A stretch of DNA of 64,000 nucleotides from Pseudomonadota bacterium (GTDB lineage Bacteria > Pseudomonadota > Alphaproteobacteria > GCA-2746255): assembly GCA_040752895.1 (NCBI GenBank), contig JBFMHN010000001.1, forward strand, positions 413,213 to 477,212. The letters are read 5' to 3'. Below are positions 1-64,000 of this stretch, in pieces. Every line of letters begins with the position of its first letter. Within the stretch, counting starts at the first letter, position 1. The position numbers and the translations under genes are program-made. The notes beneath the pieces were generated by a model that was not told the DNA's origin, did not search any database, and saw only the letters and a list, made by a program, of their open reading frames with translations.

Positions 1-2634
1 CCGAGGATCCAGCCGCGAGGCAAAATCGAAGATATTCCGGAAGGGGCCGTGGGCTTTTCGCTCTTCGATCACGTGCGCCATCGCATGGGCACCGACATTC
101 TTGAGAGCGGCCAGCGCATAGCGGATGGCGGCCGCCCCTTCCGTCGCTCGCTCGACCGTAAAGACGACGCTGGAGCGGTTGACGTCGGGCGGCAGCAGCG
201 AGATGTCAAGCCGCGCCAGCTCCTGCCGGAACCCGTTCAGCTTGTCCGTGTTGTTCAAGTCGAGAGACATCAGCGCCGCCATGAATTCGAGCGGATAGTT
301 CGCCTTGAGATAGGCCGTCTGGTAAGCGACAAGCGCGTAAGCTGCGGCGTGTGACTTGTTGAAACCATAGCCCGCGAATTTATCGACCTGTTCGAAGATA
401 TGGGCGGCCTGCGTCTCGGGAACGCCCTTCGCGACGGCACCTTCGACAAAGTTTTGGCGCTGTGCCTCCATTTCGGCCTTGATCTTCTTGCCCATCGCCC
501 GGCGTAGGAGATCGGCGGCGCCTAAACTGAAGCCAGAGAGCACCTGGGCGATCTGCATGACTTGTTCTTGGTAGATAATGACGCCGAAGGTTTCTTTCAG
601 GATGCCTTCGAGAAGCGCGTGCAAGTAGTCGGGTTTTTCCAGCCCGTGCTTGCAGGCAACGTAACGCGGGATGTTGTCCATCGGGCCGGGGCGGAAAAGG
701 GCGACGAGGGCGATGATGTCCTCGAAGCAGTCTGGTTGCAGCCGCTTGAGCACGTCCCGCATGCCGGAGCTTTCCAGCTGGAAGACACCGACCGTGTCGC
801 CTTGGCCCAGCGCGGCGTATGTTTTGGCATCGTCCAGCGGCAACAGGGAAAGATCGAGCGCGATCCCCTGGTCCTTCAGAAAGTCAAGCGTGCGCGCAAT
901 CACGGTCAGAGTCTTGAGGCCGAGGAAGTCGAATTTCACGAGGCCGGCGGATTCGATGTATTTCATCGAAAACTGCGTCACCGGCATGTTCGAGCGTGGG
1001 TCGCGGTAAAGCGGGACCAGTTCTTCGAGGGGCCGGTCCCCGATGACGACGCCCGCCGCATGGGTCGAAGCATGGCGGTAAAGGCCTTCGAGCTTCATCC
1101 CGATATCGAGCAGCTTGGCGACGGTTGAATCCTCTTCCCGCATCGCCTGAAGACGCGGCTCGTGTTCGATCGCCTCTTCGAGGCTGACCGGGTTCGCCGG
1201 GTTGTAGGGAATGAGCTTGCAGATGCGATCCACTTGCCCGTACGGCATGCCGAGGACACGGCCGACGTCGCGCAACACGGCGCGCGCCTGGAGCGTTCCG
1301 AAGGTGATGATCTGGGCAACGCGATCCTGGCCGTATTTTTCCTGGACGTAGCGGATCACTTCGTCCCGCCGTTCCTGGCAGAAGTCGATGTCGAAGTCGG
1401 GCATCGAGATGCGTTCCGGGTTAAGGAAACGCTCGAAGAGAAGCCCAAAACGCAAGGGATCGAGGTCCGTGATCGTGAGCGACCAGGCGACGACAGAGCC
1501 GGCGCCCGAGCCTCGACCGGGCCCGACGGGGATGCCTTGGCCCTTCGCCCACTGGATGAAATCGGCGACGATCAGGAAATAGCCCGGGTAACCCATCCGG
1601 CTGATGACATCGATCTCGTAATCCAGGCGTTCCCGGTAATGTTTGCCCACGCGTTCCCGCTCGGCCGCCTCCATCCCTTCCGTAAAAACCTGGGTCGTCA
1701 GGCGTCTTTCGAGCCCCGCCGTCGCCTGACGGCGCAGCATGGCCGCCTCGCTTTCCTCCGCCGCCGTCGGAAAGGCCGGCAGGATCGGATCGCGGGTTTC
1801 CAAGAGAAAGGCACAGCGTTTCGCGATGACAAGGGTATTGGCGGCAGCCTCCGGCAGGTCCGCGTAAAGGGTCAACATTTCCTCGGCCGACTTGAAACGG
1901 TGATCGGGCGTGAGACGGCGACGGTCGCGGTCGGCGACGTGAACACCTTCGGCGACGCATAGCAGGGTGTCGTGGGCCTCAAACATCGCCGCGTCCGCAA
2001 AGAAGGCTTCGTTCGTGGCCACCAGCGGCAAATCGTAGCGATAGGCAAGCTCAAGGAAACCGGACTCCGTCGTTTCTTCCTCCGGCAGACCGTGGCGTTG
2101 GATCTCGATGTATAGACGGCCCGGGAAAATCTCGGCCAGACGCTGCACAAGCACCGCAGCCGCTTCCGCTTGGCCATCCAAGAGCAGCCGCCCGACCGGG
2201 CCCTTCGCCCCACCGGTCAACGCGACCAGGCCCTCGCTTGTCGAGGCGAGGTCCTCCAGGCTTACGTAAGGATCCGCCTCTTGCGCTGTTTCCAGATAGG
2301 CCCGGCTTACCAGCCGGGAAAGATTCCGGTAACCGGCTTTGCTTTGCACAAGAAGGACGACCGCGTCGGTATCGGCTTTTTTTCGCTCGCTCCTTTCGGA
2401 GCCGCCCTTGCCGTTCGCGAGACGGAGCTGGCAACCCAGGATTGGCTGCACACCGGCCTGGGCCGCGGCCAGCGAGAATTCCAGCGCGCCAAAAAGATTG
2501 TTCGTGTCCGTAACCGCAACGGCCGGCATCCGCTCTTTCCGGCAGCGCCGGATGATCTCCGGGATTTTCAGCGCCCCCTCCAGCAAGGAGTAGGCGCTAT
2601 GCACGCGCAGATGAACGAAATTGGCCGGCGGCAT
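1..2634 (-). CDS. dnaE: DNA polymerase III subunit alpha, 3' end beyond the window
   Basis: Catalytic subunit of the replicative DNA polymerase. The gene starts with ATG at 2634 and is open for 878 codons to the window edge; the family is about 1150 residues, so roughly the last quarter is outside. The N-terminus (FVHLRVHSAYSLLEGA) is the PHP domain of the DnaE family. The polymerase acidic motif PDFDIDF lies at residues 412-418, with Asp413 and Asp415 as the expected metal ligands. FRPGPMDNIP and GYGFNKSHAAAYA, also typical of DnaE, follow. The gene lies downstream of lolD on the same strand. A 112-bp gap separates them and contains a perfect DnaA-box sequence. Only the missing C-terminus limits the call. 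Confidence 0.97.
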   Translation of the reverse strand, partial: MPPANFVHLRVHSAYSLLEGALKIPEIIRRCRKERMPAVAVTDTNNLFGALEFSLAAAQAGVQPILGCQLRLANGKGGSERSERKKADTDAVVLLVQSKAGYRNLSRLVSRAYLETAQEADPYVSLEDLASTSEGLVALTGGAKGPVGRLLLDGQAEAAAVLVQRLAEIFPGRLYIEIQRHGLPEEETTESGFLELAYRYDLPLVATNEAFFADAAMFEAHDTLLCVAEGVHVADRDRRRLTPDHRFKSAEEMLTLYADLPEAAANTLVIAKRCAFLLETRDPILPAFPTAAEESEAAMLRRQATAGLERRLTTQVFTEGMEAAERERVGKHYRERLDYEIDVISRMGYPGYFLIVADFIQWAKGQGIPVGPGRGSGAGSVVAWSLTITDLDPLRFGLLFERFLNPERISMPDFDIDFCQERRDEVIRYVQEKYGQDRVAQIITFGTLQARAVLRDVGRVLGMPYGQVDRICKLIPYNPANPVSLEEAIEHEPRLQAMREEDSTVAKLLDIGMKLEGLYRHASTHAAGVVIGDRPLEELVPLYRDPRSNMPVTQFSMKYIESAGLVKFDFLGLKTLTVIARTLDFLKDQGIALDLSLLPLDDAKTYAALGQGDTVGVFQLESSGMRDVLKRLQPDCFEDIIALVALFRPGPMDNIPRYVACKHGLEKPDYLHALLEGILKETFGVIIYQEQVMQIAQVLSGFSLGAADLLRRAMGKKIKAEMEAQRQNFVEGAVAKGVPETQAAHIFEQVDKFAGYGFNKSHAAAYALVAYQTAYLKANYPLEFMAALMSLDLNNTDKLNGFRQELARLDISLLPPDVNRSSVVFTVERATEGAAAIRYALAALKNVGAHAMAHVIEERKAHGPFRNIFDFASRLDPR

Positions 2635-2718
2635 TGTCTTCCTTTACGCGAAAATCCGGCTAAAAGGATTCCACAAAGCGCTATCCTTTGTCAGCGGCTG
2701 CCGAGGACGCCCGCCGAC

Positions 2719-2727
2719 TTATCCACA
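2719..2727 (+). promoter_or_regulatory. Perfect DnaA-box sequence in the lolD-dnaE gap
   Basis: The nonamer TTATCCACA, the strongest DnaA-binding consensus, lies about 85 bp upstream of the dnaE start codon. A single box in intergenic DNA could let DnaA influence dnaE transcription, but chance gives about one such 9-mer per two windows of this size, so function is only inferred. No cluster of boxes or AT-rich unwinding region is nearby, so this is not an origin. Confidence 0.4.
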
Positions 2728-2746
2728 AGAAACTTTTTGGCTCACC

Positions 2747-3427
2747 TCAATCGGTTGCAACGATACCGTCCCGCAGGAAAAGCTTGCGGTCCATCCGCTC
2801 CGCCAATTCCAGATTGTGGGTAGCGACAAGTGCGGCGAGTCCCGCCCCGCGCACCAGGCGGACGATCTCCCCGAAGACGGCGGACGCCGTCTTATGGTCG
2901 AGGTTACCGGTCGGCTCGTCCGCCAGAAGAACGGCCGGCTGGTTGGCGAAGGCGCGCGCGATGGCGACGCGCTGCTGCTCGCCGCCGGAAAGTTCGGCCG
3001 GCCGATGGGTGGTGCGCGCTTGAAGCCCGACGGCAGCCAGAAGCTCCGCCGCGCGCGTTTCCGCTTCCTCTCTGGAGGTGCCGTCGATCATCTGGGGAAG
3101 CATGACGTTCTCGAGGGCGGTGAATTCCGGAAGCAGGTGGTGAAACTGGTAGATGAAGCCGAGGTCCCGCCGCCGCGCCGCCGTACGTTCCCCATCGGAA
3201 AGGCGGCCGCAGGCGCGGTTGCGGATCCATACCTCACCCGCGTTCGGTCGTTCAAGCAGGCCCGCAATATGAAGCAAGGTTGACTTCCCGGCCCCGGACG
3301 GTCCCAGCAAGCCGACGATTTCGCCCGGCTGCACCTCGAGCGAGGCCCCTTGCAGCACAGGAAGGCGCACGCCGCCTTGTTTGAAGCTTCGTTCGATCTT
3401 TTCCAAGCGAAGAAGCGGGTCACTCAT
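2747..3427 (-). CDS. lolD: LolD, ATPase of the lipoprotein-releasing ABC transporter
   Basis: Cytoplasmic ATPase that powers LolC/E release of outer-membrane lipoproteins from the inner membrane to the carrier LolA. The 226-residue protein has Walker A GPSGAGKS at 42-49, the signature LSGGE at 147-151, Walker B LLADE at 167-171 and the switch His at 204. The ATG at 3427 is chosen because it overlaps the lolC stop by 8 bp (ATGAGTGA), implying translational coupling, and gives the usual N-terminus. A longer in-frame reading upstream is inside lolC and is not used. MacB-type ATPases are similar, but the partner and length favour LolD. Confidence 0.93.
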
Positions 3428-4667
3428 AGCGGAGCGCCTCGACCGGGTCCAACCGAGCGGCCCGCCAAGACGGGTAAAGCGTGGCGAGGAAGGAAAGAGC
3501 GAGACCCATGGCAACGATGCCGGTCACTTCCACCCAACTGATCCTTGCCGGCAAATGGGCGAGGAAATAGATTTCCGCCGCGAACAGCTCGGTGCCCGTC
3601 AACTTCTCGATCAAGCCGCGGATCCTCTCGATGTTGGTCGAGAAGGCGAGCCCAAGCGCCAGGCCAGCCAGCGTACCGGTCACCCCGACACTCGCCCCGC
3701 ACAGAAAAAAGATACGCATGATCATGCCGCGCGTCGCTCCCATCGTCCTCAAAATAGCGATGGCCTGGCCTTTATCTTTCACCAGCATGATGAGACTTGA
3801 GACGATGTTGAAAGCGGCGACCAGGACGATGAGAGTCAGGATGAGGAACATGACATTCCGTTCAACCTGGATTGCATTGAAGAAGCTCGCGTTCGCCTGC
3901 TGCCAGTCGTAAATCCGTTTGCCGCTGCCAGCCGCGGCCACGATCTTCAAGCGAAGCGCGTCCACCTTGTCGGGATCGTCGGTCATGATCTCGAGTCCGG
4001 AAACCTGATCCTTCATCTTAAAGAAAAGTTGGGCCGCCTTGAGCGGCACGAAGACGAAGGAGCTGTCGTACTCGAACATGCCGACCTCGAAGGTGGCCAC
4101 CACCGTATAGGACCGCATGCGCGGCACGGTGCCGAAGGCGGTGACGTTGCCCTGGGGCGAAATGAGGGTGAGCGAGTCGCCAATCCGGATGCCGAGCTTT
4201 TCCGCCAGGCGTCCGCCAAGCACGACGGAATCCTCCCCGCCAAAGTCCTCGAGGCTCCCTTCCTTGATGTTGGCGGCCACGATCTTGCGTGCGCGCAGAT
4301 CCTCGGGCCGGATGCCGTGGATCATGGCGCCGTGGGCGGCGTTGTTGGCGGTCGCCATCACCTGCTCCTGGACGATGGGAGCGACCTCGATAATGCCCTC
4401 GATGACGAGGAGCTTTTCCTTGAGCGCATCGAAGTCTTCGAGAGGCGCCCCTATCCCATAGACAGTGAGGTGGCCGTTGAGCCCCAGGATTCGTTTCAGA
4501 AGTTCCTCGCGGAAACCGCCCATGACGGCCATCACGATGATAAGAGTGGCGATCCCAAGCGCTATCCCGAGAAGCGAAAAGCCGGCAATGATCGAGATGA
4601 ACCCTTCCTGCCGCCGCGAGCGCAGGTAACGGCCCGCCATCATCCGTTCGAATGCCGAAAACGCCAT
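3420..4667 (-). CDS. lolC: Lipoprotein-releasing system permease, LolC/LolE family
   Basis: Inner-membrane permease that passes mature lipoproteins to the periplasmic carrier. About 415 residues. One N-terminal membrane helix (about 23-49) is followed by a large periplasmic MacB/LolC-like core. Three C-terminal helices follow, near 272-296, 315-345 and 378-400, which is the FtsX/LolC layout. Only one permease gene sits next to lolD, as is common outside the gammaproteobacteria, so it probably acts as a homodimer (LolF-like). The ATG at 4667 is preferred; a TTG at 4673 is also in frame. It overlaps or abuts the proS stop at 4670 and so belongs to the proS-lolC-lolD run. Confidence 0.92.
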
Positions 4668-4669
4668 GC

Positions 4670-5947
4670 TCAACCCGCGAGCCGCTGAAGCGCGGATTCG
4701 ATCGAAAGCTCTTCGCTTTCGCCGTTCGCCCGCCGCTTGAGCTCGACAACGCCCCCCTTGACCCCGCGCGGACCCACGATGAGCTGCCAGGGAAGGCCGA
4801 TCAGGTCCATCGTCGCGAACTTGACGCCGGGGCGTTCCTCGCGGTCATCATAGAGAACCTCGATACCCGCCATTTGAAGCCGTGCATAGAGGGCGTCTGC
4901 CGCCGCGGCGCACGCCGCCTCGTCCGGCCTTAGATTGATGAGGCCGACCCGGAAGGGCGCAACCGGTTCCGGCCAGACGATCCCCTTCGCGTCATGGGAG
5001 GCCTCGATGATGGCACCGACGAGACGGGAAATTCCGATCCCGTAGGAGCCCATTTCGACGACGACCGCCTCGCCGCCAGGCCCCGCCACCACCGCGTTCA
5101 TCGCCTTCGAATATTTCGTGCCGAAAGAAAAGATATGGCCGACCTCGATGCCGCGGGCCTGGCGGAGCCTGGCCGCGGGCACCGGACAACCGGCGGGGTC
5201 GTGTTTCTCTTCCGTGCAGGCGTATAGGTTTTGGGCGGCCTCGAAGTCGCCGGGGGTAAGTTCATCGAGGGCGGAATCGTAGAAAACCTGGCTCTCTCCG
5301 GTCTCGGCCAGGATGTGAAACTCCTGGCTGAGGTTGCCGCCGATAGCGCCGGGGTCGGCGCGGACCGCGATCGCCTTAAGCCCCATCCGAGCGAAGGTGC
5401 GCAAATAGGTGCGGTACATATTCTCATAGGCCTGCTTCGCACCGTCGTAGTCGAGATCGAAGGAATAGTTGTCCTTCATCAGGAACTCGCGGCCCCGCAT
5501 GACGCCAAAGCGCGGACGCACCTCGTCCCGGAACTTCCACTGAATTTGGTATAGATTTTTAGGTAGATCGCGGTAGCTTTTAATGTAATGCCTGAAGATA
5601 TCCGTGATCATCTCCTCGTTCGTCGGCCCATACAGCATCTCGCGGTCGTGGCGGTCGCGGAAGCGCAGCATTTCCTTGCCGTAATCGTCGTAGCGGCCGC
5701 TTTCCCGCCACAACTCCGCCGGCTGGACGGTCGGCATCAGGACCTCCTGGCAGCCGGCGTGGTCCTGCTCTTCACGGACGATACGCTCGATCTTCTTGAG
5801 AACCCGGAGCCCGATGGGAAGCCAGGCGTAAATCCCGGCGCTGGTCTGCCGCACGAGGCCGGCACGCAGGCTTAGCCGATGCGAAACGATCTGGGCTTCG
5901 GCCGGGGTCTCTTTCAAGGTCGGAAGGAAGTAGAGGGACAGGCGCAT
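4670..5947 (-). CDS. proS: Prolyl-tRNA synthetase, short alphaproteobacterial form
   Basis: Charges tRNA-Pro with proline in the cytoplasm. The 425-residue protein has the class II core: TNEE at 109-112, motif 2 around FRDE (139-142), then GREFLMKD, and a C-terminal anticodon-binding domain from roughly residue 330. The editing insertion present in the E. coli enzyme (about 570 residues) is absent. This is normal for alphaproteobacteria and not a truncation, because catalytic and anticodon domains are both complete. The ATG at 5947 gives the family N-terminus [13 protein letters not shown]; 12 further in-frame codons upstream do not look conserved. Confidence 0.96.
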
Positions 5948-5962
5948 GGGCTCTCGCGTGGC

Positions 5963-5998
5963 AAAAAAAACGCCCCCTACCAAGCCTGGCGTGGGCGG
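5963..5998 (-). terminator. Possible intrinsic terminator after the secreted hypothetical gene
   Basis: On the minus strand a short G+C stem (CGCCC with GGGCG, loop about 17 nt with internal pairing) is followed by eight T. It lies in the 109-bp gap between the gene at 6057-6542 and proS, so it would separate the two. The stem is short, hence moderate confidence. Confidence 0.45.
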
Positions 5999-6056
5999 AA
6001 AACTCTAGGCAATGCGCAGCCTTAATGCAACGGCGGGCGTTAAGGCAAGGGCCGGC

Positions 6057-6542
6057 TTATTCCGTTTTTTCCTTGATCAGCCGCCGGCAGACCTCGGCCA
6101 ACTCGTTCACGGATTCGGTGGCAAGCGGCTGGCCGTTGAAATACGCTTTGTCCCCTTCCACGGTAACGGCGCCGATCCGGGCTTCCGGACGGTAGAGTTC
6201 GGCCGTCGGCGGAACGCTGAAGCGCTTGTCGATCCGGACGGTAATGTCGATCGTGAAGTTCTCCGGCGGGACAATCTTGCCGACCCCTTCCGGATCGGCC
6301 GGCACGACCGGCTTGCCGCGAACGTCCACCCCCGGCCGATAGGCGACGTCCGGCGCCGGCACATGTTTCACGAGCTTGAGGCAATCGAGGCGGCCTACCG
6401 TCACCTGCTCGCCGCCCAGAATACGCGTGTCTTCGGCCGCCGCTGGGTAGGCCATGGCGAGCAGGCAAAAGCCGACAACGTCCATGGCGGCCCAAAGGCC
6501 TAAGGCTGCCCGTTCTTTCCATTCTGTTCGACAAACGATCAT
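6057..6542 (-). CDS. Secreted protein of unknown function
   Basis: A 161-residue protein that I do not recognise. From the ATG at 6542 the N-terminus has a charged stretch (RTEWKER), then a hydrophobic segment ending PAAAED, which reads as a cleavable signal peptide near residues 36-38. A later ATG (codon 20) would leave a shorter signal peptide. The mature part has several Pro/Val-rich beta-type stretches, no obvious catalytic motif, and a basic C-terminal helix (EVCRRLIKEKTE). It lies between tag and proS with possible terminators on both sides, so it is probably transcribed on its own. Periplasmic location is inferred from the signal peptide only. Confidence 0.7.
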   Translation of the reverse strand: MIVCRTEWKERAALGLWAAMDVVGFCLLAMAYPAAAEDTRILGGEQVTVGRLDCLKLVKHVPAPDVAYRPGVDVRGKPVVPADPEGVGKIVPPENFTIDITVRIDKRFSVPPTAELYRPEARIGAVTVEGDKAYFNGQPLATESVNELAEVCRRLIKEKTE

Positions 6543-6584
6543 GGCGCAATTTTCCAAGCCTGCGGTGGATAATAGTTTAAGGCC

Positions 6585-6619
6585 CAAAGAAAAACGGCCG
6601 CGACGTTTGGTCGCGGCCG
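6585..6619 (-). terminator. Intrinsic terminator downstream of tag
   Basis: A perfect 10-bp stem (CGGCCGCGAC paired with GTCGCGGCCG at 6595-6604 and 6610-6619) with a 5-nt loop. On the minus strand it is followed by TTTTTCTTT. It ends transcription coming from the glycosylase gene. Confidence 0.85.
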
Positions 6620-6736
6620 AGAGTTCAGGGAGGAAACGTCCAGAAAACAACCCTACTAGCCATGTAAATCACAAAGCAAAATCGTAAGGCCCATCACTGG
6701 ATACCCCAAATTTTACATTGAACAATTAAAGAATAA

Positions 6737-7315
6737 TTAATCGCGAGAAGATTTGCCTGCGTTCGTATGCATGTCCATCCCCCATGTCCAGGGTGGTTTT
6801 TCTTTTAGAACAATTGGATAAACCTGGCAGCGCCGGTCGTGAGCCCCTGGCAGATAGCCGGTCCCAACCAGAAATTCATTGACGATTTCCTTGCCGGTAA
6901 AAACGAAGGTCTTGCGGAATACTGGAACCCAGTCTTCCAAGGTTTTTGGATGCTTGGAATCCAGCCAGCCCGCGAAGGAACCGTGGGTTTCGCGCAAGCC
7001 CCGCAGGCGCCGGGCGTTCTCGATGACGGCCTCGATCTTCCGCCGGTTGCGAATGATGCCGGCATCGTTCATGAGACGGGCAATATCGCACGGCCCGAAA
7101 CCCGCCACCCGGTCCACCGCGAAGCCCTGAAAGGCCTTTCCGAAGGCTTCGCGTTTCTTGAGGACCGTAAGCCAGGAAAGACCGGCCTGGTTGATTTCGA
7201 GGCAAAGCCGCTCGAAGAGTGCCGCCTCTTCCCGCGTCGGAAAACCATGCTCGCGATCGTGAAAGGGCCCGTGGACGGGATGGTTCTCCGCGACCTTGCA
7301 ATAGCTTTCCGCCAC
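6737..7315 (-). CDS. tag: DNA-3-methyladenine glycosylase I
   Basis: Base-excision repair enzyme that removes 3-methyladenine from alkylated DNA. The 192-residue protein carries the Tag core LEINQAGLSWLTVLKKRE (catalytic-pocket Glu40) and the HDREHG segment. The zinc site is intact: Cys6 and His19 at the N-terminus, His159 and Cys163 (HDRRC) near the C-terminus, with the same spacing as E. coli Cys4/His17/His175/Cys179. The family's usual YHDxEWG is FHDREHG here, a small departure. It is just downstream of the DUF1467 gene on the same strand and is followed by a strong terminator. Confidence 0.93.
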   Translation of the reverse strand: MAESYCKVAENHPVHGPFHDREHGFPTREEAALFERLCLEINQAGLSWLTVLKKREAFGKAFQGFAVDRVAGFGPCDIARLMNDAGIIRNRRKIEAVIENARRLRGLRETHGSFAGWLDSKHPKTLEDWVPVFRKTFVFTGKEIVNEFLVGTGYLPGAHDRRCQVYPIVLKEKPPWTWGMDMHTNAGKSSRD

Positions 7316-7327
7316 CTTGGCGTTGCC

Positions 7328-7567
7328 TTACGTCGGCGCGCGAAAGGAAAGCAGGCCCGATTCCATGATGGCAAAGGCGATCAACCAAAAAAGGCCGGCC
7401 ACCAACGTCGTTACGGCCATCTTGAGCCACATGCGCGGCTTGTCCGGTGCACCGGCCATATGCCCTTCCTCCAGCACCTCCGGCGGGCGCACGCCCCAGG
7501 GCAGCACCATGAAAAGCACGAGCCACCAGAGGATGACATAGATAAAAAGACCGTTGAGCCAGGTCAT
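7328..7567 (-). CDS. DUF1467 family small membrane protein
   Basis: A 79-residue protein with two predicted membrane helices: LFIYVILWWLVLFMVLPWG at the N-terminus and one near MAVTTLVAGLFWLIAFAIM. The WWxxxFxxLPxGV pattern and its position next to mce are typical of the alphaproteobacterial DUF1467 family, whose function is unknown. The ATG at 7567 lies 1 nt after the mce stop codon, so the genes are probably translationally coupled. The longer in-frame reading upstream lies inside mce and is not used. Confidence 0.85.
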   Translation of the reverse strand: MTWLNGLFIYVILWWLVLFMVLPWGVRPPEVLEEGHMAGAPDKPRMWLKMAVTTLVAGLFWLIAFAIMESGLLSFRAPT

Positions 7568-7568
7568 G

Positions 7569-7973
7569 TCATGCCTCTTCCAGCTCGACGAGGGTGCCGC
7601 AAAAATCCTTCGGATGCAGAAAAAGCGTGGGCTTGCCGTGAGCCCCCGGCTTCGGCACGCCATCGCCCAGGATACGCGCCCCGGCCGCCTTCAGCTTGTC
7701 CCGGGCGGCCAAGATGTCGGCGACCTCGTAGCACACATGGTGGATGCCGCCGGCCGGGTTCCGTTGGAGGAAGCTTGCGACCGGAGAGTTCTCGCCCAGC
7801 GGGTGCAGAAACTCGATGTTTGTGTTGGGAAGCCGAACGAAGACGGTTGTTACCCCGTTCGCCGGCATGTCCTTCGGCTCCGAAACCTCGGCCCCTAGCG
7901 TCTGCCGGTATAACGCGGAAGCCGCTTGCAGGTCCGGAACGACGATCGCCACGTGGTTTAACTTGCCAATCAT
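7569..7973 (-). CDS. mce: Methylmalonyl-CoA epimerase
   Basis: Interconverts (S)- and (R)-methylmalonyl-CoA in the propionyl-CoA to succinyl-CoA route. A 134-residue VOC-fold protein with paired beta-alpha-beta modules. Metal ligands are visible in LNHVAIVV (His7), GGIHHVCYEV and the C-terminal GTLVELEEA. Length and motifs are those of bacterial Mce. The mutase genes are not in this window. It is part of the rnj-mce-DUF1467 series. Confidence 0.94.
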   Translation of the reverse strand: MIGKLNHVAIVVPDLQAASALYRQTLGAEVSEPKDMPANGVTTVFVRLPNTNIEFLHPLGENSPVASFLQRNPAGGIHHVCYEVADILAARDKLKAAGARILGDGVPKPGAHGKPTLFLHPKDFCGTLVELEEA

Positions 7974-8000
7974 GCGTTTTCCTCCCGTTGGAAAGCTATT

Positions 8001-9671
8001 CTAGCCCGAATCTTCAGCCAAGCGCACGAGATGGACTTCGACCTTGGATCGCTTGCCGCTGGCGTCCCGAAGATAGCGCTGCACCGCCAGGCGGACCGTG
8101 ATCTCAATCTGTTCAGCGTTCATCCGCTCAGCCAGGGTCAACCCATCCAGCGCCTCCGCTGCGCGAATAGCCGCCTCCTCAAGGAGGCTTGCGTCTTTCT
8201 CCGGATCGAGCAGGCCGGGGGCGGTCACCTTCGGCGGCGAGACGAGAAAGCCTTCCCGGCTCAATACGGCGGTTGCCACGATCAGGCCGTCGCGGTGCAT
8301 ATCCCGCCGCCGTTTCATTACCCCATCCACGACCGGCACCAGCCGCTTCCCGTCAAGACCCAATCGGCCCGTCGGCACCCTATCCACCATTTCAGCGTGG
8401 TCCCGGGTGATCCGCAAGAGCTGGCCGTTTTCGACATAAAAGGCCGCCGGCACCTGACAGCTCTCGGCCAGTTCGACATGCGCCTTCAAATGGCGTGCTT
8501 CCCCGTGCATCGGAATGGCGAAGCGGGGCCGGACGAGGCCGTACATCCGCTTCAGTTCGTCCCGGGCCGGATGGCCGGAAACGTGGATATCGTTTCCCGC
8601 CGCCGTGATGACTTCAATCCCGTTCTGCACGAGTTCGTTCTGAAGGCTTGCGATCGCCTTCTCGTTGCCGGGAATGACACGCGAGGAAAAAATCACCGCA
8701 TCCCCCGTCTCGAGCCGAACGTGCCGATGGCCGCCTCTCACGATCTGGGAAAGGGCGGCACGCGGCTCGCCCTGCGAGCCGGTGCAAATAAGGACGATTT
8801 TCTCCCGCGGCATATGCACCGCCGCTTCTTCGTCAAGGAAAGGCGGCAGATCCTTCAAGACGCCGGTTTCCCGCGCAACCGAGTCGATCCGTCGAAGCGA
8901 GCGACCGACCAAGGCCACCTCGCGCCCGTTCGCCCGGGCAGCGGCCGCGATCGAGGTAAGCCGTGCGACGTTCGTTGCGAAACAGGCCACCGCCACGCGG
9001 GCCGTGAAGCGGCTGATCAATTCCGTAAGGCTCTTTTTCAGATCCCCCTCTGAGCCGGACATTCCTTCGACGAAAACGTTCGTCGAATCGTTAGTCATGG
9101 CAAGCACGCCTTCCTCGCCCAACGCGCGAAGTGCGGCTTCGTCGGAGGGCGCCCCGATCAAGGGGTCGGGATCGAACTTCCAGTCGCCGCTATGAAGGAC
9201 GGCCCCCAAAGGCGTACGGATGACAAGCGCGTTCGGCTCCGGGATCGAATGCGTCAACGTCAAAAAAACAATCTCGAAAGGACCGAGCGCGAGCGTGCCG
9301 CCGAGCCCGACCTCGTGAATGGGGACCTCGCCATCGAGCCGCGTTTCGGAAAGTTTGCGGCGCAGGAGTGCCGCCGTGAACGGTGTTGCAAAAACCGGGC
9401 AGCCCAGGCGGGACCACAGGTAAGGAACGGCGCCGAGGTGATCCTCGTGGCCATGGGTCAGCACGAGGCCGACAAGATCCTCCCGATGCGCTTCGATGAA
9501 GTGAAGATCGGGCATCAAGATATCGATCCCGGGTATGCTTTCGTCGGCGAAGGTGATGCCGAGATCCACCATCAGCCACTTACCGCCATAGCCGTAGAGA
9601 TAGCAATTCATGCCGATCTCGCCAGCCCCGCCCAGCGGCAGGTAAAAAAGCTCGCACTTTTTCAACGGCAT
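8001..9671 (-). CDS. rnj: Ribonuclease J
   Basis: Metallo-beta-lactamase/beta-CASP ribonuclease with endo- and 5'-exonuclease activity in RNA processing and decay. The 556-residue protein shows the metal motif HGHEDH (His73, His75, Asp77, His78), GNDIHVSGHP and the beta-CASP region, then a C-terminal domain. ATG at 9671 gives the N-terminus MPLKKCELFYLPLGG; a GTG at 9680 is also in frame. It follows coaX closely, as in many alphaproteobacteria. Confidence 0.94.
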   Translation of the reverse strand: MPLKKCELFYLPLGGAGEIGMNCYLYGYGGKWLMVDLGITFADESIPGIDILMPDLHFIEAHREDLVGLVLTHGHEDHLGAVPYLWSRLGCPVFATPFTAALLRRKLSETRLDGEVPIHEVGLGGTLALGPFEIVFLTLTHSIPEPNALVIRTPLGAVLHSGDWKFDPDPLIGAPSDEAALRALGEEGVLAMTNDSTNVFVEGMSGSEGDLKKSLTELISRFTARVAVACFATNVARLTSIAAAARANGREVALVGRSLRRIDSVARETGVLKDLPPFLDEEAAVHMPREKIVLICTGSQGEPRAALSQIVRGGHRHVRLETGDAVIFSSRVIPGNEKAIASLQNELVQNGIEVITAAGNDIHVSGHPARDELKRMYGLVRPRFAIPMHGEARHLKAHVELAESCQVPAAFYVENGQLLRITRDHAEMVDRVPTGRLGLDGKRLVPVVDGVMKRRRDMHRDGLIVATAVLSREGFLVSPPKVTAPGLLDPEKDASLLEEAAIRAAEALDGLTLAERMNAEQIEITVRLAVQRYLRDASGKRSKVEVHLVRLAEDSG

Positions 9672-9690
9672 AGCGAACACCCCGGGTGCG

Positions 9691-10461
9691 TCATCTGCGG
9701 TTGTGCCGGTAGATCAGCGAAAGCCCCTTGAGGGTGAGGTCCGGCACCAGGTGTTCGATCCGATCCGTCGCCCCGGCGAAAAGGGGCGCCAGACCGCCGG
9801 TTGCCACGACCGTCATAGGCTCGCCGAACTCCTTCTGGATACGCGCGACCATACCTTCGATCAGCGACACGTAACCCCAATAGATGCCGGACTGCATGGC
9901 CGTTACCGTCGTCTTGCCGATAACGAAACCGGGATCGCGGATGGCGACGTGCGGAAGCTTGGCCGCCGCCAGGTGCAACGCCTCAAGCGAAAGGTTGATT
10001 CCGGGCGCGATGGCGCCGCCGCAATAGTCACCCTTCGCGTTGACGACGTCGAAAGTGGTTGCCGTTCCGAAATCGATGACGATAAGGGCCCCCGCAAACG
10101 CCCGATGGGCGGCGACGGCGTTCACGAGGCGGTCGGCGCCGACCTCTTCGGGCCGATCGGTTAAAATCTCGAGCCCGGGATCCACCCCCTCCTCGCCCAC
10201 GACCATCGGCTCGAAATGGAAATAATCCCGACACAGCGCTTTCAAATGAAAAAGCGCGGCCGGCACGACGGAGGCGATGATCACCGATTTGATGTCGGCG
10301 GGCTTGCGGTTTCCCGTCGCCATCAATTGTGTCAGCCACACGGCGTACTCATCCGACGTCCGCACAGGGTTCGTCGAACTCCGCCACTGGGCAACGATTT
10401 CATCGCCATCGAAAATCGCAAAAACGATGTTTGTGTTGCCGGAATCGATCGCTAGCAGCAT
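9691..10461 (-). CDS. coaX: Type III pantothenate kinase
   Basis: First step of coenzyme A synthesis: phosphorylation of pantothenate. The 256-residue ASKHA-fold protein has the N-terminal phosphate motif AIDSGNTN, the central [10 protein letters not shown] segment, [12 protein letters not shown] and a glycine-rich [11 protein letters not shown] near the C-terminus. This matches CoaX rather than the unrelated CoaA. Its ATG immediately follows the birA stop codon, so the two vitamin/cofactor genes are coupled. Confidence 0.95.
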
Positions 10462-11238
10462 TCAATGCTTTCCAAAGACACCGACCGGGAACACATCCCC
10501 CGCCGTCACCCGGCTTGGACGCTTCTCCCCTTCCCGCAAGACGAGAAGCGCGCCATCTTCATCCAAATCCACGAAGGTTCCCTCGAAAGTTTCCTTCTCA
10601 AGCCGCACACGGATCGGTCCGCCAAGACCGACCGCGCGCTTCAGCCAGGCCTTGCGGATGGGCCGGAAGCCTTCCTCCTGCCATTCGTCGTAGCAATAGA
10701 GGAGGGCGCAGCCGAAGGCCTTGGCGAGTTCCGCCATCTCGGGGATTTCCACCCCCGCCGCGCGCAGCGAGGTGGCGGGCCATTCAACGCCTTCCGGGTG
10801 GGACGCAATGTTCACGCCCACGCCAAGGATGACCCAGCGCACGCCCTCGCCTTCCCCCATCACCGATTCGGCCAGGACACCGGCAATCTTCCGGCCATCC
10901 ACCAGCACGTCGTTCGGCCATTTATAGCCGAGTGCCACCGTCTCGGCCAAATGGTCGGAAAGGAAGCTGCCCACGGCAAGAGCCGCCACGAAAGCAAGCT
11001 GCATGGCTTCCGTCGCCGGGCAAGTCGGTCGGAGGACAAGCGAGGCATAAAAATTCCCCTCGGGCGAAACCCATTCCCGCCCGCGCCGCCCGCGCCCTTT
11101 CGTCTGCGACGTTGCCCACAGAAGCGTACCATGTTCCGCGCCCGCCTCGGCACGACGGCGAGCCTCCGCGTTCGTGCTGTCGACTGGACCGAGCGCGAGT
11201 ATCGTGAGCGAGCCGGGCTTCGCGGAAGCCGCGCTCAT
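10462..11238 (-). CDS. birA: Biotin--[acetyl-CoA-carboxylase] ligase
   Basis: Attaches biotin to the carrier protein of acetyl-CoA carboxylase. The 258-residue protein has the biotinyl-AMP binding loop GRGRRGREW, the catalytic-domain KWPNDVLV segment and a small C-terminal SH3-like domain. There is no N-terminal helix-turn-helix, so this is a ligase only and not a repressor of biotin genes. The start overlaps the nuoN stop by 4 bp, which ties it to the complex I transcript. Confidence 0.93.
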
Positions 11239-12695
11239 CCCGCGAAAAGGGCGGCGGCGGCAGCAGCGGCCCCGTTTAGAAGCGGTGCTGGGTAAGCGAA
11301 GAAAAAGAATGTCACCGCCGCCGTTCCACCCAGGACAAGCGCAAGCTCGCGCCCGATGGGCCGGTCAAAGCCTTCCGAAGGCTCCTCAAAATACATGACC
11401 CGGACAATCCGCAGGTAATAGTAAGCGCCGACGACGCTGGAAAGGACGCCGACAATCGCAAGCGTGTAAAGTTTGGCGTCGATCGCGGCCATGAAAACAT
11501 AAAGCTTGCCGAAAAACCCGGCCAACGGCGGGATGCCCGCCATTGCGAACATGAAGATCGCCAGCGCCAGCGCCATCCCCGGGTTTGTTTTCGAAAGCCC
11601 GGCCAAGTCGCCGATTTCCTCTGTCGTGTGATCCTTCTGCCGCATGCAGAGGATGCAGGCAAAGGTGCCGACGTTCATGAAGAGATAGATTCCCATATAG
11701 ATCAAAACGCCCCGCACACCCGCTTCCGTACCGGCGGCAAGGCCGACCAGCGCATACCCCACATGGCCGATCGAGCTATAGGCCATCAGCCGTTTGATGT
11801 TCGTCTGGTTGATCGCCGCCAAGGCACCCAGCACCATCGAAGCGATGGAAACGACGACGATGATTTGCTGCCACTGATGCAGAAGCCCCTCGAACGGCCC
11901 GATCAGCACGCGAAGCAGAAGACCGATGGCGGCGATCTTCGGGGCAACCGAGAAGAAAGCGGTCACCGGCGTGGGAGCCCCCTCGTAAACGTCCGGCGTC
12001 CACATGTGGAACGGCACGGCGGACACCTTGAAGGCGAGGCCCGCCAGCAGGAAGACGACCCCGACGACAACGCCAGCGGATGGCGTCTTTTCGCCGGCGT
12101 CCACTAGAAGGGCGGCAAGCGAATCAAAATTCGTCGCGCCGGTGAACCCATAGATCATCGAAGCCCCGTAAAGCAGCATCCCCGACGCCAGCGCGCCGAG
12201 GACGAAGTATTTGAGGCCGGCTTCCGACGAACGCACGGAATCGCGGCGAATGGCGGCGAGGACATAGAGGGAAAGGCTTTGCAGCTCAAGGCCGACGTAA
12301 AGCGAAAGCAAATCGTTCGCCGACAGCATCATCAGCATGCCCACGGCCGCGAAAAGAACCAAGACCGCGTATTCGAAACGGGCGAACCCTTCCCGCCGGT
12401 TATAGCCGTGGGCCAGAATCAGCGTCAGCGCCGTGCCGAAAAGCACGAGAAGCTTCATGAAGGCCGAGAAACTGTCCGAGAGATAGAGGCCGCCGAACGC
12501 CGTCGCACGCTCGTTCGTCACAGAAGGCACCATCAGGATCGCCACGCCAAGGGCAAGCACCGACGCCACCAGAACAAAGGCGGTTGAATTCCGCTTTTGG
12601 AAAACGCCGACCATTAAAAGCGCCATAGCCGTGCCGGCGAGAAAAATTTCCGGCAGCGCCAGCAGAAGGCTCGGATTGAGATCGGACAGCATCAT
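11235..12695 (-). CDS. nuoN: NADH-quinone oxidoreductase subunit N
   Basis: Proton-pumping antiporter-like subunit in the membrane arm of complex I. 486 residues with about 14 hydrophobic helices. The family core is visible ([20 protein letters not shown], with the conserved Lys in helix 7, and [16 protein letters not shown]). Start ATG at 12695 (a second ATG follows directly). The upstream in-frame extension lies in nuoM and is not used. Last nuo gene; birA overlaps its end. Confidence 0.95.
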
Positions 12696-12714
12696 TTTGA
12701 AACACTTCCTACGT

Positions 12715-14229
12715 TCATCGCGCGAGGAGGGCCGTTTCTTCCATTCCAATGCGCGCGAATTCGTACCGTTCCACCAGGTGGGCAACCGATTCGTGCAACA
12801 CGTCGAGGAAAGACGCGGGATAAATCCCCATCCAGAAAACCAGCAGGACAAGCGGCGTAAAGATGAGTATTTCGCGCGGGCGTAAATCCAGAATCCCTTT
12901 CAGAGTATCCTTCGTGAGCTCACCGAAGATGACCCGCCGATAAAGCCACAGCATATACGCCGCGCCCAAAATCACCCCGATCGCGGCCAGGAACGCGACC
13001 CAGGTGTTGGCCTGAAAGGCGCCGAGCAGCACCAGGAATTCGCCGACAAAGCCACTGGTACCCGGCAAGCCCACGGAGGCCATCGTGAAGACCATAAAGA
13101 CGAAAGCGTAAACCGGCATCCGGTGAACAAGGCCGCCATAGGTGGCGATCTCTCGGCTATGCATCCGGTCATAAACGACGCCAACGCAAAGGAAAAGTGC
13201 GGCCGAGACGAAGCCATGGCTAAGCATGACGATGATGGCGCCCTCCACGCTTTGCGTGTTGCCGGCAAAGATGCCGATCGTCACGAAACCCATATGCGCC
13301 ACGGAGGAATACGCGATCAGCTTCTTCATGTCCTCCTGCGCAAGGGCGACAAGCGACGTGTAGATGATCGCAATAATGCTCAAGCTATAAATCAGGGGCG
13401 TAAAATAAACGGAAGCCTCCGGCAGCATCGGGATCGAGAACCGCAAGAATCCATAGGCCCCCATCTTCAGGAGGACGCCCGCCAGAATGACGGAGCCCGC
13501 CGTCGGCGCCTCGACATGCGCATCCGGCAGCCAGGTATGGACCGGCCACATCGGCACCTTGACGGCGAAAGAGGCAAGCAAGGCCAGCCACAGCCAATAC
13601 TGCATTTCCACCGGCAGCCGGACCGTCAAAAGCGTCGGAATGTTGAAGGTGTCGGCGTAGAAATAAATCGTCAGGATCGCCAGCAGCATCAAGACCGAGC
13701 CGGCCAGCGTATAGAGGAAGAATTTGAAGGCGGCGTATATCCGACGCGCCCCCCCCCATATGCCGATGATCAGGAACATCGGAATCAGGACGCCCTCGAA
13801 AAACAGATAAAAGAGCACGAAATCAAGGGCGCAAAACATGCCCACCATGAAGGTTTCGAGCACAAGGAAGGCGACCAGGTATTCCTTGACGCGGGTCTTG
13901 ATCGATTCCCAACTCGCCAGCACACACAGCGGCGTCAGCAGCGTCGAAAGCAGCACGAAGAAAATGGAAATACCGTCAACGCCCAGATGGTAGTTGATGT
14001 TGAGCGCCGGAATCCAAGCCACTTCTTCCTCGAACTGAAAAGCCGCCGTCGTTGTATCGAAGTTCGTCCACAACAGAAGGGAAACGGCGAAAGTAGCCAG
14101 CGACGTCCACAGCGCCACATTGCGGGCGTTCTGGTTCTGCGTTTCTCCTTCTCCGCGAATCAAAAGGATGAACGCCGCCCCGACGAGAGGGAGAAAGATA
14201 ACGAGACTTAAAAGCGGCCAGTTCGACAT
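12715..14229 (-). CDS. nuoM: NADH-quinone oxidoreductase subunit M
   Basis: Second antiporter-like proton channel of complex I. 504 residues, multi-pass membrane protein. [20 protein letters not shown] holds the conserved pumping Lys; the conserved Glu is in the [14 protein letters not shown] helix. It starts 3 bp after nuoL ends and is followed 19 bp later by nuoN. Confidence 0.96.
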
Positions 14230-14232
14230 CGC

Positions 14233-16164
14233 TTAGCCCGTCCTTCCGATCAGGTACCAGGTGATCAGGAACGCCACCCCGACCAGCATCGCAAAGGCGT
14301 AGTGGTAGACATAGCCGGTCTGGAATCGACTTGCCCGCCGCGCCAAGTTTAGTGCCGCCGCCGCAACGCCGTCCGGACCCACCCCGTCGATGAGGGCGCC
14401 ATCGCCCTGCTTCCAAAGCCCGTGGCCAAGCCATTTCGCCGGGTTCACGAACAGCCGGTCGTAAAGCTCGTCGAAGTACCACTTGTTCAACAGGAAGCGA
14501 TACATCGTCGGCAGGCGGCCGGCGAGCAGGCCGGGCAGTTTCGGCGCTGCCAGATAAAAGAGATAGGCGAGCGCAATGCCGAGAACCCCCATGCCGACCG
14601 GCAAAAGCTTTACCCAGTCGGGCACGTGGTGGGCGTCTTGAAGTGCCGAATGGGCCGGCAGCACGAAGATCGCATCACGCCAGAAGGCATCCATGCCGGC
14701 CCCCACGAAATACTCATACCCGATGAAGCCGGCGAAGATTGCTCCGAGTGCGAGAACGATGAGCGGTAGCGTCATCACCTTCGGCGATTCGTGCACATGG
14801 GCCATGACCTTTGCGTCCGCCCGCGGACTGCCGTGGAACGTCATCAGGATCAACCGCCAGGAATAGAAGGCGGTCATCGCCGCCGCTCCGGTTCCCAGCC
14901 AGAAGGCGTACTGGCCGGTGAGCGAATGGGCGGCAAAGGCAGCCTCCAGGATGATATCCTTCGAATAGAAACCAGCGAAGAAGGGAACGCCAGCCAACGC
15001 CAGGCTTCCGATCCACATCAAAGCATAGGTCAACGGTATTTTCTTCCAAACCCCGCCCATCTTCCGCATGTCCTGTTCGCCGGAAAAGGCGTGGATGACG
15101 GAACCCGCCGCGAGGAAAAGCAACGCCTTGAAAAAGGCATGCGTCATCAGGTGGAAGATGGAAGCGGCGTACGCCGAAACCCCGGCGGCGAAAAACATGT
15201 AACCAAGCTGGCTGCAGGTCGAATAGGCGATCACCCGCTTGATGTCGTTCTGAACGAGACCAATGGTGGCGGCGAAGAAGGCAGTCGAAGCGCCGACGAT
15301 AGCGACGACGTCGAGCGCAATCGGCGAATATTCGAAAATCGGCGAGAGTCTCGCCACCATGAAGACGCCGGCCGTCACCATCGTCGCGGCGTGGATGAGG
15401 GCCGAGACCGGAGTTGGGCCTTCCATCGCGTCCGGCAGCCAGGTGTGCAAGCCAAGCTGGGCGGATTTACCCATGGCGCCCAGGAACAGCAGCAGGCAAA
15501 GGACGGTGATCGCGTCGAAGTCGCCGCCCAAGAAACGCAGGACGGTACCCGCCTTGTCCGGCACGCCCGAAAAAATGGCGTCAAACGAAACCGAATCGAA
15601 CAGAAGGAAAACGCCGAAGATGCCAAGGGCAAAGCCAAAATCGCCGACCCGGTTGACGAGGAAGGCTTTGATCGCGGCCGCGTTCGCCGACGGCTTGTCG
15701 TACCAGAAACCGATCAGGAGATAGGAGGCAAGCCCCACCCCTTCCCAGCCGAAATAGAGCTGAATGAGGTCGTTCGACGTGACCAGCATCAGCATGAAAA
15801 AGGTGAACAGGCTCAAATAGGCCATGAAACGGGGAACCGAGCGATCCCCGTGCATGTAGCCGATGGAATAAATGTGCACCATCGCCGAAACGAGGTTGAC
15901 GACAAGCACCATGACGGCCGTCAGCGTGTCGAATTTCAATGACCAGACAACGTCCAGCGTGCCCGATTCGATCCAGGAGAAGACGGGAATATGCTGCTCG
16001 TAGCCAAGGATGGCCACCTCGTAAAAGATGGGAACCGAGAGCCCCGCCGCGACCACCAGTGCGCCACAAGTCACGAACTGGGCGAGGTGATCGCCAAGCC
16101 GACGGCCGAAAAACCCGACAAGGATGGCGCCGAGAAGGGGCAGAAAAATGGCGGCCGAATACAT
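14233..16164 (-). CDS. nuoL: NADH-quinone oxidoreductase subunit L
   Basis: Distal antiporter-like subunit of complex I with the long lateral helix that runs along the membrane arm. 643 residues, the usual length. Diagnostic segments are YLLIGFWYDKPSANAAAIKA, LGLHTWLPDAMEGPTPVSAL and the quinone-reductase-type VIAYSTCSQLGYM. The C-terminal extension beyond residue 500 is present. It follows nuoK by 6 bp. Confidence 0.97.
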   Translation of the reverse strand: MYSAAIFLPLLGAILVGFFGRRLGDHLAQFVTCGALVVAAGLSVPIFYEVAILGYEQHIPVFSWIESGTLDVVWSLKFDTLTAVMVLVVNLVSAMVHIYSIGYMHGDRSVPRFMAYLSLFTFFMLMLVTSNDLIQLYFGWEGVGLASYLLIGFWYDKPSANAAAIKAFLVNRVGDFGFALGIFGVFLLFDSVSFDAIFSGVPDKAGTVLRFLGGDFDAITVLCLLLFLGAMGKSAQLGLHTWLPDAMEGPTPVSALIHAATMVTAGVFMVARLSPIFEYSPIALDVVAIVGASTAFFAATIGLVQNDIKRVIAYSTCSQLGYMFFAAGVSAYAASIFHLMTHAFFKALLFLAAGSVIHAFSGEQDMRKMGGVWKKIPLTYALMWIGSLALAGVPFFAGFYSKDIILEAAFAAHSLTGQYAFWLGTGAAAMTAFYSWRLILMTFHGSPRADAKVMAHVHESPKVMTLPLIVLALGAIFAGFIGYEYFVGAGMDAFWRDAIFVLPAHSALQDAHHVPDWVKLLPVGMGVLGIALAYLFYLAAPKLPGLLAGRLPTMYRFLLNKWYFDELYDRLFVNPAKWLGHGLWKQGDGALIDGVGPDGVAAAALNLARRASRFQTGYVYHYAFAMLVGVAFLITWYLIGRTG

Positions 16165-16170
16165 CCGCGC

Positions 16171-16482
16171 CTAGCCTTTCATCAAGTTGATGTCTTCGAC
16201 GGCGATCGAGCCGCGATTACGGAAATAGACAACGAGAATGGCAAGCCCTACCGCCGCTTCCGCCGCCGCCACGGTCAGCACGAGCATCGTGAAAATCTGC
16301 CCCACCATGTCGTGAAGGTGGGTGGAAAAAGCCACCAGGTTTATGTTCACCGCAAGCAGCATCAATTCGATCGACATCAGAATGACGATGACGTTCTTGC
16401 GGTTGAGGAAAATACCCAGGACGCCCACCGTGAACAGGATTGCGGCTACCGTCAGGTAATGGGTAAGGCCGATTGTCAGCAT
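16171..16482 (-). CDS. nuoK: NADH-quinone oxidoreductase subunit K
   Basis: Small three-helix membrane subunit of complex I (103 residues). The conserved glutamates in membrane helices are seen in [17 protein letters not shown] and [18 protein letters not shown]. Its start codon shares one base with the end of nuoJ, implying coupled translation. Confidence 0.96.
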
Positions 16483-17090
16483 CAGATACCCTTCCCGGTT
16501 TCAACCTTGCGAATCTCGACGGCTTCTTCCCGCCGCTGTCCGACCTGGTCCCAGGGCCGTTGCTTCCGCACCCCGGGCCGCGTGCGAAGCGTCAGCACGA
16601 TAGCCCCGATCATCGCCACCAGCAGAATGACGCCCGCCGCCTGAAAGAGGTAGATGTAATGCGTGTATAGAAGATCGCCGATCGCCTCGGTGTTTGTCCG
16701 CTCGCCAAGGCTGGGCGTCGGCATCGCCATGCCGGTCTCCGAGCTTAAGGCCCAGGTCCCGCCCACCAGAACAAGTTCCGCCAGAAGCACGAGGCCAATC
16801 AGAAAACCGATCGGCAGGTAATGAAGAAACCCTTGCCGCAGCTCGGCGAAATTGATGTCCAGCATCATGACGACGAACAGGAACAGGACCGCGATCGCGC
16901 CGACATAGACGATAATCAGGATCATCGCCAGGAACTCGGCCCCCATGAGAATGAAAAGACCGGCCGCGTTCGCGAAGGCGAGAATCAGGAAAAGGACGGA
17001 ATGAACCGGGTTGCGTGCGCCGATCACCATGACGGCGGAGGCGACGGCGACGGTTGCGAAGGCATAGAAGGCGATTGCCTGAAGGATCAT
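16482..17090 (-). CDS. nuoJ: NADH-quinone oxidoreductase subunit J
   Basis: Membrane subunit of complex I that forms part of the central hydrophilic axis. 202 residues with five hydrophobic helices; the conserved stretch [18 protein letters not shown] appears here as [18 protein letters not shown]. The C-terminal 40 residues are hydrophilic and charged, a common variable tail. It lies between nuoI and nuoK. Confidence 0.95.
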
Positions 17091-17111
17091 GGCCTGCTTT
17101 CCGGTTCTTTT

Positions 17112-17600
17112 CTAGCGGTAAGGCGCGTCTGCGTTCAGCCGTTCGGCCAGTTCGTCTTCCCAGCGATCCCCGTTCGCCAGCAACTTTTCTTTATTGTAGA
17201 GAAGCTCGGCATGGGTTTCCGTCGCGAATTCGTAGTTTGGCCCTTCTACGATGGCGTCCACCGGGCAAGATTCCTCGCACAAGCCGCAATAGATGCACTT
17301 CGTCATGTCAATGTCATAGCGTGTCGTCCGGCGGCTGCCGTCTTCACGCGGTTCCGCTTCGATCGTAATGGCCTGGGCAGGGCAGATCGCCTCGCAAAGC
17401 TTGCAGGCGATGCAACGCTCTTCCCCATTCGGGTAGCGGCGAAGCGCATGTTCTCCCCGGAAGCGCGGCGAAAGCGGGCCTTTCTCATAGGGATAATTGA
17501 TCGTCACCTTGCGCCGGAACATATAGCGGAAGGTGAGCGCCAGGCCCCCTACGAGTTCGCTCAGGAATAACGCGCGCGCCGATCGATCGAGCATGGCCAT
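17112..17600 (-). CDS. nuoI: NADH-quinone oxidoreductase subunit I
   Basis: Ferredoxin-like subunit carrying the N6a and N6b [4Fe-4S] clusters on the path from NADH to quinone. 162 residues. Two cluster motifs are visible, [12 protein letters not shown] and [12 protein letters not shown]. The start at ATG 17600 gives the family N-terminus [11 protein letters not shown]; the five codons above it look non-conserved. The N-terminal amphipathic helix anchors it at the membrane. Confidence 0.96.
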
Positions 17601-17615
17601 GGTAAAACTCTCCAA

Positions 17616-18626
17616 TCAGTTCGGCACTAGGCCGAACGCCACCAATACGCCCGCCGTCACCACGACCCAAAGAAGCGAAAACGGCAGGAAGACTTTCCAG
17701 CCAAGTCGCATGAGCTGATCGTAGCGATAACGCGGGAAGGTAGCCCGAACCCACAGAAAACAGAACAGGACCGCGGCAATCTTCAGCCCGAACCAAACCG
17801 GGCTAGGAATCCAGTTGAAGGGTGCGATGTCGAGCGGCGGCAGCCAGCCGCCCAGGAAAAGTACGACCGCCATCGCGCTCATCAAAATCATGTTGGCGTA
17901 TTCGCCCAGAAAGAAGAGCGCAAACGGCATGGACGAATATTCGACGTTGTAGCCCGAAACCAATTCGGCTTCAGCTTCCGGAAGATCGAAAGGCGCCCGA
18001 TTCGTTTCCGCCAGAGAGGAAATAAAAAAGATGACGAACATCGGCAGCAACGGAATCGCAAACCAGACTTTTTGCTGCGCAAGTACGATTTCCGAAAGGT
18101 TGAGCGAGCCCGCGCACAACAGGACCGTAATCAGAACGAACCCGATGGAAACCTCGTAGGAGACCATCTGGGCCGCCGAACGCAAGGCGCCCAGAAACGC
18201 GTATTTCGAATTGCTGGCCCAACCGGACATGATGATGCCGTAAACCCCGAGGGAGGAAATCGCAAAGAGATAGAGGATGCCGACGTTGATGTTCGCGAGC
18301 ACGATCCCCTCGCCGAACGGGATAACGGCCCAGGCGACCAGGCTCAGCAGGAACGTCACCATCGGCGCAATCAGGAAGACGGCCTTGTTCGCCCGCGTCG
18401 GCAGGATCGTTTCCTTGAATAGCAGCTTTACGCCATCTGCGATCGGCTGCAGCAGTCCGAAAGGGCCGACGACGTTCGGACCTTTCCGAAGCTGCATCGC
18501 CGCGATCACCTTCCGTTCCGCGTACGTCAGGTAGGCGACCGCCACCAACAACGGCACGACGATGGCGACAATCTGCGCGACGATGATCGCGCCCGGCCAT
18601 AGATAGTCGCTCCAAAGTTCAGCCAT
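17616..18626 (-). CDS. nuoH: NADH-quinone oxidoreductase subunit H
   Basis: Membrane subunit that forms the quinone chamber with NuoB and NuoD. 336 residues, eight or so helices. Conserved loops [21 protein letters not shown] and [21 protein letters not shown] are present with their acidic residues, which belong to the quinone-site/E-channel. Its start overlaps the 3' end of nuoG by 8 bp. Confidence 0.97.
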
Positions 18627-20682
18627 CGGTGCCTGTCTTCCCTTTCGGCGGCTGGAGAAACGCTTCCATACAGGCGGCCATCGTTGGCGAGGAGCGGCTG
18701 ATGGGATCCGTCATATAAAAATTGGAAATCGGATAGGCGAAGGCAGCATTTGTCACCTTTCCTTCCGTTCCGAAGGCGCCCCAGGCGGCAGGGGTGACGG
18801 TTTCTTCCCTCGCGAAGACGGGGTTTGCCGCGACCATGCCTTCCCGGACCTGGGCCAGGTTGTTGTAAGGCAGCGTCTTGCCCAGGACCGCCGAGAGGGC
18901 GCGCAGGATCGCCCAGTCCTCGCGCGCCTCGCCGGGCGGGAAAAGGGCGAGGTTCGTCCGCTGGACGCGCCCTTCCAGATTAACATAGGTCGCGTTCTTC
19001 TCGGTGTAGGCAGCACCGGGCAGGATGACATCGGCTCGGTTGGCGCCGGCGTCCCCGTGATGGCCCTGGTAGATGACGAAGGCTTGGCCAAGCTTTTCCA
19101 TCTCGATCTCGTCGGCGCCCAGCAGATAGACCGCCCGAATGTCGCCTCTCGCCGCCCCTTCAAGGATGCCCGCCGTGTCGCGGCCGCCCTTCTCCGGCAC
19201 GAAGCCAAGGTCAAGACCGCCGACGCGCGCGGCGGCAAGGGCCAGGAAGTTGAAACCGTTCCACCCCTCGCCGATCATCCCGGTCTTTTCCGCGATTGCC
19301 CGGGCAAGGAAAAGAATCGCAGGCCCGTCGGTGCGCCGAAGCGCGCCCTCGCCCAAAATCAGCATCGGCCGCTTGGCGTCTTGCAGCGTCTTGGCGAAGG
19401 GATGGCGGCCCGAGGCAATGGCCTCCAGCGCCTCCGGCCCGGCGCCCAGATCCTCGACCGGATAGGTAAGGTCAAGCCGCGGCCCGACGGCAGCGATGGA
19501 AAAGCCTCCCATCAGGTAACGCTTGCGCAGCCGGGTGTTGACGAGAGCCGCCTCCCAGCGCGGATTGGTGCCGATGAGAAGGCAAGCGTCCGCCGCCTCG
19601 ATGCCGGCGATCGTCGTGTTGAAACGGTAGCTTGCCGGGCAGGAAGGGTCGATCGCCGTGCCCGCCGGACGGGAGTCGAAATGGGGCGAGCCCAAGGCCC
19701 GCATCAGGCCTTTCAGCGCCAGCATGGATTCGCAATCGGCCAGATCGCCCGCGATCGCCGCTACCGCTTCGCCGGACAGCCCCGCAAGCCTTTCGGCAAC
19801 CGCCGCAAACGCTTCTTCCCAAGTGACGGGGCAAAGCTTGCCGTCGCGCCGAACGTAAGGCCGGTCCAGGCGCTGGCGGCGGAGCCCATCGCAGGCAAAG
19901 CGCGTTTTGTCGTTGATCCATTCCTCGTTCACGTCTTCGTTGAGGCGAGGCAGGATACGCATGACCTCCTTGCCGCGGGCGTCGACGCGAATGGCGCTTC
20001 CCACCGCGTCCAGCACGTCGACCGATTCGGTCTCGCGAAGCTCCCACGGGCGCGCCGTGAAGGCATAAGGCTTCGAGGTAAGCGCCCCCACCGGGCAAAG
20101 ATCGATCAAATTGCCCGAAATTTCCGTATTCACCGCCTGCTCGACATAGGTGCCGACTTCCATGTTTTCGCCACGCCCGGTTGCGCCCAGCACGGAAACG
20201 CCGGCAATTTCTTCGGCGAAGCGGATGCAGCGGGTGCAATGAATGCAGCGCGTCATGATCGTCTTGATCAGGGGGCCTAGATTCTTGTTCTCGACCGCGC
20301 GCTTGTTTTCCTGAAAGCGCGAGCGATCGAACCCGTAGGCCATCGCCTGGTCTTGCAGGTCGCACTCGCCGCCCTGGTCGCAAATCGGGCAATCCAGCGG
20401 ATGGTTGATGAGAAGGAATTCCATGACGCCCTTCCGCGCCTTCTCGACCATCGGAGAATTGGTCCGGATCACCATCCCTTCGGCAACCGGCATGGCGCAG
20501 GAAGCGATCGGTTTCGGCGAACGCTCCATCTCGACGAGGCACATCCGGCAGTTGCCGGCGATCGAAAGCCGCTCGTGGTAGCAGAAACGCGGAATCTCGG
20601 CACCGGCCGCCTCGCACGCCTGAAGGACGGTCATCCCGGGGGCGACCTCGATTTCCTGTCCGTTGATTGTCAGTTTCGGCAT
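18619..20682 (-). CDS. nuoG: NADH-quinone oxidoreductase subunit G
   Basis: Largest peripheral subunit, carrying one [2Fe-2S] and two or more [4Fe-4S] clusters. 687 residues. The N-terminal ferredoxin domain has [15 protein letters not shown]; then [18 protein letters not shown] with the His-Cys cluster, then [10 protein letters not shown], then a molybdopterin-oxidoreductase-like domain without cofactor motifs. The extra N7 cluster motif of some bacteria was not seen. Start ATG at 20682 ([13 protein letters not shown]); the in-frame upstream extension reaches into nuoF and is rejected. Confidence 0.96.
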
Positions 20683-20687
20683 CGTTC

Positions 20688-21977
20688 CTAAGCGGCCTCT
20701 GTGGCGCCCTTCATCTTGTTTTTGAGGATGCGGTGCTCGATCTCGGACCGGAAATGACGAATCAAGCCCTGAATTGGCCACGCCGCCGCATCGCCAAGCG
20801 CGCAAATCGTGTGCCCCTCGACCTCGCGGCTGACTTCTTCCAGCATGTCGATCTCGTCCACGTTGCCCTCACCCTTGACCAAACGCTCCATCACCCGCCA
20901 CATCCACCCGGTTCCCTCCCGGCACGGCGTGCACTGGCCACAGCTTTCGTGCTTGTAGAATTGCGAGAGCCTGGCGATTGCCTTGATGATGTCCGTTGAC
21001 TTGTCCATCACGATGACGGCCGCCGTTCCGAGCCCCGTCTTCGCTTCCTTGAGGCTGTCGAAGTCCATCCGCACGCTGTCGCAGATCGCCTTCGGGATGA
21101 GCGGCACGGAAGACCCGCCCGGAATGACCGCGAGCAGGTTGTTCCATCCGCCGCGGACGCCGCCGGCGTGTTTTTCGATCAGTTCGCGAAGGGGAATTCC
21201 CATCGCCTCTTCGACGAGGCAGGGTTCGTTCACATGGCCGGAGATGCAGAAAAGTTTCGTGCCGGTATTGTTCGGTTGGCCGATGCCGGCAAACCATGCC
21301 GGCCCGCGGCGCAGGATTTCGGGCGCGACGGCAATCGTCTCGACATTATTTACAGTCGTCGGGCAGCCATAGAGGCCAACGTTCGCCGGAAAGGGCGGCT
21401 TCAATCGCGGCTGGCCTTTCTTGCCTTCCAGGCTTTCGAGAAGCCCGGTTTCCTCGCCGCAGATATAGGCGCCGGCGCCCCGGTGGAGGTAGATGTCGAA
21501 GTCCCAGCCGGACTTGCAGGCGTTCTTGCCGATGAGCCCCGCCGCGTAAGCTTCGGTGATGGCTGCCTGCAGGCGTTCCGCCTCGCGGAAGAATTCGCCC
21601 CGGATGTAAATGTAACAAGCGTGGGCTGCCATCGCGAAGCCGGCGATAAGGCAACCTTCCAGAAGCTTGTGGGGGTCGTTGCGGATGATGTCGCGGTCCT
21701 TGCAGGTGCCAGGTTCGCTTTCGTCGGCGTTCACGACCAGGTAATGGGGCCGCGCCCCCACCTCCTTCGGCATGAAGGACCACTTCAGTCCGGCGCTGAA
21801 GCCGGCTCCGCCGCGGCCGCGCAATCCCGATTCCTTTATCTCCTGCACGATCTTCTCGCGCCCCTTCTCCAGCAGCGCCTTCGTGTTTTGCCAGTCGCCG
21901 CGCAGCCGGGCGCTCTTCAGGCCGCCGTCCTCGAGCCCATAGAGATTGGTAAAAATCCGGTCTTCGTCTCGAAGCAT
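20688..21977 (-). CDS. nuoF: NADH-quinone oxidoreductase subunit F
   Basis: Binds NADH and FMN and carries the N3 [4Fe-4S] cluster, the electron entry site of complex I. 429 residues. The dinucleotide/FMN loops [19 protein letters not shown] and [15 protein letters not shown] are intact, and the cluster ligands lie in [15 protein letters not shown] at 21977 shares one base with the nuoE stop codon. Confidence 0.97.
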
Positions 21978-22600
21978 CAGCCCTCCCCCTTCCCGGCGGC
22001 GGTAAGCAGCGTCTTCGAACCCGATTGGGGCGCGCCACACCGACGCCCGGTTTGCGAGCCGGGCTTCGGTTTTTCGCCTTTTTTCAAAGCCTCCAAGATT
22101 TTCCGCGTGCTCTCGCCATCGAGGTCTTCGTAGTAATCGTCGTTGATCTGAACCATCGGCGCGTTCACGCAAGCGCCCAGGCACTCCACCTCGGTAAGGG
22201 TGAATTTTTCGTCCGCCGTTGTCTCGCCGCAACCGATGCCGAGCGTTTCCTTGCAGGCGCGGAGCACGTTATCCGAACCGCGCAGCCAGCAAGGTGTTGT
22301 CGTGCAGACCTGGACGAAGTTTCGACCGACGGGACGCAGGTTGAACATCGTATAGAAGGTCGCGACTTCGTAAACGCGTATCGGCGCCATCGAAAGCCGT
22401 TGAGCGACATGATCCATCGCCGCGCGCGGCAACCAGCCACCGGACTGGCGTTGCGCGAGGTCGAGCAGCGGGAGAACGGCACTCGCCTGCCGATCCGCCG
22501 GGTACTTGGCAAGGATGGCGGGAATTTTAGCCTCGTTCTCGGGCGAGAAAGCAAAGCTCGACGGCTGAACAACCGGCGTTGTTTTCACGGGCGCGCTCAT
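21977..22600 (-). CDS. nuoE: NADH-quinone oxidoreductase subunit E
   Basis: Thioredoxin-fold subunit with the N1a [2Fe-2S] cluster, pairing with NuoF. 207 residues. Four cysteines are seen in CTTTPC and [11 protein letters not shown]-terminal tail of about 40 residues rich in Lys, Gly and Pro lies beyond the core. The start overlaps the nuoD stop by 4 bp. Confidence 0.95.
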
Positions 22601-23775
22601 CGGTCCACCTCGCCGAATACGATATCGAGACTGCCGATGATTGCGCTGATATCCGCCAGCATATGGCCCTTGCTCATCATGTCGAGGGCTTGCAGATGGG
22701 CAAATCCCGGCGCCCGTATCTTGCAGCGATACGGCCGGTTCGCGCCGTCGGCGACAAGGTACACAGCGAACTCACCCTTCGGCGCCTCGACCGCCGTATA
22801 CGTCTCGCCGGCGGGCACGTGGTAGCCCTCCGTGAAAAGCTTGAAGTGATGGATGAGCGCCTCCATCGAGCGTTTCATTTCGGCGCGCGACGGCGGGTTG
22901 ATCTTCGCGTTCGCGTTGTGAACCGGGCCGACCGGCATCTTTTCGAGACATTGCCGAATGATGCGCAGGCTTTGCCGCATTTCCTCGACACGCACGAGGT
23001 AGCGGCTGTAGCAATCGCCCTTCAGCCCGACGGGAATATCGAAATCCATCTCGGCATAGACGTCGTAGGGTTGCGCCTTGCGCAGATCCCAAGCGACGTT
23101 CGAGGCCCGCAGCAGGGGCCCCGTAAATCCCCAGTCGATTGCCTGCTCGGCCGTGACGGTGCCGATGTCCACCGTCCGCTGCTTGAAGATGCGGTTTTCG
23201 GTCAGCAAATTCTCGATATCACCGATAACCTTCGGGAAGCGTTCCGTAAATTCGTGAATGTCTTCCTCGATGCCGACCGGCATATCGCGGGCAACGCCGC
23301 CGGGACGGAAATACGCCGAGTGAAGGCGCGCGCCGGAAACCCGCTCGTAAAATTCCATGAGGATTTCGCGCTCCTCGAACGCCCACAGGAAAGGTGTCAT
23401 CGCGCCGACGTCGAGCGCAAAGGCCGTAACGTTCAGAAGATGGTTCAGGATGCGCGTGATCTCGCTGAAGAGAACGCGAATATATTGACCGCGCGGCGGC
23501 ACCTCGACGCCGAGCAGCTTTTCGACGGCCAGCGCAAAGGCGTGCTCCTGGCACATCGGCGAGACGTAATCGAGACGATCGAAGTAAGGGACCGCCTGCA
23601 GATAGGTCTTGTATTCGATCAGTTTCTCCGTCCCCCGGTGCAAAAGACCGATATGGGGATCCGCCCGCTCGACGATTTCGCCATCGAGTTCGAGCACAAG
23701 CCGCAAGACCCCGTGGGCGGCCGGGTGCTGGGGGCCGAAATTGATCGTGTAGTTCTGGATCCGGGCTTCCGCCAT
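22597..23775 (-). CDS. nuoD: NADH-quinone oxidoreductase subunit D
   Basis: 49-kDa-type subunit, a NiFe-hydrogenase-like fold that lost its metal and forms the quinone pocket. 392 residues from ATG 23775 ([21 protein letters not shown]). The quinone-site His and Tyr segments are in place ([26 protein letters not shown]). NuoC and NuoD are separate genes here, unlike the E. coli fusion. The start shares one base with the nuoC stop. Confidence 0.97.
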
Positions 23776-24413
23776 TAGCTGCCCTTTCCGTTTTTCTCGG
23801 GCGTCGCTTTTTCGTCCCCCGGCAGCAGAATCTCCGTACCCTCCCACGGACTCATGAAATCGAAGGTGCGAAATTCCTGGGTCAGTTTGACCGGCTCGCG
23901 GACAACGCGTTTCTGGTCTTCGTCGTAACGCAGTTCGACAAAGCCGGTAAGCGGAAAGTCCTTGCGCATCGGGTGTCCCTCGAAACCATAATCCGTGAGA
24001 ATCCGGCGAAGATCGGGGTGCCCGGAAAAGAAGATGCCGTAAAGATCCCAGGCTTCCCGTTCCCACCAATTCGCGACGCTGAACACGCCAACGACGGAAG
24101 AAAGGGGCTCGTCCTCCGCCACATGGGTCTTCACGCGGATACGCTGGTTCTGGGTAAGGCTCAGGAGGTTGTAGACGACATCGAAGCGCTTCTCGCGTTC
24201 CGGGTAATCCACGCCGCAGATGTCCACCAACATCTTGAACTGGCAGCTTGCGTCGTCGCGCAGGAAAGTCAGCGTTCTGACGATCGAAGGAGACACCACC
24301 GTCAGCGTCAACTCGTCAAAAGCGACGGCGACTTCCAGGACGGCATCGGGCAGCGCCGCCTGGATAGTTCCGCCAAGTTCCTTAAGTGCCTTTTCCATTT
24401 CAGCGGCTTGCAT
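23775..24413 (-). CDS. nuoC: NADH-quinone oxidoreductase subunit C
   Basis: 30-kDa-type peripheral subunit of complex I, structural partner of NuoD and NuoB. 212 residues. The family signature [20 protein letters not shown] is complete, followed by [20 protein letters not shown]. It starts 5 bp after nuoB and ends on the nuoD start codon. Confidence 0.96.
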
Positions 24414-24418
24414 CTCGA

Positions 24419-24970
24419 TTAGCGGGCGATGGTGCCGGTACGGCGAATCTTCTTTTGGAGCTGAAGAATGCCATAGAGCAGCGCCTCCGCCGTCGGCGGA
24501 CAGCCCGGAACGTAGATGTCAACCGGCACAATTCGGTCGCAACCGCGGACGACGGAATAAGAATAATGGTAATACCCCCCGCCGTTCGCGCAGGAACCCA
24601 TGGAAATCACCCAGCGCGGCTCGGCCATCTGGTCGTAAACCTTGCGCAGCGCCGGCGCCATCTTGTTGACGAGCGTGCCCGCCACGATCATCACGTCCGA
24701 TTGACGCGGGCTTGGCCGAAAGACGACGCCGAAACGGTCCAAATCATACCGGCTACAGGCGGAATGCATCATCTCGACGGCGCAGCAGGCCAGCCCGAAA
24801 GTCATCGGCCAAAGCGACCCCGTGCGCGCCCAATTCACGAGCTTATCCGCCTGCGTCACGATAAAGCCGTGATCGCTGATTTCCCGCGTAACGCGCCGCA
24901 AGATCGCATCCTGCTCAAAACCCGGAGGAACCGGGCGCGCCAAGGGGTCCGGCCGACCGGAAATGTTCAT
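24419..24970 (-). CDS. nuoB: NADH-quinone oxidoreductase subunit B
   Basis: Carries the N2 [4Fe-4S] cluster that reduces quinone. 183 residues. Cluster ligands: the tandem cysteines in LACCAVEMM, the Cys in [11 protein letters not shown] and the Cys in [17 protein letters not shown] 24970 overlaps the nuoA stop in an ATGA, which decides the start over a longer reading. Confidence 0.97.
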
Positions 24971-25332
24971 TCCCACTCCAATGCCCCCTTCCGCCACTCG
25001 TAAACGAAGCCGATGGTCAGCACGCCAAGAAAAACCATCATCGACCAGAAACCAAACAAGCCGATTTCACCAAGGCTTACTGCCCACGGAAAAAGAAACG
25101 CCACCTCAAGGTCAAAGATGATGAAAAGAATGGCTACCAGGTAAAAGCGAACGTCGAATTTTTTGCGCGCGTCTTCGAACGCCTCGAAACCGCACTCATA
25201 GGTGGAAAGTTTTTCCGTGTCGGGGCGCTGCGCCGCCAGAACGTATGAAGCAAGAAGGGCGGCGCCGGCGATGCCGCCGGCAATTCCCAGAAACAACAGG
25301 ATGGGGAGGTATTCTTGAAGCAACGCTTCCAT
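24967..25332 (-). CDS. nuoA: NADH-quinone oxidoreductase subunit A
   Basis: Three-helix membrane subunit and first gene of the complex I operon. 121 residues from ATG 25332 ([20 protein letters not shown]). The loop [20 protein letters not shown] has the conserved Cys that lies near the quinone site. Upstream lie 235 bp to tRNA-Asp, with a possible promoter. Confidence 0.96.
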
Positions 25333-25420
25333 GAAAAACTCTTTCGACTGATCCAGCCCTTCTCGCCCGGATGGGCCCAAACCCCTTGAGGTACGGCCTA
25401 CCCTTGGCGAGCGCGCGCCG

Positions 25421-25450
25421 AGTATAGCGGCCGGGGGTTATGGAAAAAAG
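25421..25450 (-). promoter_or_regulatory. Candidate promoter of the nuo operon
   Basis: On the minus strand TATACT (25421-25426) is a good -10 element about 90 bp upstream of nuoA. The -35 position at 17-bp spacing is only a run of T, so the match rests on the -10. Read-through from the two tRNA genes upstream is an alternative source of transcription. Confidence 0.35.
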
Positions 25451-25567
25451 AGCGTTTGACCGCCCGCGCCCTTAAGGTGTTTTGCCTCGCATGGATCGAG
25501 TAACACGCGCGTATATGCCACGGGGCGCCATACCCTATGGCTTACGAAAAACGGGAGGAACGCAAGG

Positions 25568-25644
<77 letters not shown>

Positions 25645-25742
25645 TCCTTTCGAAGGCGGCCTCCTTACTCCTTCGGCCTCGGCGGTGTCAAGGCAAGGCG
25701 CTTGGCACAGCTTCGGAATCCCTGACAAAACTGAAACCGTCG

Positions 25743-25819
25743 TGGTGGGCGATGACGGGATCGAACCGCCGACCTTCTCGGTGTAAACGAGACGCTCTCC
25801 CTGACTGAGCTAATCGCCC
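25743..25819 (-). tRNA. tRNA-Val (anticodon TAC)
   Basis: 77 nt with encoded CCA. The acceptor pairs GGGCGAT with ATCGCCC; the anticodon arm CTCG-TTTACAC-CGAG gives TAC. It is 98 bp upstream of tRNA-Asp, and the two are probably cotranscribed. Confidence 0.97.
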
Positions 25820-25864
25820 GCGGTTGAATTTATACCCTTTTTCCGCCGCCAATCCTGGAAACAT

Positions 25865-25890
25865 TGTCGGCCGCCCTTGGGCGGCCGACA
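25865..25890. terminator. Strong stem-loop after the HU gene
   Basis: A perfect 12-bp inverted repeat (TGTCGGCCGCCC and GGGCGGCCGACA) with only TT between the arms. It lies 50 bp past the HU stop codon. A proper T run is missing on either strand, so it may end or stabilise the HU message rather than act as a textbook terminator. Confidence 0.55.
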
Positions 25891-25941
25891 TCTTTAGAGA
25901 CCGAGATCGAAAGCCATGAAAAGTGGCTTTGACTCAATGAG

Positions 25942-26217
25942 TTAATGGTTCACGGTGTCTTTCAACCCCTTGCCAGCCTTAAATTTTGGCTGCTTCGAGG
26001 CCGGGATGTTGATGGTCTCACCGGTGCGCGGATTGCGGCCCTTCGAGGCCGCGCGATTCGCAACGCTGAAAGTACCAAATCCAACGAGGCGAACTTCCTG
26101 TCCCCGCTTCAAGCTTTCGGAAATGATATCGAACACGCAATCGACGGCGCGCGTGCTGTCCGCCTTCGACAAGCTAGATTTATTTGCAACGGCTGCCACG
26201 AGATCGTTCTTATTCAC
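25942..26217 (-). CDS. hup: DNA-binding protein HU
   Basis: Small histone-like protein that bends and compacts DNA as a dimer. 91 residues, the family length. The core GFGTFSVANRAASKGRNP and the arm segment TGETINIPASKQPKFKAGK are complete. The start is read as GTG at 26217 (VNKNDLVAAVA, with AAAGGGGGC about 8 bp upstream) because HU proteins begin MNKxDL; ATG codons further upstream would add an unconserved leader. It lies downstream of lon, the usual order lon-hup. Confidence 0.95.
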   Translation of the reverse strand: MNKNDLVAAVANKSSLSKADSTRAVDCVFDIISESLKRGQEVRLVGFGTFSVANRAASKGRNPRTGETINIPASKQPKFKAGKGLKDTVNH

Positions 26218-26364
26218 GTCAACGCCCCCTTTGTAAGAGTGTATGGGCATCCCAATCAGGTACAAAGCGTAGGGAGTCTATGGTGCGCCGCCGGGCACGT
26301 CAATCCAGGAAACGCCCTTTTCTGCGGTTTTTTGAAGATCCGGAGTCGAAAATTTAAGGCCGAA

Positions 26365-28776
26365 TCAATGCTTGACGACGCCGCCCACGTCACCCTGATC
26401 GGTTTTTGGTGAGACGGCCTCGATCTTTTCTTCTTCACGCCATTCGATCGGCGTCAGCGGTTTCGTCAGAGCATTTTGCAGAACCTCGTCCACGGTGCCA
26501 ACCAAAATGAGATTGAGACCGCGCTTGATGTTCTGGGGAATCTCCACAAGGTCTTTTTCGTTATCTTTTGGAATCAATACGGTTTTCACCCCGCCGCGCA
26601 GGGCCGCCAGCAGTTTTTCCTTGAGGCCGCCAATCGGCAAAACCCGGCCGCGAAGCGTAATTTCGCCGGTCATGGCGACGTCCCTCCGTACCGCAATACC
26701 GGTGAGTGCCGAAACGATCACCGTGCACATGGCGACCCCGGCCGAGGGACCGTCCTTCGGGGTGGCGCCTTCCGGTACGTGGACGTGGATATCTTTCTTT
26801 TCGAAGATGTTCGGCGGCACGCCGATCGTGACCAGGCGCGAACGCACATAACTGCGGGCGGCTTCCACCGATTCCTGCATCACATCACCCAACTGGCCGG
26901 TGGGTTTTATTATGTTGCCCTTACCCGGCATCACGACGGCCTCGACGGTGAGCAACTCGCCGCCGACTTCCGTCCAGGCAAGTCCGGTTGCAACGCCGAC
27001 AAGATCTTCAAGCTCGGTCTCACCAAAGCGGTACCGCCGAACGCCCGCATACTTCGGGAGATTGCGACAGGTGACAACAAGCCGCTTCTTCCGTTTCATC
27101 AGGATTTCTTTTGCCGCCTTCCGCATCAGGCCGGCGAGCTCGCGCTCGAGATTGCGAACCCCCGCCTCGCGCGTGTAGTAGCGGGTAAGATCCTTCAGCG
27201 CCTCGTCCGAGATGGACCACTCGCCTTTTTTCAAGGCGTTCGCCTTGATTTGCTTGGGAATCAGGTGGCGTTTGGCAATTTTGATCTTCTCATCTTCCGT
27301 GTAGCCGGGAAGCCGAATGATCTCCATTCGGTCGAGCAGAGGCTGCGGCATACGAAGCGTGTTTGCCGTCGTCACGAACATAACGTCGGAAAGATCGTAA
27401 TCAACCTCCAGGTAGTGATCCTGAAAAGTCGAATTCTGCTCCGGGTCCAGCACTTCCAAAAGCGCCGAGGAAGGATCGCCGCGGAAATCGGCGCCGAGTT
27501 TGTCCACTTCGTCGAGAAGAAAGAGCGGGTTGACCGCTTTCACCTTCTTCATCGACTGGATGATCTTGCCCGGCATGGAACCGATATACGTCCGGCGGTG
27601 GCCGCGAATTTCCGCTTCGTCCCGAATGCCCCCCAACGAGACGCGAACGAAATTCCGCCCGGTTGCCCGCGCGATCGAAGCCCCCAACGAAGTCTTGCCG
27701 ACGCCGGGCGGGCCGACGAGGCACAGGATGGCTCCGCGAATTTTCTTGGCGCGCTGTTGGATGGCGAGGTATTCGAGAATCCGCTCCTTGACCTTCTCCA
27801 GCCCATAATGGTCGGCGTTCAGGATGCGGGCTGCTTCGCGGATATCCCGCTTGATCTTCGAGCGCGTTCCCCACGGAATGCTCAGCAGCCAATCCAGATA
27901 GTTGCGCACGACCGTTGCTTCAGCCGACATCGGACTCATCGTGCGCAGCTTCTTCAGTTCCGCCGTCGCTTTCTCGCGGACTTCCTTGTTGAACTTGGTC
28001 TTGCGAATGCGTTCCTCGAGCTCGCTGATTTCGTCCCGGCCGTCTTCCGTTTCGCCGAGCTCTTTCTGGATCGCCTTCATTTGTTCGTTCAAATAGTACT
28101 CGCGCTGCGTCTTCTCCATCTGACGCTTCACGCGATTGCGAATCCGTTTTTCGACCTGCAGAACGCCGATCTCGGACTCCATCATTGCGCAAACCCGTTC
28201 CAGCCGCTCCGTCACGGAGACAAGCTCAAGCAGAGCCTGCTTCTCGGCAATCTTCAGCGCCAGATGCGCGGCGATGGTGTCGGCAAGCTTCGAGGGACTA
28301 TCGATCTGGTTGATTGAAACCAGAACCTCGGGCGGAATTTTCTTGTTAAGCTTGACGTATTGCTCGAACTGGGCAATCGCCGCCCGGGTCAACGCTTCCA
28401 TCTCGTTCGGCTCCCCGAGAATATCCTTTATTTCTTCCACGTGAGCCTGGAAGAACGGGTCTTTCTGGGTGGGCTGGAGAATGCGTGCGCGCCGCGTCCC
28501 TTCGACGAGCACCTTAACGGTGCCGTCGGGCAGTTTCAAAAGCTGCAACGCGGTGCCGATCGTGCCGACCGTGTAGATGTCGTCCAGGGTAGGGTCGTCC
28601 TTGGTGGCTTCCTTCTGGGTGACAAGCAATATCTGCTTGTTGTCCTTCATAACCTCGTCCAACGCCCGGACGGACCGATCCCGTCCCACGAAAAGCGGCA
28701 CGATCATGTGAGGGAAAACCACAATGTCCCGCAACGGCAGGACCGGAAAAAGGGTACCCGTGGCCTGTTCAGTCAT
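26365..28776 (-). CDS. lon: ATP-dependent protease Lon
   Basis: Cytoplasmic AAA+ serine protease that degrades misfolded and regulatory proteins. 803 residues: N-terminal substrate domain ([19 protein letters not shown]), AAA+ module with Walker [10 protein letters not shown], and a C-terminal protease domain with the catalytic Ser in [11 protein letters not shown] and the Lys in [14 protein letters not shown]. All catalytic residues are present. It lies between clpX and hup. A heat-shock-like promoter is seen just upstream. Confidence 0.98.
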
Positions 28777-28815
28777 ACGTGTTTCCTGTTACCTAAAGCG
28801 CATCCGGTAACCGGG

Positions 28816-28845
28816 TATATGGCCCTATCCGGGTCCCTTTTCGAG
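28816..28845 (-). promoter_or_regulatory. Candidate RpoH (heat-shock) promoter of lon
   Basis: On the minus strand CTCGAA (28840-28845) is followed after about 14 bp by GGCCATATA (28816-28824). This resembles the sigma-32 pattern CTTGAA, 13-15 bp, CCCCATNT. A start near 28808 would leave a leader of about 30 nt before the lon ATG. lon is a classical sigma-32 target, which supports the reading, but both boxes have mismatches. Confidence 0.4.
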
Positions 28846-28896
28846 CCTTTTTTTGACTCCCTTTCGGGGAAGCGAACGGGCTTCCGGTAAACCGTC

Positions 28897-30162
<1,266 letters not shown>

Positions 30163-30373
30163 GACGTCACCTTTTGTTCCCGCGCCAGCATGTTAGCCCT
30201 AGTCGATTTTCCCCTACAATGTCAAAATCTAGATGTTTGGGAACTGAAATCTAACCACAACAGGTAACAAAAAAGATAACGAAACAATCTTTCTTTTTTT
30301 ATGGTCAATTTCTGGCGTTATCTAAATTTAACGTGAACCCGGATAACTCAATATTTCTTTATTATTCAAACAA
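30163..30373 (-). promoter_or_regulatory. AT-rich clpP-clpX gap with candidate clpX promoter
   Basis: This 211-bp gap is clearly AT-richer than its surroundings. On the minus strand a perfect -35 TTGACA lies at 30220-30225; the -10 at 18-bp spacing (TAGGGC) is weak. Nearer clpP, an A/T stem (AAAGAT with ATCTTT) followed by T residues could act as a weak terminator. Together these suggest that clpX has its own promoter in addition to read-through from clpP. Confidence 0.35.
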
Positions 30374-30988
30374 CTACTTCTCCGGGATAGGGCGACTTTT
30401 CACGACTTCATCGAGCAGGCCGAATTCCAAGGCCTCCCCCGGGGACAGGAATTTGTCCCGGTCAACGGCCCTTTCAATCGCATCCAGGGACTGCCCGGTG
30501 TGCTCGACATAGATTTGATTGAGACGGGCGCGTAAGGCCAGAATCTCCTTTGCCTGTATTTCGATGTCCGCCGCCTGCCCTTGGGCGCCGCCGGACGGTT
30601 GATGGAGCATGATCCGAGCGTTCGGAAGCGCGTAGCGCTTTTTCGGTTCGCCCGCGGCCAGCAGAAGCGAGGCCATCGAGGCCGCCTGACCGATGCAGAC
30701 CGTGGAGACCGCCGGCCGGATGTATTGCATCGTGTCATAGATGGCAAGCCCGGCGGTGACGATGCCGCCTGGCGAATTGATATAGAGGAAGATGTCCTTG
30801 CCCGGGTTTTCCGATTCAAGAAACAGCAATTGCGCACAGACGAGGCTTGCCACGCCGTCGTCGATACCGCCGGTAAGGAAAACGATCCGCTCTTTCAGAA
30901 GGCGGGAAAAGATATCATAGGCGCGCTCGCCCCGGTTCGTCTGCTCGACAACCATGGGAATCAGCAGATTCATTTTCGTGTCGCCCAT
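30374..30988 (-). CDS. clpP: ClpP, proteolytic subunit of Clp proteases
   Basis: Serine peptidase that forms the 14-mer degradation chamber. 204 residues from the ATG at 30988, chosen because GGGAG lies about 8 bp upstream; an ATG at 31012 is also in frame. The catalytic triad is complete: Ser104 (GQAASMAS), His129 (MLHQPSGG) and Asp178 (DRDKFLS), with the E. coli spacing of 25 and 49. It follows the trigger factor gene by about 50 bp. Confidence 0.97.
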
Positions 30989-31038
30989 CGCATGCTCCCG
31001 GTTCTGAAACAAGGCGGACTTGCCGCCTCTTCGCTGTT

Positions 31039-32565
31039 CTAGCTCTTTGCCTTTTTTACCGCTTTCTTTTTCGCCTTGGCTGCCGCCGTTTTCGGCTTGC
31101 CGGGTTTGGCGCTTTTTTCCTTCTTCCCGGCTATCTTTTCCATAGTGGCCTGGACTTCGTTTATTAACTCATCGGGCGAGATGTTGCGAACCCTGATCTT
31201 CACCTTCTCGAGAAGAAACCGGACGACCTTGTCCTCGAAGAGAGGTGCCAGCAGCCGCTGCATAGCTTCGGAATTCTGCTGATAGAATTCGAACACTTGT
31301 GCCTCATGGCCGGGGTGGCGGCGCGCTTCGAGACCAATCGCGTCGTTGATGTCCTTCTGGGAAAGGGAGATGCTATTTTTTGAACCCACCTCGGAAAGCA
31401 AAAGGCCCAGGCGGACCCGACGTTCGGCAATCGCACGATATTCCTTTTTCAAGGTTTCGTCGTCCTTGCCTTCGAATTCGTCTTCCTGCGCATGGCCATG
31501 GTCGTGGTCATGGTCGTGGTCATGATCGTGGTCATGATCGTGGTCGTGGTCATGGTCGTGGTCATGATCGTGGTCGTGGTCATGATCGTGCGCATGGCCG
31601 CGGCGCTCCTTAATCTGCGCCCAGATCGATTCGAACTCCGCGTCCACCGCCCCCTGCGGCAGATCGAAGGGATGCCCTTCTGCCAACGCATCAAGGCATT
31701 CCCGTTTTTCGCGCACGTAAGCAACGTTCTTGTATTCCCGCTCGAGGCTTTCCCGCATCTCCTTGCGCAGCTCGTCCAGGGTTTCGACCCCGAAGGCCTT
31801 GGCAAGCGTGTCGTCCACCCCAACCGGCACGCGTTCGCGCACTTCCTGCACCGTCACGTCGAAGTGTGCCTCCTTGCCGGCCAGTTCCTTCGATGGATAG
31901 GGATCTGGGAAGGAAACCACCACGACGACGCTCCCGCCGGCCTCGGCACCAATCAACTGTTCCTCGAAGCCGGGAATAAAACGGCCGGAGCCAAGTTCAA
32001 GCTGATGCCCCTGGGCGGCGCCACCTTCAAACGGCTTGCCGTCCACCCTGCCCAGGAAATCAATGACGACGAGGTCTCCCTCCTGCGCCGGCCTCGCCTT
32101 GGCAAGGGGCTGGAAACGGCGCTGGCTGGCGGCGGCGTTTTCAAGCGCCTTCGCCACGTCCTCCTCGCTAACGATGGGCTCAAGCCTCTCGATTTCGATC
32201 TTCGAGAAATCCATGAAGGCAATTTCAGGAATAAGCTCGACGGTTAGCGTGAATTCCAAGTCCCTGCCATCGGGAAAGGCCGTGATCTCGGCATGGGGCT
32301 GCATGGCGGGTCTTAGGCTACGGTCTTTCAAAAGTTTTTTTGCGGTGTCCGTAAGAGTCTTCTGGACGATTTCCGCTAACACCGACTGGCCGTACTTGCC
32401 GCGAACCAACGACATTGGCACGTGGCCCGGCCGAAATCCCGGGAGGCGCACCGTCGCACAAAGCTCCTTCAGCTTCATGTCGACTTGTTTTTCCATATCG
32501 CCCGAAGGCACGATGACTTTGAATTCGCGTTTCAGGCCTTCGGCCTGTGTCTCCGTCACTTCCAT
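31039..32565 (-). CDS. tig: Trigger factor with a (His-Asp)15 insertion
   Basis: Ribosome-associated chaperone and peptidyl-prolyl isomerase for nascent chains. 508 residues from ATG 32565 ([15 protein letters not shown]), about 60-80 more than usual. The ribosome-binding motif is seen as GFRPGHVP (43-50), the FKBP-type domain spans about 160-245, and the helical arms follow. The oddity is at residues 324-359: GHA, fifteen His-Asp dipeptides, then HGHA, inserted in a helical arm region after QIKERR. The C-terminus has a Lys/Ala-rich tail (about 30 residues). The synonymous codons in the repeat are mixed (CAC/CAT, GAC/GAT), so the amino-acid pattern seems selected. It heads the tig-clpP-clpX series. 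Confidence 0.95.
31494..31592. repeat. His-Asp coding tandem repeat in tig
   Basis: Fifteen 6-bp units alternate GTC-GTG/ATG and ATC-GTG on the plus strand, partly organised as 12-bp blocks. In the tig frame they encode alternating Asp and His. Third-position variation interrupts perfect repetition. Confidence 0.95.
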
Positions 32566-32623
32566 AAGCTTCCCATTCCATGGAAAATCATGCGTCGGCC
32601 GCAAACCGACATCAAACGAAACT

Positions 32624-32708
32624 TGGTGCGGGCGGAGGGATTTGAACCCCCACGACTTACGTCACCAGAACCTAAATCTGGCGTGTCTACCAGTTCCACC
32701 ACGCCCGC
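32624..32708 (-). tRNA. tRNA-Leu (anticodon TAG)
   Basis: 85 nt including encoded CCA, with the long variable arm of a class II tRNA. The acceptor pairs GCGGGCG with CGCCCGC; the anticodon arm CCAGA-TTTAGGT-TCTGG gives TAG. It is 58 bp upstream of tig on the same strand. A -10-like TATAAG lies about 50 bp upstream of it (32757-32762, minus strand). Confidence 0.97.
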
Positions 32709-32912
32709 ATGGGTACTCCCACCCCTACCGCGGCGTCAACCGGCCGACGCCCGCGGCTTATAGCACGGAAAGGCCTGGCGGCGAAGCGCGCCGCGCCAGC
32801 CAATAGCATCCGGTCATGCAATCGGCGAAAAGAAAAGCGAAAAAAGGGGGGAAGAGAAAAGCGAGAAGAGGTTCAAAATTTTCAGATGTAAAATCCGCTG
32901 CCTACGCACGTT

Positions 32913-33200
32913 TTAAGAAACGTATTCCGTATAGCGTTCCGTATAGCGTTCCGTGAAAGACGTCAAAGCCAGCATGCGCGGACCATCTTCCACGTCGCGA
33001 TTGGCACGGCGGATACGCACCTGATACGTCACGTGAGGAATGCCGTAGGAATCGGTTCGGACGGAAAGCACTCGCGCCGTCTCTATGATGGTGCCCACGT
33101 GCGGGCAACGGAAGATGTTGCCGGCTTCGATGTACGACGCAGCGCCGTTGTAACCGTTGTGGCCGTTGTGGCCGTATAATTCTTTCAATTTCAGATTCAT
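32913..33200 (-). CDS. Small protein of unknown function with internal tandem repeats
   Basis: 95 residues; I do not recognise it. From ATG 33200 (GAGAG upstream) the protein begins MNLKLKELYGHNGHNGYNG and ends ERYTERYTEYVS; both ends come from short in-frame tandem repeats. The middle (FRCPHVGTIIETARVLSVRTD, YGIPHVTYQVRI) looks like a compact beta-rich domain with normal codon use, which argues for a real gene. There is no signal peptide or membrane helix. It stands alone between nnr and tRNA-Leu. Overlapping readings in other frames are less protein-like. Confidence 0.5.
   Translation of the reverse strand: MNLKLKELYGHNGHNGYNGAASYIEAGNIFRCPHVGTIIETARVLSVRTDSYGIPHVTYQVRIRRANRDVEDGPRMLALTSFTERYTERYTEYVS
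32925..32954. repeat. 12-bp tandem repeat, 2.5 copies
   Basis: The unit TTCCGTATAGCG repeats head to tail and encodes the TERYTERYTE end of the small ORF at 32913-33200. Confidence 0.9.
33144..33179. repeat. 9-bp tandem repeat, about 3.5 copies
   Basis: Units of GCCGTTGTG with small changes. On the minus strand they encode the GHNGHNGYNG stretch near the start of the small ORF. Confidence 0.85.
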
Positions 33201-33322
33201 CAAACGTCACTCTCGCAAACACGTACCTGTGTTTTTATGCGGACGCATTGCTTTCTAACAAAAGAATAACCTTTCCACTTTAACAAAAGGTAAAAAGGCA
33301 GCTTCAAACTATATGAAATTAC

Positions 33323-33356
33323 AACGAAAGTTCAGAGAGAACGAAAGTTCAGAGAG
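33323..33356. repeat. Perfect 17-bp tandem duplication
   Basis: AACGAAAGTTCAGAGAG occurs twice without a gap in the 186-bp gap between nnr and the small ORF. It could be slippage or a paired protein-binding site. Confidence 0.9.
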
Positions 33357-33386
33357 CCCGATTCGGAAATTATCGATTTGCCAAGG

Positions 33387-34865
33387 TTAACGGTCTTTCC
33401 ACAGGTCTGACAACACCTTTGGTAAATTTTCTGGTAAATCTTCCGAAATAAGACCGGGCCCGATCCGCCCGGCCACCTCGCCCTGCAACCAGGCGGCGGC
33501 CGCGGCAGCCTCGAAGGGCGCCATTCCCTGGGCCAAAAGCCCAAGAACGAGGCCCGCCAGTACGTCGCCGGAACCGGCCGTGGCAAGGCTCGGGGGCGCG
33601 TTCCAGTTCAGCGCGGCCTGGCCGTCGGGAGCGGCGATGATGGTGTCGGCCCCCTTCAACAGCAGAACAGCTCCGCTCAGCCGGGCCGCCCGGCGGGCGC
33701 GGGTGAGCTTGTCACCGCCCCCCTCAAAAAGACGGGCAAACTCGCCTTCATGCGGGGTAAGGACGACCGGCCCTCGGATTGCCTTGAAAAGCGCGGCGGC
33801 CGAACCTTCGAAGACGGTGAGCGCGTCGGCGTCCAGCACGCAGGGCCTGCCGGTGGCGAGCGCCGCCAGTACCCTGGCCCGGGTTTCCTTGCCGAGGCCG
33901 CTCCCCGGCCCGAGCAGGAAGGCCCGCTTGCGAAGATCGGCGATGAAATCCTGAAAATCGCCTTCGCTTTTGACCGGGTGCACCAGCAGGCTTGGGCTTT
34001 CGGCGGCATAGATCGGCACCGCTTCGGGGGGACTTGCCACGGTCACCATACCGGCGCCGACCCGCAGAGCGGCGCGGGCGGCAAGACGGCCGGCGCCGGT
34101 CATGATGGCGCCGCCGACAACGACGGCATGGCCGCGGCTGTATTTGTGATCGGCGCCCCCCGGCCACGGATAGCGGTCCCGCCAAAGCACGGGGCCGTTC
34201 GCGAAAAGACTTGGGTGTATGCGGGCATAGGCCTTCGGCGGTACGCCGATATCGACCAACACGACTTCCCCGGCGTGTTCACGCCCCGGCAGCAGGAAAT
34301 GACCGGCTTTCCTCGCAATGAAGGTGACGGTAAGCGTCGCCATCGGGGCGACGCCCAGCACCTCGCCGCTGTCGCCATGGACACCGCTTGGCACGTCCAC
34401 CGAAACGCAAGGGAAAGAGCCTGCATTGATCGCTTCGACGACGGCCCGGACGACGCCATCGAGCGGCCGGTCTAGGCCGGCCCCGAAAAGCGCATCCACA
34501 ACGAGACCGGCCCCGCTAAGGACTGTCGGCTCAAGCGAAAGGATTGCCGCTTCTTCCGCCTCGCCGCCCAGCCAACGCAGCGCGTTCGCTTCCGCCTCAC
34601 CCTTCAGCGTCGGCACCCGGCCAAGCAGGGCGACGCGTACCGGCCATCCCTTCTCGCGCAGCTTCCTGGCGATGACGAAGCCGTCGCCGCCATTGTTGCC
34701 CGGGCCGCAGAGAACAACGGTTGGCCGCGGCGACCAGCGGCAGAGGATTTCACGGGTAACGCCGCTGCCGGCCGCTTCCATCAGCGCACCGCTCGATACC
34801 CCTTCCTCGGCGGCGGCGCGGTCGACCGCGTAGTTCTCGGCCACGCTGAGCAGCGCTGCATCCAT
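33387..34865 (-). CDS. nnr: Bifunctional NAD(P)H-hydrate epimerase/dehydratase
   Basis: Repairs hydrated NADH and NADPH. 492 residues. The N-terminal half is the epimerase domain (NnrE/YjeF-N: CGPGNNGGDGFVIARKL). The C-terminal half is the ADP/ATP-dependent dehydratase (NnrD: TPHEGEFARLF and SLATAGSGDVLAGLVLGLL). Start ATG 34865 (MDAALLSVAENYAVDRAA); 12 codons upstream are open but not conserved. In related genomes nnr lies next to glnB; here dadA and tRNA-His lie between. Confidence 0.95.
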   Translation of the reverse strand: MDAALLSVAENYAVDRAAAEEGVSSGALMEAAGSGVTREILCRWSPRPTVVLCGPGNNGGDGFVIARKLREKGWPVRVALLGRVPTLKGEAEANALRWLGGEAEEAAILSLEPTVLSGAGLVVDALFGAGLDRPLDGVVRAVVEAINAGSFPCVSVDVPSGVHGDSGEVLGVAPMATLTVTFIARKAGHFLLPGREHAGEVVLVDIGVPPKAYARIHPSLFANGPVLWRDRYPWPGGADHKYSRGHAVVVGGAIMTGAGRLAARAALRVGAGMVTVASPPEAVPIYAAESPSLLVHPVKSEGDFQDFIADLRKRAFLLGPGSGLGKETRARVLAALATGRPCVLDADALTVFEGSAAALFKAIRGPVVLTPHEGEFARLFEGGGDKLTRARRAARLSGAVLLLKGADTIIAAPDGQAALNWNAPPSLATAGSGDVLAGLVLGLLAQGMAPFEAAAAAAWLQGEVAGRIGPGLISEDLPENLPKVLSDLWKDR

Positions 34866-35030
34866 CCTGGAGTCCCGTTCGGGTAGCGGTCTCGAAACCA
34901 TGAGCCTTTAGGATAGCGTGAGCCCGGGTTGACTGTCCTGCGGAATTCTAGCCCAGGGAAAGCACCTGCGCGGCGCTTTCGGAATCGTTATATAGCGGGA
35001 AAGAGACATGGAACGTAGGAGCGACCTCCC

Positions 35031-36281
35031 GTGAGGGTTCTCATACTGGGAAGCGGCGTCGTCGGGGTTACGGCCGCCTATTACCTAGCCAGCGCCGGGC
35101 ACGCGGTCACGGTGGTCGACCGCCAATCCGCACCGGCAGCCGAAACGAGCTTTGCGAACGGCGGCCAAATCTCGGCCAGCCTGGCCGAGCCATGGGCGAA
35201 CCCCGAGGTGGTGCCCACCTTTCTCCGCTGGCTGGGGCGGAAGGATGCGCCTCTTGTTTTCCACTGGCGCGCCGATCCGACGCTTTTTCTTTGGGGGGTG
35301 CGTTTCCTCAGGAATTGCACGGCGAAGCGGTCGGCCGTCAACCTCGAGCGCGCCCTTCGGATCGCGCTCTACAGCCGGGCTCAGCTTGGCAAGATTCGGG
35401 AAGATACCGGCATTACTTACGACGAGCAGACGAACGGCATCGTGAAAATCTACCGCGAACGGCGTAGTTTTGATCTGGCCTGCCGACGGATGTTGGCAAT
35501 GAACGCCTTCGGCACCGGCCTTCGCGCCCTCGACCGGGAGGCGTGCCTCGCCCTCGAACCGGCGCTGGCACCGTCCGCCGAGCAGATCGTCGGCGCCATC
35601 CATGCGCCCGAGGACGAAAGCGGAGACGCCCATTGCTTCACCATCAAACTGGCCGAAGAAGCCGGCCGCCGTGGGGTCCGTTTCCTGTTCGGGGAGACCG
35701 TCGAGAGGCTGCTTCCGGCGAACGGGCGCATTGAGCGGGTCATGACGAACCGCCAAACGCTTTCGGCCGATGCGATCGTTCTTTCCCTGGGAAGCGAAAG
35801 CCCGCTTCTTTTCCGTCCGCTTGGAATTCGTCTGCCTATCTACCCGGCGAAGGGCTATTCCGTTACCTTCCCGCTTCGCGACGGCAAACGGGCGCCTTCC
35901 CGGGGCATCACCGACGAGGACAAAAAGCTGGTCTTCGTCCGGCTGGGGGACCGCCTTCGAGTCGCAGGCCAGGTCGAATTCGCCGGCTACGATCGGCGGG
36001 TGGAGGCGCGCCGTTGCAAAACCCTGACCGAAGCCATGGAAAACCTCTTTCCCGGAGCCGCCGACCTCGGCCAACCGCAAGGTTGGGCCGGCCTTCGCCC
36101 GCTTACGCCGGATACCCTGCCGGTGATCGGGCCGACTCGTTTCTCGAATCTCTTCCTCAACACGGGCCACGGCACCTATGGCTGGACGATGGCGGCCGGA
36201 TCGGGGCGCATCCTCGCCGATCTCGTGGAAGGCCGGCGGCCCGAAATCCGAATCGAAGACCTTGGCCTCAATCGCTTTTAA
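35031..36281 (+). CDS. dadA: D-amino acid dehydrogenase, small subunit type
   Basis: FAD-dependent membrane-associated oxidase of D-amino acids that passes electrons to quinone. 416 residues. The N-terminal Rossmann motif is LGSGVVGVTAAYYLASAGH, followed by the DadA-type SFANGGQISASLAEPWANP. The C-terminal FAD segment is FLNTGHGTYGWTMAAGSG. Start is GTG at 35031 with AGGAG 9 bp upstream. First plus-strand gene of the window, divergent from nnr over a 165-bp gap; D-alanine is the usual substrate. Confidence 0.93.
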   Translation: MRVLILGSGVVGVTAAYYLASAGHAVTVVDRQSAPAAETSFANGGQISASLAEPWANPEVVPTFLRWLGRKDAPLVFHWRADPTLFLWGVRFLRNCTAKRSAVNLERALRIALYSRAQLGKIREDTGITYDEQTNGIVKIYRERRSFDLACRRMLAMNAFGTGLRALDREACLALEPALAPSAEQIVGAIHAPEDESGDAHCFTIKLAEEAGRRGVRFLFGETVERLLPANGRIERVMTNRQTLSADAIVLSLGSESPLLFRPLGIRLPIYPAKGYSVTFPLRDGKRAPSRGITDEDKKLVFVRLGDRLRVAGQVEFAGYDRRVEARRCKTLTEAMENLFPGAADLGQPQGWAGLRPLTPDTLPVIGPTRFSNLFLNTGHGTYGWTMAAGSGRILADLVEGRRPEIRIEDLGLNRF

Positions 36282-36314
36282 GCCGAGTAACCCGCTTTAA
36301 GGATTGGAAAAAAT

Positions 36315-36391
36315 TGGGGCGAGTGACGGGGATCGAACCCGTGACCTCCAGATCCACAATCTGGCGCTCTAACCAACTGAGCTACACCCGC
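36315..36391 (-). tRNA. tRNA-His (anticodon GTG), with G-1 and C73
   Basis: 77 nt with encoded CCA; 36392 supplies an encoded G at position -1. The acceptor pairs GCGGGTG with CACTCGC (one G-T), the discriminator base is C73, and the anticodon arm CCAGA-TTGTGGA-TCTGG gives GTG. The G-1:C73 pair is the usual bacterial histidine identity element, lost in several alphaproteobacterial orders. Confidence 0.97.
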
Positions 36392-36404
36392 CGTTGAGGC
36401 GACC

Positions 36405-36434
36405 TGTGTAGACGTTTGCCAAGGAAACCGTCAA
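36405..36434 (-). promoter_or_regulatory. Candidate promoter of tRNA-His
   Basis: On the minus strand TTGACG (36429-36434) and TACACA (36405-36410) are 18 bp apart. The predicted start is about 7 bp before the tRNA. The -35 is good and the -10 weak. Confidence 0.4.
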
Positions 36435-36650
36435 GCGCCGCCAGGGCGTCGAAACGCATCGAAGAAGTCCTTTCCGTGGCGGCGATCACTCTTGAATCGC
36501 ACTTGATTCGCCGACCGATTCCCGTCACGTTAGCGTCCGCAAAGCAGGCCTTGACCTGCTCATAATATAGGCAGTTGTGCCATCAAAATAAGCATTTCGG
36601 GGAGCGGGGCGGTCGCCTTATTTGATTTTTCCGTGTTTTTTCAAGCCCTT
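36435..36650. other. Intergenic stretch between tRNA-His and glnB
   Basis: Part of the 384-bp gap between tRNA-His and glnB. Apart from the tRNA-His promoter and the sigma-54 promoter that flank it, I see no open frame with protein-like sequence. I see no clear NtrC dyad (TGCACC-N5-GGTGCA), which would be expected 100-150 bp upstream of the sigma-54 promoter. Confidence 0.5.
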
Positions 36651-36656
36651 TTGACT

Positions 36657-36672
36657 TGGCACGCTCCGTGCT
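36657..36672 (+). promoter_or_regulatory. Sigma-54 promoter of glnB-glnA
   Basis: TGGCACGCTCCGTGCT has the invariant GG (36658-36659) and GC (36670-36671) with exactly 10 bp between, as required for RpoN. The -24 half TGGCAC is perfect; the -12 half is GTGCT instead of TTGCA. The predicted start is near 36683, about 93 bp before glnB. Nitrogen-controlled glnBA transcription by NtrC is the expected role. Confidence 0.75.
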
Positions 36673-36691
36673 TTTGCCAAACCGTAGGTGA

Positions 36692-37114
<423 letters not shown>

Positions 37115-37176
37115 CACCCGCCTCTTAATCAGTAAATTCTCCTTCCATATATCCAATGCCACAGCAGGAAAAGCCC

Positions 37177-38586
37177 ATGTCCGACGTAAAAAAAGTTCTC
37201 CAGATGATCAAGGACCACGACGTAAAATACGTTGATCTCCGCTTTACCGACCCACGCGGCAAGTGGCACCACACGGCGCAGACCGTCTCGACGATTAACG
37301 AAGACGCCTTCGTGGATGGGCTCATGTTCGACGGCTCCTCGATCGCCGGGTGGAAAGCCATCCATGAATCAGACATGACTCTGATGCTGGATCCAAAAAC
37401 AGCCGTTCTCGACCCTTTCGCCGCCCAGACGTCGCTAATCATGTTCTGCAACATCGTCGACCCCTCGACGGGCCAGGGCTATGACCGAGACCCCCGTTCG
37501 ACGGCGCATCTGGCCGAAACCTATCTAAAAAGCACAGGGATTGGGGACTCGGCCCTTTTCGGGCCTGAGCTCGAGTTTTTCGTGTTCGACGACGTCCGCT
37601 ATAACGTCTCGATGAACCACACCTTCTACGCGCTCGACTATTCGGAAGCCCCCCACGCCACCGCAGCCGAATACGAGGGGGGTAACGTCGGCCACCGCCC
37701 GCCTATCAAGGGTGGTTATTTTCCCGTGCCGCCGGTCGATTCAATGGCTGATCTGCGCGCCGAGATGCTGACCTTCATGGGAGAAATGGGTCTTGATGTC
37801 GAAAAACATCACCACGAAGTGGCGCCCGGCCAGAATGAACTCGGCTTTCGCTTTGACACCCTCGTTCGCTGCGCCGACATGGTGCAAATCTATAAATACG
37901 TGGTGCACCAGGTCGCCCACGCCTATGGCAAATCAGCAACTTTCATGCCGAAGCCGATCTTTGAAGACAACGGGTCCGGCATGCACGTCCATCAGTCGAT
38001 CCTCAAAGACGGCACCCCTACCTTCGCCGGCAGCGGTTACGCGGATCTTTCCGAAACCGCGCTCTACTATATCGGCGGCATCATCAAGCACGCTCACGCC
38101 CTCAATGCCTTCACGAACTCGACGACGAACAGCTACAAGCGGCTGGTGAAGGGCTTCGAGGCGCCGGTGTTGCTGGCCTATTCGGCGCGTAATCGCTCGG
38201 CATCCTGCCGGATTCCTTATGCTTCCAACCCGAAGGGCAAGCGCGTCGAGGTTCGTTTCCCCGACCCGGCCTCGAACCCCTACCTTGCCTTTGCAGCCAT
38301 GCTGATGGCGGGCATCGACGGCATCCAGAATCGGATTCACCCGGGTGACCCAATTGACAAGAACCTCTACGATCTGCCGCCGGAAGAGCTTAAAAGCGTG
38401 CCGACGGTTTGCGGCTCACTGAGCGAGGCGCTCGACGCGCTCAAGGAAGATCACGCCTTCCTGACGAAGGGCGGCGTGTTCACGGAAAACCAGATTGAAG
38501 GCTATATCGACCTCAAGCGGGAAGAAGCGCTCCGCTTCCAGAACACCCCGCATCCCATAGAATTCGCTATGTATTACAGCGTGTAA
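37177..38586 (+). CDS. glnA: Glutamine synthetase, type I
   Basis: Dodecameric enzyme that makes glutamine from glutamate, ammonia and ATP. 469 residues from ATG 37177; AGGAAAA about 8 bp upstream decides this start over an ATG at 37156. [10 protein letters not shown] and the metal/substrate segments [10 protein letters not shown]-like and [10 protein letters not shown] are in place. The adenylylation site Tyr398 (NLYDLPPEE) is present, so activity is likely controlled by GlnE and P-II. It ends in a strong terminator. Confidence 0.98.
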
Positions 38587-38611
38587 TAATAAATACTTAA
38601 ATCTAGGTATG

Positions 38612-38644
38612 AAAAAGGCCGCCCAGGAGGGCGGCCTTTTTTTC
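38612..38644. terminator. Bidirectional terminator between glnA and the thioesterase gene
   Basis: Perfect 8-bp stem GGCCGCCC/GGGCGGCC with loop AGGA, flanked by five A on the left and eight T on the right. It can stop both the glnA message and the facing minus-strand message. Confidence 0.93.
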
Positions 38645-38676
38645 AAGCCCGGCAGAGTGGCACCGGGTGCCAATCT

Positions 38677-39057
38677 TCAGGCCGGTGGCACTGGCCGGGG
38701 GTGGCGGTCGTCGTCAAGGGCCACCATCACAAAATTGCCCTCCGTCACTTTCATGGCCTCGCCGGAAGGAAAACGTTCCGCCCAGGTCTCGACATGAATG
38801 GTGAGCGAGGTCCGGCCAATGCTGAGAATCTTCGCGAAGCAGGAAACGATGTCTCCGACCAGGACCGGCAGGTGGAAGGTCATCCCTTCGATCGCTACCG
38901 TCGCCACCCGTCCTTTTGCCCGCCGCCGCGAGGCCATGCCGGCGGCAAGGTCCATCTGGGAAATGACCCAGCCGCCAAAGATGTCGCCGTTTGGATTCGT
39001 ATCCGCTGGCATAGCAACGGCGCGAATCTCCGGAAGCCGGTCTTCCAACTTGGCCAT
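38677..39057 (-). CDS. Acyl-CoA thioesterase, YciA-like hotdog protein
   Basis: Hydrolyses acyl-CoA esters. 126 residues. The hotdog-fold active-site segment NPNGDIFGGWVISQMDLAAG (about 22-41, with the catalytic Asp) is the YciA/BFIT signature. The later TEGNFVMVALDDDRHPRPVP tail is also family-like. ATG 39057 has AAGGGG about 10 bp upstream. A very long in-frame reading upstream (to 40056) is antisense to parE and is not part of the gene. Confidence 0.9.
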   Translation of the reverse strand: MAKLEDRLPEIRAVAMPADTNPNGDIFGGWVISQMDLAAGMASRRRAKGRVATVAIEGMTFHLPVLVGDIVSCFAKILSIGRTSLTIHVETWAERFPSGEAMKVTEGNFVMVALDDDRHPRPVPPA

Positions 39058-39144
39058 GGTTTTTCCCCTTATGCCAAAATGTCGTAGCGAAGCCCACCTC
39101 AACATACCGCATCTTGCTTGCCCGGGAAATGCGTGCACCGCATA

Positions 39145-41130
39145 ATGCCGCCCATGCCGAAATCCACTTCCAGGCCGAAGCGCGCCAGCCAAAGCTATTC
39201 GGCGAAGGACATCGAGGTTTTGGAGGGGCTCGAGCCGATTCGTCGGCGGCCCGGCATGTATATCGGGGGTACAGACGAAACAGCGCTCCACCACCTGGCC
39301 GCCGAAATTCTCGATAACGCGATGGACGAGGCGGTGGCGGGCTTCGCCAACCGGATTGAGATCGCGCTTGGGACCGACGGCGTCCTCACCACCCGAGACA
39401 ATGGCCGGGGCGTACCGGTTGACGCGCACCCGAAGTTCAAGAAGAAATCCGCCCTCGAGGTCATTTTGACGACCCTCCATTCGGGCGGCAAGTTTGGCGG
39501 CGACGTCTACAAGACGTCGGGCGGCCTGCATGGTGTCGGCATTTCCGTCGTCAACGCACTTTCGGACTACCTTTTCATTGAAGTCGTCCGTGACGGCAAA
39601 CGCTGGCAGCAGGAATATGCGCGCGGCGAACCGACGTCGAAGCTGGAAGCGATCGGTCCCGCCAAGAACCAGCGCGGCACCGAGGTCCGCTTCCACCCGG
39701 ACCCGGAAATCTTCGGCAAGGAAGCGACCTTTCAGCCCGAACGGCTTTATCGGATGGCGCGGTCGAAGGCCTATCTTTTCCGCGGGGTTGAAATCCACTG
39801 GACGTGCGACCCGAAATTGCTGCGCAATTCGAAGGTGCCGCCCAAGGAAATTTTCCATTTCCCGGAGGGCCTGAAAGGCTTCCTCCAGGCAGCCCTCGAC
39901 GGGCGGCCCGTCATCACTTCCTCTCCCTTCGCCGGCGAATCCGATTTTCCGAACCAGGCCGGACGCGCGGAATGGGCGGTCGGCTGGCCGGAAGACGGGG
40001 AAGGGTTTATCCACTCCTACTGCAACACGATCCCGACCCCGAAGGGCGGCACCCATGAGGCGGGCCTGCGCACGGCCCTGACCCGGTCACTCAAGGCCTA
40101 TGGCGAACTTACCGGCAACCGGCAAGCCGCGCAGATCACGGCTGAAGACGTTGCGGAAGGGGCGGCGATCCTGCTTTCCATCTTCCTCAACAACCCGGAA
40201 TTCCAGGGCCAGACAAAAGAACGCCTTTCTTCCCAAAACGCGCAACGCCTGACGGAAACGACGGTCAAAGATCACTTCGACCATTGGCTGAGCGGCGACC
40301 CGGAGACGGCGAATTTGCTGCTTGAGCGAATCGTCGAACGGGCGGGGGAACGCCTGCGCCGCCGCGAGGCGAAGGAGTTTTCCCGCAAGACCCCGACCCG
40401 AAAGCTCCGGCTTCCGGGAAAGCTGACCGATTGCTCCCGCAGCGGCTCGGAAGGCACCGAAATTTTCCTCGTCGAAGGGGATTCTGCCGGCGGCTCGGCA
40501 AAACAAGCCCGCAACCGCGAGACCCAAGCCGTGCTGCCGCTGCGCGGCAAGATACTGAACGTGGCCAGCGCCTCCGGCGAGAAGCTGCGCGCCAATCAGG
40601 AAATCGCCGATCTTGCCCAGGCGCTGGGTTGTGGAATGGGCGCGCAATGCGATCCCTTGAAGCTCCGTTACGAACGGGTGATCATAATGACGGACGCCGA
40701 CGTGGATGGCGCCCATATCGCTTCGCTTCTGATGACGTTCTTCTTCCGGGAGATGTCGTCGCTGGTCGAAGGGGGGCGCCTCTACCTTGCCGCGCCGCCC
40801 CTTTACCGCTTAAGCCGTGGCGGCGAGACGGTGTACGCGCGGGACGACGCTCACAAGGACGCGCTTCTAAAGACCCATTTCAAGGGCAATGGGAAAGTCG
40901 AAATCAGCCGTTTCAAGGGGCTGGGCGAAATGCCGGCCGCCCAGTTGAAGGAAACCACGATGGACCCCGCGAAACGCACCCTCTACCGGGTGGTCCTGCC
41001 GAAGGAACCCGCCCTCAAGGAAGCGCGTGCGGTCGAAAGCCTGGTCGAAGACCTGATGGGGAGACGGCCGGAGCGCCGTTTCGCCTATATCCAGGAAAAC
41101 GCCCGGTTTGTCGAAAACCTGGACGTTTGA
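39145..41130 (+). CDS. parE: DNA topoisomerase IV subunit B
   Basis: ATPase subunit of the decatenating type II topoisomerase. About 661 residues. The GHKL ATPase domain has MYIGGTDETALHHLAAEILD and GGLHGVGISVVNALS. The toprim domain has EGDSAGGSAKQARN and DADVDGAHIASLL. AVLPLRGKILNVASAS and the lack of a GyrB-type insertion favour ParE over GyrB. Start uncertain: ATG at 39118, 39145 or 39154; homologous sequence begins after about residue 15 in any case. The partner parC is not in the window. Confidence 0.93.
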   Translation: MPPMPKSTSRPKRASQSYSAKDIEVLEGLEPIRRRPGMYIGGTDETALHHLAAEILDNAMDEAVAGFANRIEIALGTDGVLTTRDNGRGVPVDAHPKFKKKSALEVILTTLHSGGKFGGDVYKTSGGLHGVGISVVNALSDYLFIEVVRDGKRWQQEYARGEPTSKLEAIGPAKNQRGTEVRFHPDPEIFGKEATFQPERLYRMARSKAYLFRGVEIHWTCDPKLLRNSKVPPKEIFHFPEGLKGFLQAALDGRPVITSSPFAGESDFPNQAGRAEWAVGWPEDGEGFIHSYCNTIPTPKGGTHEAGLRTALTRSLKAYGELTGNRQAAQITAEDVAEGAAILLSIFLNNPEFQGQTKERLSSQNAQRLTETTVKDHFDHWLSGDPETANLLLERIVERAGERLRRREAKEFSRKTPTRKLRLPGKLTDCSRSGSEGTEIFLVEGDSAGGSAKQARNRETQAVLPLRGKILNVASASGEKLRANQEIADLAQALGCGMGAQCDPLKLRYERVIIMTDADVDGAHIASLLMTFFFREMSSLVEGGRLYLAAPPLYRLSRGGETVYARDDAHKDALLKTHFKGNGKVEISRFKGLGEMPAAQLKETTMDPAKRTLYRVVLPKEPALKEARAVESLVEDLMGRRPERRFAYIQENARFVENLDV

Positions 41131-41432
41131 AGGGGACAAAACCAGCCCGGAACATGGTAAATCCTGATCACATTCCGGTGAGGTCCCCTATCCGCTTTCC
41201 CAAACTTTCGATACCGTCATTGCACGGTGGTGACTGCCCTTTCGCCACCCGAGCCGGGTCGGTGCGCGTACGTATTTTTTAGTTCTCGTGCGCAATGACG
41301 AGTCCACCAAGGCCGGTAATGACCCCCGCGTCAGAGACCAAGCCAGTCATAGCATGCCCCCTTGTCATTGCTGGCCCTCTGACCGGGGGTCTGCGTTTTC
41401 CCCGACCGAAGCCGAAAAGCTTCCTCCTTAAC
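41131..41432. other. 302-bp gap between convergent genes
   Basis: It holds several small G+C dyads (such as ACCCG-AGC-CGGGT near 41250 and GACC-GGG-GGTC near 41382) and one run of six T at 41275-41280. None forms a convincing intrinsic terminator. Short frames exist on both strands but none looks like a known protein. It could hide a small RNA or a very short gene; nothing can be supported. Confidence 0.4.
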
Positions 41433-42131
41433 TTAAGCCGCAAGCCATGCCCGCATGGCGGCGCTGACCGCTTGCGGCCGTTCCATGGTGGAAAGATGCC
41501 CGCATTCGGGCACGACGACCAAACGCGCGCCGGGAATAAGAGCCGCCATCTCCTCGTGAACGGGCAATGGCGTAAGCTTATCCTCGGCACCGCAGAGAAT
41601 AAGGGTCGGGCAAACAACCCGCTTCAACATCTCGCGGCTGTCCACACGGCCAAGAATGGCGCGCTCCTGGCGAAGGAACGCTTCCTTGCCGACCCGTTCG
41701 GCCATGCCCATCACGGCCTGGACCAGGGTTTCCTCTCCAAGCCGGTCCGGATGGAGAAGATAGGGAAGCAGGCGCGGCGTAACCCCCTTGAAGTTTCCCT
41801 TTTCGGCCAGCGCCATCATGTCGAGACGGCGTTGCCGCTGGTTCGCATTGTCGGCCGTGAAATTTGTATCCAACAGCGCAAGACGGTCAACACGGTCGGG
41901 GCTCAAGCGAACCAGCGCCTGAGCCACGTATCCTCCCATCGAAAGGCCGGCGAGCGCGAACTTTGGCGGAGCGTCCCGCAGGACGGACGCCGCCATCCCT
42001 TCCATCGAATCGTCTTTCGTCAGGTCGGCCACAATAGGGTCCGCAACGTCCCGCAAATGGTCGGCCTGGTGGCGCCAAAGAGCCGCGTCGCAAAGCAGAC
42101 CCGGCAACAGAACAAGCGGCAGGCGGGGCAT
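41433..42131 (-). CDS. Alpha/beta hydrolase, substrate unknown
   Basis: 232 residues. Alpha/beta fold with oxyanion segment VLLPGLLCD, nucleophile elbow AGLSMGGY (Ser64), acid in LCGAEDKLTP and catalytic His212 (ECGHLS). The triad is complete. It resembles the family of carboxyl esterases and 3-oxoadipate enol-lactonases, but nothing nearby tells the substrate. ATG 42131; an upstream extension would overlap the next gene. It probably forms an operon with the isochorismatase-like gene upstream. Confidence 0.85.
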   Translation of the reverse strand: MPRLPLVLLPGLLCDAALWRHQADHLRDVADPIVADLTKDDSMEGMAASVLRDAPPKFALAGLSMGGYVAQALVRLSPDRVDRLALLDTNFTADNANQRQRRLDMMALAEKGNFKGVTPRLLPYLLHPDRLGEETLVQAVMGMAERVGKEAFLRQERAILGRVDSREMLKRVVCPTLILCGAEDKLTPLPVHEEMAALIPGARLVVVPECGHLSTMERPQAVSAAMRAWLAA

Positions 42132-42154
42132 GGTTCGGATCCTTTTTTTTCCGT

Positions 42155-42697
42155 TCAACGCACGAGTTTCGAGAGTTCCCGAAACTCCTCCGTTCCCGAT
42201 CGCCGCAGCCATTCGAAGAAGACCATCTCGGCCGAAACGACGGGGATTCCGTTCTGCCGTATCCGTTCAAGGCCAAGGGCGTGGTTCGCGGCCGTCCGCG
42301 AGGCCGTGGCGTCCGCGACGACGAAGGGGTGATAACCCGCCGCGCTCAGGCCAACCGCCGTCTGTAGGACGCAAACATGGGCTTCGATCCCCATGAGGAC
42401 AATCTGGGGACGCGCGAATTCCGCCAGTTTTGGGAGAAACCCCGGCTCCTCCGAGCAGGAAAAACAGGTCTTCTCGAAGGGCTTGCCCCCGGGGTAGAGC
42501 GCGCGAAGCTCTGGTACCGTGCCGCCCAGACCTTGCGGGTATTGCTCGGACATCAGCATCGGAATCCGCAGCCTGGCGGCGGCGCCCATCAGGAGAATGC
42601 CGTTCTTCAGCATGCCGCCGTAGCCATGGAGGGCGGCCACGAATTTCTCTTGTATGTCAACGATCAAGAGAAGCGACGTCTGGCGATCAAGCAGCAT
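42155..42697 (-). CDS. Isochorismatase-family cysteine hydrolase
   Basis: 180 residues. The cysteine hydrolase triad is visible: Asp14 (IVDIQEKF), Lys76 (PFEKTCFS) and Cys109 (GIEAHVCVLQTA). The family includes nicotinamidases, YcaC-like and isochorismatase-like enzymes; the real substrate is unknown. ATG 42697 is chosen because upstream codons lack conservation. It is divergent from the helicase gene over 173 bp. Confidence 0.87.
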   Translation of the reverse strand: MLLDRQTSLLLIVDIQEKFVAALHGYGGMLKNGILLMGAAARLRIPMLMSEQYPQGLGGTVPELRALYPGGKPFEKTCFSCSEEPGFLPKLAEFARPQIVLMGIEAHVCVLQTAVGLSAAGYHPFVVADATASRTAANHALGLERIRQNGIPVVSAEMVFFEWLRRSGTEEFRELSKLVR

Positions 42698-42870
42698 GGC
42701 GCCCCCCCTTTCCGGGCCCTCCCTAGTTGCCGCTAACCTAGCGGAAGCCCTCGTTTTCGCCAAGTGAGGCCCGTTTGGGAAATTGACAGACGCGCAAGAA
42801 CGCCTACACTCCGCCTCAACATGCAGGGTGCATCTTTTTCTACTGGTCTTCTTCGCCCCGGTCGTAGCGA

Positions 42871-44253
42871 ATGAGCTTTGCCGATCTCGGCTTAAGCGAC
42901 GAGCTTCTGCGCGCCATCGAGGAATCCGGCTACGTCACTCCGACGCCGATTCAAGCGAGGGCGATCCCTTACGTGCTGATGGGGCGCGACATGCTCGGCT
43001 GCGCCCAGACGGGTACCGGGAAAACCGCCTCCTTTACGCTGCCGATGATTGATATCCTGGCGCAAAGCCGGGCCAAGGCGCGGATGCCGAGGGCGATCAT
43101 CCTGGAACCTACCCGCGAGCTTGCCGCGCAAGTCGCCGAAAACTTCGACCGCTACGGCAAGTACCACAAGCTTTCGAAGGCGCTGCTTATCGGCGGCATT
43201 TCGCTGGCGCCCCAGGAACAGCAAATCGAGCGCGGGGCCGACGTCCTGATTGCGACGCCCGGACGCTTCCTGGACTGTTACGAGCGCGGCCTCCTGCTTC
43301 TCCACGACGTCAAGATCCTGGTTATCGACGAAGCCGACCGGATGCTCGACATGGGGTTCATCCCGGACGTGGAACGGATCGTCCGGCTGCTGCCGAAAAA
43401 CCGGCAAACGCTTCTCTTCTCGGCGACGATCCTGCCGGAAATCCGCCGTCTCGCGGAAGCCTTCCTGAACGACCCGAAGGAAATTTCCGTCTCGCCGCCA
43501 TCGACGGCGGCGGAAACGGTCGAGCAGTTCCTTCTTCCCATCGAGGAAAGCAACAAGGACGCCGCCCTCATTGAGCTTATCGAAAAAGAGAAGCCGAAAA
43601 GCGCCATCATCTTCTGCAACCGGAAAAGGCAAGTGGATGAACTCGCTTCGCTTCTAAAAAAGCGCGGGTTCGACGCCGCCCCTCTTCACGGCGACTTGGC
43701 CCAATCGAAGCGCACGGAAACCCTGGATACGCTCCGCGAGGGCGAGCTTGCTTTCTTGGTTGCCAGCGACGTTGCAGCCCGCGGCCTCGACATCATGAAG
43801 GTGTCCCACATCTTCAATTATGACGTGCCTGTAAATTCGGAAGATTACATCCACCGCATCGGCCGGACAGGACGGGCCGGCAGGGCCGGTCGCACTTTTA
43901 TGCTGGTGACACCGGAAGAAGCCGAGCCGCTCGCCGCCATCGAACGCATGCTGGGAAAGGCGATCCCGCGGGTTGTTCGCGAAGGACGCTCCTCGCCCGA
44001 AATTCCTCTCGTGACGGACACGAAGCCGAAGCGAAAGAGGCAACGTGGCGGCCAGGGAAGGGCTCGCCGCGGTGGCGAGCCGAAACGGGAGGCGAATCCG
44101 CCTCCGAAAAAGCCGGTGGCGCAACCGCCGAAAGAACGTCAAGAAGCAATCAAACCACAGGGAGATGGGCCCGGTTGGGAAATCCCCGCCTTCCTGGCTG
44201 AACCGCCGCCGCAAGCGCAAGGTCCACGCCGCAAACGGCGCACAAAGGGCTAG
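42871..44253 (+). CDS. DEAD-box RNA helicase, RhlE-like
   Basis: ATP-dependent RNA helicase for RNA remodelling. 460 residues. Q motif PTPIQARAIP, Walker A AQTGTGKT (45-52), PTRELAAQV, DEAD at 153-156, SAT, and HRIGRTGRAGRAG in the second RecA domain. The C-terminal 80 residues are basic and Pro/Arg/Lys-rich (KRKRQRGGQGRARRGG), a usual RNA-binding tail. Its stop overlaps the convergent ABC exporter gene by 4 bp. Confidence 0.95.
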   Translation: MSFADLGLSDELLRAIEESGYVTPTPIQARAIPYVLMGRDMLGCAQTGTGKTASFTLPMIDILAQSRAKARMPRAIILEPTRELAAQVAENFDRYGKYHKLSKALLIGGISLAPQEQQIERGADVLIATPGRFLDCYERGLLLLHDVKILVIDEADRMLDMGFIPDVERIVRLLPKNRQTLLFSATILPEIRRLAEAFLNDPKEISVSPPSTAAETVEQFLLPIEESNKDAALIELIEKEKPKSAIIFCNRKRQVDELASLLKKRGFDAAPLHGDLAQSKRTETLDTLREGELAFLVASDVAARGLDIMKVSHIFNYDVPVNSEDYIHRIGRTGRAGRAGRTFMLVTPEEAEPLAAIERMLGKAIPRVVREGRSSPEIPLVTDTKPKRKRQRGGQGRARRGGEPKREANPPPKKPVAQPPKERQEAIKPQGDGPGWEIPAFLAEPPPQAQGPRRKRRTKG

Positions 44254-46082
44254 CCCGCGGCCGCCGGTAGCGACGGCGTTGCCGTTTCTGATTCCATCTG
44301 ACGCGCCCACATGGCGGCGTAAGGTCCTTGTGACGCAAGAAGGGCCGAGTGCTTGCCCCGCTCGACAATTTCGCCCCCATCAAGGACGAGAATTTCGTCC
44401 GCCCCCACCACCGTCGTCAGGCGGTGCGTGATGACAAGCGTCGTCCGGTTGACCGAAACCGCCTCAAGGCTTTCCTGAATCTCTTTTTCCGTATGCGAAT
44501 CGAGAGCCGAGGTCGCTTCGTCGAAAAGAAGAATCCGCGGACGTTTCAAGATCGTCCGCGCGATGGCGACGCGCTGCCTTTCTCCGCCGGAAAGCTTTAA
44601 CCCCCGCTCGCCCACGCGGGTTTGAAATCCGTCCGGCAGCGAGCGAATGAAGCCGTCAATCCGGGCCAGCCTCGCCGCCTCCTCCACCTCCTCCCGGCTG
44701 GCATCCGGCCGGCCGTAGGAGATATTATAAAAAATTGTGTCGTTGAAGAGGACGGTATCCTGCGGCACGATTCCGATGGCGGCGCGCAGACTTTTCTGGG
44801 TCACGTCGCGAATATCCTGCCCGTCAATCGTGACCCGCCCCCCATCTACGTCGTAGAAGCGAAAAAGAAGACGCGAAAGCGTCGACTTCCCCGCTCCGCT
44901 CGAACCGACAATGGCGACCGTCCGGCCTTCCGGCACCGTAAAGGAAACGTCCTTCAGGATTGCCCGTCGCGAATCGTAACGGAACCGCACGTTCTCGAAA
45001 CGGACACACGCACCATCCATCCGAAGTGGCGCGGCATTCGGCTTGTCTTTTACTTCCCACTGCTCGCGCAGAAGGATGAACATCGACTCCATGTCGGTCA
45101 GCGCCTGCTTGATTTCGCGATAGACGGAGCCCAGAAAATTCAGCGGCATGTAAAGCTGGACAAGGTAAGTGTTCACCAGGACGAAATCGCCGACCGTAAG
45201 CGAACCTTGCACGATGCCAAGGCCGGCCATGATCATCACGGCCGTAATGCCGGCAGAGATGATTGTCGCCTGCCCGATGTTGAGAAGGGAAAGCGTCGTC
45301 TTGCTCTTGACGGCCGCCTTCTCGTACCGGCGAAGCGACTGATCAAACCGTTCCGCCTCGTGATCTTCATTTCCGAAATATTTCACGGTCTCATAATTGA
45401 GAAGACTGTCGATCGCTTTCGTATTTGCTTCGCTGTCCGTTTCGTTCATCCGGCGGCGGTACTTCGTTCGCCATTCCGTAATCAAAAGGGTAAACGTCGC
45501 ATAGCCGACGATGGTGACGAAAGTGACCGCCGCAAACCAGACGTCGAACAACACCCACAGGATTCCGCAAACCAGCAGGATTTCGATCAAGGTGGGCAGC
45601 ACGTTGAAGAGAACGAAGCTGAGCAAAAATTCAATTCCCTTCGTGCCGCGTTCAATCGCCCGGCTTAACCCCCCCGTCTGGCGTTCGAGGTGAAACCGCA
45701 AGGAAAGACCATGCAAATGCCGAAAGGTACGGAGAGCTGCCGCGCGGATGGCGCGTTGCGCGACCTTTGCAAAGACGGCGTCCCGAAGCTCGCCAAAGGC
45801 AAGGGCAAGCACGCGCAGAAGCCCGTAAGCGAAAAGGAGACCAAGCGGCAGAACGAGGACGGCGTTCGCGCCCCCGGAAAACGCATCGATGGCCGCCTTG
45901 TAAAGAAGCGGCACGGTGACGTTGACACCCTTGGCGACGGTCAGAAAGACAAGCGCGGCCGCCACGCGCCCGCGCAGTTCGAGGCTTTCCTTCGGCCAAA
46001 GGTAAGGAAGCAAGCTGCGAAGCGCACCCCACTCAAAACCAGAGGGCGGCGCGCTGGCGGAAGATGCCGAAAGCGAACGCAT
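44250..46082 (-). CDS. Atm1/HMT1-type ABC exporter
   Basis: Half-transporter with six N-terminal membrane helices (about 30-330) and a C-terminal nucleotide-binding domain: Walker [12 protein letters not shown], signature LSGGERQRVAI, Walker B ILLFDEATSALD. 610 residues. Motifs such as LERQTGGLSRAIERGTKGI and NYETVKYFGNEDHEAERF are characteristic of the mitochondrial Atm1/ABCB7 and bacterial homologues that export glutathione-linked sulfur or metal compounds. ATG 46082; a longer reading upstream would run into the flavin reductase gene. Confidence 0.92.
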   Translation of the reverse strand: MRSLSASSASAPPSGFEWGALRSLLPYLWPKESLELRGRVAAALVFLTVAKGVNVTVPLLYKAAIDAFSGGANAVLVLPLGLLFAYGLLRVLALAFGELRDAVFAKVAQRAIRAAALRTFRHLHGLSLRFHLERQTGGLSRAIERGTKGIEFLLSFVLFNVLPTLIEILLVCGILWVLFDVWFAAVTFVTIVGYATFTLLITEWRTKYRRRMNETDSEANTKAIDSLLNYETVKYFGNEDHEAERFDQSLRRYEKAAVKSKTTLSLLNIGQATIISAGITAVMIMAGLGIVQGSLTVGDFVLVNTYLVQLYMPLNFLGSVYREIKQALTDMESMFILLREQWEVKDKPNAAPLRMDGACVRFENVRFRYDSRRAILKDVSFTVPEGRTVAIVGSSGAGKSTLSRLLFRFYDVDGGRVTIDGQDIRDVTQKSLRAAIGIVPQDTVLFNDTIFYNISYGRPDASREEVEEAARLARIDGFIRSLPDGFQTRVGERGLKLSGGERQRVAIARTILKRPRILLFDEATSALDSHTEKEIQESLEAVSVNRTTLVITHRLTTVVGADEILVLDGGEIVERGKHSALLASQGPYAAMWARQMESETATPSLPAAAG

Positions 46083-46093
46083 AGGCGGCCCCT

Positions 46094-46672
46094 TCAGGCG
46101 GCAAGTTTTCGAATCATGTCGGCCACTTTGGCCCCCAGCGTCTCGACGGTCTTTTGCTGCCCTGTATCCTTGAGGCCGCCCTCGGAATGGAAGGCGTGAT
46201 GCGCCATGCCGACGGCGACCTGCTCGGGAATGAGCAGCACCTTGAGATTGCCAAGGATGGCGCGAACATGAACAAGCCCGCGCAAGCCCCCAAGGCCGCC
46301 GGGAGATGCGCTCATCAGAGCGGCGACTTTGTTCGCGAAGCAAGCGAGTTCGCCCGCTTCGCCAAGAGTCGGCCGCGAGGCCCAATCGATCGCGTTCTTC
46401 AAAGCCGGTGAGATGGAGCTGTTATATTCCGGCGAGGCAATAAGGAACCCCTGATGCGCCAGCATCAACTTCTTCAGTCTTCGCGCCCCTTCCGGCAAGC
46501 CCTCGGTCCGCTCGAAATCCTCATCGTAAAGGGGCAAATTAAGGTCGCGCAAATTAACAAGCGTCACCTCGGCACCGGCGGCGCGCGCGCCGCCGACGGC
46601 CACCTCGAGTAGCCTTACATTGTAAGACCCTTCGCGGCTGCTGCCCGAGAAGGCAAGAATCTTCGGTGTCAT
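46094..46672 (-). CDS. NADPH-dependent FMN reductase-like flavoprotein
   Basis: 192 residues with a flavodoxin-like fold. The FMN phosphate loop is SGSSREGSYNVRLL, and SPEYNSSISPALKNAIDW is the family signature. It likely reduces FMN, quinones or azo/chromate compounds. Start ATG 46672 (a TTG two codons earlier is in frame). It precedes the Atm1-type exporter by 11 bp, so the two are probably cotranscribed. Confidence 0.9.
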   Translation of the reverse strand: MTPKILAFSGSSREGSYNVRLLEVAVGGARAAGAEVTLVNLRDLNLPLYDEDFERTEGLPEGARRLKKLMLAHQGFLIASPEYNSSISPALKNAIDWASRPTLGEAGELACFANKVAALMSASPGGLGGLRGLVHVRAILGNLKVLLIPEQVAVGMAHHAFHSEGGLKDTGQQKTVETLGAKVADMIRKLAA

Positions 46673-46845
46673 CGCCAACCTCTCTTAATCCACTCGCGTA
46701 ATCCGGAGGATACATAGGACAGCTGCTTTCAACAAACTCCGCCGCCGCAAGCTCAGGAAGCCTTGCGCCTTTCGGTTGACGTCCGCGCGCGAGCATGGGA
46801 AGTCTAGAAGTCAGCTATCTGGGTTGGGCGCAAGGGGCTTTCGGG

Positions 46846-47298
46846 ATGAGTTGGAAGGTGGCGTTTCCTTTGGCCGTCGCGGCAAGCCTTCTGGTTACCG
46901 CCTGCACTGGCACGATGCCACTTAGCCCAAGCAGCCGCTCGGATGATCCGATGGCGGCCAGCAACCCCGCCCCTTCCTTCGCACAATTTGCAGATATTCC
47001 GATACCTGACGAGGCATCAATGGACCTCGACCGCACGCTCATTCTGGGTTCGAACGATGCCTGGATCGGGCGATTGGTTGTACGCACGCCCAATGAAGCC
47101 GGAAAGGTTTATGATTTTTACCTTCAGGAAATGCCGAAATTCGGCTGGCAATTACTGACCGTCGTGCGCGCAGCACAAAGTCTTCAGACCTACCGGCGGG
47201 GCGAACGCGTTGCCACCGTCCAGATCACGCCGAACACGGTGAATGGCGCCGTCATCAACCTGACGGTCTCGCCGCAGGGCTTGCCTCTTTCTCCTTAG
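46846..47298 (+). CDS. Lipoprotein of unknown function
   Basis: 150 residues from ATG 46846 (MSWKVAFPLAVAASLLVTAC). The lipobox LVTAC predicts lipidation of Cys20, so it is probably an outer- or inner-membrane lipoprotein exported by the Lol system. The mature part has a Ser/Pro-rich linker, then a small alpha/beta domain (RLVVRTPNEAGKVYDFYLQE, FGWQLLTVVRA). I do not recognise the family. It is followed 15 bp later by the frataxin-like gene. Confidence 0.8.
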   Translation: MSWKVAFPLAVAASLLVTACTGTMPLSPSSRSDDPMAASNPAPSFAQFADIPIPDEASMDLDRTLILGSNDAWIGRLVVRTPNEAGKVYDFYLQEMPKFGWQLLTVVRAAQSLQTYRRGERVATVQITPNTVNGAVINLTVSPQGLPLSP

Positions 47299-47313
47299 GC
47301 CGCAGGCGTTGGC

Positions 47314-47640
47314 ATGGAAAAATCGCCCTTCGGAAAATTCATCGACGAGACACTCCGTTACATCCAGAAAAAGACCGAAGCCGCCCTCGGCCCCACGGCG
47401 ACGATCGAACGCACCGAGGACACGCTCATTATCGAGCTTGAATCGGGTCAACAATACCTGCTGAACAGTCTCGACATCCGCCAAGGGATCGGGCTCGCGT
47501 CCCCGCTCTCCGGCCGGCGAGTCTTTTACTACGACAAGGGAAAGGACGGCTGGATCGCTATCCGGGACGGGGTTGATTTATACGACCTTCTGGAAGATGA
47601 GCTTTCGCAAATCTGCGGCGTTTCGTTCAAATTCAACTAG
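47314..47640 (+). CDS. cyaY: Frataxin-like protein (CyaY family), highly divergent
   Basis: 108 residues. The fold order fits frataxin: an N-terminal helix (SPFGKFIDETLRYIQKK), then a sheet (TLIIELESGQQYLLN), then ASPLSGRRVFYY, and a C-terminal helix (LYDLLEDELSQICGVSF), much like Rickettsia CyaY. Frataxins assist iron-sulfur cluster assembly. The normally invariant sheet residues are changed: where most have NKQxPNKQIWLSSP, this has NSLDIRQGIGLASP, so the conserved Gln, Asn and Trp are missing. It follows the lipoprotein gene and ends in a terminator. Confidence 0.72.
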   Translation: MEKSPFGKFIDETLRYIQKKTEAALGPTATIERTEDTLIIELESGQQYLLNSLDIRQGIGLASPLSGRRVFYYDKGKDGWIAIRDGVDLYDLLEDELSQICGVSFKFN

Positions 47641-47652
47641 TCCGCAAAAACA

Positions 47653-47687
47653 AGAGGCGCCCCAATCGTCTTGGAGCGCCTCTTTTG
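47653..47687 (+). terminator. Intrinsic terminator after the frataxin-like gene
   Basis: Stem AGAGGCGC-CCAA with TTGG-GCGCCTCT (one C-A mismatch), loop of about five bases, then four T. It lies 13 bp past the stop codon. Confidence 0.8.
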
Positions 47688-47771
47688 TCCTCTTGCGAGA
47701 AGAGCGAAGAACGTAGAAGAAGCGCAACCCCTCGTTCAAAAAAGAAGCGTTGGCTGCGCGCTTGCCCGTAC

Positions 47772-48002
47772 TTACTCGGTCGGGGCCGCCGGTTGGTCCA
47801 TTTCTTCTTCGCTTGGCTGTTCTTCGCTGGTGGCAGGTTGTTCGCCTCCCATCATCTCTTCCGCGCCCTCTTTCATCATTTTGGCGCCTTCTTCCATTTT
47901 TTTGGTAGCATCCTTGTCTTCGCAAGCGGCAAGACCAACGGCAAGACCAACGGCAAGACCAAGAACCAGCCCCAGCCGTTTCAGATAAGAAAGAACGTAC
48001 AT
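47772..48002 (-). CDS. Small Met/Glu-rich lipoprotein
   Basis: 76 residues from ATG 48002; GAAGGGGG precedes it. The signal peptide LGLVLGLAVGLAVGLAAC ends in a lipobox (LAAC), so Cys is predicted to be lipidated. The signal core is partly made of a 12-bp repeat (GLAV units). The mature part is a short charged helix (KKMEEGAKMMKEGAEEMMGG) and an acidic, Pro-rich tail. No family recognised. A perfect -10 (TATAAT) is upstream. Confidence 0.75.
   Translation of the reverse strand: MYVLSYLKRLGLVLGLAVGLAVGLAACEDKDATKKMEEGAKMMKEGAEEMMGGEQPATSEEQPSEEEMDQPAAPTE
47928..47963. repeat. 12-bp tandem repeat, 3 copies
   Basis: GGCAAGACCAAC repeats three times (last base changed) and encodes the GLAV units of the small lipoprotein's signal peptide on the minus strand. 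Confidence 0.92.
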
Positions 48003-48033
48003 GTTGCCCCCTTCAGGTGATGAAAAGCCCGCC

Positions 48034-48062
48034 ATTATAACAAACGCCATAGAACACACCAT
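48034..48062 (-). promoter_or_regulatory. Candidate promoter of the small lipoprotein gene
   Basis: On the minus strand a perfect TATAAT lies at 48034-48039; the -35 at 17-bp spacing (ATGGTG) is poor. A start near 48028 leaves a 26-nt leader with a good ribosome-binding site. Confidence 0.45.
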
Positions 48063-48158
48063 GGGCTTCTTTGGCGAATAAACCCATCGCGGCAGCCGTT
48101 TGCGTGAAAGCCCGGCTATGGTACAAGGCGGGCTGGAACGTTAACCGAGGCTTCGCCC

Positions 48159-49559
48159 ATGGTAAAAAAGACGGCCTACCGCATGGAAAGCGACTCGATG
48201 GGCAGCGTGCGTGTCCCCACCAATAGTTACTGGGGAGCCCAGACCCAGCGATCGCTTGAGAACTTCCGGATTGGCGGCGAGAAAATGCCAAAACCGCTCA
48301 TCCGGGCGTTCGGCATCCAGAAGAAGGCAGCCGCACTCGCCAACATGGAGCTTGGCGCGCTCAGCAAGCGCCTGGGACGCGCCATCGTTGCCGCCGCCGA
48401 CGAGGTGGCTGGCGGAGAGCTCGACGAACATTTTCCGCTGGTCGTCTGGCAGACCGGCTCCGGCACGCAAACCAACATGAACGCGAACGAAGTCATCGCG
48501 AATCGCGCCATCGAACGGCTGGGCGGAAAGTTGGGCTCCAAGGACCCGATCCACCCGAACGACCACGTGAACATGAGCCAGTCGTCGAACGATAGCTTCC
48601 CGACGGTCATGCACATCGCCGCGGTCGAAGAAATCCGTCGCGGCCTGCTGCCGGCGCTCGAGAATTTACGAAAGGCTCTGGCCGTCAAGGCAAAGAGTTT
48701 TGCCAAGCTTACGAAGATCGGGCGCACGCATCTGCAGGACGCGACCCCGCTTACCCTGGGCCAGGAATTTTCCGGCTACGTCACCCAGGTGGCCTACGGC
48801 ATCGAGCGGGTGAAGGGCACGCTCCCCCGTCTCCTCCAGCTTGCCCAGGGCGGCACGGCCGTCGGCACCGGCTTGAACGCGAAGCAGGGCTTCGCCAAGG
48901 CCTTCGCGCGAAACGTGGCGAAAATCACCGGATATGGCTTCGTCACCGCGCCCAATAAATTCGAGGCCCTGGCCGCGCACGACGCCATCGTCGAGGCGTC
49001 GGGCGCCTTGAACACAGTTGCCGTCTCTCTCATGAAAATTGCGAACGACATTCGCCTGTTGGGTTCTGGGCCGCGCTGCGGCATCGGCGAGTTGATCCTG
49101 CCGGCGAACGAGCCCGGCTCCTCGATCATGCCCGGCAAGGTGAACCCGACCCAGACCGAAGCGCTGACCATGGTCGCCGCCCAGGTCATCGGAAACCACA
49201 CGACGATCTCGGTAGCGGGCGCAAGCGGGCATTTTGAACTGAACGTCTTCAAGCCGGTCATGATTTACAATCTCTTGCAGTCCATCCGGCTTTTGGCGGA
49301 TGCCTCGAACAGCTTCGCCGAAAACTGCGTCGTCGGCATCCAGGCAAACACAGCGCGTATCGAAAAGCTGCTCCATGAAAGCCTGATGCTGGTGACAGCA
49401 CTCAACCCCCATATCGGCTACGACAACGCGGCGAAGGTTGCCAAGAAAGCTTACACGGAAGGAATGACGCTGAAGGAGGCGGCGGTTGCGCTTGGTCTGT
49501 TGACGGAGAAGGAATTCGAGCGGCTGGTACGGCCGGAAAAGATGACGGGACCCCGGTAA
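48159..49559 (+). CDS. fumC: Fumarate hydratase, class II
   Basis: Oxygen-stable fumarase of the TCA cycle, fumarate to malate. 466 residues. The family loops are complete: [56 protein letters not shown] (catalytic His), and the SS loop [13 protein letters not shown]. Start ATG 48159. Divergent from the small lipoprotein gene, convergent with the MarR-like gene. Confidence 0.97.
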
Positions 49560-49578
49560 TAAGGGGCTTGGCTTATTA
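49557..49578. other. Stem-loop holding both stop codons
   Basis: The 7-bp inverted repeat TAATAAG/CTTATTA spans the fumC stop (TAA) and the stop of the facing MarR-like gene (TAA on the minus strand). No T run follows, so it may protect or mark both message ends rather than terminate. Confidence 0.5.
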
Positions 49579-49980
49579 CGCCTCGCCCCTTTCTGCGCCG
49601 ATCCGCTTAAGAGCGGCCCCCATTTCCGTGACCGCGGCGTCGAAAAACACATCGAGTTTTGCCCGCATCTTCGGCGAAAGCCGCACGAGCTTCGACCGGG
49701 CGTCTTTCGGGTTTCCGGTTTCCTCGATAAACCCCCGCGCGATCGCCACGTCGAGATACTTGCCGGCGGTGTGTGCGCTGCGGATGGCGCGCATGAATTT
49801 AAGCGCATCCGTCTTGCGGACGGGATCCTCTTCCCGCCAGACATTCGAGAGCAAATCCCAATAGGCGGTCGAGTAGAACTCCTTGTCATCCGCGAAGACG
49901 CCCAGCCAGTTCTCCGTAACCCGGTCGAGCATGCGCAAATATTCCCGACGCTGAGCGTCGTCGTATTTCAAATTCACCAT
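49576..49980 (-). CDS. MarR-like winged-helix protein
   Basis: About 134 residues from ATG 49980 (an ATG at 50010 is also possible). The sequence shows helices around RREYLRMLDRVTENWLG and a winged-helix region with GFIEETGNPKDARSKLVRLSPKMR, where the wing and the KDARSKLVRLS strand resemble MarR/PadR regulators. It is probably a transcription regulator; ligand and targets are unknown. The next gene upstream is the glycine-zipper lipoprotein, divergent across an AT-rich gap. Confidence 0.65.
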   Translation of the reverse strand: MVNLKYDDAQRREYLRMLDRVTENWLGVFADDKEFYSTAYWDLLSNVWREEDPVRKTDALKFMRAIRSAHTAGKYLDVAIARGFIEETGNPKDARSKLVRLSPKMRAKLDVFFDAAVTEMGAALKRIGAERGEA

Positions 49981-50186
49981 GAACTTTCCCGCTTCACGAT
50001 TCGATCCCATCGGCCGATCCAAGAAGATAAAAATTTATCTAAACATTATAATCAAAAATACACGCATATTATATAAATACTTGTCGCTTTCCGCACATCA
50101 AAAAAATTTTTATCGAAAAAAACATTTACGTAATAATAAGTTACAATAGCATAACATAAATTTATGTGTAAAAAATAATACTTATC

Positions 50187-50215
50187 TTGACAATATTTTT
50201 ATATGTAGTTTTAAT
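50187..50215 (+). promoter_or_regulatory. Strong sigma-70 promoter of the glycine-zipper lipoprotein
   Basis: Perfect -35 TTGACA (50187-50192), 17-bp spacer, -10 TTTAAT (50210-50215). Predicted start near 50222; the ATG at 50257 has AGGAGA upstream. It lies in an island (about 50023-50220) made largely of A and T, in sharp contrast to the G+C-rich window. Confidence 0.8.
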
Positions 50216-50256
50216 TTAGGTCGACATTTTCACCTGTCGAACAGGAGACACCCGTC

Positions 50257-50754
50257 ATGACAAGGCGCTTCACAAAACCCCTTCTTGCAATTCCGCTCGC
50301 CCTTAGCCTTGGTCTTTCCGCCTGTGCAGCAAACACCGGACCAAAGGAAGGGCTCGGCACACTGCTCGGCGCCGGCACGGGTGCCCTTGCCGGCTCGCAA
50401 ATCGGCAAAGGCCGCGGCCAGCTTGTCGCCGTCGCCGTCGGCACCCTGGCCGGCGCTTATCTTGGCAGCGAAATCGGAAAATCGCTCGACCGGGCCGACC
50501 GTCTTTACATGGCCAAAACCTCCGGCCAGGCGCTTGAAAGCAACCCGATTGGGCAGACATCCACCTGGGTGAATCCGGACAGCGGAAACACCGGTACCAT
50601 CACGCCGACGCGCACCTACCAGGCAAATAATAATCGGTACTGCCGCGAGTTCCAGCAAACCGTGACGGTCGGCGGCAACACGGAACAGGCCTATGGCACC
50701 GCCTGTCGCCAGGAGGACGGTTCCTGGGAAATCGTTTCGCCTTCTGCCTCATAA
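50257..50754 (+). CDS. Glycine-zipper lipoprotein, 17-kDa surface antigen-like
   Basis: 165 residues. The signal peptide ends GLSAC (lipobox), so an outer-membrane lipoprotein is predicted. Then comes a glycine-zipper pair of helices (GAGTGALAGSQIGKG and VGTLAGAYLGSEIGKSL), as in the Rickettsia 17-kDa antigen and the RT0821/Lpp0805 family. A small beta domain (RTYQANNNRYCREFQQTV; Cys pair) forms the C-terminus. The role in the envelope is unknown. Strong promoter upstream, strong terminator downstream. Confidence 0.9.
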   Translation: MTRRFTKPLLAIPLALSLGLSACAANTGPKEGLGTLLGAGTGALAGSQIGKGRGQLVAVAVGTLAGAYLGSEIGKSLDRADRLYMAKTSGQALESNPIGQTSTWVNPDSGNTGTITPTRTYQANNNRYCREFQQTVTVGGNTEQAYGTACRQEDGSWEIVSPSAS

Positions 50755-50779
50755 CTTCTCCTCTTGTCCCCCAAGCCTG

Positions 50780-50808
50780 GGCCCGGCGTGAAAGCCGGGC
50801 CTTTTTTT
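50780..50808 (+). terminator. Intrinsic terminator after the glycine-zipper lipoprotein gene
   Basis: Perfect 8-bp stem GGCCCGGC/GCCGGGCC, loop GTGAAA, followed by seven T. Confidence 0.93.
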
Positions 50809-50859
50809 ATTCCTGGCCGCCTTGCTCGCTTCAATTGGTCTAGCGTAGCCTGATAAGAT

Positions 50860-51462
50860 ATGCCGATGATTGAAAACGCTTTCCGCTTCGATACCGCCAT
50901 TGCCGCCATCGACGCGGAAAATATGGAAGACCCGAACGTTGCGCTTCATGGGAGCCGTGAATTTCCAAAGGAGCTTCTTTACGCCATTCGCATGACGAAG
51001 TGGCTTGAGCGTTTCCGGCCGGACGCTTCCGAAGCGCTTCGTCTTGCCGTCCGCGCCCAGCACATCCGGCGTTGGGAAATCCCCCGCACCGATTACCCGG
51101 AAGGACGCATCGGCTATTTGAAGTGGCGGACGGCGCTGAAACATTTTCACGCCGAGCTTGCCGGGCGTTTGCTGAAGGAGGCCGGATACGACACGGCGAC
51201 AATCGGCCGCGTGCAGGCGCTCATCCGCAAGGAACATTTGAAGCAGGACGAAGAAGCCCAGGCGTTGGAGGACGTCGTTTGTCTGGTGTTCCTGGAAAGC
51301 TATTTCGCGGAGTTCTCGGAAAAGCACGAAGAGGAAAAGGTCGTCGTGATCGTGCGGAAAACCTGGAAGAAGATGTCGCCGATGGCGCGCGAAGCGGCCC
51401 TCGAACTAGCACTTTCCACCCCGGCGCGCACCTTGATCGAAAAAGCGCTTGGGCAGGCTTAA
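50860..51462 (+). CDS. DUF4202 family protein
   Basis: 200 residues, mostly helical. The pattern DTAIAAIDAENMEDPN, then RAQHIRRWEIPRTDYPEGR with GYLKWR, and FHAELAGRLL fits the DUF4202 family. The conserved His/Asp residues suggest an HD-like hydrolase fold, but activity is unknown. Related proteins are often annotated near glutamyl-tRNA or sulfur genes; nothing here confirms that. The stop overlaps the convergent VOC gene by 4 bp. Confidence 0.85.
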   Translation: MPMIENAFRFDTAIAAIDAENMEDPNVALHGSREFPKELLYAIRMTKWLERFRPDASEALRLAVRAQHIRRWEIPRTDYPEGRIGYLKWRTALKHFHAELAGRLLKEAGYDTATIGRVQALIRKEHLKQDEEAQALEDVVCLVFLESYFAEFSEKHEEEKVVVIVRKTWKKMSPMAREAALELALSTPARTLIEKALGQA

Positions 51463-51872
51463 GACGTCTTCACCAAGCCCTTCAGTTCGATCGTATTGCC
51501 GTCTGGATCTTCGATATAGATGGAGGGGCCAACGCCTTCCGCACCATAACGTTCCGTCACACCGCCGTGGCGCACGCCATGTTTTTCAAGGTGGGCCAGG
51601 ATGGCGGGTGTATCGAAGGGCTGGATCCTGAACGCCACGTGATCAACGTTTCGCCCCTCCTTGGCCGGGGCGGCACCCCCCTTCCTCCCGATCGCGCCTT
51701 CGATATCCACGAGATCGATCAGCGCGCGGCCCGCCCGAAGCTGCGTCAAGCCGAACTCCTCGACCGTGCGCTCCGGCGTGCACCCGAGAACCTCCATATA
51801 GAAACGCCGCGCCCGCGCCGCGTCCGTGACGCGCAGGACGACATGATCTATCTCCAGGATGCGAAACGCCAT
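51459..51872 (-). CDS. VOC (glyoxalase/dioxygenase) superfamily protein
   Basis: 137 residues, two beta-alpha-beta-beta-beta modules. Metal-ligand candidates: His in EIDHVVLRVTD, His in NVDHVAFRI, Glu in DPDGNTIELKG. Resembles glyoxalase and ring-cleavage dioxygenase relatives; substrate unknown. Starts one base after the glycosyltransferase stop, so it is cotranscribed with it. Confidence 0.85.
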   Translation of the reverse strand: MAFRILEIDHVVLRVTDAARARRFYMEVLGCTPERTVEEFGLTQLRAGRALIDLVDIEGAIGRKGGAAPAKEGRNVDHVAFRIQPFDTPAILAHLEKHGVRHGGVTERYGAEGVGPSIYIEDPDGNTIELKGLVKTS

Positions 51873-51873
51873 G

Positions 51874-53073
51874 TCACCCCTGCCCTACGCCTGGTTCTTC
51901 CTTGGCGGGCTCTCCCTGCGTTCGCCCCTTCCACTCCCCGCCCCGTTTGTGCCAATGACGACGGGCCGAATCGAACGTCATCCCGCAGTAGAGCAGCGCG
52001 ACGAAAGGAAGCAGGAAGCCGGTCCAGGCGGCTTCCCCGTAAAGCCGCAAGCTTGGGCGATAGGCGGCCGCCATCAGGACCCACGCCGCAAGGCCGAAGG
52101 CGCCCGCGCCGGCGTTTTCGTGCAGCCCGTAAAGAAGGACGAAGGTAGGCGGCAAAAGATAGGTCACCGTCATCCCGGCCAGCACGCCCGCAAGCCTCGC
52201 GGGCGAATGCCGAAGTTCAGTATAGGCCGTGCGCGCGACCATATGCCAGACCCCCGAAAGCCCGCCATAGGCGCGGATGCTGTGTGTTTCCAGGGTGAGG
52301 CCAAGCCAAATCGGACCATTCGCCTTGATCGCGCGCGCCAGGGCGCAATCGTCGATCAATTCATTCCGAATGGCGCCAAGCCCGTCCAAACGGTCCAGTG
52401 CCGCCCGCCGGACAAGCATGCAGCCGCCGGCGGCGGCGGCCATCGGCTTGATCGGGTCGTTCACCCATGAAAAAGGGTAAAGCATCTGGAAAAAGAAAAC
52501 GAACGCCGGCAGCAAGAGGCGTTCCCAGAACGTCTCCGCCTTAAGGCGCACCATCAGGGAAACAAGGTCGAGCGCGCCGGTTTCCGCCTTGGCGACGAGG
52601 GCGCTTACATTATCCGGCGCGTGCGCGATGTCGGCATCCGTAAAAAGGAAATAGCCCGCCCCTTTCGCCGCGGTCTTCGCCTCAAGAAGCCTTCCCTGTT
52701 CCATCGCCCACACCTTGCCGACCCAGCCCTTCGGCAAGGCGCCGCTTCCGATCACGGTGAGCAAGCCTTCCTTGCCGAGAGCGGCGGCGGAAGCGCGCGC
52801 GCACCCGGCCGTAGCGTCGCTGCTGCCATCGTCCACGAGGATGATGGAAAACTTGCCCGGATAGTCCTGGACGAGAAGGGATCGGATCGCCTCACCGACG
52901 ACGGCCGCCTCGTTCCGCGCCGGCACTACGGCGACGACCTCCGGCCAAACCGCCGGCTCGCGCAGGCCACGCGGCAAACGCTGATCGGCCCGCCAGAAAT
53001 CACCGCGGAAGAAAACGAGATAAACCCAGATGGCGAAAGAAAGCGCGCCCAAAGAAGAAAGCAGTCCCGTCAT
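51874..53073 (-). CDS. hpnB: Glycosyltransferase family 2, HpnB-like
   Basis: 399 residues. One N-terminal membrane helix (LLSSLGALSFAIWVYLVFF), a GT-A domain with AVVPARNEAAVVGEAIRSLL, the DDGSSD motif and FTDADIAHAP. Then comes FVFFFQMLYPFSWVNDP, AAAAGGCMLVRR and LIDDCALAR, and a C-terminal membrane part. This arrangement and the GWVGKVWAMEQG segment match the hopene-associated transferase HpnB. Other hopanoid genes are not in this window. ATG 53073 is preferred; the in-frame codons upstream are not conserved. Confidence 0.82.
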   Translation of the reverse strand: MTGLLSSLGALSFAIWVYLVFFRGDFWRADQRLPRGLREPAVWPEVVAVVPARNEAAVVGEAIRSLLVQDYPGKFSIILVDDGSSDATAGCARASAAALGKEGLLTVIGSGALPKGWVGKVWAMEQGRLLEAKTAAKGAGYFLFTDADIAHAPDNVSALVAKAETGALDLVSLMVRLKAETFWERLLLPAFVFFFQMLYPFSWVNDPIKPMAAAAGGCMLVRRAALDRLDGLGAIRNELIDDCALARAIKANGPIWLGLTLETHSIRAYGGLSGVWHMVARTAYTELRHSPARLAGVLAGMTVTYLLPPTFVLLYGLHENAGAGAFGLAAWVLMAAAYRPSLRLYGEAAWTGFLLPFVALLYCGMTFDSARRHWHKRGGEWKGRTQGEPAKEEPGVGQG

Positions 53074-53165
53074 CGAAAGTCCGCTCACCCATCCCCTGAT
53101 GCTTCGCACTAACGTGCCCGATCTCCTATATAGTGCGAAGGAACGCGCAGCGCGCAAGGATGGAA

Positions 53166-54512
53166 ATGGACGATCAGGAAACGGACAACTTTTCGGGGCG
53201 GATCAAGCGCTATGCGAAGGTAGGCGCCGCCGTCGGTGGGCTGGCGGCGGGTTTTGCCGGCAAGCAGTTTCTCGGCCGTCCGCTGGATCGCGGGCAGCAC
53301 GCCCTTGAAATCCGCGCCGCCCTTGGCGGCCTCAAGGGGCCCTTGATGAAGGTGGCCCAGCTTCTTTCCACCATTCCCGACCTGCTGCCCCAAGAATACG
53401 CGCGCGAACTGACCGAACTGCAGGCAAACGCGCCCTCGATGGGCTGGCCTTTCGTGAAGCGCCGGATGACGAGCGAACTTGGGCCAGACTGGCTTGATAA
53501 ATTCGAAACCTTCAAGCGCGAGGCGTCGGCGGCGGCCTCTCTCGGCCAGGTCCATCACGCCATCGGCCGGGATGGGCGTGAGCTTGCCTGCAAGCTGCAG
53601 TACCCGGACATGCGGGCCACCGTCGAGGCGGACCTCAAGCAATTGAAGCTTCTTTTCCAGATTTATCGCCGTTTCGATCGCGCGGTGGACACCGGCGATA
53701 TCTTCGAAGAAATTTCCGAACGCCTCCGGGAAGAACTCGACTACCAGCGCGAGGCCCGTCACATGGCGCTCTACAATTACATGCTAAGGGACGAATCCGG
53801 CGTCCACGTCCCCAAGGCGGTGCCCGAGCTTTCGACGAAGCGGTTGCTCACGATGGACTGGCTTCACGGAGAGAAGCTGCTGGCCTTCAAGGACCGCGAG
53901 CCTGAGCATCGGAAGCAAGTGGCGTGCAACATGTTCCGCGCCTGGTATCTTCCCTTCTATGCCTACGGCGTCATTCACGGCGATCCACATTTGGGTAACT
54001 ATTCCGTCCGCGAGGATTTCTCGATCAACCTGCTCGACTTCGGCTGCATCCGGGTCTTCCGCCCGCCGTTCGTGCAAAGCGTCATCGATCTGTACCACGC
54101 GCTGCGCGACGGCAACGAGGAACTGATGATCGAATCCTACAAAACCTGGGGGTTTTCCGATCTTTCCCGGGAGCTGATCGAGGTTCTGAACATCTGGGCC
54201 CGCTTCGTCTACGCGCCTTTAATGGAAGACCGCGTGCGGCCGATCGAGGAAACGAACGCCATCACCTACGGCGCCGAGATCGCGGCGAAGGTGCACGGCG
54301 AACTCAAGCGGCTTGGCGGCGTCAAGCCGCCGCGCGAATTCCTTCTTATGGATCGGGCAACGATCGGCCTGGGGTCCGTTTTCCTGCACCTCAAGGCGGA
54401 GATCAACTGGCACCGGCTTTTTCATGAGCTTGTGGACGGCCTCGATCTCCAGCGCATCGGCGAACGCCAAGAGGCGGCGCTTTGGCAGGCGGGTCTTTTC
54501 GAAAAAAACTAG
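53166..54512 (+). CDS. ABC1/UbiB-family atypical kinase
   Basis: 448 residues. Start ATG 53166 has AAGGA with 5-bp spacing; an ATG at 53160 overlaps that site. The family motifs are visible: KGPLMKVAQLLS (the KxGQ-type helix), the Ala-rich ASAAASLGQVHHA loop, a Lys in ELACKLQYP, HGDPHLGNYSV and LDFGCIRVF. These proteins (UbiB, Coq8/ADCK) support ubiquinone synthesis as ATPases. It faces a COQ9-like gene and lies divergent from hpnB. Confidence 0.9.
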   Translation: MDDQETDNFSGRIKRYAKVGAAVGGLAAGFAGKQFLGRPLDRGQHALEIRAALGGLKGPLMKVAQLLSTIPDLLPQEYARELTELQANAPSMGWPFVKRRMTSELGPDWLDKFETFKREASAAASLGQVHHAIGRDGRELACKLQYPDMRATVEADLKQLKLLFQIYRRFDRAVDTGDIFEEISERLREELDYQREARHMALYNYMLRDESGVHVPKAVPELSTKRLLTMDWLHGEKLLAFKDREPEHRKQVACNMFRAWYLPFYAYGVIHGDPHLGNYSVREDFSINLLDFGCIRVFRPPFVQSVIDLYHALRDGNEELMIESYKTWGFSDLSRELIEVLNIWARFVYAPLMEDRVRPIEETNAITYGAEIAAKVHGELKRLGGVKPPREFLLMDRATIGLGSVFLHLKAEINWHRLFHELVDGLDLQRIGERQEAALWQAGLFEKN

Positions 54513-54515
54513 GCC

Positions 54516-55151
54516 TCAGGAAGCGGGCGGCGAGCTCGGCGTTTCTTTCTTCGGCTTCTTCGACGGTTCCTCGCCGGGCCAGGGGAATTGCGTTTCCGCC
54601 CATTCCGCGCGCTTCAGCCACGTATCGAGCGCCGCCATCGTCTGGCCCTGGTCTTCCGTCTCGTCCGCAAACCAGACCTGCAGGACCGCGAAATAGACGA
54701 CGGCCAGACCCTTGACGCGAAGCGCCCCGTGCAGGCCCGACGTCGAGACGCCGGCCCCTTCCAGCATCCACGCCATCGACAGCAGGTAACGACGAAGCCC
54801 AAAACCCATGGCGACGGGGTCGCAGACGGCATCGCGCAAGACGGCGGCAATCCCCTTCTTGTAGGGAGAAAGCGCGTCGAATCGCCGCATCAGGATCTCG
54901 AAAAGCCTGTCACGCGGGGAAGCGTCCGCATCTTCCTTTTCCATGCCCGCCAGGATTTCTTCATCGATGGCGCGCACGAAGGAATCGAGAATCGCCTCGC
55001 GCGAGAGGTGCCGCTTGTAAAGCTCGGAAAGCGAGACACCCGCCTTCCCCGCGATATCGTGGAGCGAAACGTTCCTCCAGCCCTTTGATACCGCCAGTTC
55101 GAGGGCCGCGGCCGCGATCGTCCTTGCCTCGTCTTGCTTGCTAGCCGCCAT
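54516..55151 (-). CDS. TetR-fold protein resembling COQ9
   Basis: 211 residues. The N-terminal helix-turn-helix (ARTIAAAALELAVSKGWRNV, IAGKAGVSLSELYKRHLSR) is TetR-like. The C-terminal part LQVWFADETEDQGQTMAALD resembles the lipid-binding COQ9 pattern (Trp-x-x-Asp-x-Ser-x-...-Thr-x-x-x-Leu-Asp-x-Arg). It could be a true repressor or a COQ9-like lipid-presenting protein without DNA binding. The convergent ABC1 kinase (a Coq8 relative) supports the second reading. The start overlaps the end of the Sel1 gene by 11 bp. Confidence 0.72.
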   Translation of the reverse strand: MAASKQDEARTIAAAALELAVSKGWRNVSLHDIAGKAGVSLSELYKRHLSREAILDSFVRAIDEEILAGMEKEDADASPRDRLFEILMRRFDALSPYKKGIAAVLRDAVCDPVAMGFGLRRYLLSMAWMLEGAGVSTSGLHGALRVKGLAVVYFAVLQVWFADETEDQGQTMAALDTWLKRAEWAETQFPWPGEEPSKKPKKETPSSPPAS

Positions 55152-55851
55152 CCTGTGTTTTCTTCTCTCCAGGCGTGGGCGCCCACTCTTCGATCAGCTT
55201 CTTCGCAAGCTCGAGCTGGGCGGGGGCAAGGCTTGCGGCCGCCTTGTCCCGGTTACCCAGTTCCTGCTCGCGGTCTTCACCCGGCGGGAACGCCGCCGCC
55301 GACAGCGTAAACCATTTATAGGCCTGAATAAGATCTTTGTCGGTCCCCAGGCCCAACGCATAGATAGCGCCGAGATTGCTCTGCGCCTTCGCGTGGCCTT
55401 GCTCGGCCGCGAGACGGAACCACTGGAGGGCCTCCACGTCGTTCCGGCGGATTGGCCCTTGGCCAAAGGAATAGAGAAGGCCGATGTTGTATTGGGAACT
55501 CGCATCCCCTTGGGCGGCGGCCTGCTGGTACCATTTCAACGCTTCGAGAATATCTTTCTCGACGCCGTCGCCGTTCTCGTAAGAGATCCCAAGATTGTGC
55601 TGGGCGCGCAGGTGGCCCTGCGTGGCGGCGCGGCGGTACCAGGAGACCGCCTTGGCCAGGTCTTGCTCGACGCCTTTTCCGTTGTCGTAGGCGACGGCAA
55701 GGGTGTATTGCGCTTCCGCATCCCCCGCAACCGCCTTTTCCTTGGTCCGCTCAATGCCATTGAAGCCACGCCAGATGAGGAAGCCGAAGACGACGGCCAC
55801 TACGGCAAGAAAGGCAATCAGTCCGCGCAAAAAGTGGTGCTGGAAAACCAT
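55141..55851 (-). CDS. Membrane-anchored Sel1-repeat protein
   Basis: 236 residues from ATG 55851. One N-terminal membrane helix (LIAFLAVVAVVFGFLIW), then four Sel1/TPR-like repeats of about 36 residues (AEAQYTLAVAYDNGKGVEQD type, each ending AxxWYRxAAxQG), then a charged C-terminus. Likely a protein-interaction scaffold facing the periplasm. The downstream TetR-fold gene overlaps its end, so the two form an operon. Confidence 0.88.
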   Translation of the reverse strand: MVFQHHFLRGLIAFLAVVAVVFGFLIWRGFNGIERTKEKAVAGDAEAQYTLAVAYDNGKGVEQDLAKAVSWYRRAATQGHLRAQHNLGISYENGDGVEKDILEALKWYQQAAAQGDASSQYNIGLLYSFGQGPIRRNDVEALQWFRLAAEQGHAKAQSNLGAIYALGLGTDKDLIQAYKWFTLSAAAFPPGEDREQELGNRDKAAASLAPAQLELAKKLIEEWAPTPGEKKTQDGG

Positions 55852-55991
55852 GGAATGCCTCGCGTGGGTGCGCTGATCCCTTAAGAATATCCGATTTCCG
55901 TGGCACCTAGGCAATGCGTTTCCTGGGCATCTTTCGGAACGCCCTAGAAATCCGGCTTGATCGGTGGGCTTTTTTTGACCAAGAAGAGGGA

Positions 55992-56432
55992 ATGGAAATC
56001 GCTAAAGTCGCTTACGGCGTTTCGATTGAGAAGGCAGGCAATCGCTTCGTCGTCACCTTCCCCGACTTCCCGGAAGCGAGGGCGGAAGCCGACGATTTTG
56101 CGGGCGCCTTCGATATCGCTTCCCGCTGTATCGAGGAAACCCTCGCGGAGCGTATCCGAAAAAACCAAGCCATCCCCGCCCCTTCCCTCGTCCTCGGCTG
56201 CAAAGTGACCCCGGGCGCCGCCATCGCCGCAAAGGCGCTTCTCCACAAGATTCTCCGGGAGAATGGCAAGACACCGACCGATCTGGCAGCCAAACTCGGA
56301 AAAGGCGAAAAGGAAGTGCTCGCACTGCTGGACCCTGACTGCACGTCGAACCCGGCGGAGTTGAGCGCGGCGATCGAGGCGCTGGGGGTAAAACTTGCCA
56401 TGGCCGCCTGCTCGATCCGCGTGGGAGGCTAG
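55992..56432 (+). CDS. HicB-like protein without a HicA partner
   Basis: 146 residues from ATG 55992 (GAGGGA directly upstream). The N-terminal half is the HicB partial RNase H fold (VAYGVSIEKAGNRFVVTFPD, RCIEETLAERIRKNQAIPAP). The C-terminal half is a helix-turn-helix (LRENGKTPTDLAAKLGKGEK). No HicA-type toxin gene lies beside it, so it is an orphan antitoxin-type regulator or a stand-alone transcription factor. Confidence 0.82.
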   Translation: MEIAKVAYGVSIEKAGNRFVVTFPDFPEARAEADDFAGAFDIASRCIEETLAERIRKNQAIPAPSLVLGCKVTPGAAIAAKALLHKILRENGKTPTDLAAKLGKGEKEVLALLDPDCTSNPAELSAAIEALGVKLAMAACSIRVGG

Positions 56433-56484
56433 CCAGGTTCCGTTACGGCGTCCGCGATTTATTTCTTCGCAGACAAAAGTACGC

Positions 56485-56856
56485 TCAACGCTCTTGCGCT
56501 TTTTGCAAAGGCTTCAGGCTTTCCGACAAAGCGCCCGACATCAGCTTCGGCAGCTTGCCGGCTTCCACAAGGTACTTGTCCGTCGTCTTCTGAAAGTAGT
56601 TTCCCTGAATCTGCAATATCTCTTCCACCGTTTTGCACCGACTCAGTTCCTGGCTCGCATTCACGGCATCGGACAGAACGTTCTTCGAATAGTTCAAGAG
56701 CTCGGTATTGAAACCCGACAGCCCGCGAAGCGCCGCGGCGGTCGTCTCGTTTGCCAGCGCCACCCAGCCGTCCATCCACGCCATGGACGCCGCCGACGTC
56801 CGGCCTTCGGCTTGCGGGGCTTTGGCGTTCTTCGCTTCTGATCTTTTTTCCGTCAT
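56485..56856 (-). CDS. Phasin family protein
   Basis: 123 residues from ATG 56856, with GGAGA upstream. A polar, Lys/Ala-rich N-terminus is followed by a long amphipathic helical domain (ALANETTAAALRGLSGFNTE, NASQELSRCKTVEEILQIQG) typical of Phasin_2 proteins, which coat polyhydroxyalkanoate granules. No PHA synthase lies in the window. It is the second gene of the FNR-box operon. Confidence 0.85.
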   Translation of the reverse strand: MTEKRSEAKNAKAPQAEGRTSAASMAWMDGWVALANETTAAALRGLSGFNTELLNYSKNVLSDAVNASQELSRCKTVEEILQIQGNYFQKTTDKYLVEAGKLPKLMSGALSESLKPLQKAQER

Positions 56857-56909
56857 GGGAATCTCCATTGATCCGCGGGCCTTGGGCCTGCTCTTCGTTT
56901 TGGCCAGGT

Positions 56910-57197
56910 CTAGCTTATCCTGCTGTAAACCAATTTCTGCGTAAGCTGACGCGCAAGCTCGCACTTCCGATCAAATTCGTCGCGAACGATCGGATGGGTT
57001 GCAAAAGAGAGGCTTTGCTTTTTCTCCGCCTCGAACGTGTTCAGGAAGGAATCGAACTCGCGGCCCAGATTTTCGAGAGTCTCCAGCAGTTCCTCCACCG
57101 TCCGAAAGGAGACATCGTTATATTCGACATACTCTTTCGTTACGGTTTTGCCGTTGGCTGTTTCGTGATTGAGAGATAGATTCGCTACGGTTGCCAT
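56910..57197 (-). CDS. Small soluble protein of unknown function
   Basis: 95 residues or slightly fewer from ATG 57197 (AGGGGGG upstream). Sequence is helical and acidic (VEELLETLENLGREFDSF; ARQLTQKLVYSR), without signal peptide, membrane helix or known motif. It precedes the phasin gene by 53 bp on the same strand. A promoter with an FNR box stands directly upstream, so it is a candidate anaerobic or microaerobic gene linked to storage granules. Confidence 0.65.
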   Translation of the reverse strand: MATVANLSLNHETANGKTVTKEYVEYNDVSFRTVEELLETLENLGREFDSFLNTFEAEKKQSLSFATHPIVRDEFDRKCELARQLTQKLVYSRIS

Positions 57198-57239
57198 TGT
57201 TGTATCCCCCCTCAAAAAAACGCTTGCCTTAGCGGCGAT

Positions 57240-57279
57240 GCTATACCGTCGTAACGGCTGATACGTTGATTTAGGTCAA
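57240..57279 (-). promoter_or_regulatory. FNR/FixK-dependent promoter of the unknown gene-phasin operon
   Basis: TTGATTTAGGTCAA (57266-57279) fits the FNR/FixK box TTGA-N6-TCAA. On the minus strand a -10 element TATAGC lies at 57240-57245. The predicted start (about 57233) puts the box centre near -40, the class II activator position (usual -41.5). The operon start codon is at 57197. Confidence 0.75.
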
Positions 57280-57505
57280 TTGGGGCAAGACTCTCCGAAA
57301 TCAAGGACGCTCACGAATCAAAAACGGCGCGCTGAGACGGCACGCTTGGAAGCACCGCACAACGGTGCCGCCCAACAAGTCCCGGTTGGTAAGCCCAAGT
57401 AAGATGATCGTTATGTTGCAGAGCGGCAGGCAGGCGCCCCCCTTCACGCGCGCCCCACCTTTCGCGCTTGCGAAGAAGCGGGGGTTGCCCCCCCTTGTAT
57501 TTCAA
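57280..57505. other. Intergenic DNA between the phasin operon and the FNR-type gene
   Basis: About 370 bp separate the divergent start codons. Besides the FNR box at one end and the promoter at the other, there is a stem-loop GCACCG/CGGTGC at 57352-57368 without a T run. No protein-like frame was found. Confidence 0.5.
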
Positions 57506-57511
57506 TATAAG
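57484..57511 (+). promoter_or_regulatory. Candidate promoter of the FNR-type regulator gene
   Basis: -10 TATAAG (57506-57511) is good; GTTGCC or TTGCCC 15-16 bp upstream serves as a partial -35. The start codon follows 56 bp later. Confidence 0.5.
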
Positions 57512-57567
57512 AGACAGCATCTTGTTCTTTCATAAGCCTTTTACGGCTAAAAAAGAAAGAAGAAGGG

Positions 57568-58380
57568 ATGCTGATTACTCCAAAAAAAGAGCGTCCCGTC
57601 GTTACCCCTCTCACTTGCGCCATCTGCAAGGAGAGAGAACGAACGGTCTGCGCGGCGGTGCCCACGGCAAACCTATCCGGGCTGGAGGGCTGCCGCCTCG
57701 GCGATCGCAACTTCAGCGCCGGAGACATCCTTTTCGAGCAGGGTCAAACCGCCGACAATCTCTATATCATCAAGAAGGGATGGGCGATCCTATATACCCT
57801 CACCCATCACGGGGAGCGCCAAATTCTGAATTTTGCCCTGCCCGGCGGAATGCTTGGCTTCCATCCCGATCTCGAGACCCCGATACCATACTCTCTGCAA
57901 GCCTTGACCCCGCTCACGGTTTGCGTCTTTCCGCAGAAAAATCTTCTCGAGTTTTTCCGCCAATCCCCGGACGCGGCCTTGCGTATGGCGGCCATCACGG
58001 TTAGCGAGGCGGAGTTCGCGTTTCAGCACTTGACGAATGTGGGCCGCCATTCGGCGCGCGAGGCCGTCGCCAATCTTTTGCTAGAGCTTTGCATGCGGGT
58101 GAAGGAGCGGATACCGGCGACGGGCGATACGATCGAGCTTCCGCTACGCCAGGAACACCTTGCGGACGCCCTCGGCCTCACCATCGCCCATGTGAACCGC
58201 ACGCTGCGAAAACTCCGGGAAAACGGCGCGCTCTTGTTTCAGAATCAGGTCCTATGCATCCTCAACAAAGACCTTCTTATCCAGGAGGCAGGCGCCGATC
58301 CGGTAGAAATGCTGATAAAAATCCGGGATGGCCACCAGCGCCGCCAGGAAAGATTGAAAAAGGCGTTGATGGGGAAATAA
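57568..58380 (+). CDS. FNR-type Crp-family regulator with an oxygen-sensing cysteine set
   Basis: 270 residues. N-terminal cysteines Cys17, Cys20 and Cys28 (LTCAICKERERTVC) and the internal Cys119 correspond in position to the four [4Fe-4S] ligands of FNR (20, 23, 29, 122), suggesting oxygen sensing. The cyclic-nucleotide-type beta barrel follows, then a dimer helix and a C-terminal helix-turn-helix (RQEHLADALGLTIAHVNRTL). The recognition helix reads HVNR where E. coli FNR has ETIS-R, so its DNA target may differ from TTGAT-N4-ATCAA. It is divergent from the FNR-box operon. Confidence 0.88.
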   Translation: MLITPKKERPVVTPLTCAICKERERTVCAAVPTANLSGLEGCRLGDRNFSAGDILFEQGQTADNLYIIKKGWAILYTLTHHGERQILNFALPGGMLGFHPDLETPIPYSLQALTPLTVCVFPQKNLLEFFRQSPDAALRMAAITVSEAEFAFQHLTNVGRHSAREAVANLLLELCMRVKERIPATGDTIELPLRQEHLADALGLTIAHVNRTLRKLRENGALLFQNQVLCILNKDLLIQEAGADPVEMLIKIRDGHQRRQERLKKALMGK

Positions 58381-58426
58381 CCCCCTTTTCCCCCAACCCG
58401 AGAAAAAGAGAACTACCGGGGAAAAC

Positions 58427-58912
58427 TTAGTCCCGGAAATTCACGTATTGAAGGGGCTGGACGATCTTAAGCCCCTTGATCCGCGCGATAGCTTCCTGCA
58501 GGTCGTCTCGCTTCTTGCCCGAGACGCGCAGCTCGTCCCCCTGGATGGCGACCTGCACCTTAAGCTTTGCGTCCTTGATCCCCTTCACGACCTCCTGGGC
58601 AAGGTCGCGGGCGATGCCCTGCTTGATGGTGATTACCTGGCGCAGCGTATTGCCGGAAGCCTTCTCGGGCTTGGCAAAATCGAGGGCGCCAGTGTCCACC
58701 TTGCGTTTTGCGAGGTGGCCGCGCAAAAGCTCCTGCACCTGCTTCAGTTTGAAATCGTCATCCGCCTTGATCGTCAGGGCTGCCTCGGACCGTTCGATCG
58801 AGCATTGGCTGCCCTTGAAGTCGTAGCGCGTCCCGATCTCGCGCATGGCGCTTTGAATGGCGTTGTCAACCTCGGCAAGGTCGGTGCGCGAAACGATATC
58901 GAAGGAAGGCAT
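58427..58912 (-). CDS. YajQ family nucleotide-binding protein
   Basis: 161 residues from ATG 58912 (MPSFDIVSRTDLAEVDNAI). Two ferredoxin-like domains. Family hallmarks RYDFKGSQCSIE and VQVAIQGDELRVSGKKRDDLQ are present. Members bind RNA or cyclic di-GMP (as in Xanthomonas). It lies convergent with the FNR-type gene. Confidence 0.94.
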   Translation of the reverse strand: MPSFDIVSRTDLAEVDNAIQSAMREIGTRYDFKGSQCSIERSEAALTIKADDDFKLKQVQELLRGHLAKRKVDTGALDFAKPEKASGNTLRQVITIKQGIARDLAQEVVKGIKDAKLKVQVAIQGDELRVSGKKRDDLQEAIARIKGLKIVQPLQYVNFRD

Positions 58913-59204
58913 GAGAGAAATCCCGTTGGCCGAATTCGCCAAAATGGCACGAAAGGGCTGGTCGCGAAGACGTTTTGGTCTAAATCATTCACGTCTTCGG
59001 ATCAAGGTGTTGGCTCAAAAACGAAAGGATATGGCTGTTTTTATTCGTTCCCGGTATTTTGCAACCGGCGCGTTGGCTATTCCGTTTTAGGAGACATCCA
59101 AGGGAACAAAGGCCAGCCGCTGTCGAAACCGGCATAGGCTAGCAGTTGGTTTTCATCTGGCACCGTTGCTATCTGGTTGTCCACTTCCAGCAACCCTTTC
59201 TTGC

Positions 59205-59428
59205 GCAGCATGGAAATCGGCGATCCGGTGCGCTGCAAGCAGCTCTGCGATATTTTGCTTAAGAGTTACGGGATTTACGTGCAACCGATCAACTACCCGA
59301 CGGTTCCGCGCGGGACCGAGCGGATGCGAATAACACCTTCGCCGCTGCACAGCGACACCATGATCGACCAATTGGCAGAGGCCATGCACAGCGTGCGCCG
59401 TCAGATAAGTCTTCGCTGCGTGGCCTAG
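59205..59428 (+). pseudogene. C-terminal remnant of 5-aminolevulinate synthase (hemA)
   Basis: About 70 codons match the end of ALA synthase: IGDPVRCKQLCDILLKSYGI, then YVQPINYPTVPRGTER, then MRITPSPLHSD. The remaining 330 or so residues, with the PLP lysine, are absent. Sequence before 59205 does not resemble ALAS in any frame. It reads through to a normal stop at 59426-59428. Its presence shows that a full hemA (the C4 route typical of alphaproteobacteria) existed here or was copied here; a functional copy should be elsewhere. Confidence 0.82.
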
Positions 59429-59443
59429 AAGACATTGCCGCGT

Positions 59444-61345
59444 TTAGGAAGCTGACCGGCTCTCGAGGTTGGCCTGTTCAAGGGCTTCGCTTGCGCGCAG
59501 CCAACGCTCTTCGGCGGCGGCAAGGTCACGCTCAACCTCGGCGCGCGTCTTCATAAGCTCGCTCACGGAAACGCCCTTCGGCACACCCGCCTCGTCTTGC
59601 AAAACGAACAACGTCCGGTCAATCTCGGCGCGTCGGCGCGAGAGTTGCTTCATTTCGGCCTCGGCCTGCTTGGCCGCCTGGCGCAGAGCCTGGTTGCGCT
59701 CGCGTGCCTTGGCTGCCATGCGCCGTTCGTCCCTTCGACTGGAACGTTCGGCCGGTTTTTTACTGTTTTCTGCCTTGTCCGCGCCACGGCCAAGCACCAG
59801 GTCACGGTAGTCGTCGAGACTGCCATCGAATTCCTTCACCGTGCCGTCGGCAACCAGCATAAGACGATCGGCCACAAGTTCCAGCAGATGCCGGTCGTGG
59901 CTGACCACGACAACCGCGCCGCTGTATTCGTTCAAGGCCTGGACCAGCGCTTCGCGCGCATCGACGTCTAGATGGTTGGTCGGCTCGTCCAGAATCAGTA
60001 TGTGCGGCGCTTCCCGAGTGATTAGCGCCAGGGCAAGCCTCGCGCGCTCGCCGCCTGAAAGCCGGCGCACCTCCACATGTACCTTGTCACCCGAAAATCC
60101 GAAACGGCCGAGCTGGGCGCGCACCTCGCCGGTCCCGGCCGTCGGCAGCCAGCGTGTCATGTGCTGCAGCGGCGTTTCCTCGGGCGACAGTTCCTCGATC
60201 TGGTGTTGAGCAAAATAGCCGACCCGTAATTTACCGCTGGCCGTCATGCCTCCCGCCATCGGCTTCAGCTGACCGGCCAGCAGACGCGCTAACGTGGTTT
60301 TGCCATTGCCGTTGCGGCCTACCAGCGCGATGCGGTCGTCCGGATCTATGCGCAGCTTCACATGTGACAGAATGGGCGCGCCGGCAACATAGCCGACCGC
60401 GGCATCATCCAACGCAACGAGCGGGGGCCGCATTTCCTTTGGGCTAGGAAACCCGAAGACGAGCGAGGCGTCTTCGGCGCTCTCGGCGATCGGCTCCATA
60501 CGGGAAAGGGCCTTCAGGCGACTCTGGGCCTGGCGCGCGGTATGCGCCTTGTAGCGCCAGCGGTCGACATAGGCTTGCAGCTTTTTGCGCTTTGCTTCCT
60601 GTTGGGTGCGCAGCGCCTCGGCCTGGGCCTGGCGGCCGCGCCTAAGCCGCTCGAACGCGTCGTAGCCGCCCGGATAGAGCGTAATCTTGCCGCCCTCCAG
60701 ATGGAGAATGTGATCAACCACGCTGTTCAACAGGTCGCGCTCGTGGCTCACGACGATCAAGGTGGAACGGTACGTCTTCAGGAAAGACTCGAGCCAGATC
60801 TCCGCCTCGAGATCGAGGTGGTTCGACGGCTCGTCGAGCAGCAAGAGATCGGGCTCGGAGAATAGCAGAGCGGCAAGCGCCACGCGCATGCGCCAACCGC
60901 CGGAGAAAGAATCGAGGGGCCGGTGTTGCGCGTCTTCGTCGAAGCCGAGACCGGCAAGGATGCGGGCCGCCCGCGCCGGCGCGCGATGGGCGGCAATGGC
61001 ATTGAGCCGTTCATGGAGTTCGCCCATGCGGTGGGGATCCGGTGTTTGCTCGACTTCAAGCAGCAGGCGCGCGCGCTCGGTATCCGCCGCGAGCACGGTA
61101 TCGAACGGTGTCGCCGTGCCGGCCGGGGCTTCCTGGGCAACATAGCCGATTCGCGTTTCGCGCGGCGCCTCAACGGCGCCGTCGTCGGCCTCGGTGAGGC
61201 CGGCGATGAGCTTGAGCAGCGTCGATTTTCCCGCACCGTTGCGACCGATCAGCCCAATGCGGCTTTTCGGCGGCAACGAGGCGGACGCATGATCCAGGAT
61301 GAGATGGCCACCCAGACGCACGGTGAGGTTATTAAGAACGAGCAT
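59444..61345 (-). CDS. ABC-F family ATPase (Uup/YheS group)
   Basis: 633 residues, two ABC domains and no membrane helices. Walker [12 protein letters not shown] and GRNGNGKTTLA, signatures FSGGWRMRVALA and LSGGERARLALA, and a linker of charged helices between the domains. A C-terminal coiled coil (AKQAEAEMKQLSRRRAEIDR) ends the protein. ABC-F proteins act on the ribosome in translation quality control. Start is ATG 61345 or 61357; the long open frame above that is not conserved. It faces the hemA remnant. Confidence 0.93.
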   Translation of the reverse strand: MLVLNNLTVRLGGHLILDHASASLPPKSRIGLIGRNGAGKSTLLKLIAGLTEADDGAVEAPRETRIGYVAQEAPAGTATPFDTVLAADTERARLLLEVEQTPDPHRMGELHERLNAIAAHRAPARAARILAGLGFDEDAQHRPLDSFSGGWRMRVALAALLFSEPDLLLLDEPSNHLDLEAEIWLESFLKTYRSTLIVVSHERDLLNSVVDHILHLEGGKITLYPGGYDAFERLRRGRQAQAEALRTQQEAKRKKLQAYVDRWRYKAHTARQAQSRLKALSRMEPIAESAEDASLVFGFPSPKEMRPPLVALDDAAVGYVAGAPILSHVKLRIDPDDRIALVGRNGNGKTTLARLLAGQLKPMAGGMTASGKLRVGYFAQHQIEELSPEETPLQHMTRWLPTAGTGEVRAQLGRFGFSGDKVHVEVRRLSGGERARLALALITREAPHILILDEPTNHLDVDAREALVQALNEYSGAVVVVSHDRHLLELVADRLMLVADGTVKEFDGSLDDYRDLVLGRGADKAENSKKPAERSSRRDERRMAAKARERNQALRQAAKQAEAEMKQLSRRRAEIDRTLFVLQDEAGVPKGVSVSELMKTRAEVERDLAAAEERWLRASEALEQANLESRSAS

Positions 61346-61544
61346 GAAAAAAGACATCAAGAGGATGCATGGGTGCCCCCTGATAGCACATTCGAACACC
61401 GCCGAACACCGCAGGTCATCGGGAGCAAATACGGGGGACGGATTGAATTGTCCTTGGCCTTGCTTGGTCCTATCCCTGCCCCCCCTCCCAGGCGCTAACC
61501 CGGTCAACGCCAAAGGACGCTGAAGAAGGGCTATCGCGTTCTTC

Positions 61545-62912
61545 TTAGAAATCCACCTGGGCGCGGAGCATGAAGATCCGCGGGTCGTCGTCGCCGCGGA
61601 AGGTCTCGCCGGGAAGCAAGGGGCCTGAACTGCCGGTCGCCTGGTTATCGGTGTTGACCCAGATGTAGTTCGCCAGGAAGCGGACGTACGCGTTGGCGTA
61701 CCAGTTAAGGCCCAAAGTGATGTTCTTCTCGCCGCCGCCGGTGACATCCTTGTCCGTAAGATCGATCGCGCTGTAACGCAGCGCGATCTCCCAGGCGCCG
61801 AAGCCGCCGTCCTCCAGGGAACGCGTCGGAACCACCCGGCCGAAAATGCCTTTGTTCGCCTCGTACTTCCGGGATTCGCCGGTCAGGAAGACGCTGACCA
61901 GGGCGTACCATCCCTTGAAGTCGAGGGTGGAAAGGGCCGCCCGGCTCACCGAGGAGCCCATGTATTCGCCCTGGAGCGAGAGGGGACCGTAAACGGTGGC
62001 CAGTTCCGCGCCGTAGGTCAGCACGTCGTCCACCTTGCCCGGAATCGTGCCGGTGTCGACGAAGCGGGTGGCCGTCAGATGGGATTCCGGGCGTTGGCGA
62101 ATGCGAATGGCTTCGTCTTGCGGGTTCTTCCAGGTGACGGCACCGCCCAGGTGGATAACCTCGGTGGCCTCGTGCACCGGCGCAAAGGTCGCCCGGGCGG
62201 TCAGCGCATAGCCTTCGTCGCCTTCGTTGGCGACGTCGTTGGAGGCGCTGCCGCTGCCCCCCGTCGCCGCCAGGGTCCAATTGCCGCCGTTGGTGTTGGC
62301 GCCGACGCTGATCAGCCGCCCGGGGGCGAAGATGTCGGGGAGCGCGCGCTCCATGAAGGCAACGTTGGTGTCGCTCGTCAGCTGATCGAGGCTGAAGGGC
62401 TGCTTGAAGTGCCCGACGGTCAAGGTGACGGGCTTGAGCCCGCGATAGGCCAGGTAAACGTCCTGAAGCGCCACCCCGTCGTTTGCGAAATCGGCTTCGA
62501 TCTTATACCCCCAGTCCCACAGCGCCCCCGCCCCCGAAAGGTAGACGCGGCGAAACTCCGTCCCGTCGCCGAGTTCGGTCTTGTCCTGGGTATAGGAGGT
62601 GTAGTCGGTCTGGACGCGGCCGTTGATCTTGAAGGAAAAATTACCGTCTTTCGACTGAACGCCGATGCCGCCCTTGGTCGTCACCTCGACGTCGCCGCCG
62701 GGCGCGGTCGGTTTCGTCTGCTTCGCCTGCTCCGCCCGGACCTGCTCAAGTTCCCGGCTGATGTTCTCCATCATCTTCTTCTGGATCTCAAGCTGCTGCA
62801 TGAGCTGCTCGATCTGCTGCTGTTGGCCGGTCTGGGCAAAGGCCGGCAGCGCCGCAAGCACGCCGGCAACGGATAGGGCCGTCGTCTTGGCCAGAAAACG
62901 CGAGCGGTGCAT
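61545..62912 (-). CDS. Phosphate-selective-type porin (OprO/OprP family)
   Basis: Outer-membrane anion channel. 455 residues from ATG 62912, with AAGGATG 8 bp upstream. Signal peptide (LSVAGVLAALPAFAQ), a Gln-rich coiled coil (QQIEQLMQQLEIQKKMMENI), then a beta barrel of alternating strands starting at FSFKINGRVQTDYTSYTQDK and ending with the aromatic C-terminal residue (RAQVDF), the usual barrel-assembly signal. Divergent from tupA, which suggests that the substrate is an oxyanion. Confidence 0.9.
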   Translation of the reverse strand: MHRSRFLAKTTALSVAGVLAALPAFAQTGQQQQIEQLMQQLEIQKKMMENISRELEQVRAEQAKQTKPTAPGGDVEVTTKGGIGVQSKDGNFSFKINGRVQTDYTSYTQDKTELGDGTEFRRVYLSGAGALWDWGYKIEADFANDGVALQDVYLAYRGLKPVTLTVGHFKQPFSLDQLTSDTNVAFMERALPDIFAPGRLISVGANTNGGNWTLAATGGSGSASNDVANEGDEGYALTARATFAPVHEATEVIHLGGAVTWKNPQDEAIRIRQRPESHLTATRFVDTGTIPGKVDDVLTYGAELATVYGPLSLQGEYMGSSVSRAALSTLDFKGWYALVSVFLTGESRKYEANKGIFGRVVPTRSLEDGGFGAWEIALRYSAIDLTDKDVTGGGEKNITLGLNWYANAYVRFLANYIWVNTDNQATGSSGPLLPGETFRGDDDPRIFMLRAQVDF

Positions 62913-62958
62913 GGCATTCATCCTTGTTAATTGTTGCAAAACTATGTGTTTTTATGTT

Positions 62959-62973
62959 ATATTTTTAAAATAT
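62959..62973. promoter_or_regulatory. AT palindrome between porin and tupA
   Basis: ATATTTT-T-AAAATAT is a perfect 7-bp inverted repeat in the 174-bp divergent gap, inside a longer imperfect dyad (GTT..AAC, about 62956-62978). It lies 47 bp from the porin start and about 115 bp from tupA. It could be an operator or a promoter element for both genes. A general AT-rich promoter cannot be excluded. Confidence 0.5.
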
Positions 62974-63086
62974 GCAACGAACAATGGCCCCGAAATTGCC
63001 CTTGGCCCCCCTACCCGCCGACGGCGTGCCACCACGGGATTAAGCCGCTTGCGAGTCATTGTTTTTTCTTCGGAAGGCATTGGGAA

Positions 63087-63959
63087 ATGAACGTGACGCG
63101 CCCGCTCAGAAACGCCGTTTTCGGGATCCTTTTCCTGCTTAGTGGGGCCCTTGCCTTCCCGGCGGGAAGTCAAGAAACCTATATTACCGTCGCCTCAACG
63201 ACATCGACGGAGGCTTCGGGGCTTTACGAGCACATTCTTCCAAAATTCAAGGAGGCGACCGGAATCAATGTGCGCGTCGTCGCCGTCGGCACCGGCCAGG
63301 CTATTGCCATTGCCGAAAAGGGGGACGCCGATGTGCTTTTCGTTCACGACAAGCCGTCCGAGATCGCCTTTTTGAAGAAGGGCGAAGGGATTGATCGTTA
63401 CGATGTCATGTACAACGACTTTGTCGTCGTTGGCCCCAAGACCGATCCCGCCAGGATTGGGGGCATGAAAGACGTTGTCGCCGCCTTTGCCAAGATTGCC
63501 GGGGCGAAGGCGCCCTTTGTCTCGCGGGGAGACGATTCGGGCACCCACAAATCCGAACTGCGCCACTGGAATGCCGCCGCTATTAACGCGAAGAAGGCCT
63601 CCGGCAGTTGGTACCGCGAGGTGGGCTCCGGCATGGGGGCGACGCTAAACACGGCCGCCAGCATGGACGCCTACACGCTGGCGGATCGGGGCACATGGCT
63701 CAGCTTCGAGAACCGTCAGAATCTCGTTATTCTCGTCGAAGGGGATCCGCGGCTCTTCAATCAGTATGGGATTGCCCTCGTGAATCCGGCGAAGCACCCG
63801 CATGTGAAATTCGCAGAAGGCCAGGCCTTTATCGACTGGGTTCTCTCAAAGGACGGACAACGGACTATCGCGAACTACAAGATCGGCGGCGAACAACTCT
63901 TTTTTCCGAACGCAACCGGAACCGGCACCTGGCTGGAAATTTTGTCGAAAGAAAAATAG
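63087..63959 (+). CDS. tupA: Tungstate-binding ABC transporter protein, TupA-like
   Basis: Periplasmic substrate-binding protein of an oxyanion ABC importer. 290 residues from ATG 63087. Signal peptide (NAVFGILFLLSGALAFPAGS), then the anion-binding STTST (37-41), VVAVGTGQAIAIAEKGDADV, VMYNDFVVVGP, and SRGDDSGTHKSEL, all characteristic of TupA. Tungstate (possibly molybdate) serves cofactor enzymes. The permease and ATPase genes would be expected just beyond the right edge, where only 41 bases remain. Confidence 0.88.
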   Translation: MNVTRPLRNAVFGILFLLSGALAFPAGSQETYITVASTTSTEASGLYEHILPKFKEATGINVRVVAVGTGQAIAIAEKGDADVLFVHDKPSEIAFLKKGEGIDRYDVMYNDFVVVGPKTDPARIGGMKDVVAAFAKIAGAKAPFVSRGDDSGTHKSELRHWNAAAINAKKASGSWYREVGSGMGATLNTAASMDAYTLADRGTWLSFENRQNLVILVEGDPRLFNQYGIALVNPAKHPHVKFAEGQAFIDWVLSKDGQRTIANYKIGGEQLFFPNATGTGTWLEILSKEK

Positions 63960-64000
63960 CTCGGAACAGAGCCTCGCGACGGCGGCCCCTTAGGCTTGGC

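Follow-up and report, generated by a model that had tools for sequence, protein, structure and literature searches.

The trigger factor gene and its His-Asp tract

The stretch of DNA analysed here (the window, 64,000 nucleotides) covers positions 413213-477212 of the first contig of a 2.29 Mb draft genome that is 99.87% complete, and carries on its minus strand tig, the gene for trigger factor (TF; Table 1). TF is the first chaperone encountered by most bacterial nascent chains and, to our knowledge, is not counted among metal proteins. A tRNA-Leu gene (32708..32624) lies upstream of tig, and clpP, clpX and lon lie downstream. The initial annotation tied this neighbourhood to metal status; since 30 of the 80 loci sampled have clpP no more than 3 kb away from tig, the arrangement is ordinary synteny and is uninformative about any coupling of metals to proteolysis. 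The protein is a complete TF in every respect tested, because its three Pfam domains are all present above the cut-offs (Trigger_N, 3.6e-36; FKBP_C, 5e-15; Trigger_C, 2.1e-29) and its ribosome-binding signature, defined as GFRxGxxP (PMC5722895), is intact. Its C-terminus is rich in Lys and Ala and bears no His tract.

Table 1. Features of the window trigger factor, by position in the window.
Feature	Position	Strand	Remarks
tig, trigger factor (TF)	31039..32565	minus	ATG at 32565, stop ends at 31039; 508 aa; Pfam; fold match 1w26
Ribosome-binding signature GFRPGHVP	32416..32439	minus	residues 43-50; matches GFRxGxxP, intact
FKBP-type PPIase domain	31849..32094	minus	residues 158-239; Pfam
Arm1 first helix	31576..31656	minus	residues 304-330; AlphaFold2 model
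Whole His-rich segment GHA-(HD)15-HGHA	31489..31599	minus	residues 323-359
(HD)15 tract	31501..31590	minus	residues 326-355; 6-bp unit CAYGAY, higher-order period 30 bp
Disordered Arm1 tip loop (predicted)	31462..31575	minus	residues 331-368; block mean pLDDT ~47-53 over residues 331-360
Arm1 second helix	31378..31461	minus	residues 369-396; AlphaFold2 model; bears the conserved stretch

What sets this TF apart is the segment GHA-(HD)15-HGHA, with 18 His and 15 Asp, which had been described as sitting in an otherwise normal TF; the translation bears this out, with a single correction, in that the segment had been assigned to residues 324-359 and in fact begins one residue earlier (G323, H324 and A325, then 15 HD pairs, then H356, G357, H358 and A359). 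Its codons are mixed for both residues (CAC 9 and CAT 9; GAC 11 and GAT 4). In the Tandem Repeats Finder output for the window the HD array ranks highest, with scores of 125-156 against 72 for the next best repeat, and its best period is 30 bp (3.1 copies, 91%). Perfect short tandem repeats were also seen at 32925-32954 (12 bp x 2.5), 33323-33356 (17 bp x 2) and 47927-47962 (12 bp x 3). A search of the 2.29 Mb genome with a 15-bp HDHDH pattern returned 15 matches, of which 14 overlap one another within the tig tract, and the reversed control returned none; by this search the genome has no genuine HD run besides the tract. The other match (C2:360901) lies antisense within pstC and was set aside as due to chance.

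It is very improbable that the tract itself reflects chance, coding on the opposite strand or an error of assembly. An antisense frame is indeed open at 31492-32247 on the plus strand (251 aa, with a Val/Met-rich VVM start), but it mirrors the in-frame CAYGAY array, of which we consider it a by-product, and it is tig that is the conserved gene. Chance is further opposed by the near absence of matches to the reversed-control patterns. As to assembly, the length of the contig and the agreement of the tract's flanks with those of congeners argue against a chimera, and the array, at ~96 bp, is shorter than ordinary sequencing reads.

An AlphaFold2 model, built from a 47-sequence alignment (mean pLDDT 89.5), predicts that the tract is a disordered hairpin loop joining the two helices of Arm1, and not part of a helical arm as had been proposed. 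In the model the first helix takes in just two or three HD pairs at the start of the tract, and the tract stands immediately ahead of the conserved AERRVRLGL helix. The best match among solved structures is E. coli TF (1w26; E 2.4e-31), with modest TM-scores (0.51/0.59) that we put down to hinged domains. Both proteins have the three domains, the GFRxGxxP signature and the Arm1/Arm2 architecture, whereas the short loop at the Arm1 tip of the E. coli protein contrasts with a disordered His-Asp tract of ~37 residues in the window TF. The HMMER match to 1w26 stops at E. coli residue 323, near the Arm1 tip. Arm1 of E. coli TF, a protein present in cells at ~50 uM, spans residues 302-360. At its tip, residues 323, 331, 335 and 336 are sensitive to the ribosome-binding domain when TF rests as a head-to-tail dimer, and next to the tip lie both the dimer contact and the client cradle (PMC5722895).

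Recurrence of His-rich Arm1 loops

In the three congeners compared the tract is absent, and their loop, which contains no His, reads RR[EQ]QQ...EDEFE. Their TFs are 65-70% identical to the window TF over the first 323 residues and 60-66% identical past the loop. A FastTree phylogeny of 197 TFs, computed with the arm and tail columns left out and to be taken as an approximate tree of a non-random set, joins the window sequence and the three congeners in a fully supported set of four. The tract was thus probably gained recently within the genus, most simply in a single event. Because the native flank is common to the window TF and its congeners, their sequences indicate that the native loop segment was replaced in place rather than that the gene was imported.

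His-rich loops occur at the identical Arm1 site in TFs of many other alphaproteobacterial families. A 27-bp HD-run pattern found matches in 65 of 385 alphaproteobacterial genomes, and its reversed control found almost none. Arms with at least eight His were found in 11 families (f1, f35, f58, f83, f97, f107, f109, f113, f133, f135 and f240), and arms with fewer His in three (f60, f69 and f121), in a TF sample that is non-random, since many members were picked by likeness to the window TF or by a match to the HD pattern. In f1 the window TF alone has a long His arm, and in f240 the long arms are those of L311 and L312. A short GHDH or HDHNH motif occupies the site in practically all Rhodobacterales read. 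Examples of His-rich arms are those of L132 and L309 (EHDHAHAHCNGDCGADH) and the arm HDHSHDHAGHDHAGHDHEGHDHEGHDH; a named carrier is L010 from Kordiimonadales bacterium IMCC3096, apparently the same sequence as G199 (f83). Many of the arms are irregular, such as HDHEHGH and HAHCNGDCGADH, or have Glu, Gly or Cys among their residues (HDHEHEHEHGHEH; EHDHAHAHCNGDCGADH; GHDHAGHDHEGHDH), with Cys standing among the His in L309 and in L164 of G277 (QDHVHDENCDHGG). The mixture of Cys and His in L309 (G071:C2:202300-204500), which comes from a 0.9 Mb genome, and likewise that in L164, is a more classical composition for a metal site.

Within clades the His arm is kept: it was found in four of four cases in the order of G237 and in 24 of the 43 good genomes in that of G214, and 8 of 9 were pattern-positive in the order of G085. 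On the TF tree, whose rows are not a random sample, the presence of a His arm requires at least 12 changes of state, of which well supported branches force at least eight; for long arms the minimum is 16. These counts do not tell gain from loss. The His-rich sequence that has repeatedly filled the Arm1 tip, and that probably binds Zn or Ni, has less the look of a random repeat than of a metal-binding addition acquired time and again. A phylum-wide search of 398 genomes for the arm, with patterns tuned to HDH followed by RRV..LG, found TF arm matches in Alphaproteobacteria alone. Four matches outside the class (f197) were rejected, their other frame reading, by eye, as a FliI-like protein and not as a TF.

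Insertions without His also occur at this loop in other lineages, in 12 of 63 lengthened arms, so that the Arm1 site is permissive. Where lineages have no His at the site, the loop is often rich in Asp and Glu. In eight further TFs it is the C-terminal tail that is rich in His, and a His arm is missing from all eight. The tails include HDHDHD runs at or near the extreme end of the protein (L025, L065 from Sphingomonas, L012 from Parvibaculum, L117 and L217) and His/Cys tails of the CGHDHH type in Sphingobium (L029, L038 and L047).

Slippage and selection

Every repeat unit of the array is a multiple of 3 bp, so slippage or unequal exchange would lengthen it in frame. It is therefore natural to consider that a 6-bp repeat simply expanded in a permissive disordered loop, with the frame kept, and was tolerated without any function. 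We regard this account as unlikely, if serious. It draws on the perfect array with its 30-bp periodicity, on the insertions of other composition at the same loop and on the lack of the tract in all three congeners, which would allow a young neutral expansion in the window species. Simulation lends it further weight: when a mixed 12-bp seed was grown neutrally, the resulting arrays were equally heterogeneous and still pure HD (for example 3957 of 5986 at a low mutation rate), while growth of a pure seed rarely reached the heterogeneity of the window array. The initial annotation had taken the variety of third-position codons as a sign of selection on the window array. That argument fails, because such variety arises readily when a mixed 12-bp seed expands under neutrality, and the case for selection on the window array by itself is weak.

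The comparison across lineages tells against pure slippage. Of the residues in the pooled tracts, 430 are His and 295 are Asp, against only 77 of any other kind, and the His codons are split between CAC (210) and CAT (220). In 14 orthologue pairs aligned from DNA alone, the His and Asp codons show 93 differences at third positions against 26 at first and second positions (p = 1.6e-23 against a neutral share of 1/3), and a codon alignment of 15 pairs gave 94 synonymous against 40 replacing differences; both comparisons are subject to ascertainment, in that a tract which decayed would drop out of the set. Where an arm is no longer as regular as the array, it still keeps its His, sometimes with Cys, and has Asp, Glu or Gly between. 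Slippage of one hexamer cannot yield such irregular arms with Glu, Gly and Cys. The same composition thus recurs at one site across many families and is retained over the long term through codon turnover, and for selection on the His-rich arms across lineages the sequences make a strong case. Neutral slippage had been expected, in the initial annotation, to show itself in close relatives without the tract or with random lengths that break the frame; the first was found in the congeners, whereas the TFs of many other families have a His-rich loop at this site that has stayed in frame.

A putative metal-binding loop

The proteins that host HD runs elsewhere in Alphaproteobacteria bear on the function of the tract. 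Hosts were identified for 49 HD runs, at the places for which sequence was fetched. Twelve of them are TFs, ten with the run in the arm and two with it in the tail, and ~31 of the 37 others are metal proteins, assigned as such by Pfam or by inference. The Pfam assignments are 13 CobW GTPases, two UreE, two NicO, one ZnuA, one cation-efflux (CDF) protein and nine nitrile hydratase subunits (eight alpha and one beta); one host with a cobW domain was read by us as HypB, and two ABC ATPases with His-rich tails were taken as ZnuC-like. The remaining hosts are two FtsX/MacB permeases, an RNase E, a DUF3500 protein and two proteins with no Pfam match. In an RNase E/G (L109:1027-3027) an insertion in the N-terminal part breaks the usual N-terminal domain. 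Nitrile hydratase alpha subunits with an N-terminal HD run (L099, L108, L112, L120, L123, L124, L226 and L227) turn up again and again among alphaproteobacterial genomes, and the run may possibly serve the loading of cobalt or iron. That HD runs concentrate in metal proteins, and not in arbitrary linkers, is a further point against neutral slippage.

Short peptides of the same pattern are known metal ligands. The HDHDH motif of PacL1 binds Zn with a KD of ~3-6 uM and does not bind Mn (PMC9374683), and in venom peptides VDHDHDH, which binds Zn(II) and Cu(II), serves as the primary site for Zn (PMC9472272). Since most hosts of HD runs are metal proteins and both motifs bind Zn, the most likely function of the tract, by analogy, is weak, multivalent and exchangeable binding of divalent metal, probably Zn. 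The loop might alternatively act as an electrostatic or pH-sensitive bristle, a polyampholyte that changes contacts with clients or the ribosome, for example by shielding the cradle or through a charge shift near pH 6-7, any metal binding being incidental. Such a role would suit a tip next to both the dimer contact and the client cradle (PMC5722895), as well as the acidic character that is kept at the site, which lineages without His often show as Asp/Glu-rich loops. We nevertheless hold it to be improbable: it is specifically His that the alternate positions keep, and some arms, those of L309 and L164, have Cys as well, both of which fit metal coordination better than charge, and the majority of the other HD-run hosts are metal proteins.

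The reading that we favour, at a probability of roughly 0.6, is that of an ordinary ribosome-docking TF whose Arm1 tip has been replaced by a metal-binding HD loop, born of slippage and retained by selection. The loop corresponding to E. coli TF residues ~323-336 would have been swapped for the disordered His-Asp tract, which could bind several divalent ions, most likely Zn2+ and possibly Ni2+ or Co2+, with low-micromolar and fast-exchanging affinity. A short HDH-type seed may have arisen in the permissive loop, and slippage or unequal exchange in units of 6, 12 or 30 bp, as the repeat structure suggests, would then have lengthened it in frame. Selection would keep the His-rich composition in the carrier lineages, for which the orthologues, rather than this genome alone, provide the evidence. 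With 18 His at its arm tip, an abundant TF might serve as a metal buffer or sink beside the ribosome. Because the ribosome-binding domain of the partner docks at the Arm1 tip in the E. coli dimer, metal occupancy may also modulate the resting dimer of TF.

Several chaperones and metal proteins offer partial parallels. SlyD, which the initial annotation had brought forward, is an FKBP-type metallochaperone with a His/Cys-rich C-terminal tail (PMC7840056). The comparison holds as a functional analogy and not as homology: both are FKBP-type PPIase chaperones with a disordered His-rich segment resembling a metal-binding one, but the tail of SlyD is C-terminal, at a non-homologous site, whereas the window tract lies in the substrate-binding domain of TF (Arm1, residues 323-359), and SlyD is a small protein of FKBP and IF domains, unlike the three-domain TF that docks on ribosomes. 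Nearer to SlyD in layout are the alphaproteobacterial TFs whose C-terminal tail is rich in His (L012, L025, L065, L117 and L217). Helicobacter HspA, a GroES with a His/Cys-rich C-terminal extension (PMC7840056), is likewise a general chaperone with a lineage-specific metal-sequestering extension, but it is a different chaperone, and its extension is C-terminal, linked to Ni and free of HD repeat units. PacL1 of Mycobacterium has the same HDHDH ligand pattern in its C-terminal DLHDHDH motif; it differs in being a small membrane partner of a P-type ATPase, with one motif in place of many in tandem. The COG0523/CobW GTPases, metal chaperones with His-rich loops (PMC2770081), are the proteins that most often carry HD runs in these bacteria, yet they are GTPase metallochaperones unrelated to protein folding. 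Metal-binding extensions of chaperones are therefore already known; new here is a putative one at a new place, recurrent, and in a chaperone not known for such. None of the open-access papers searched was found to describe a TF rich in His.

A more far-reaching proposal, which we offer as speculation and think rather doubtful, is that in many Alphaproteobacteria TF doubles as a reservoir and sensor of Zn (or Ni) at the ribosome. Metal loading of the Arm1 tip would shift TF between resting as a head-to-tail dimer and binding the ribosome as a monomer, and would so couple co-translational folding to metal status, the module having been gained repeatedly at the Arm1 tip or at the C-terminus. The tract would be a case of a slippage-prone repeat turning into a conserved functional module, and if a loop of metal ligands has indeed been gained repeatedly at one spot of TF, metal homeostasis would be linked to co-translational folding in these bacteria.
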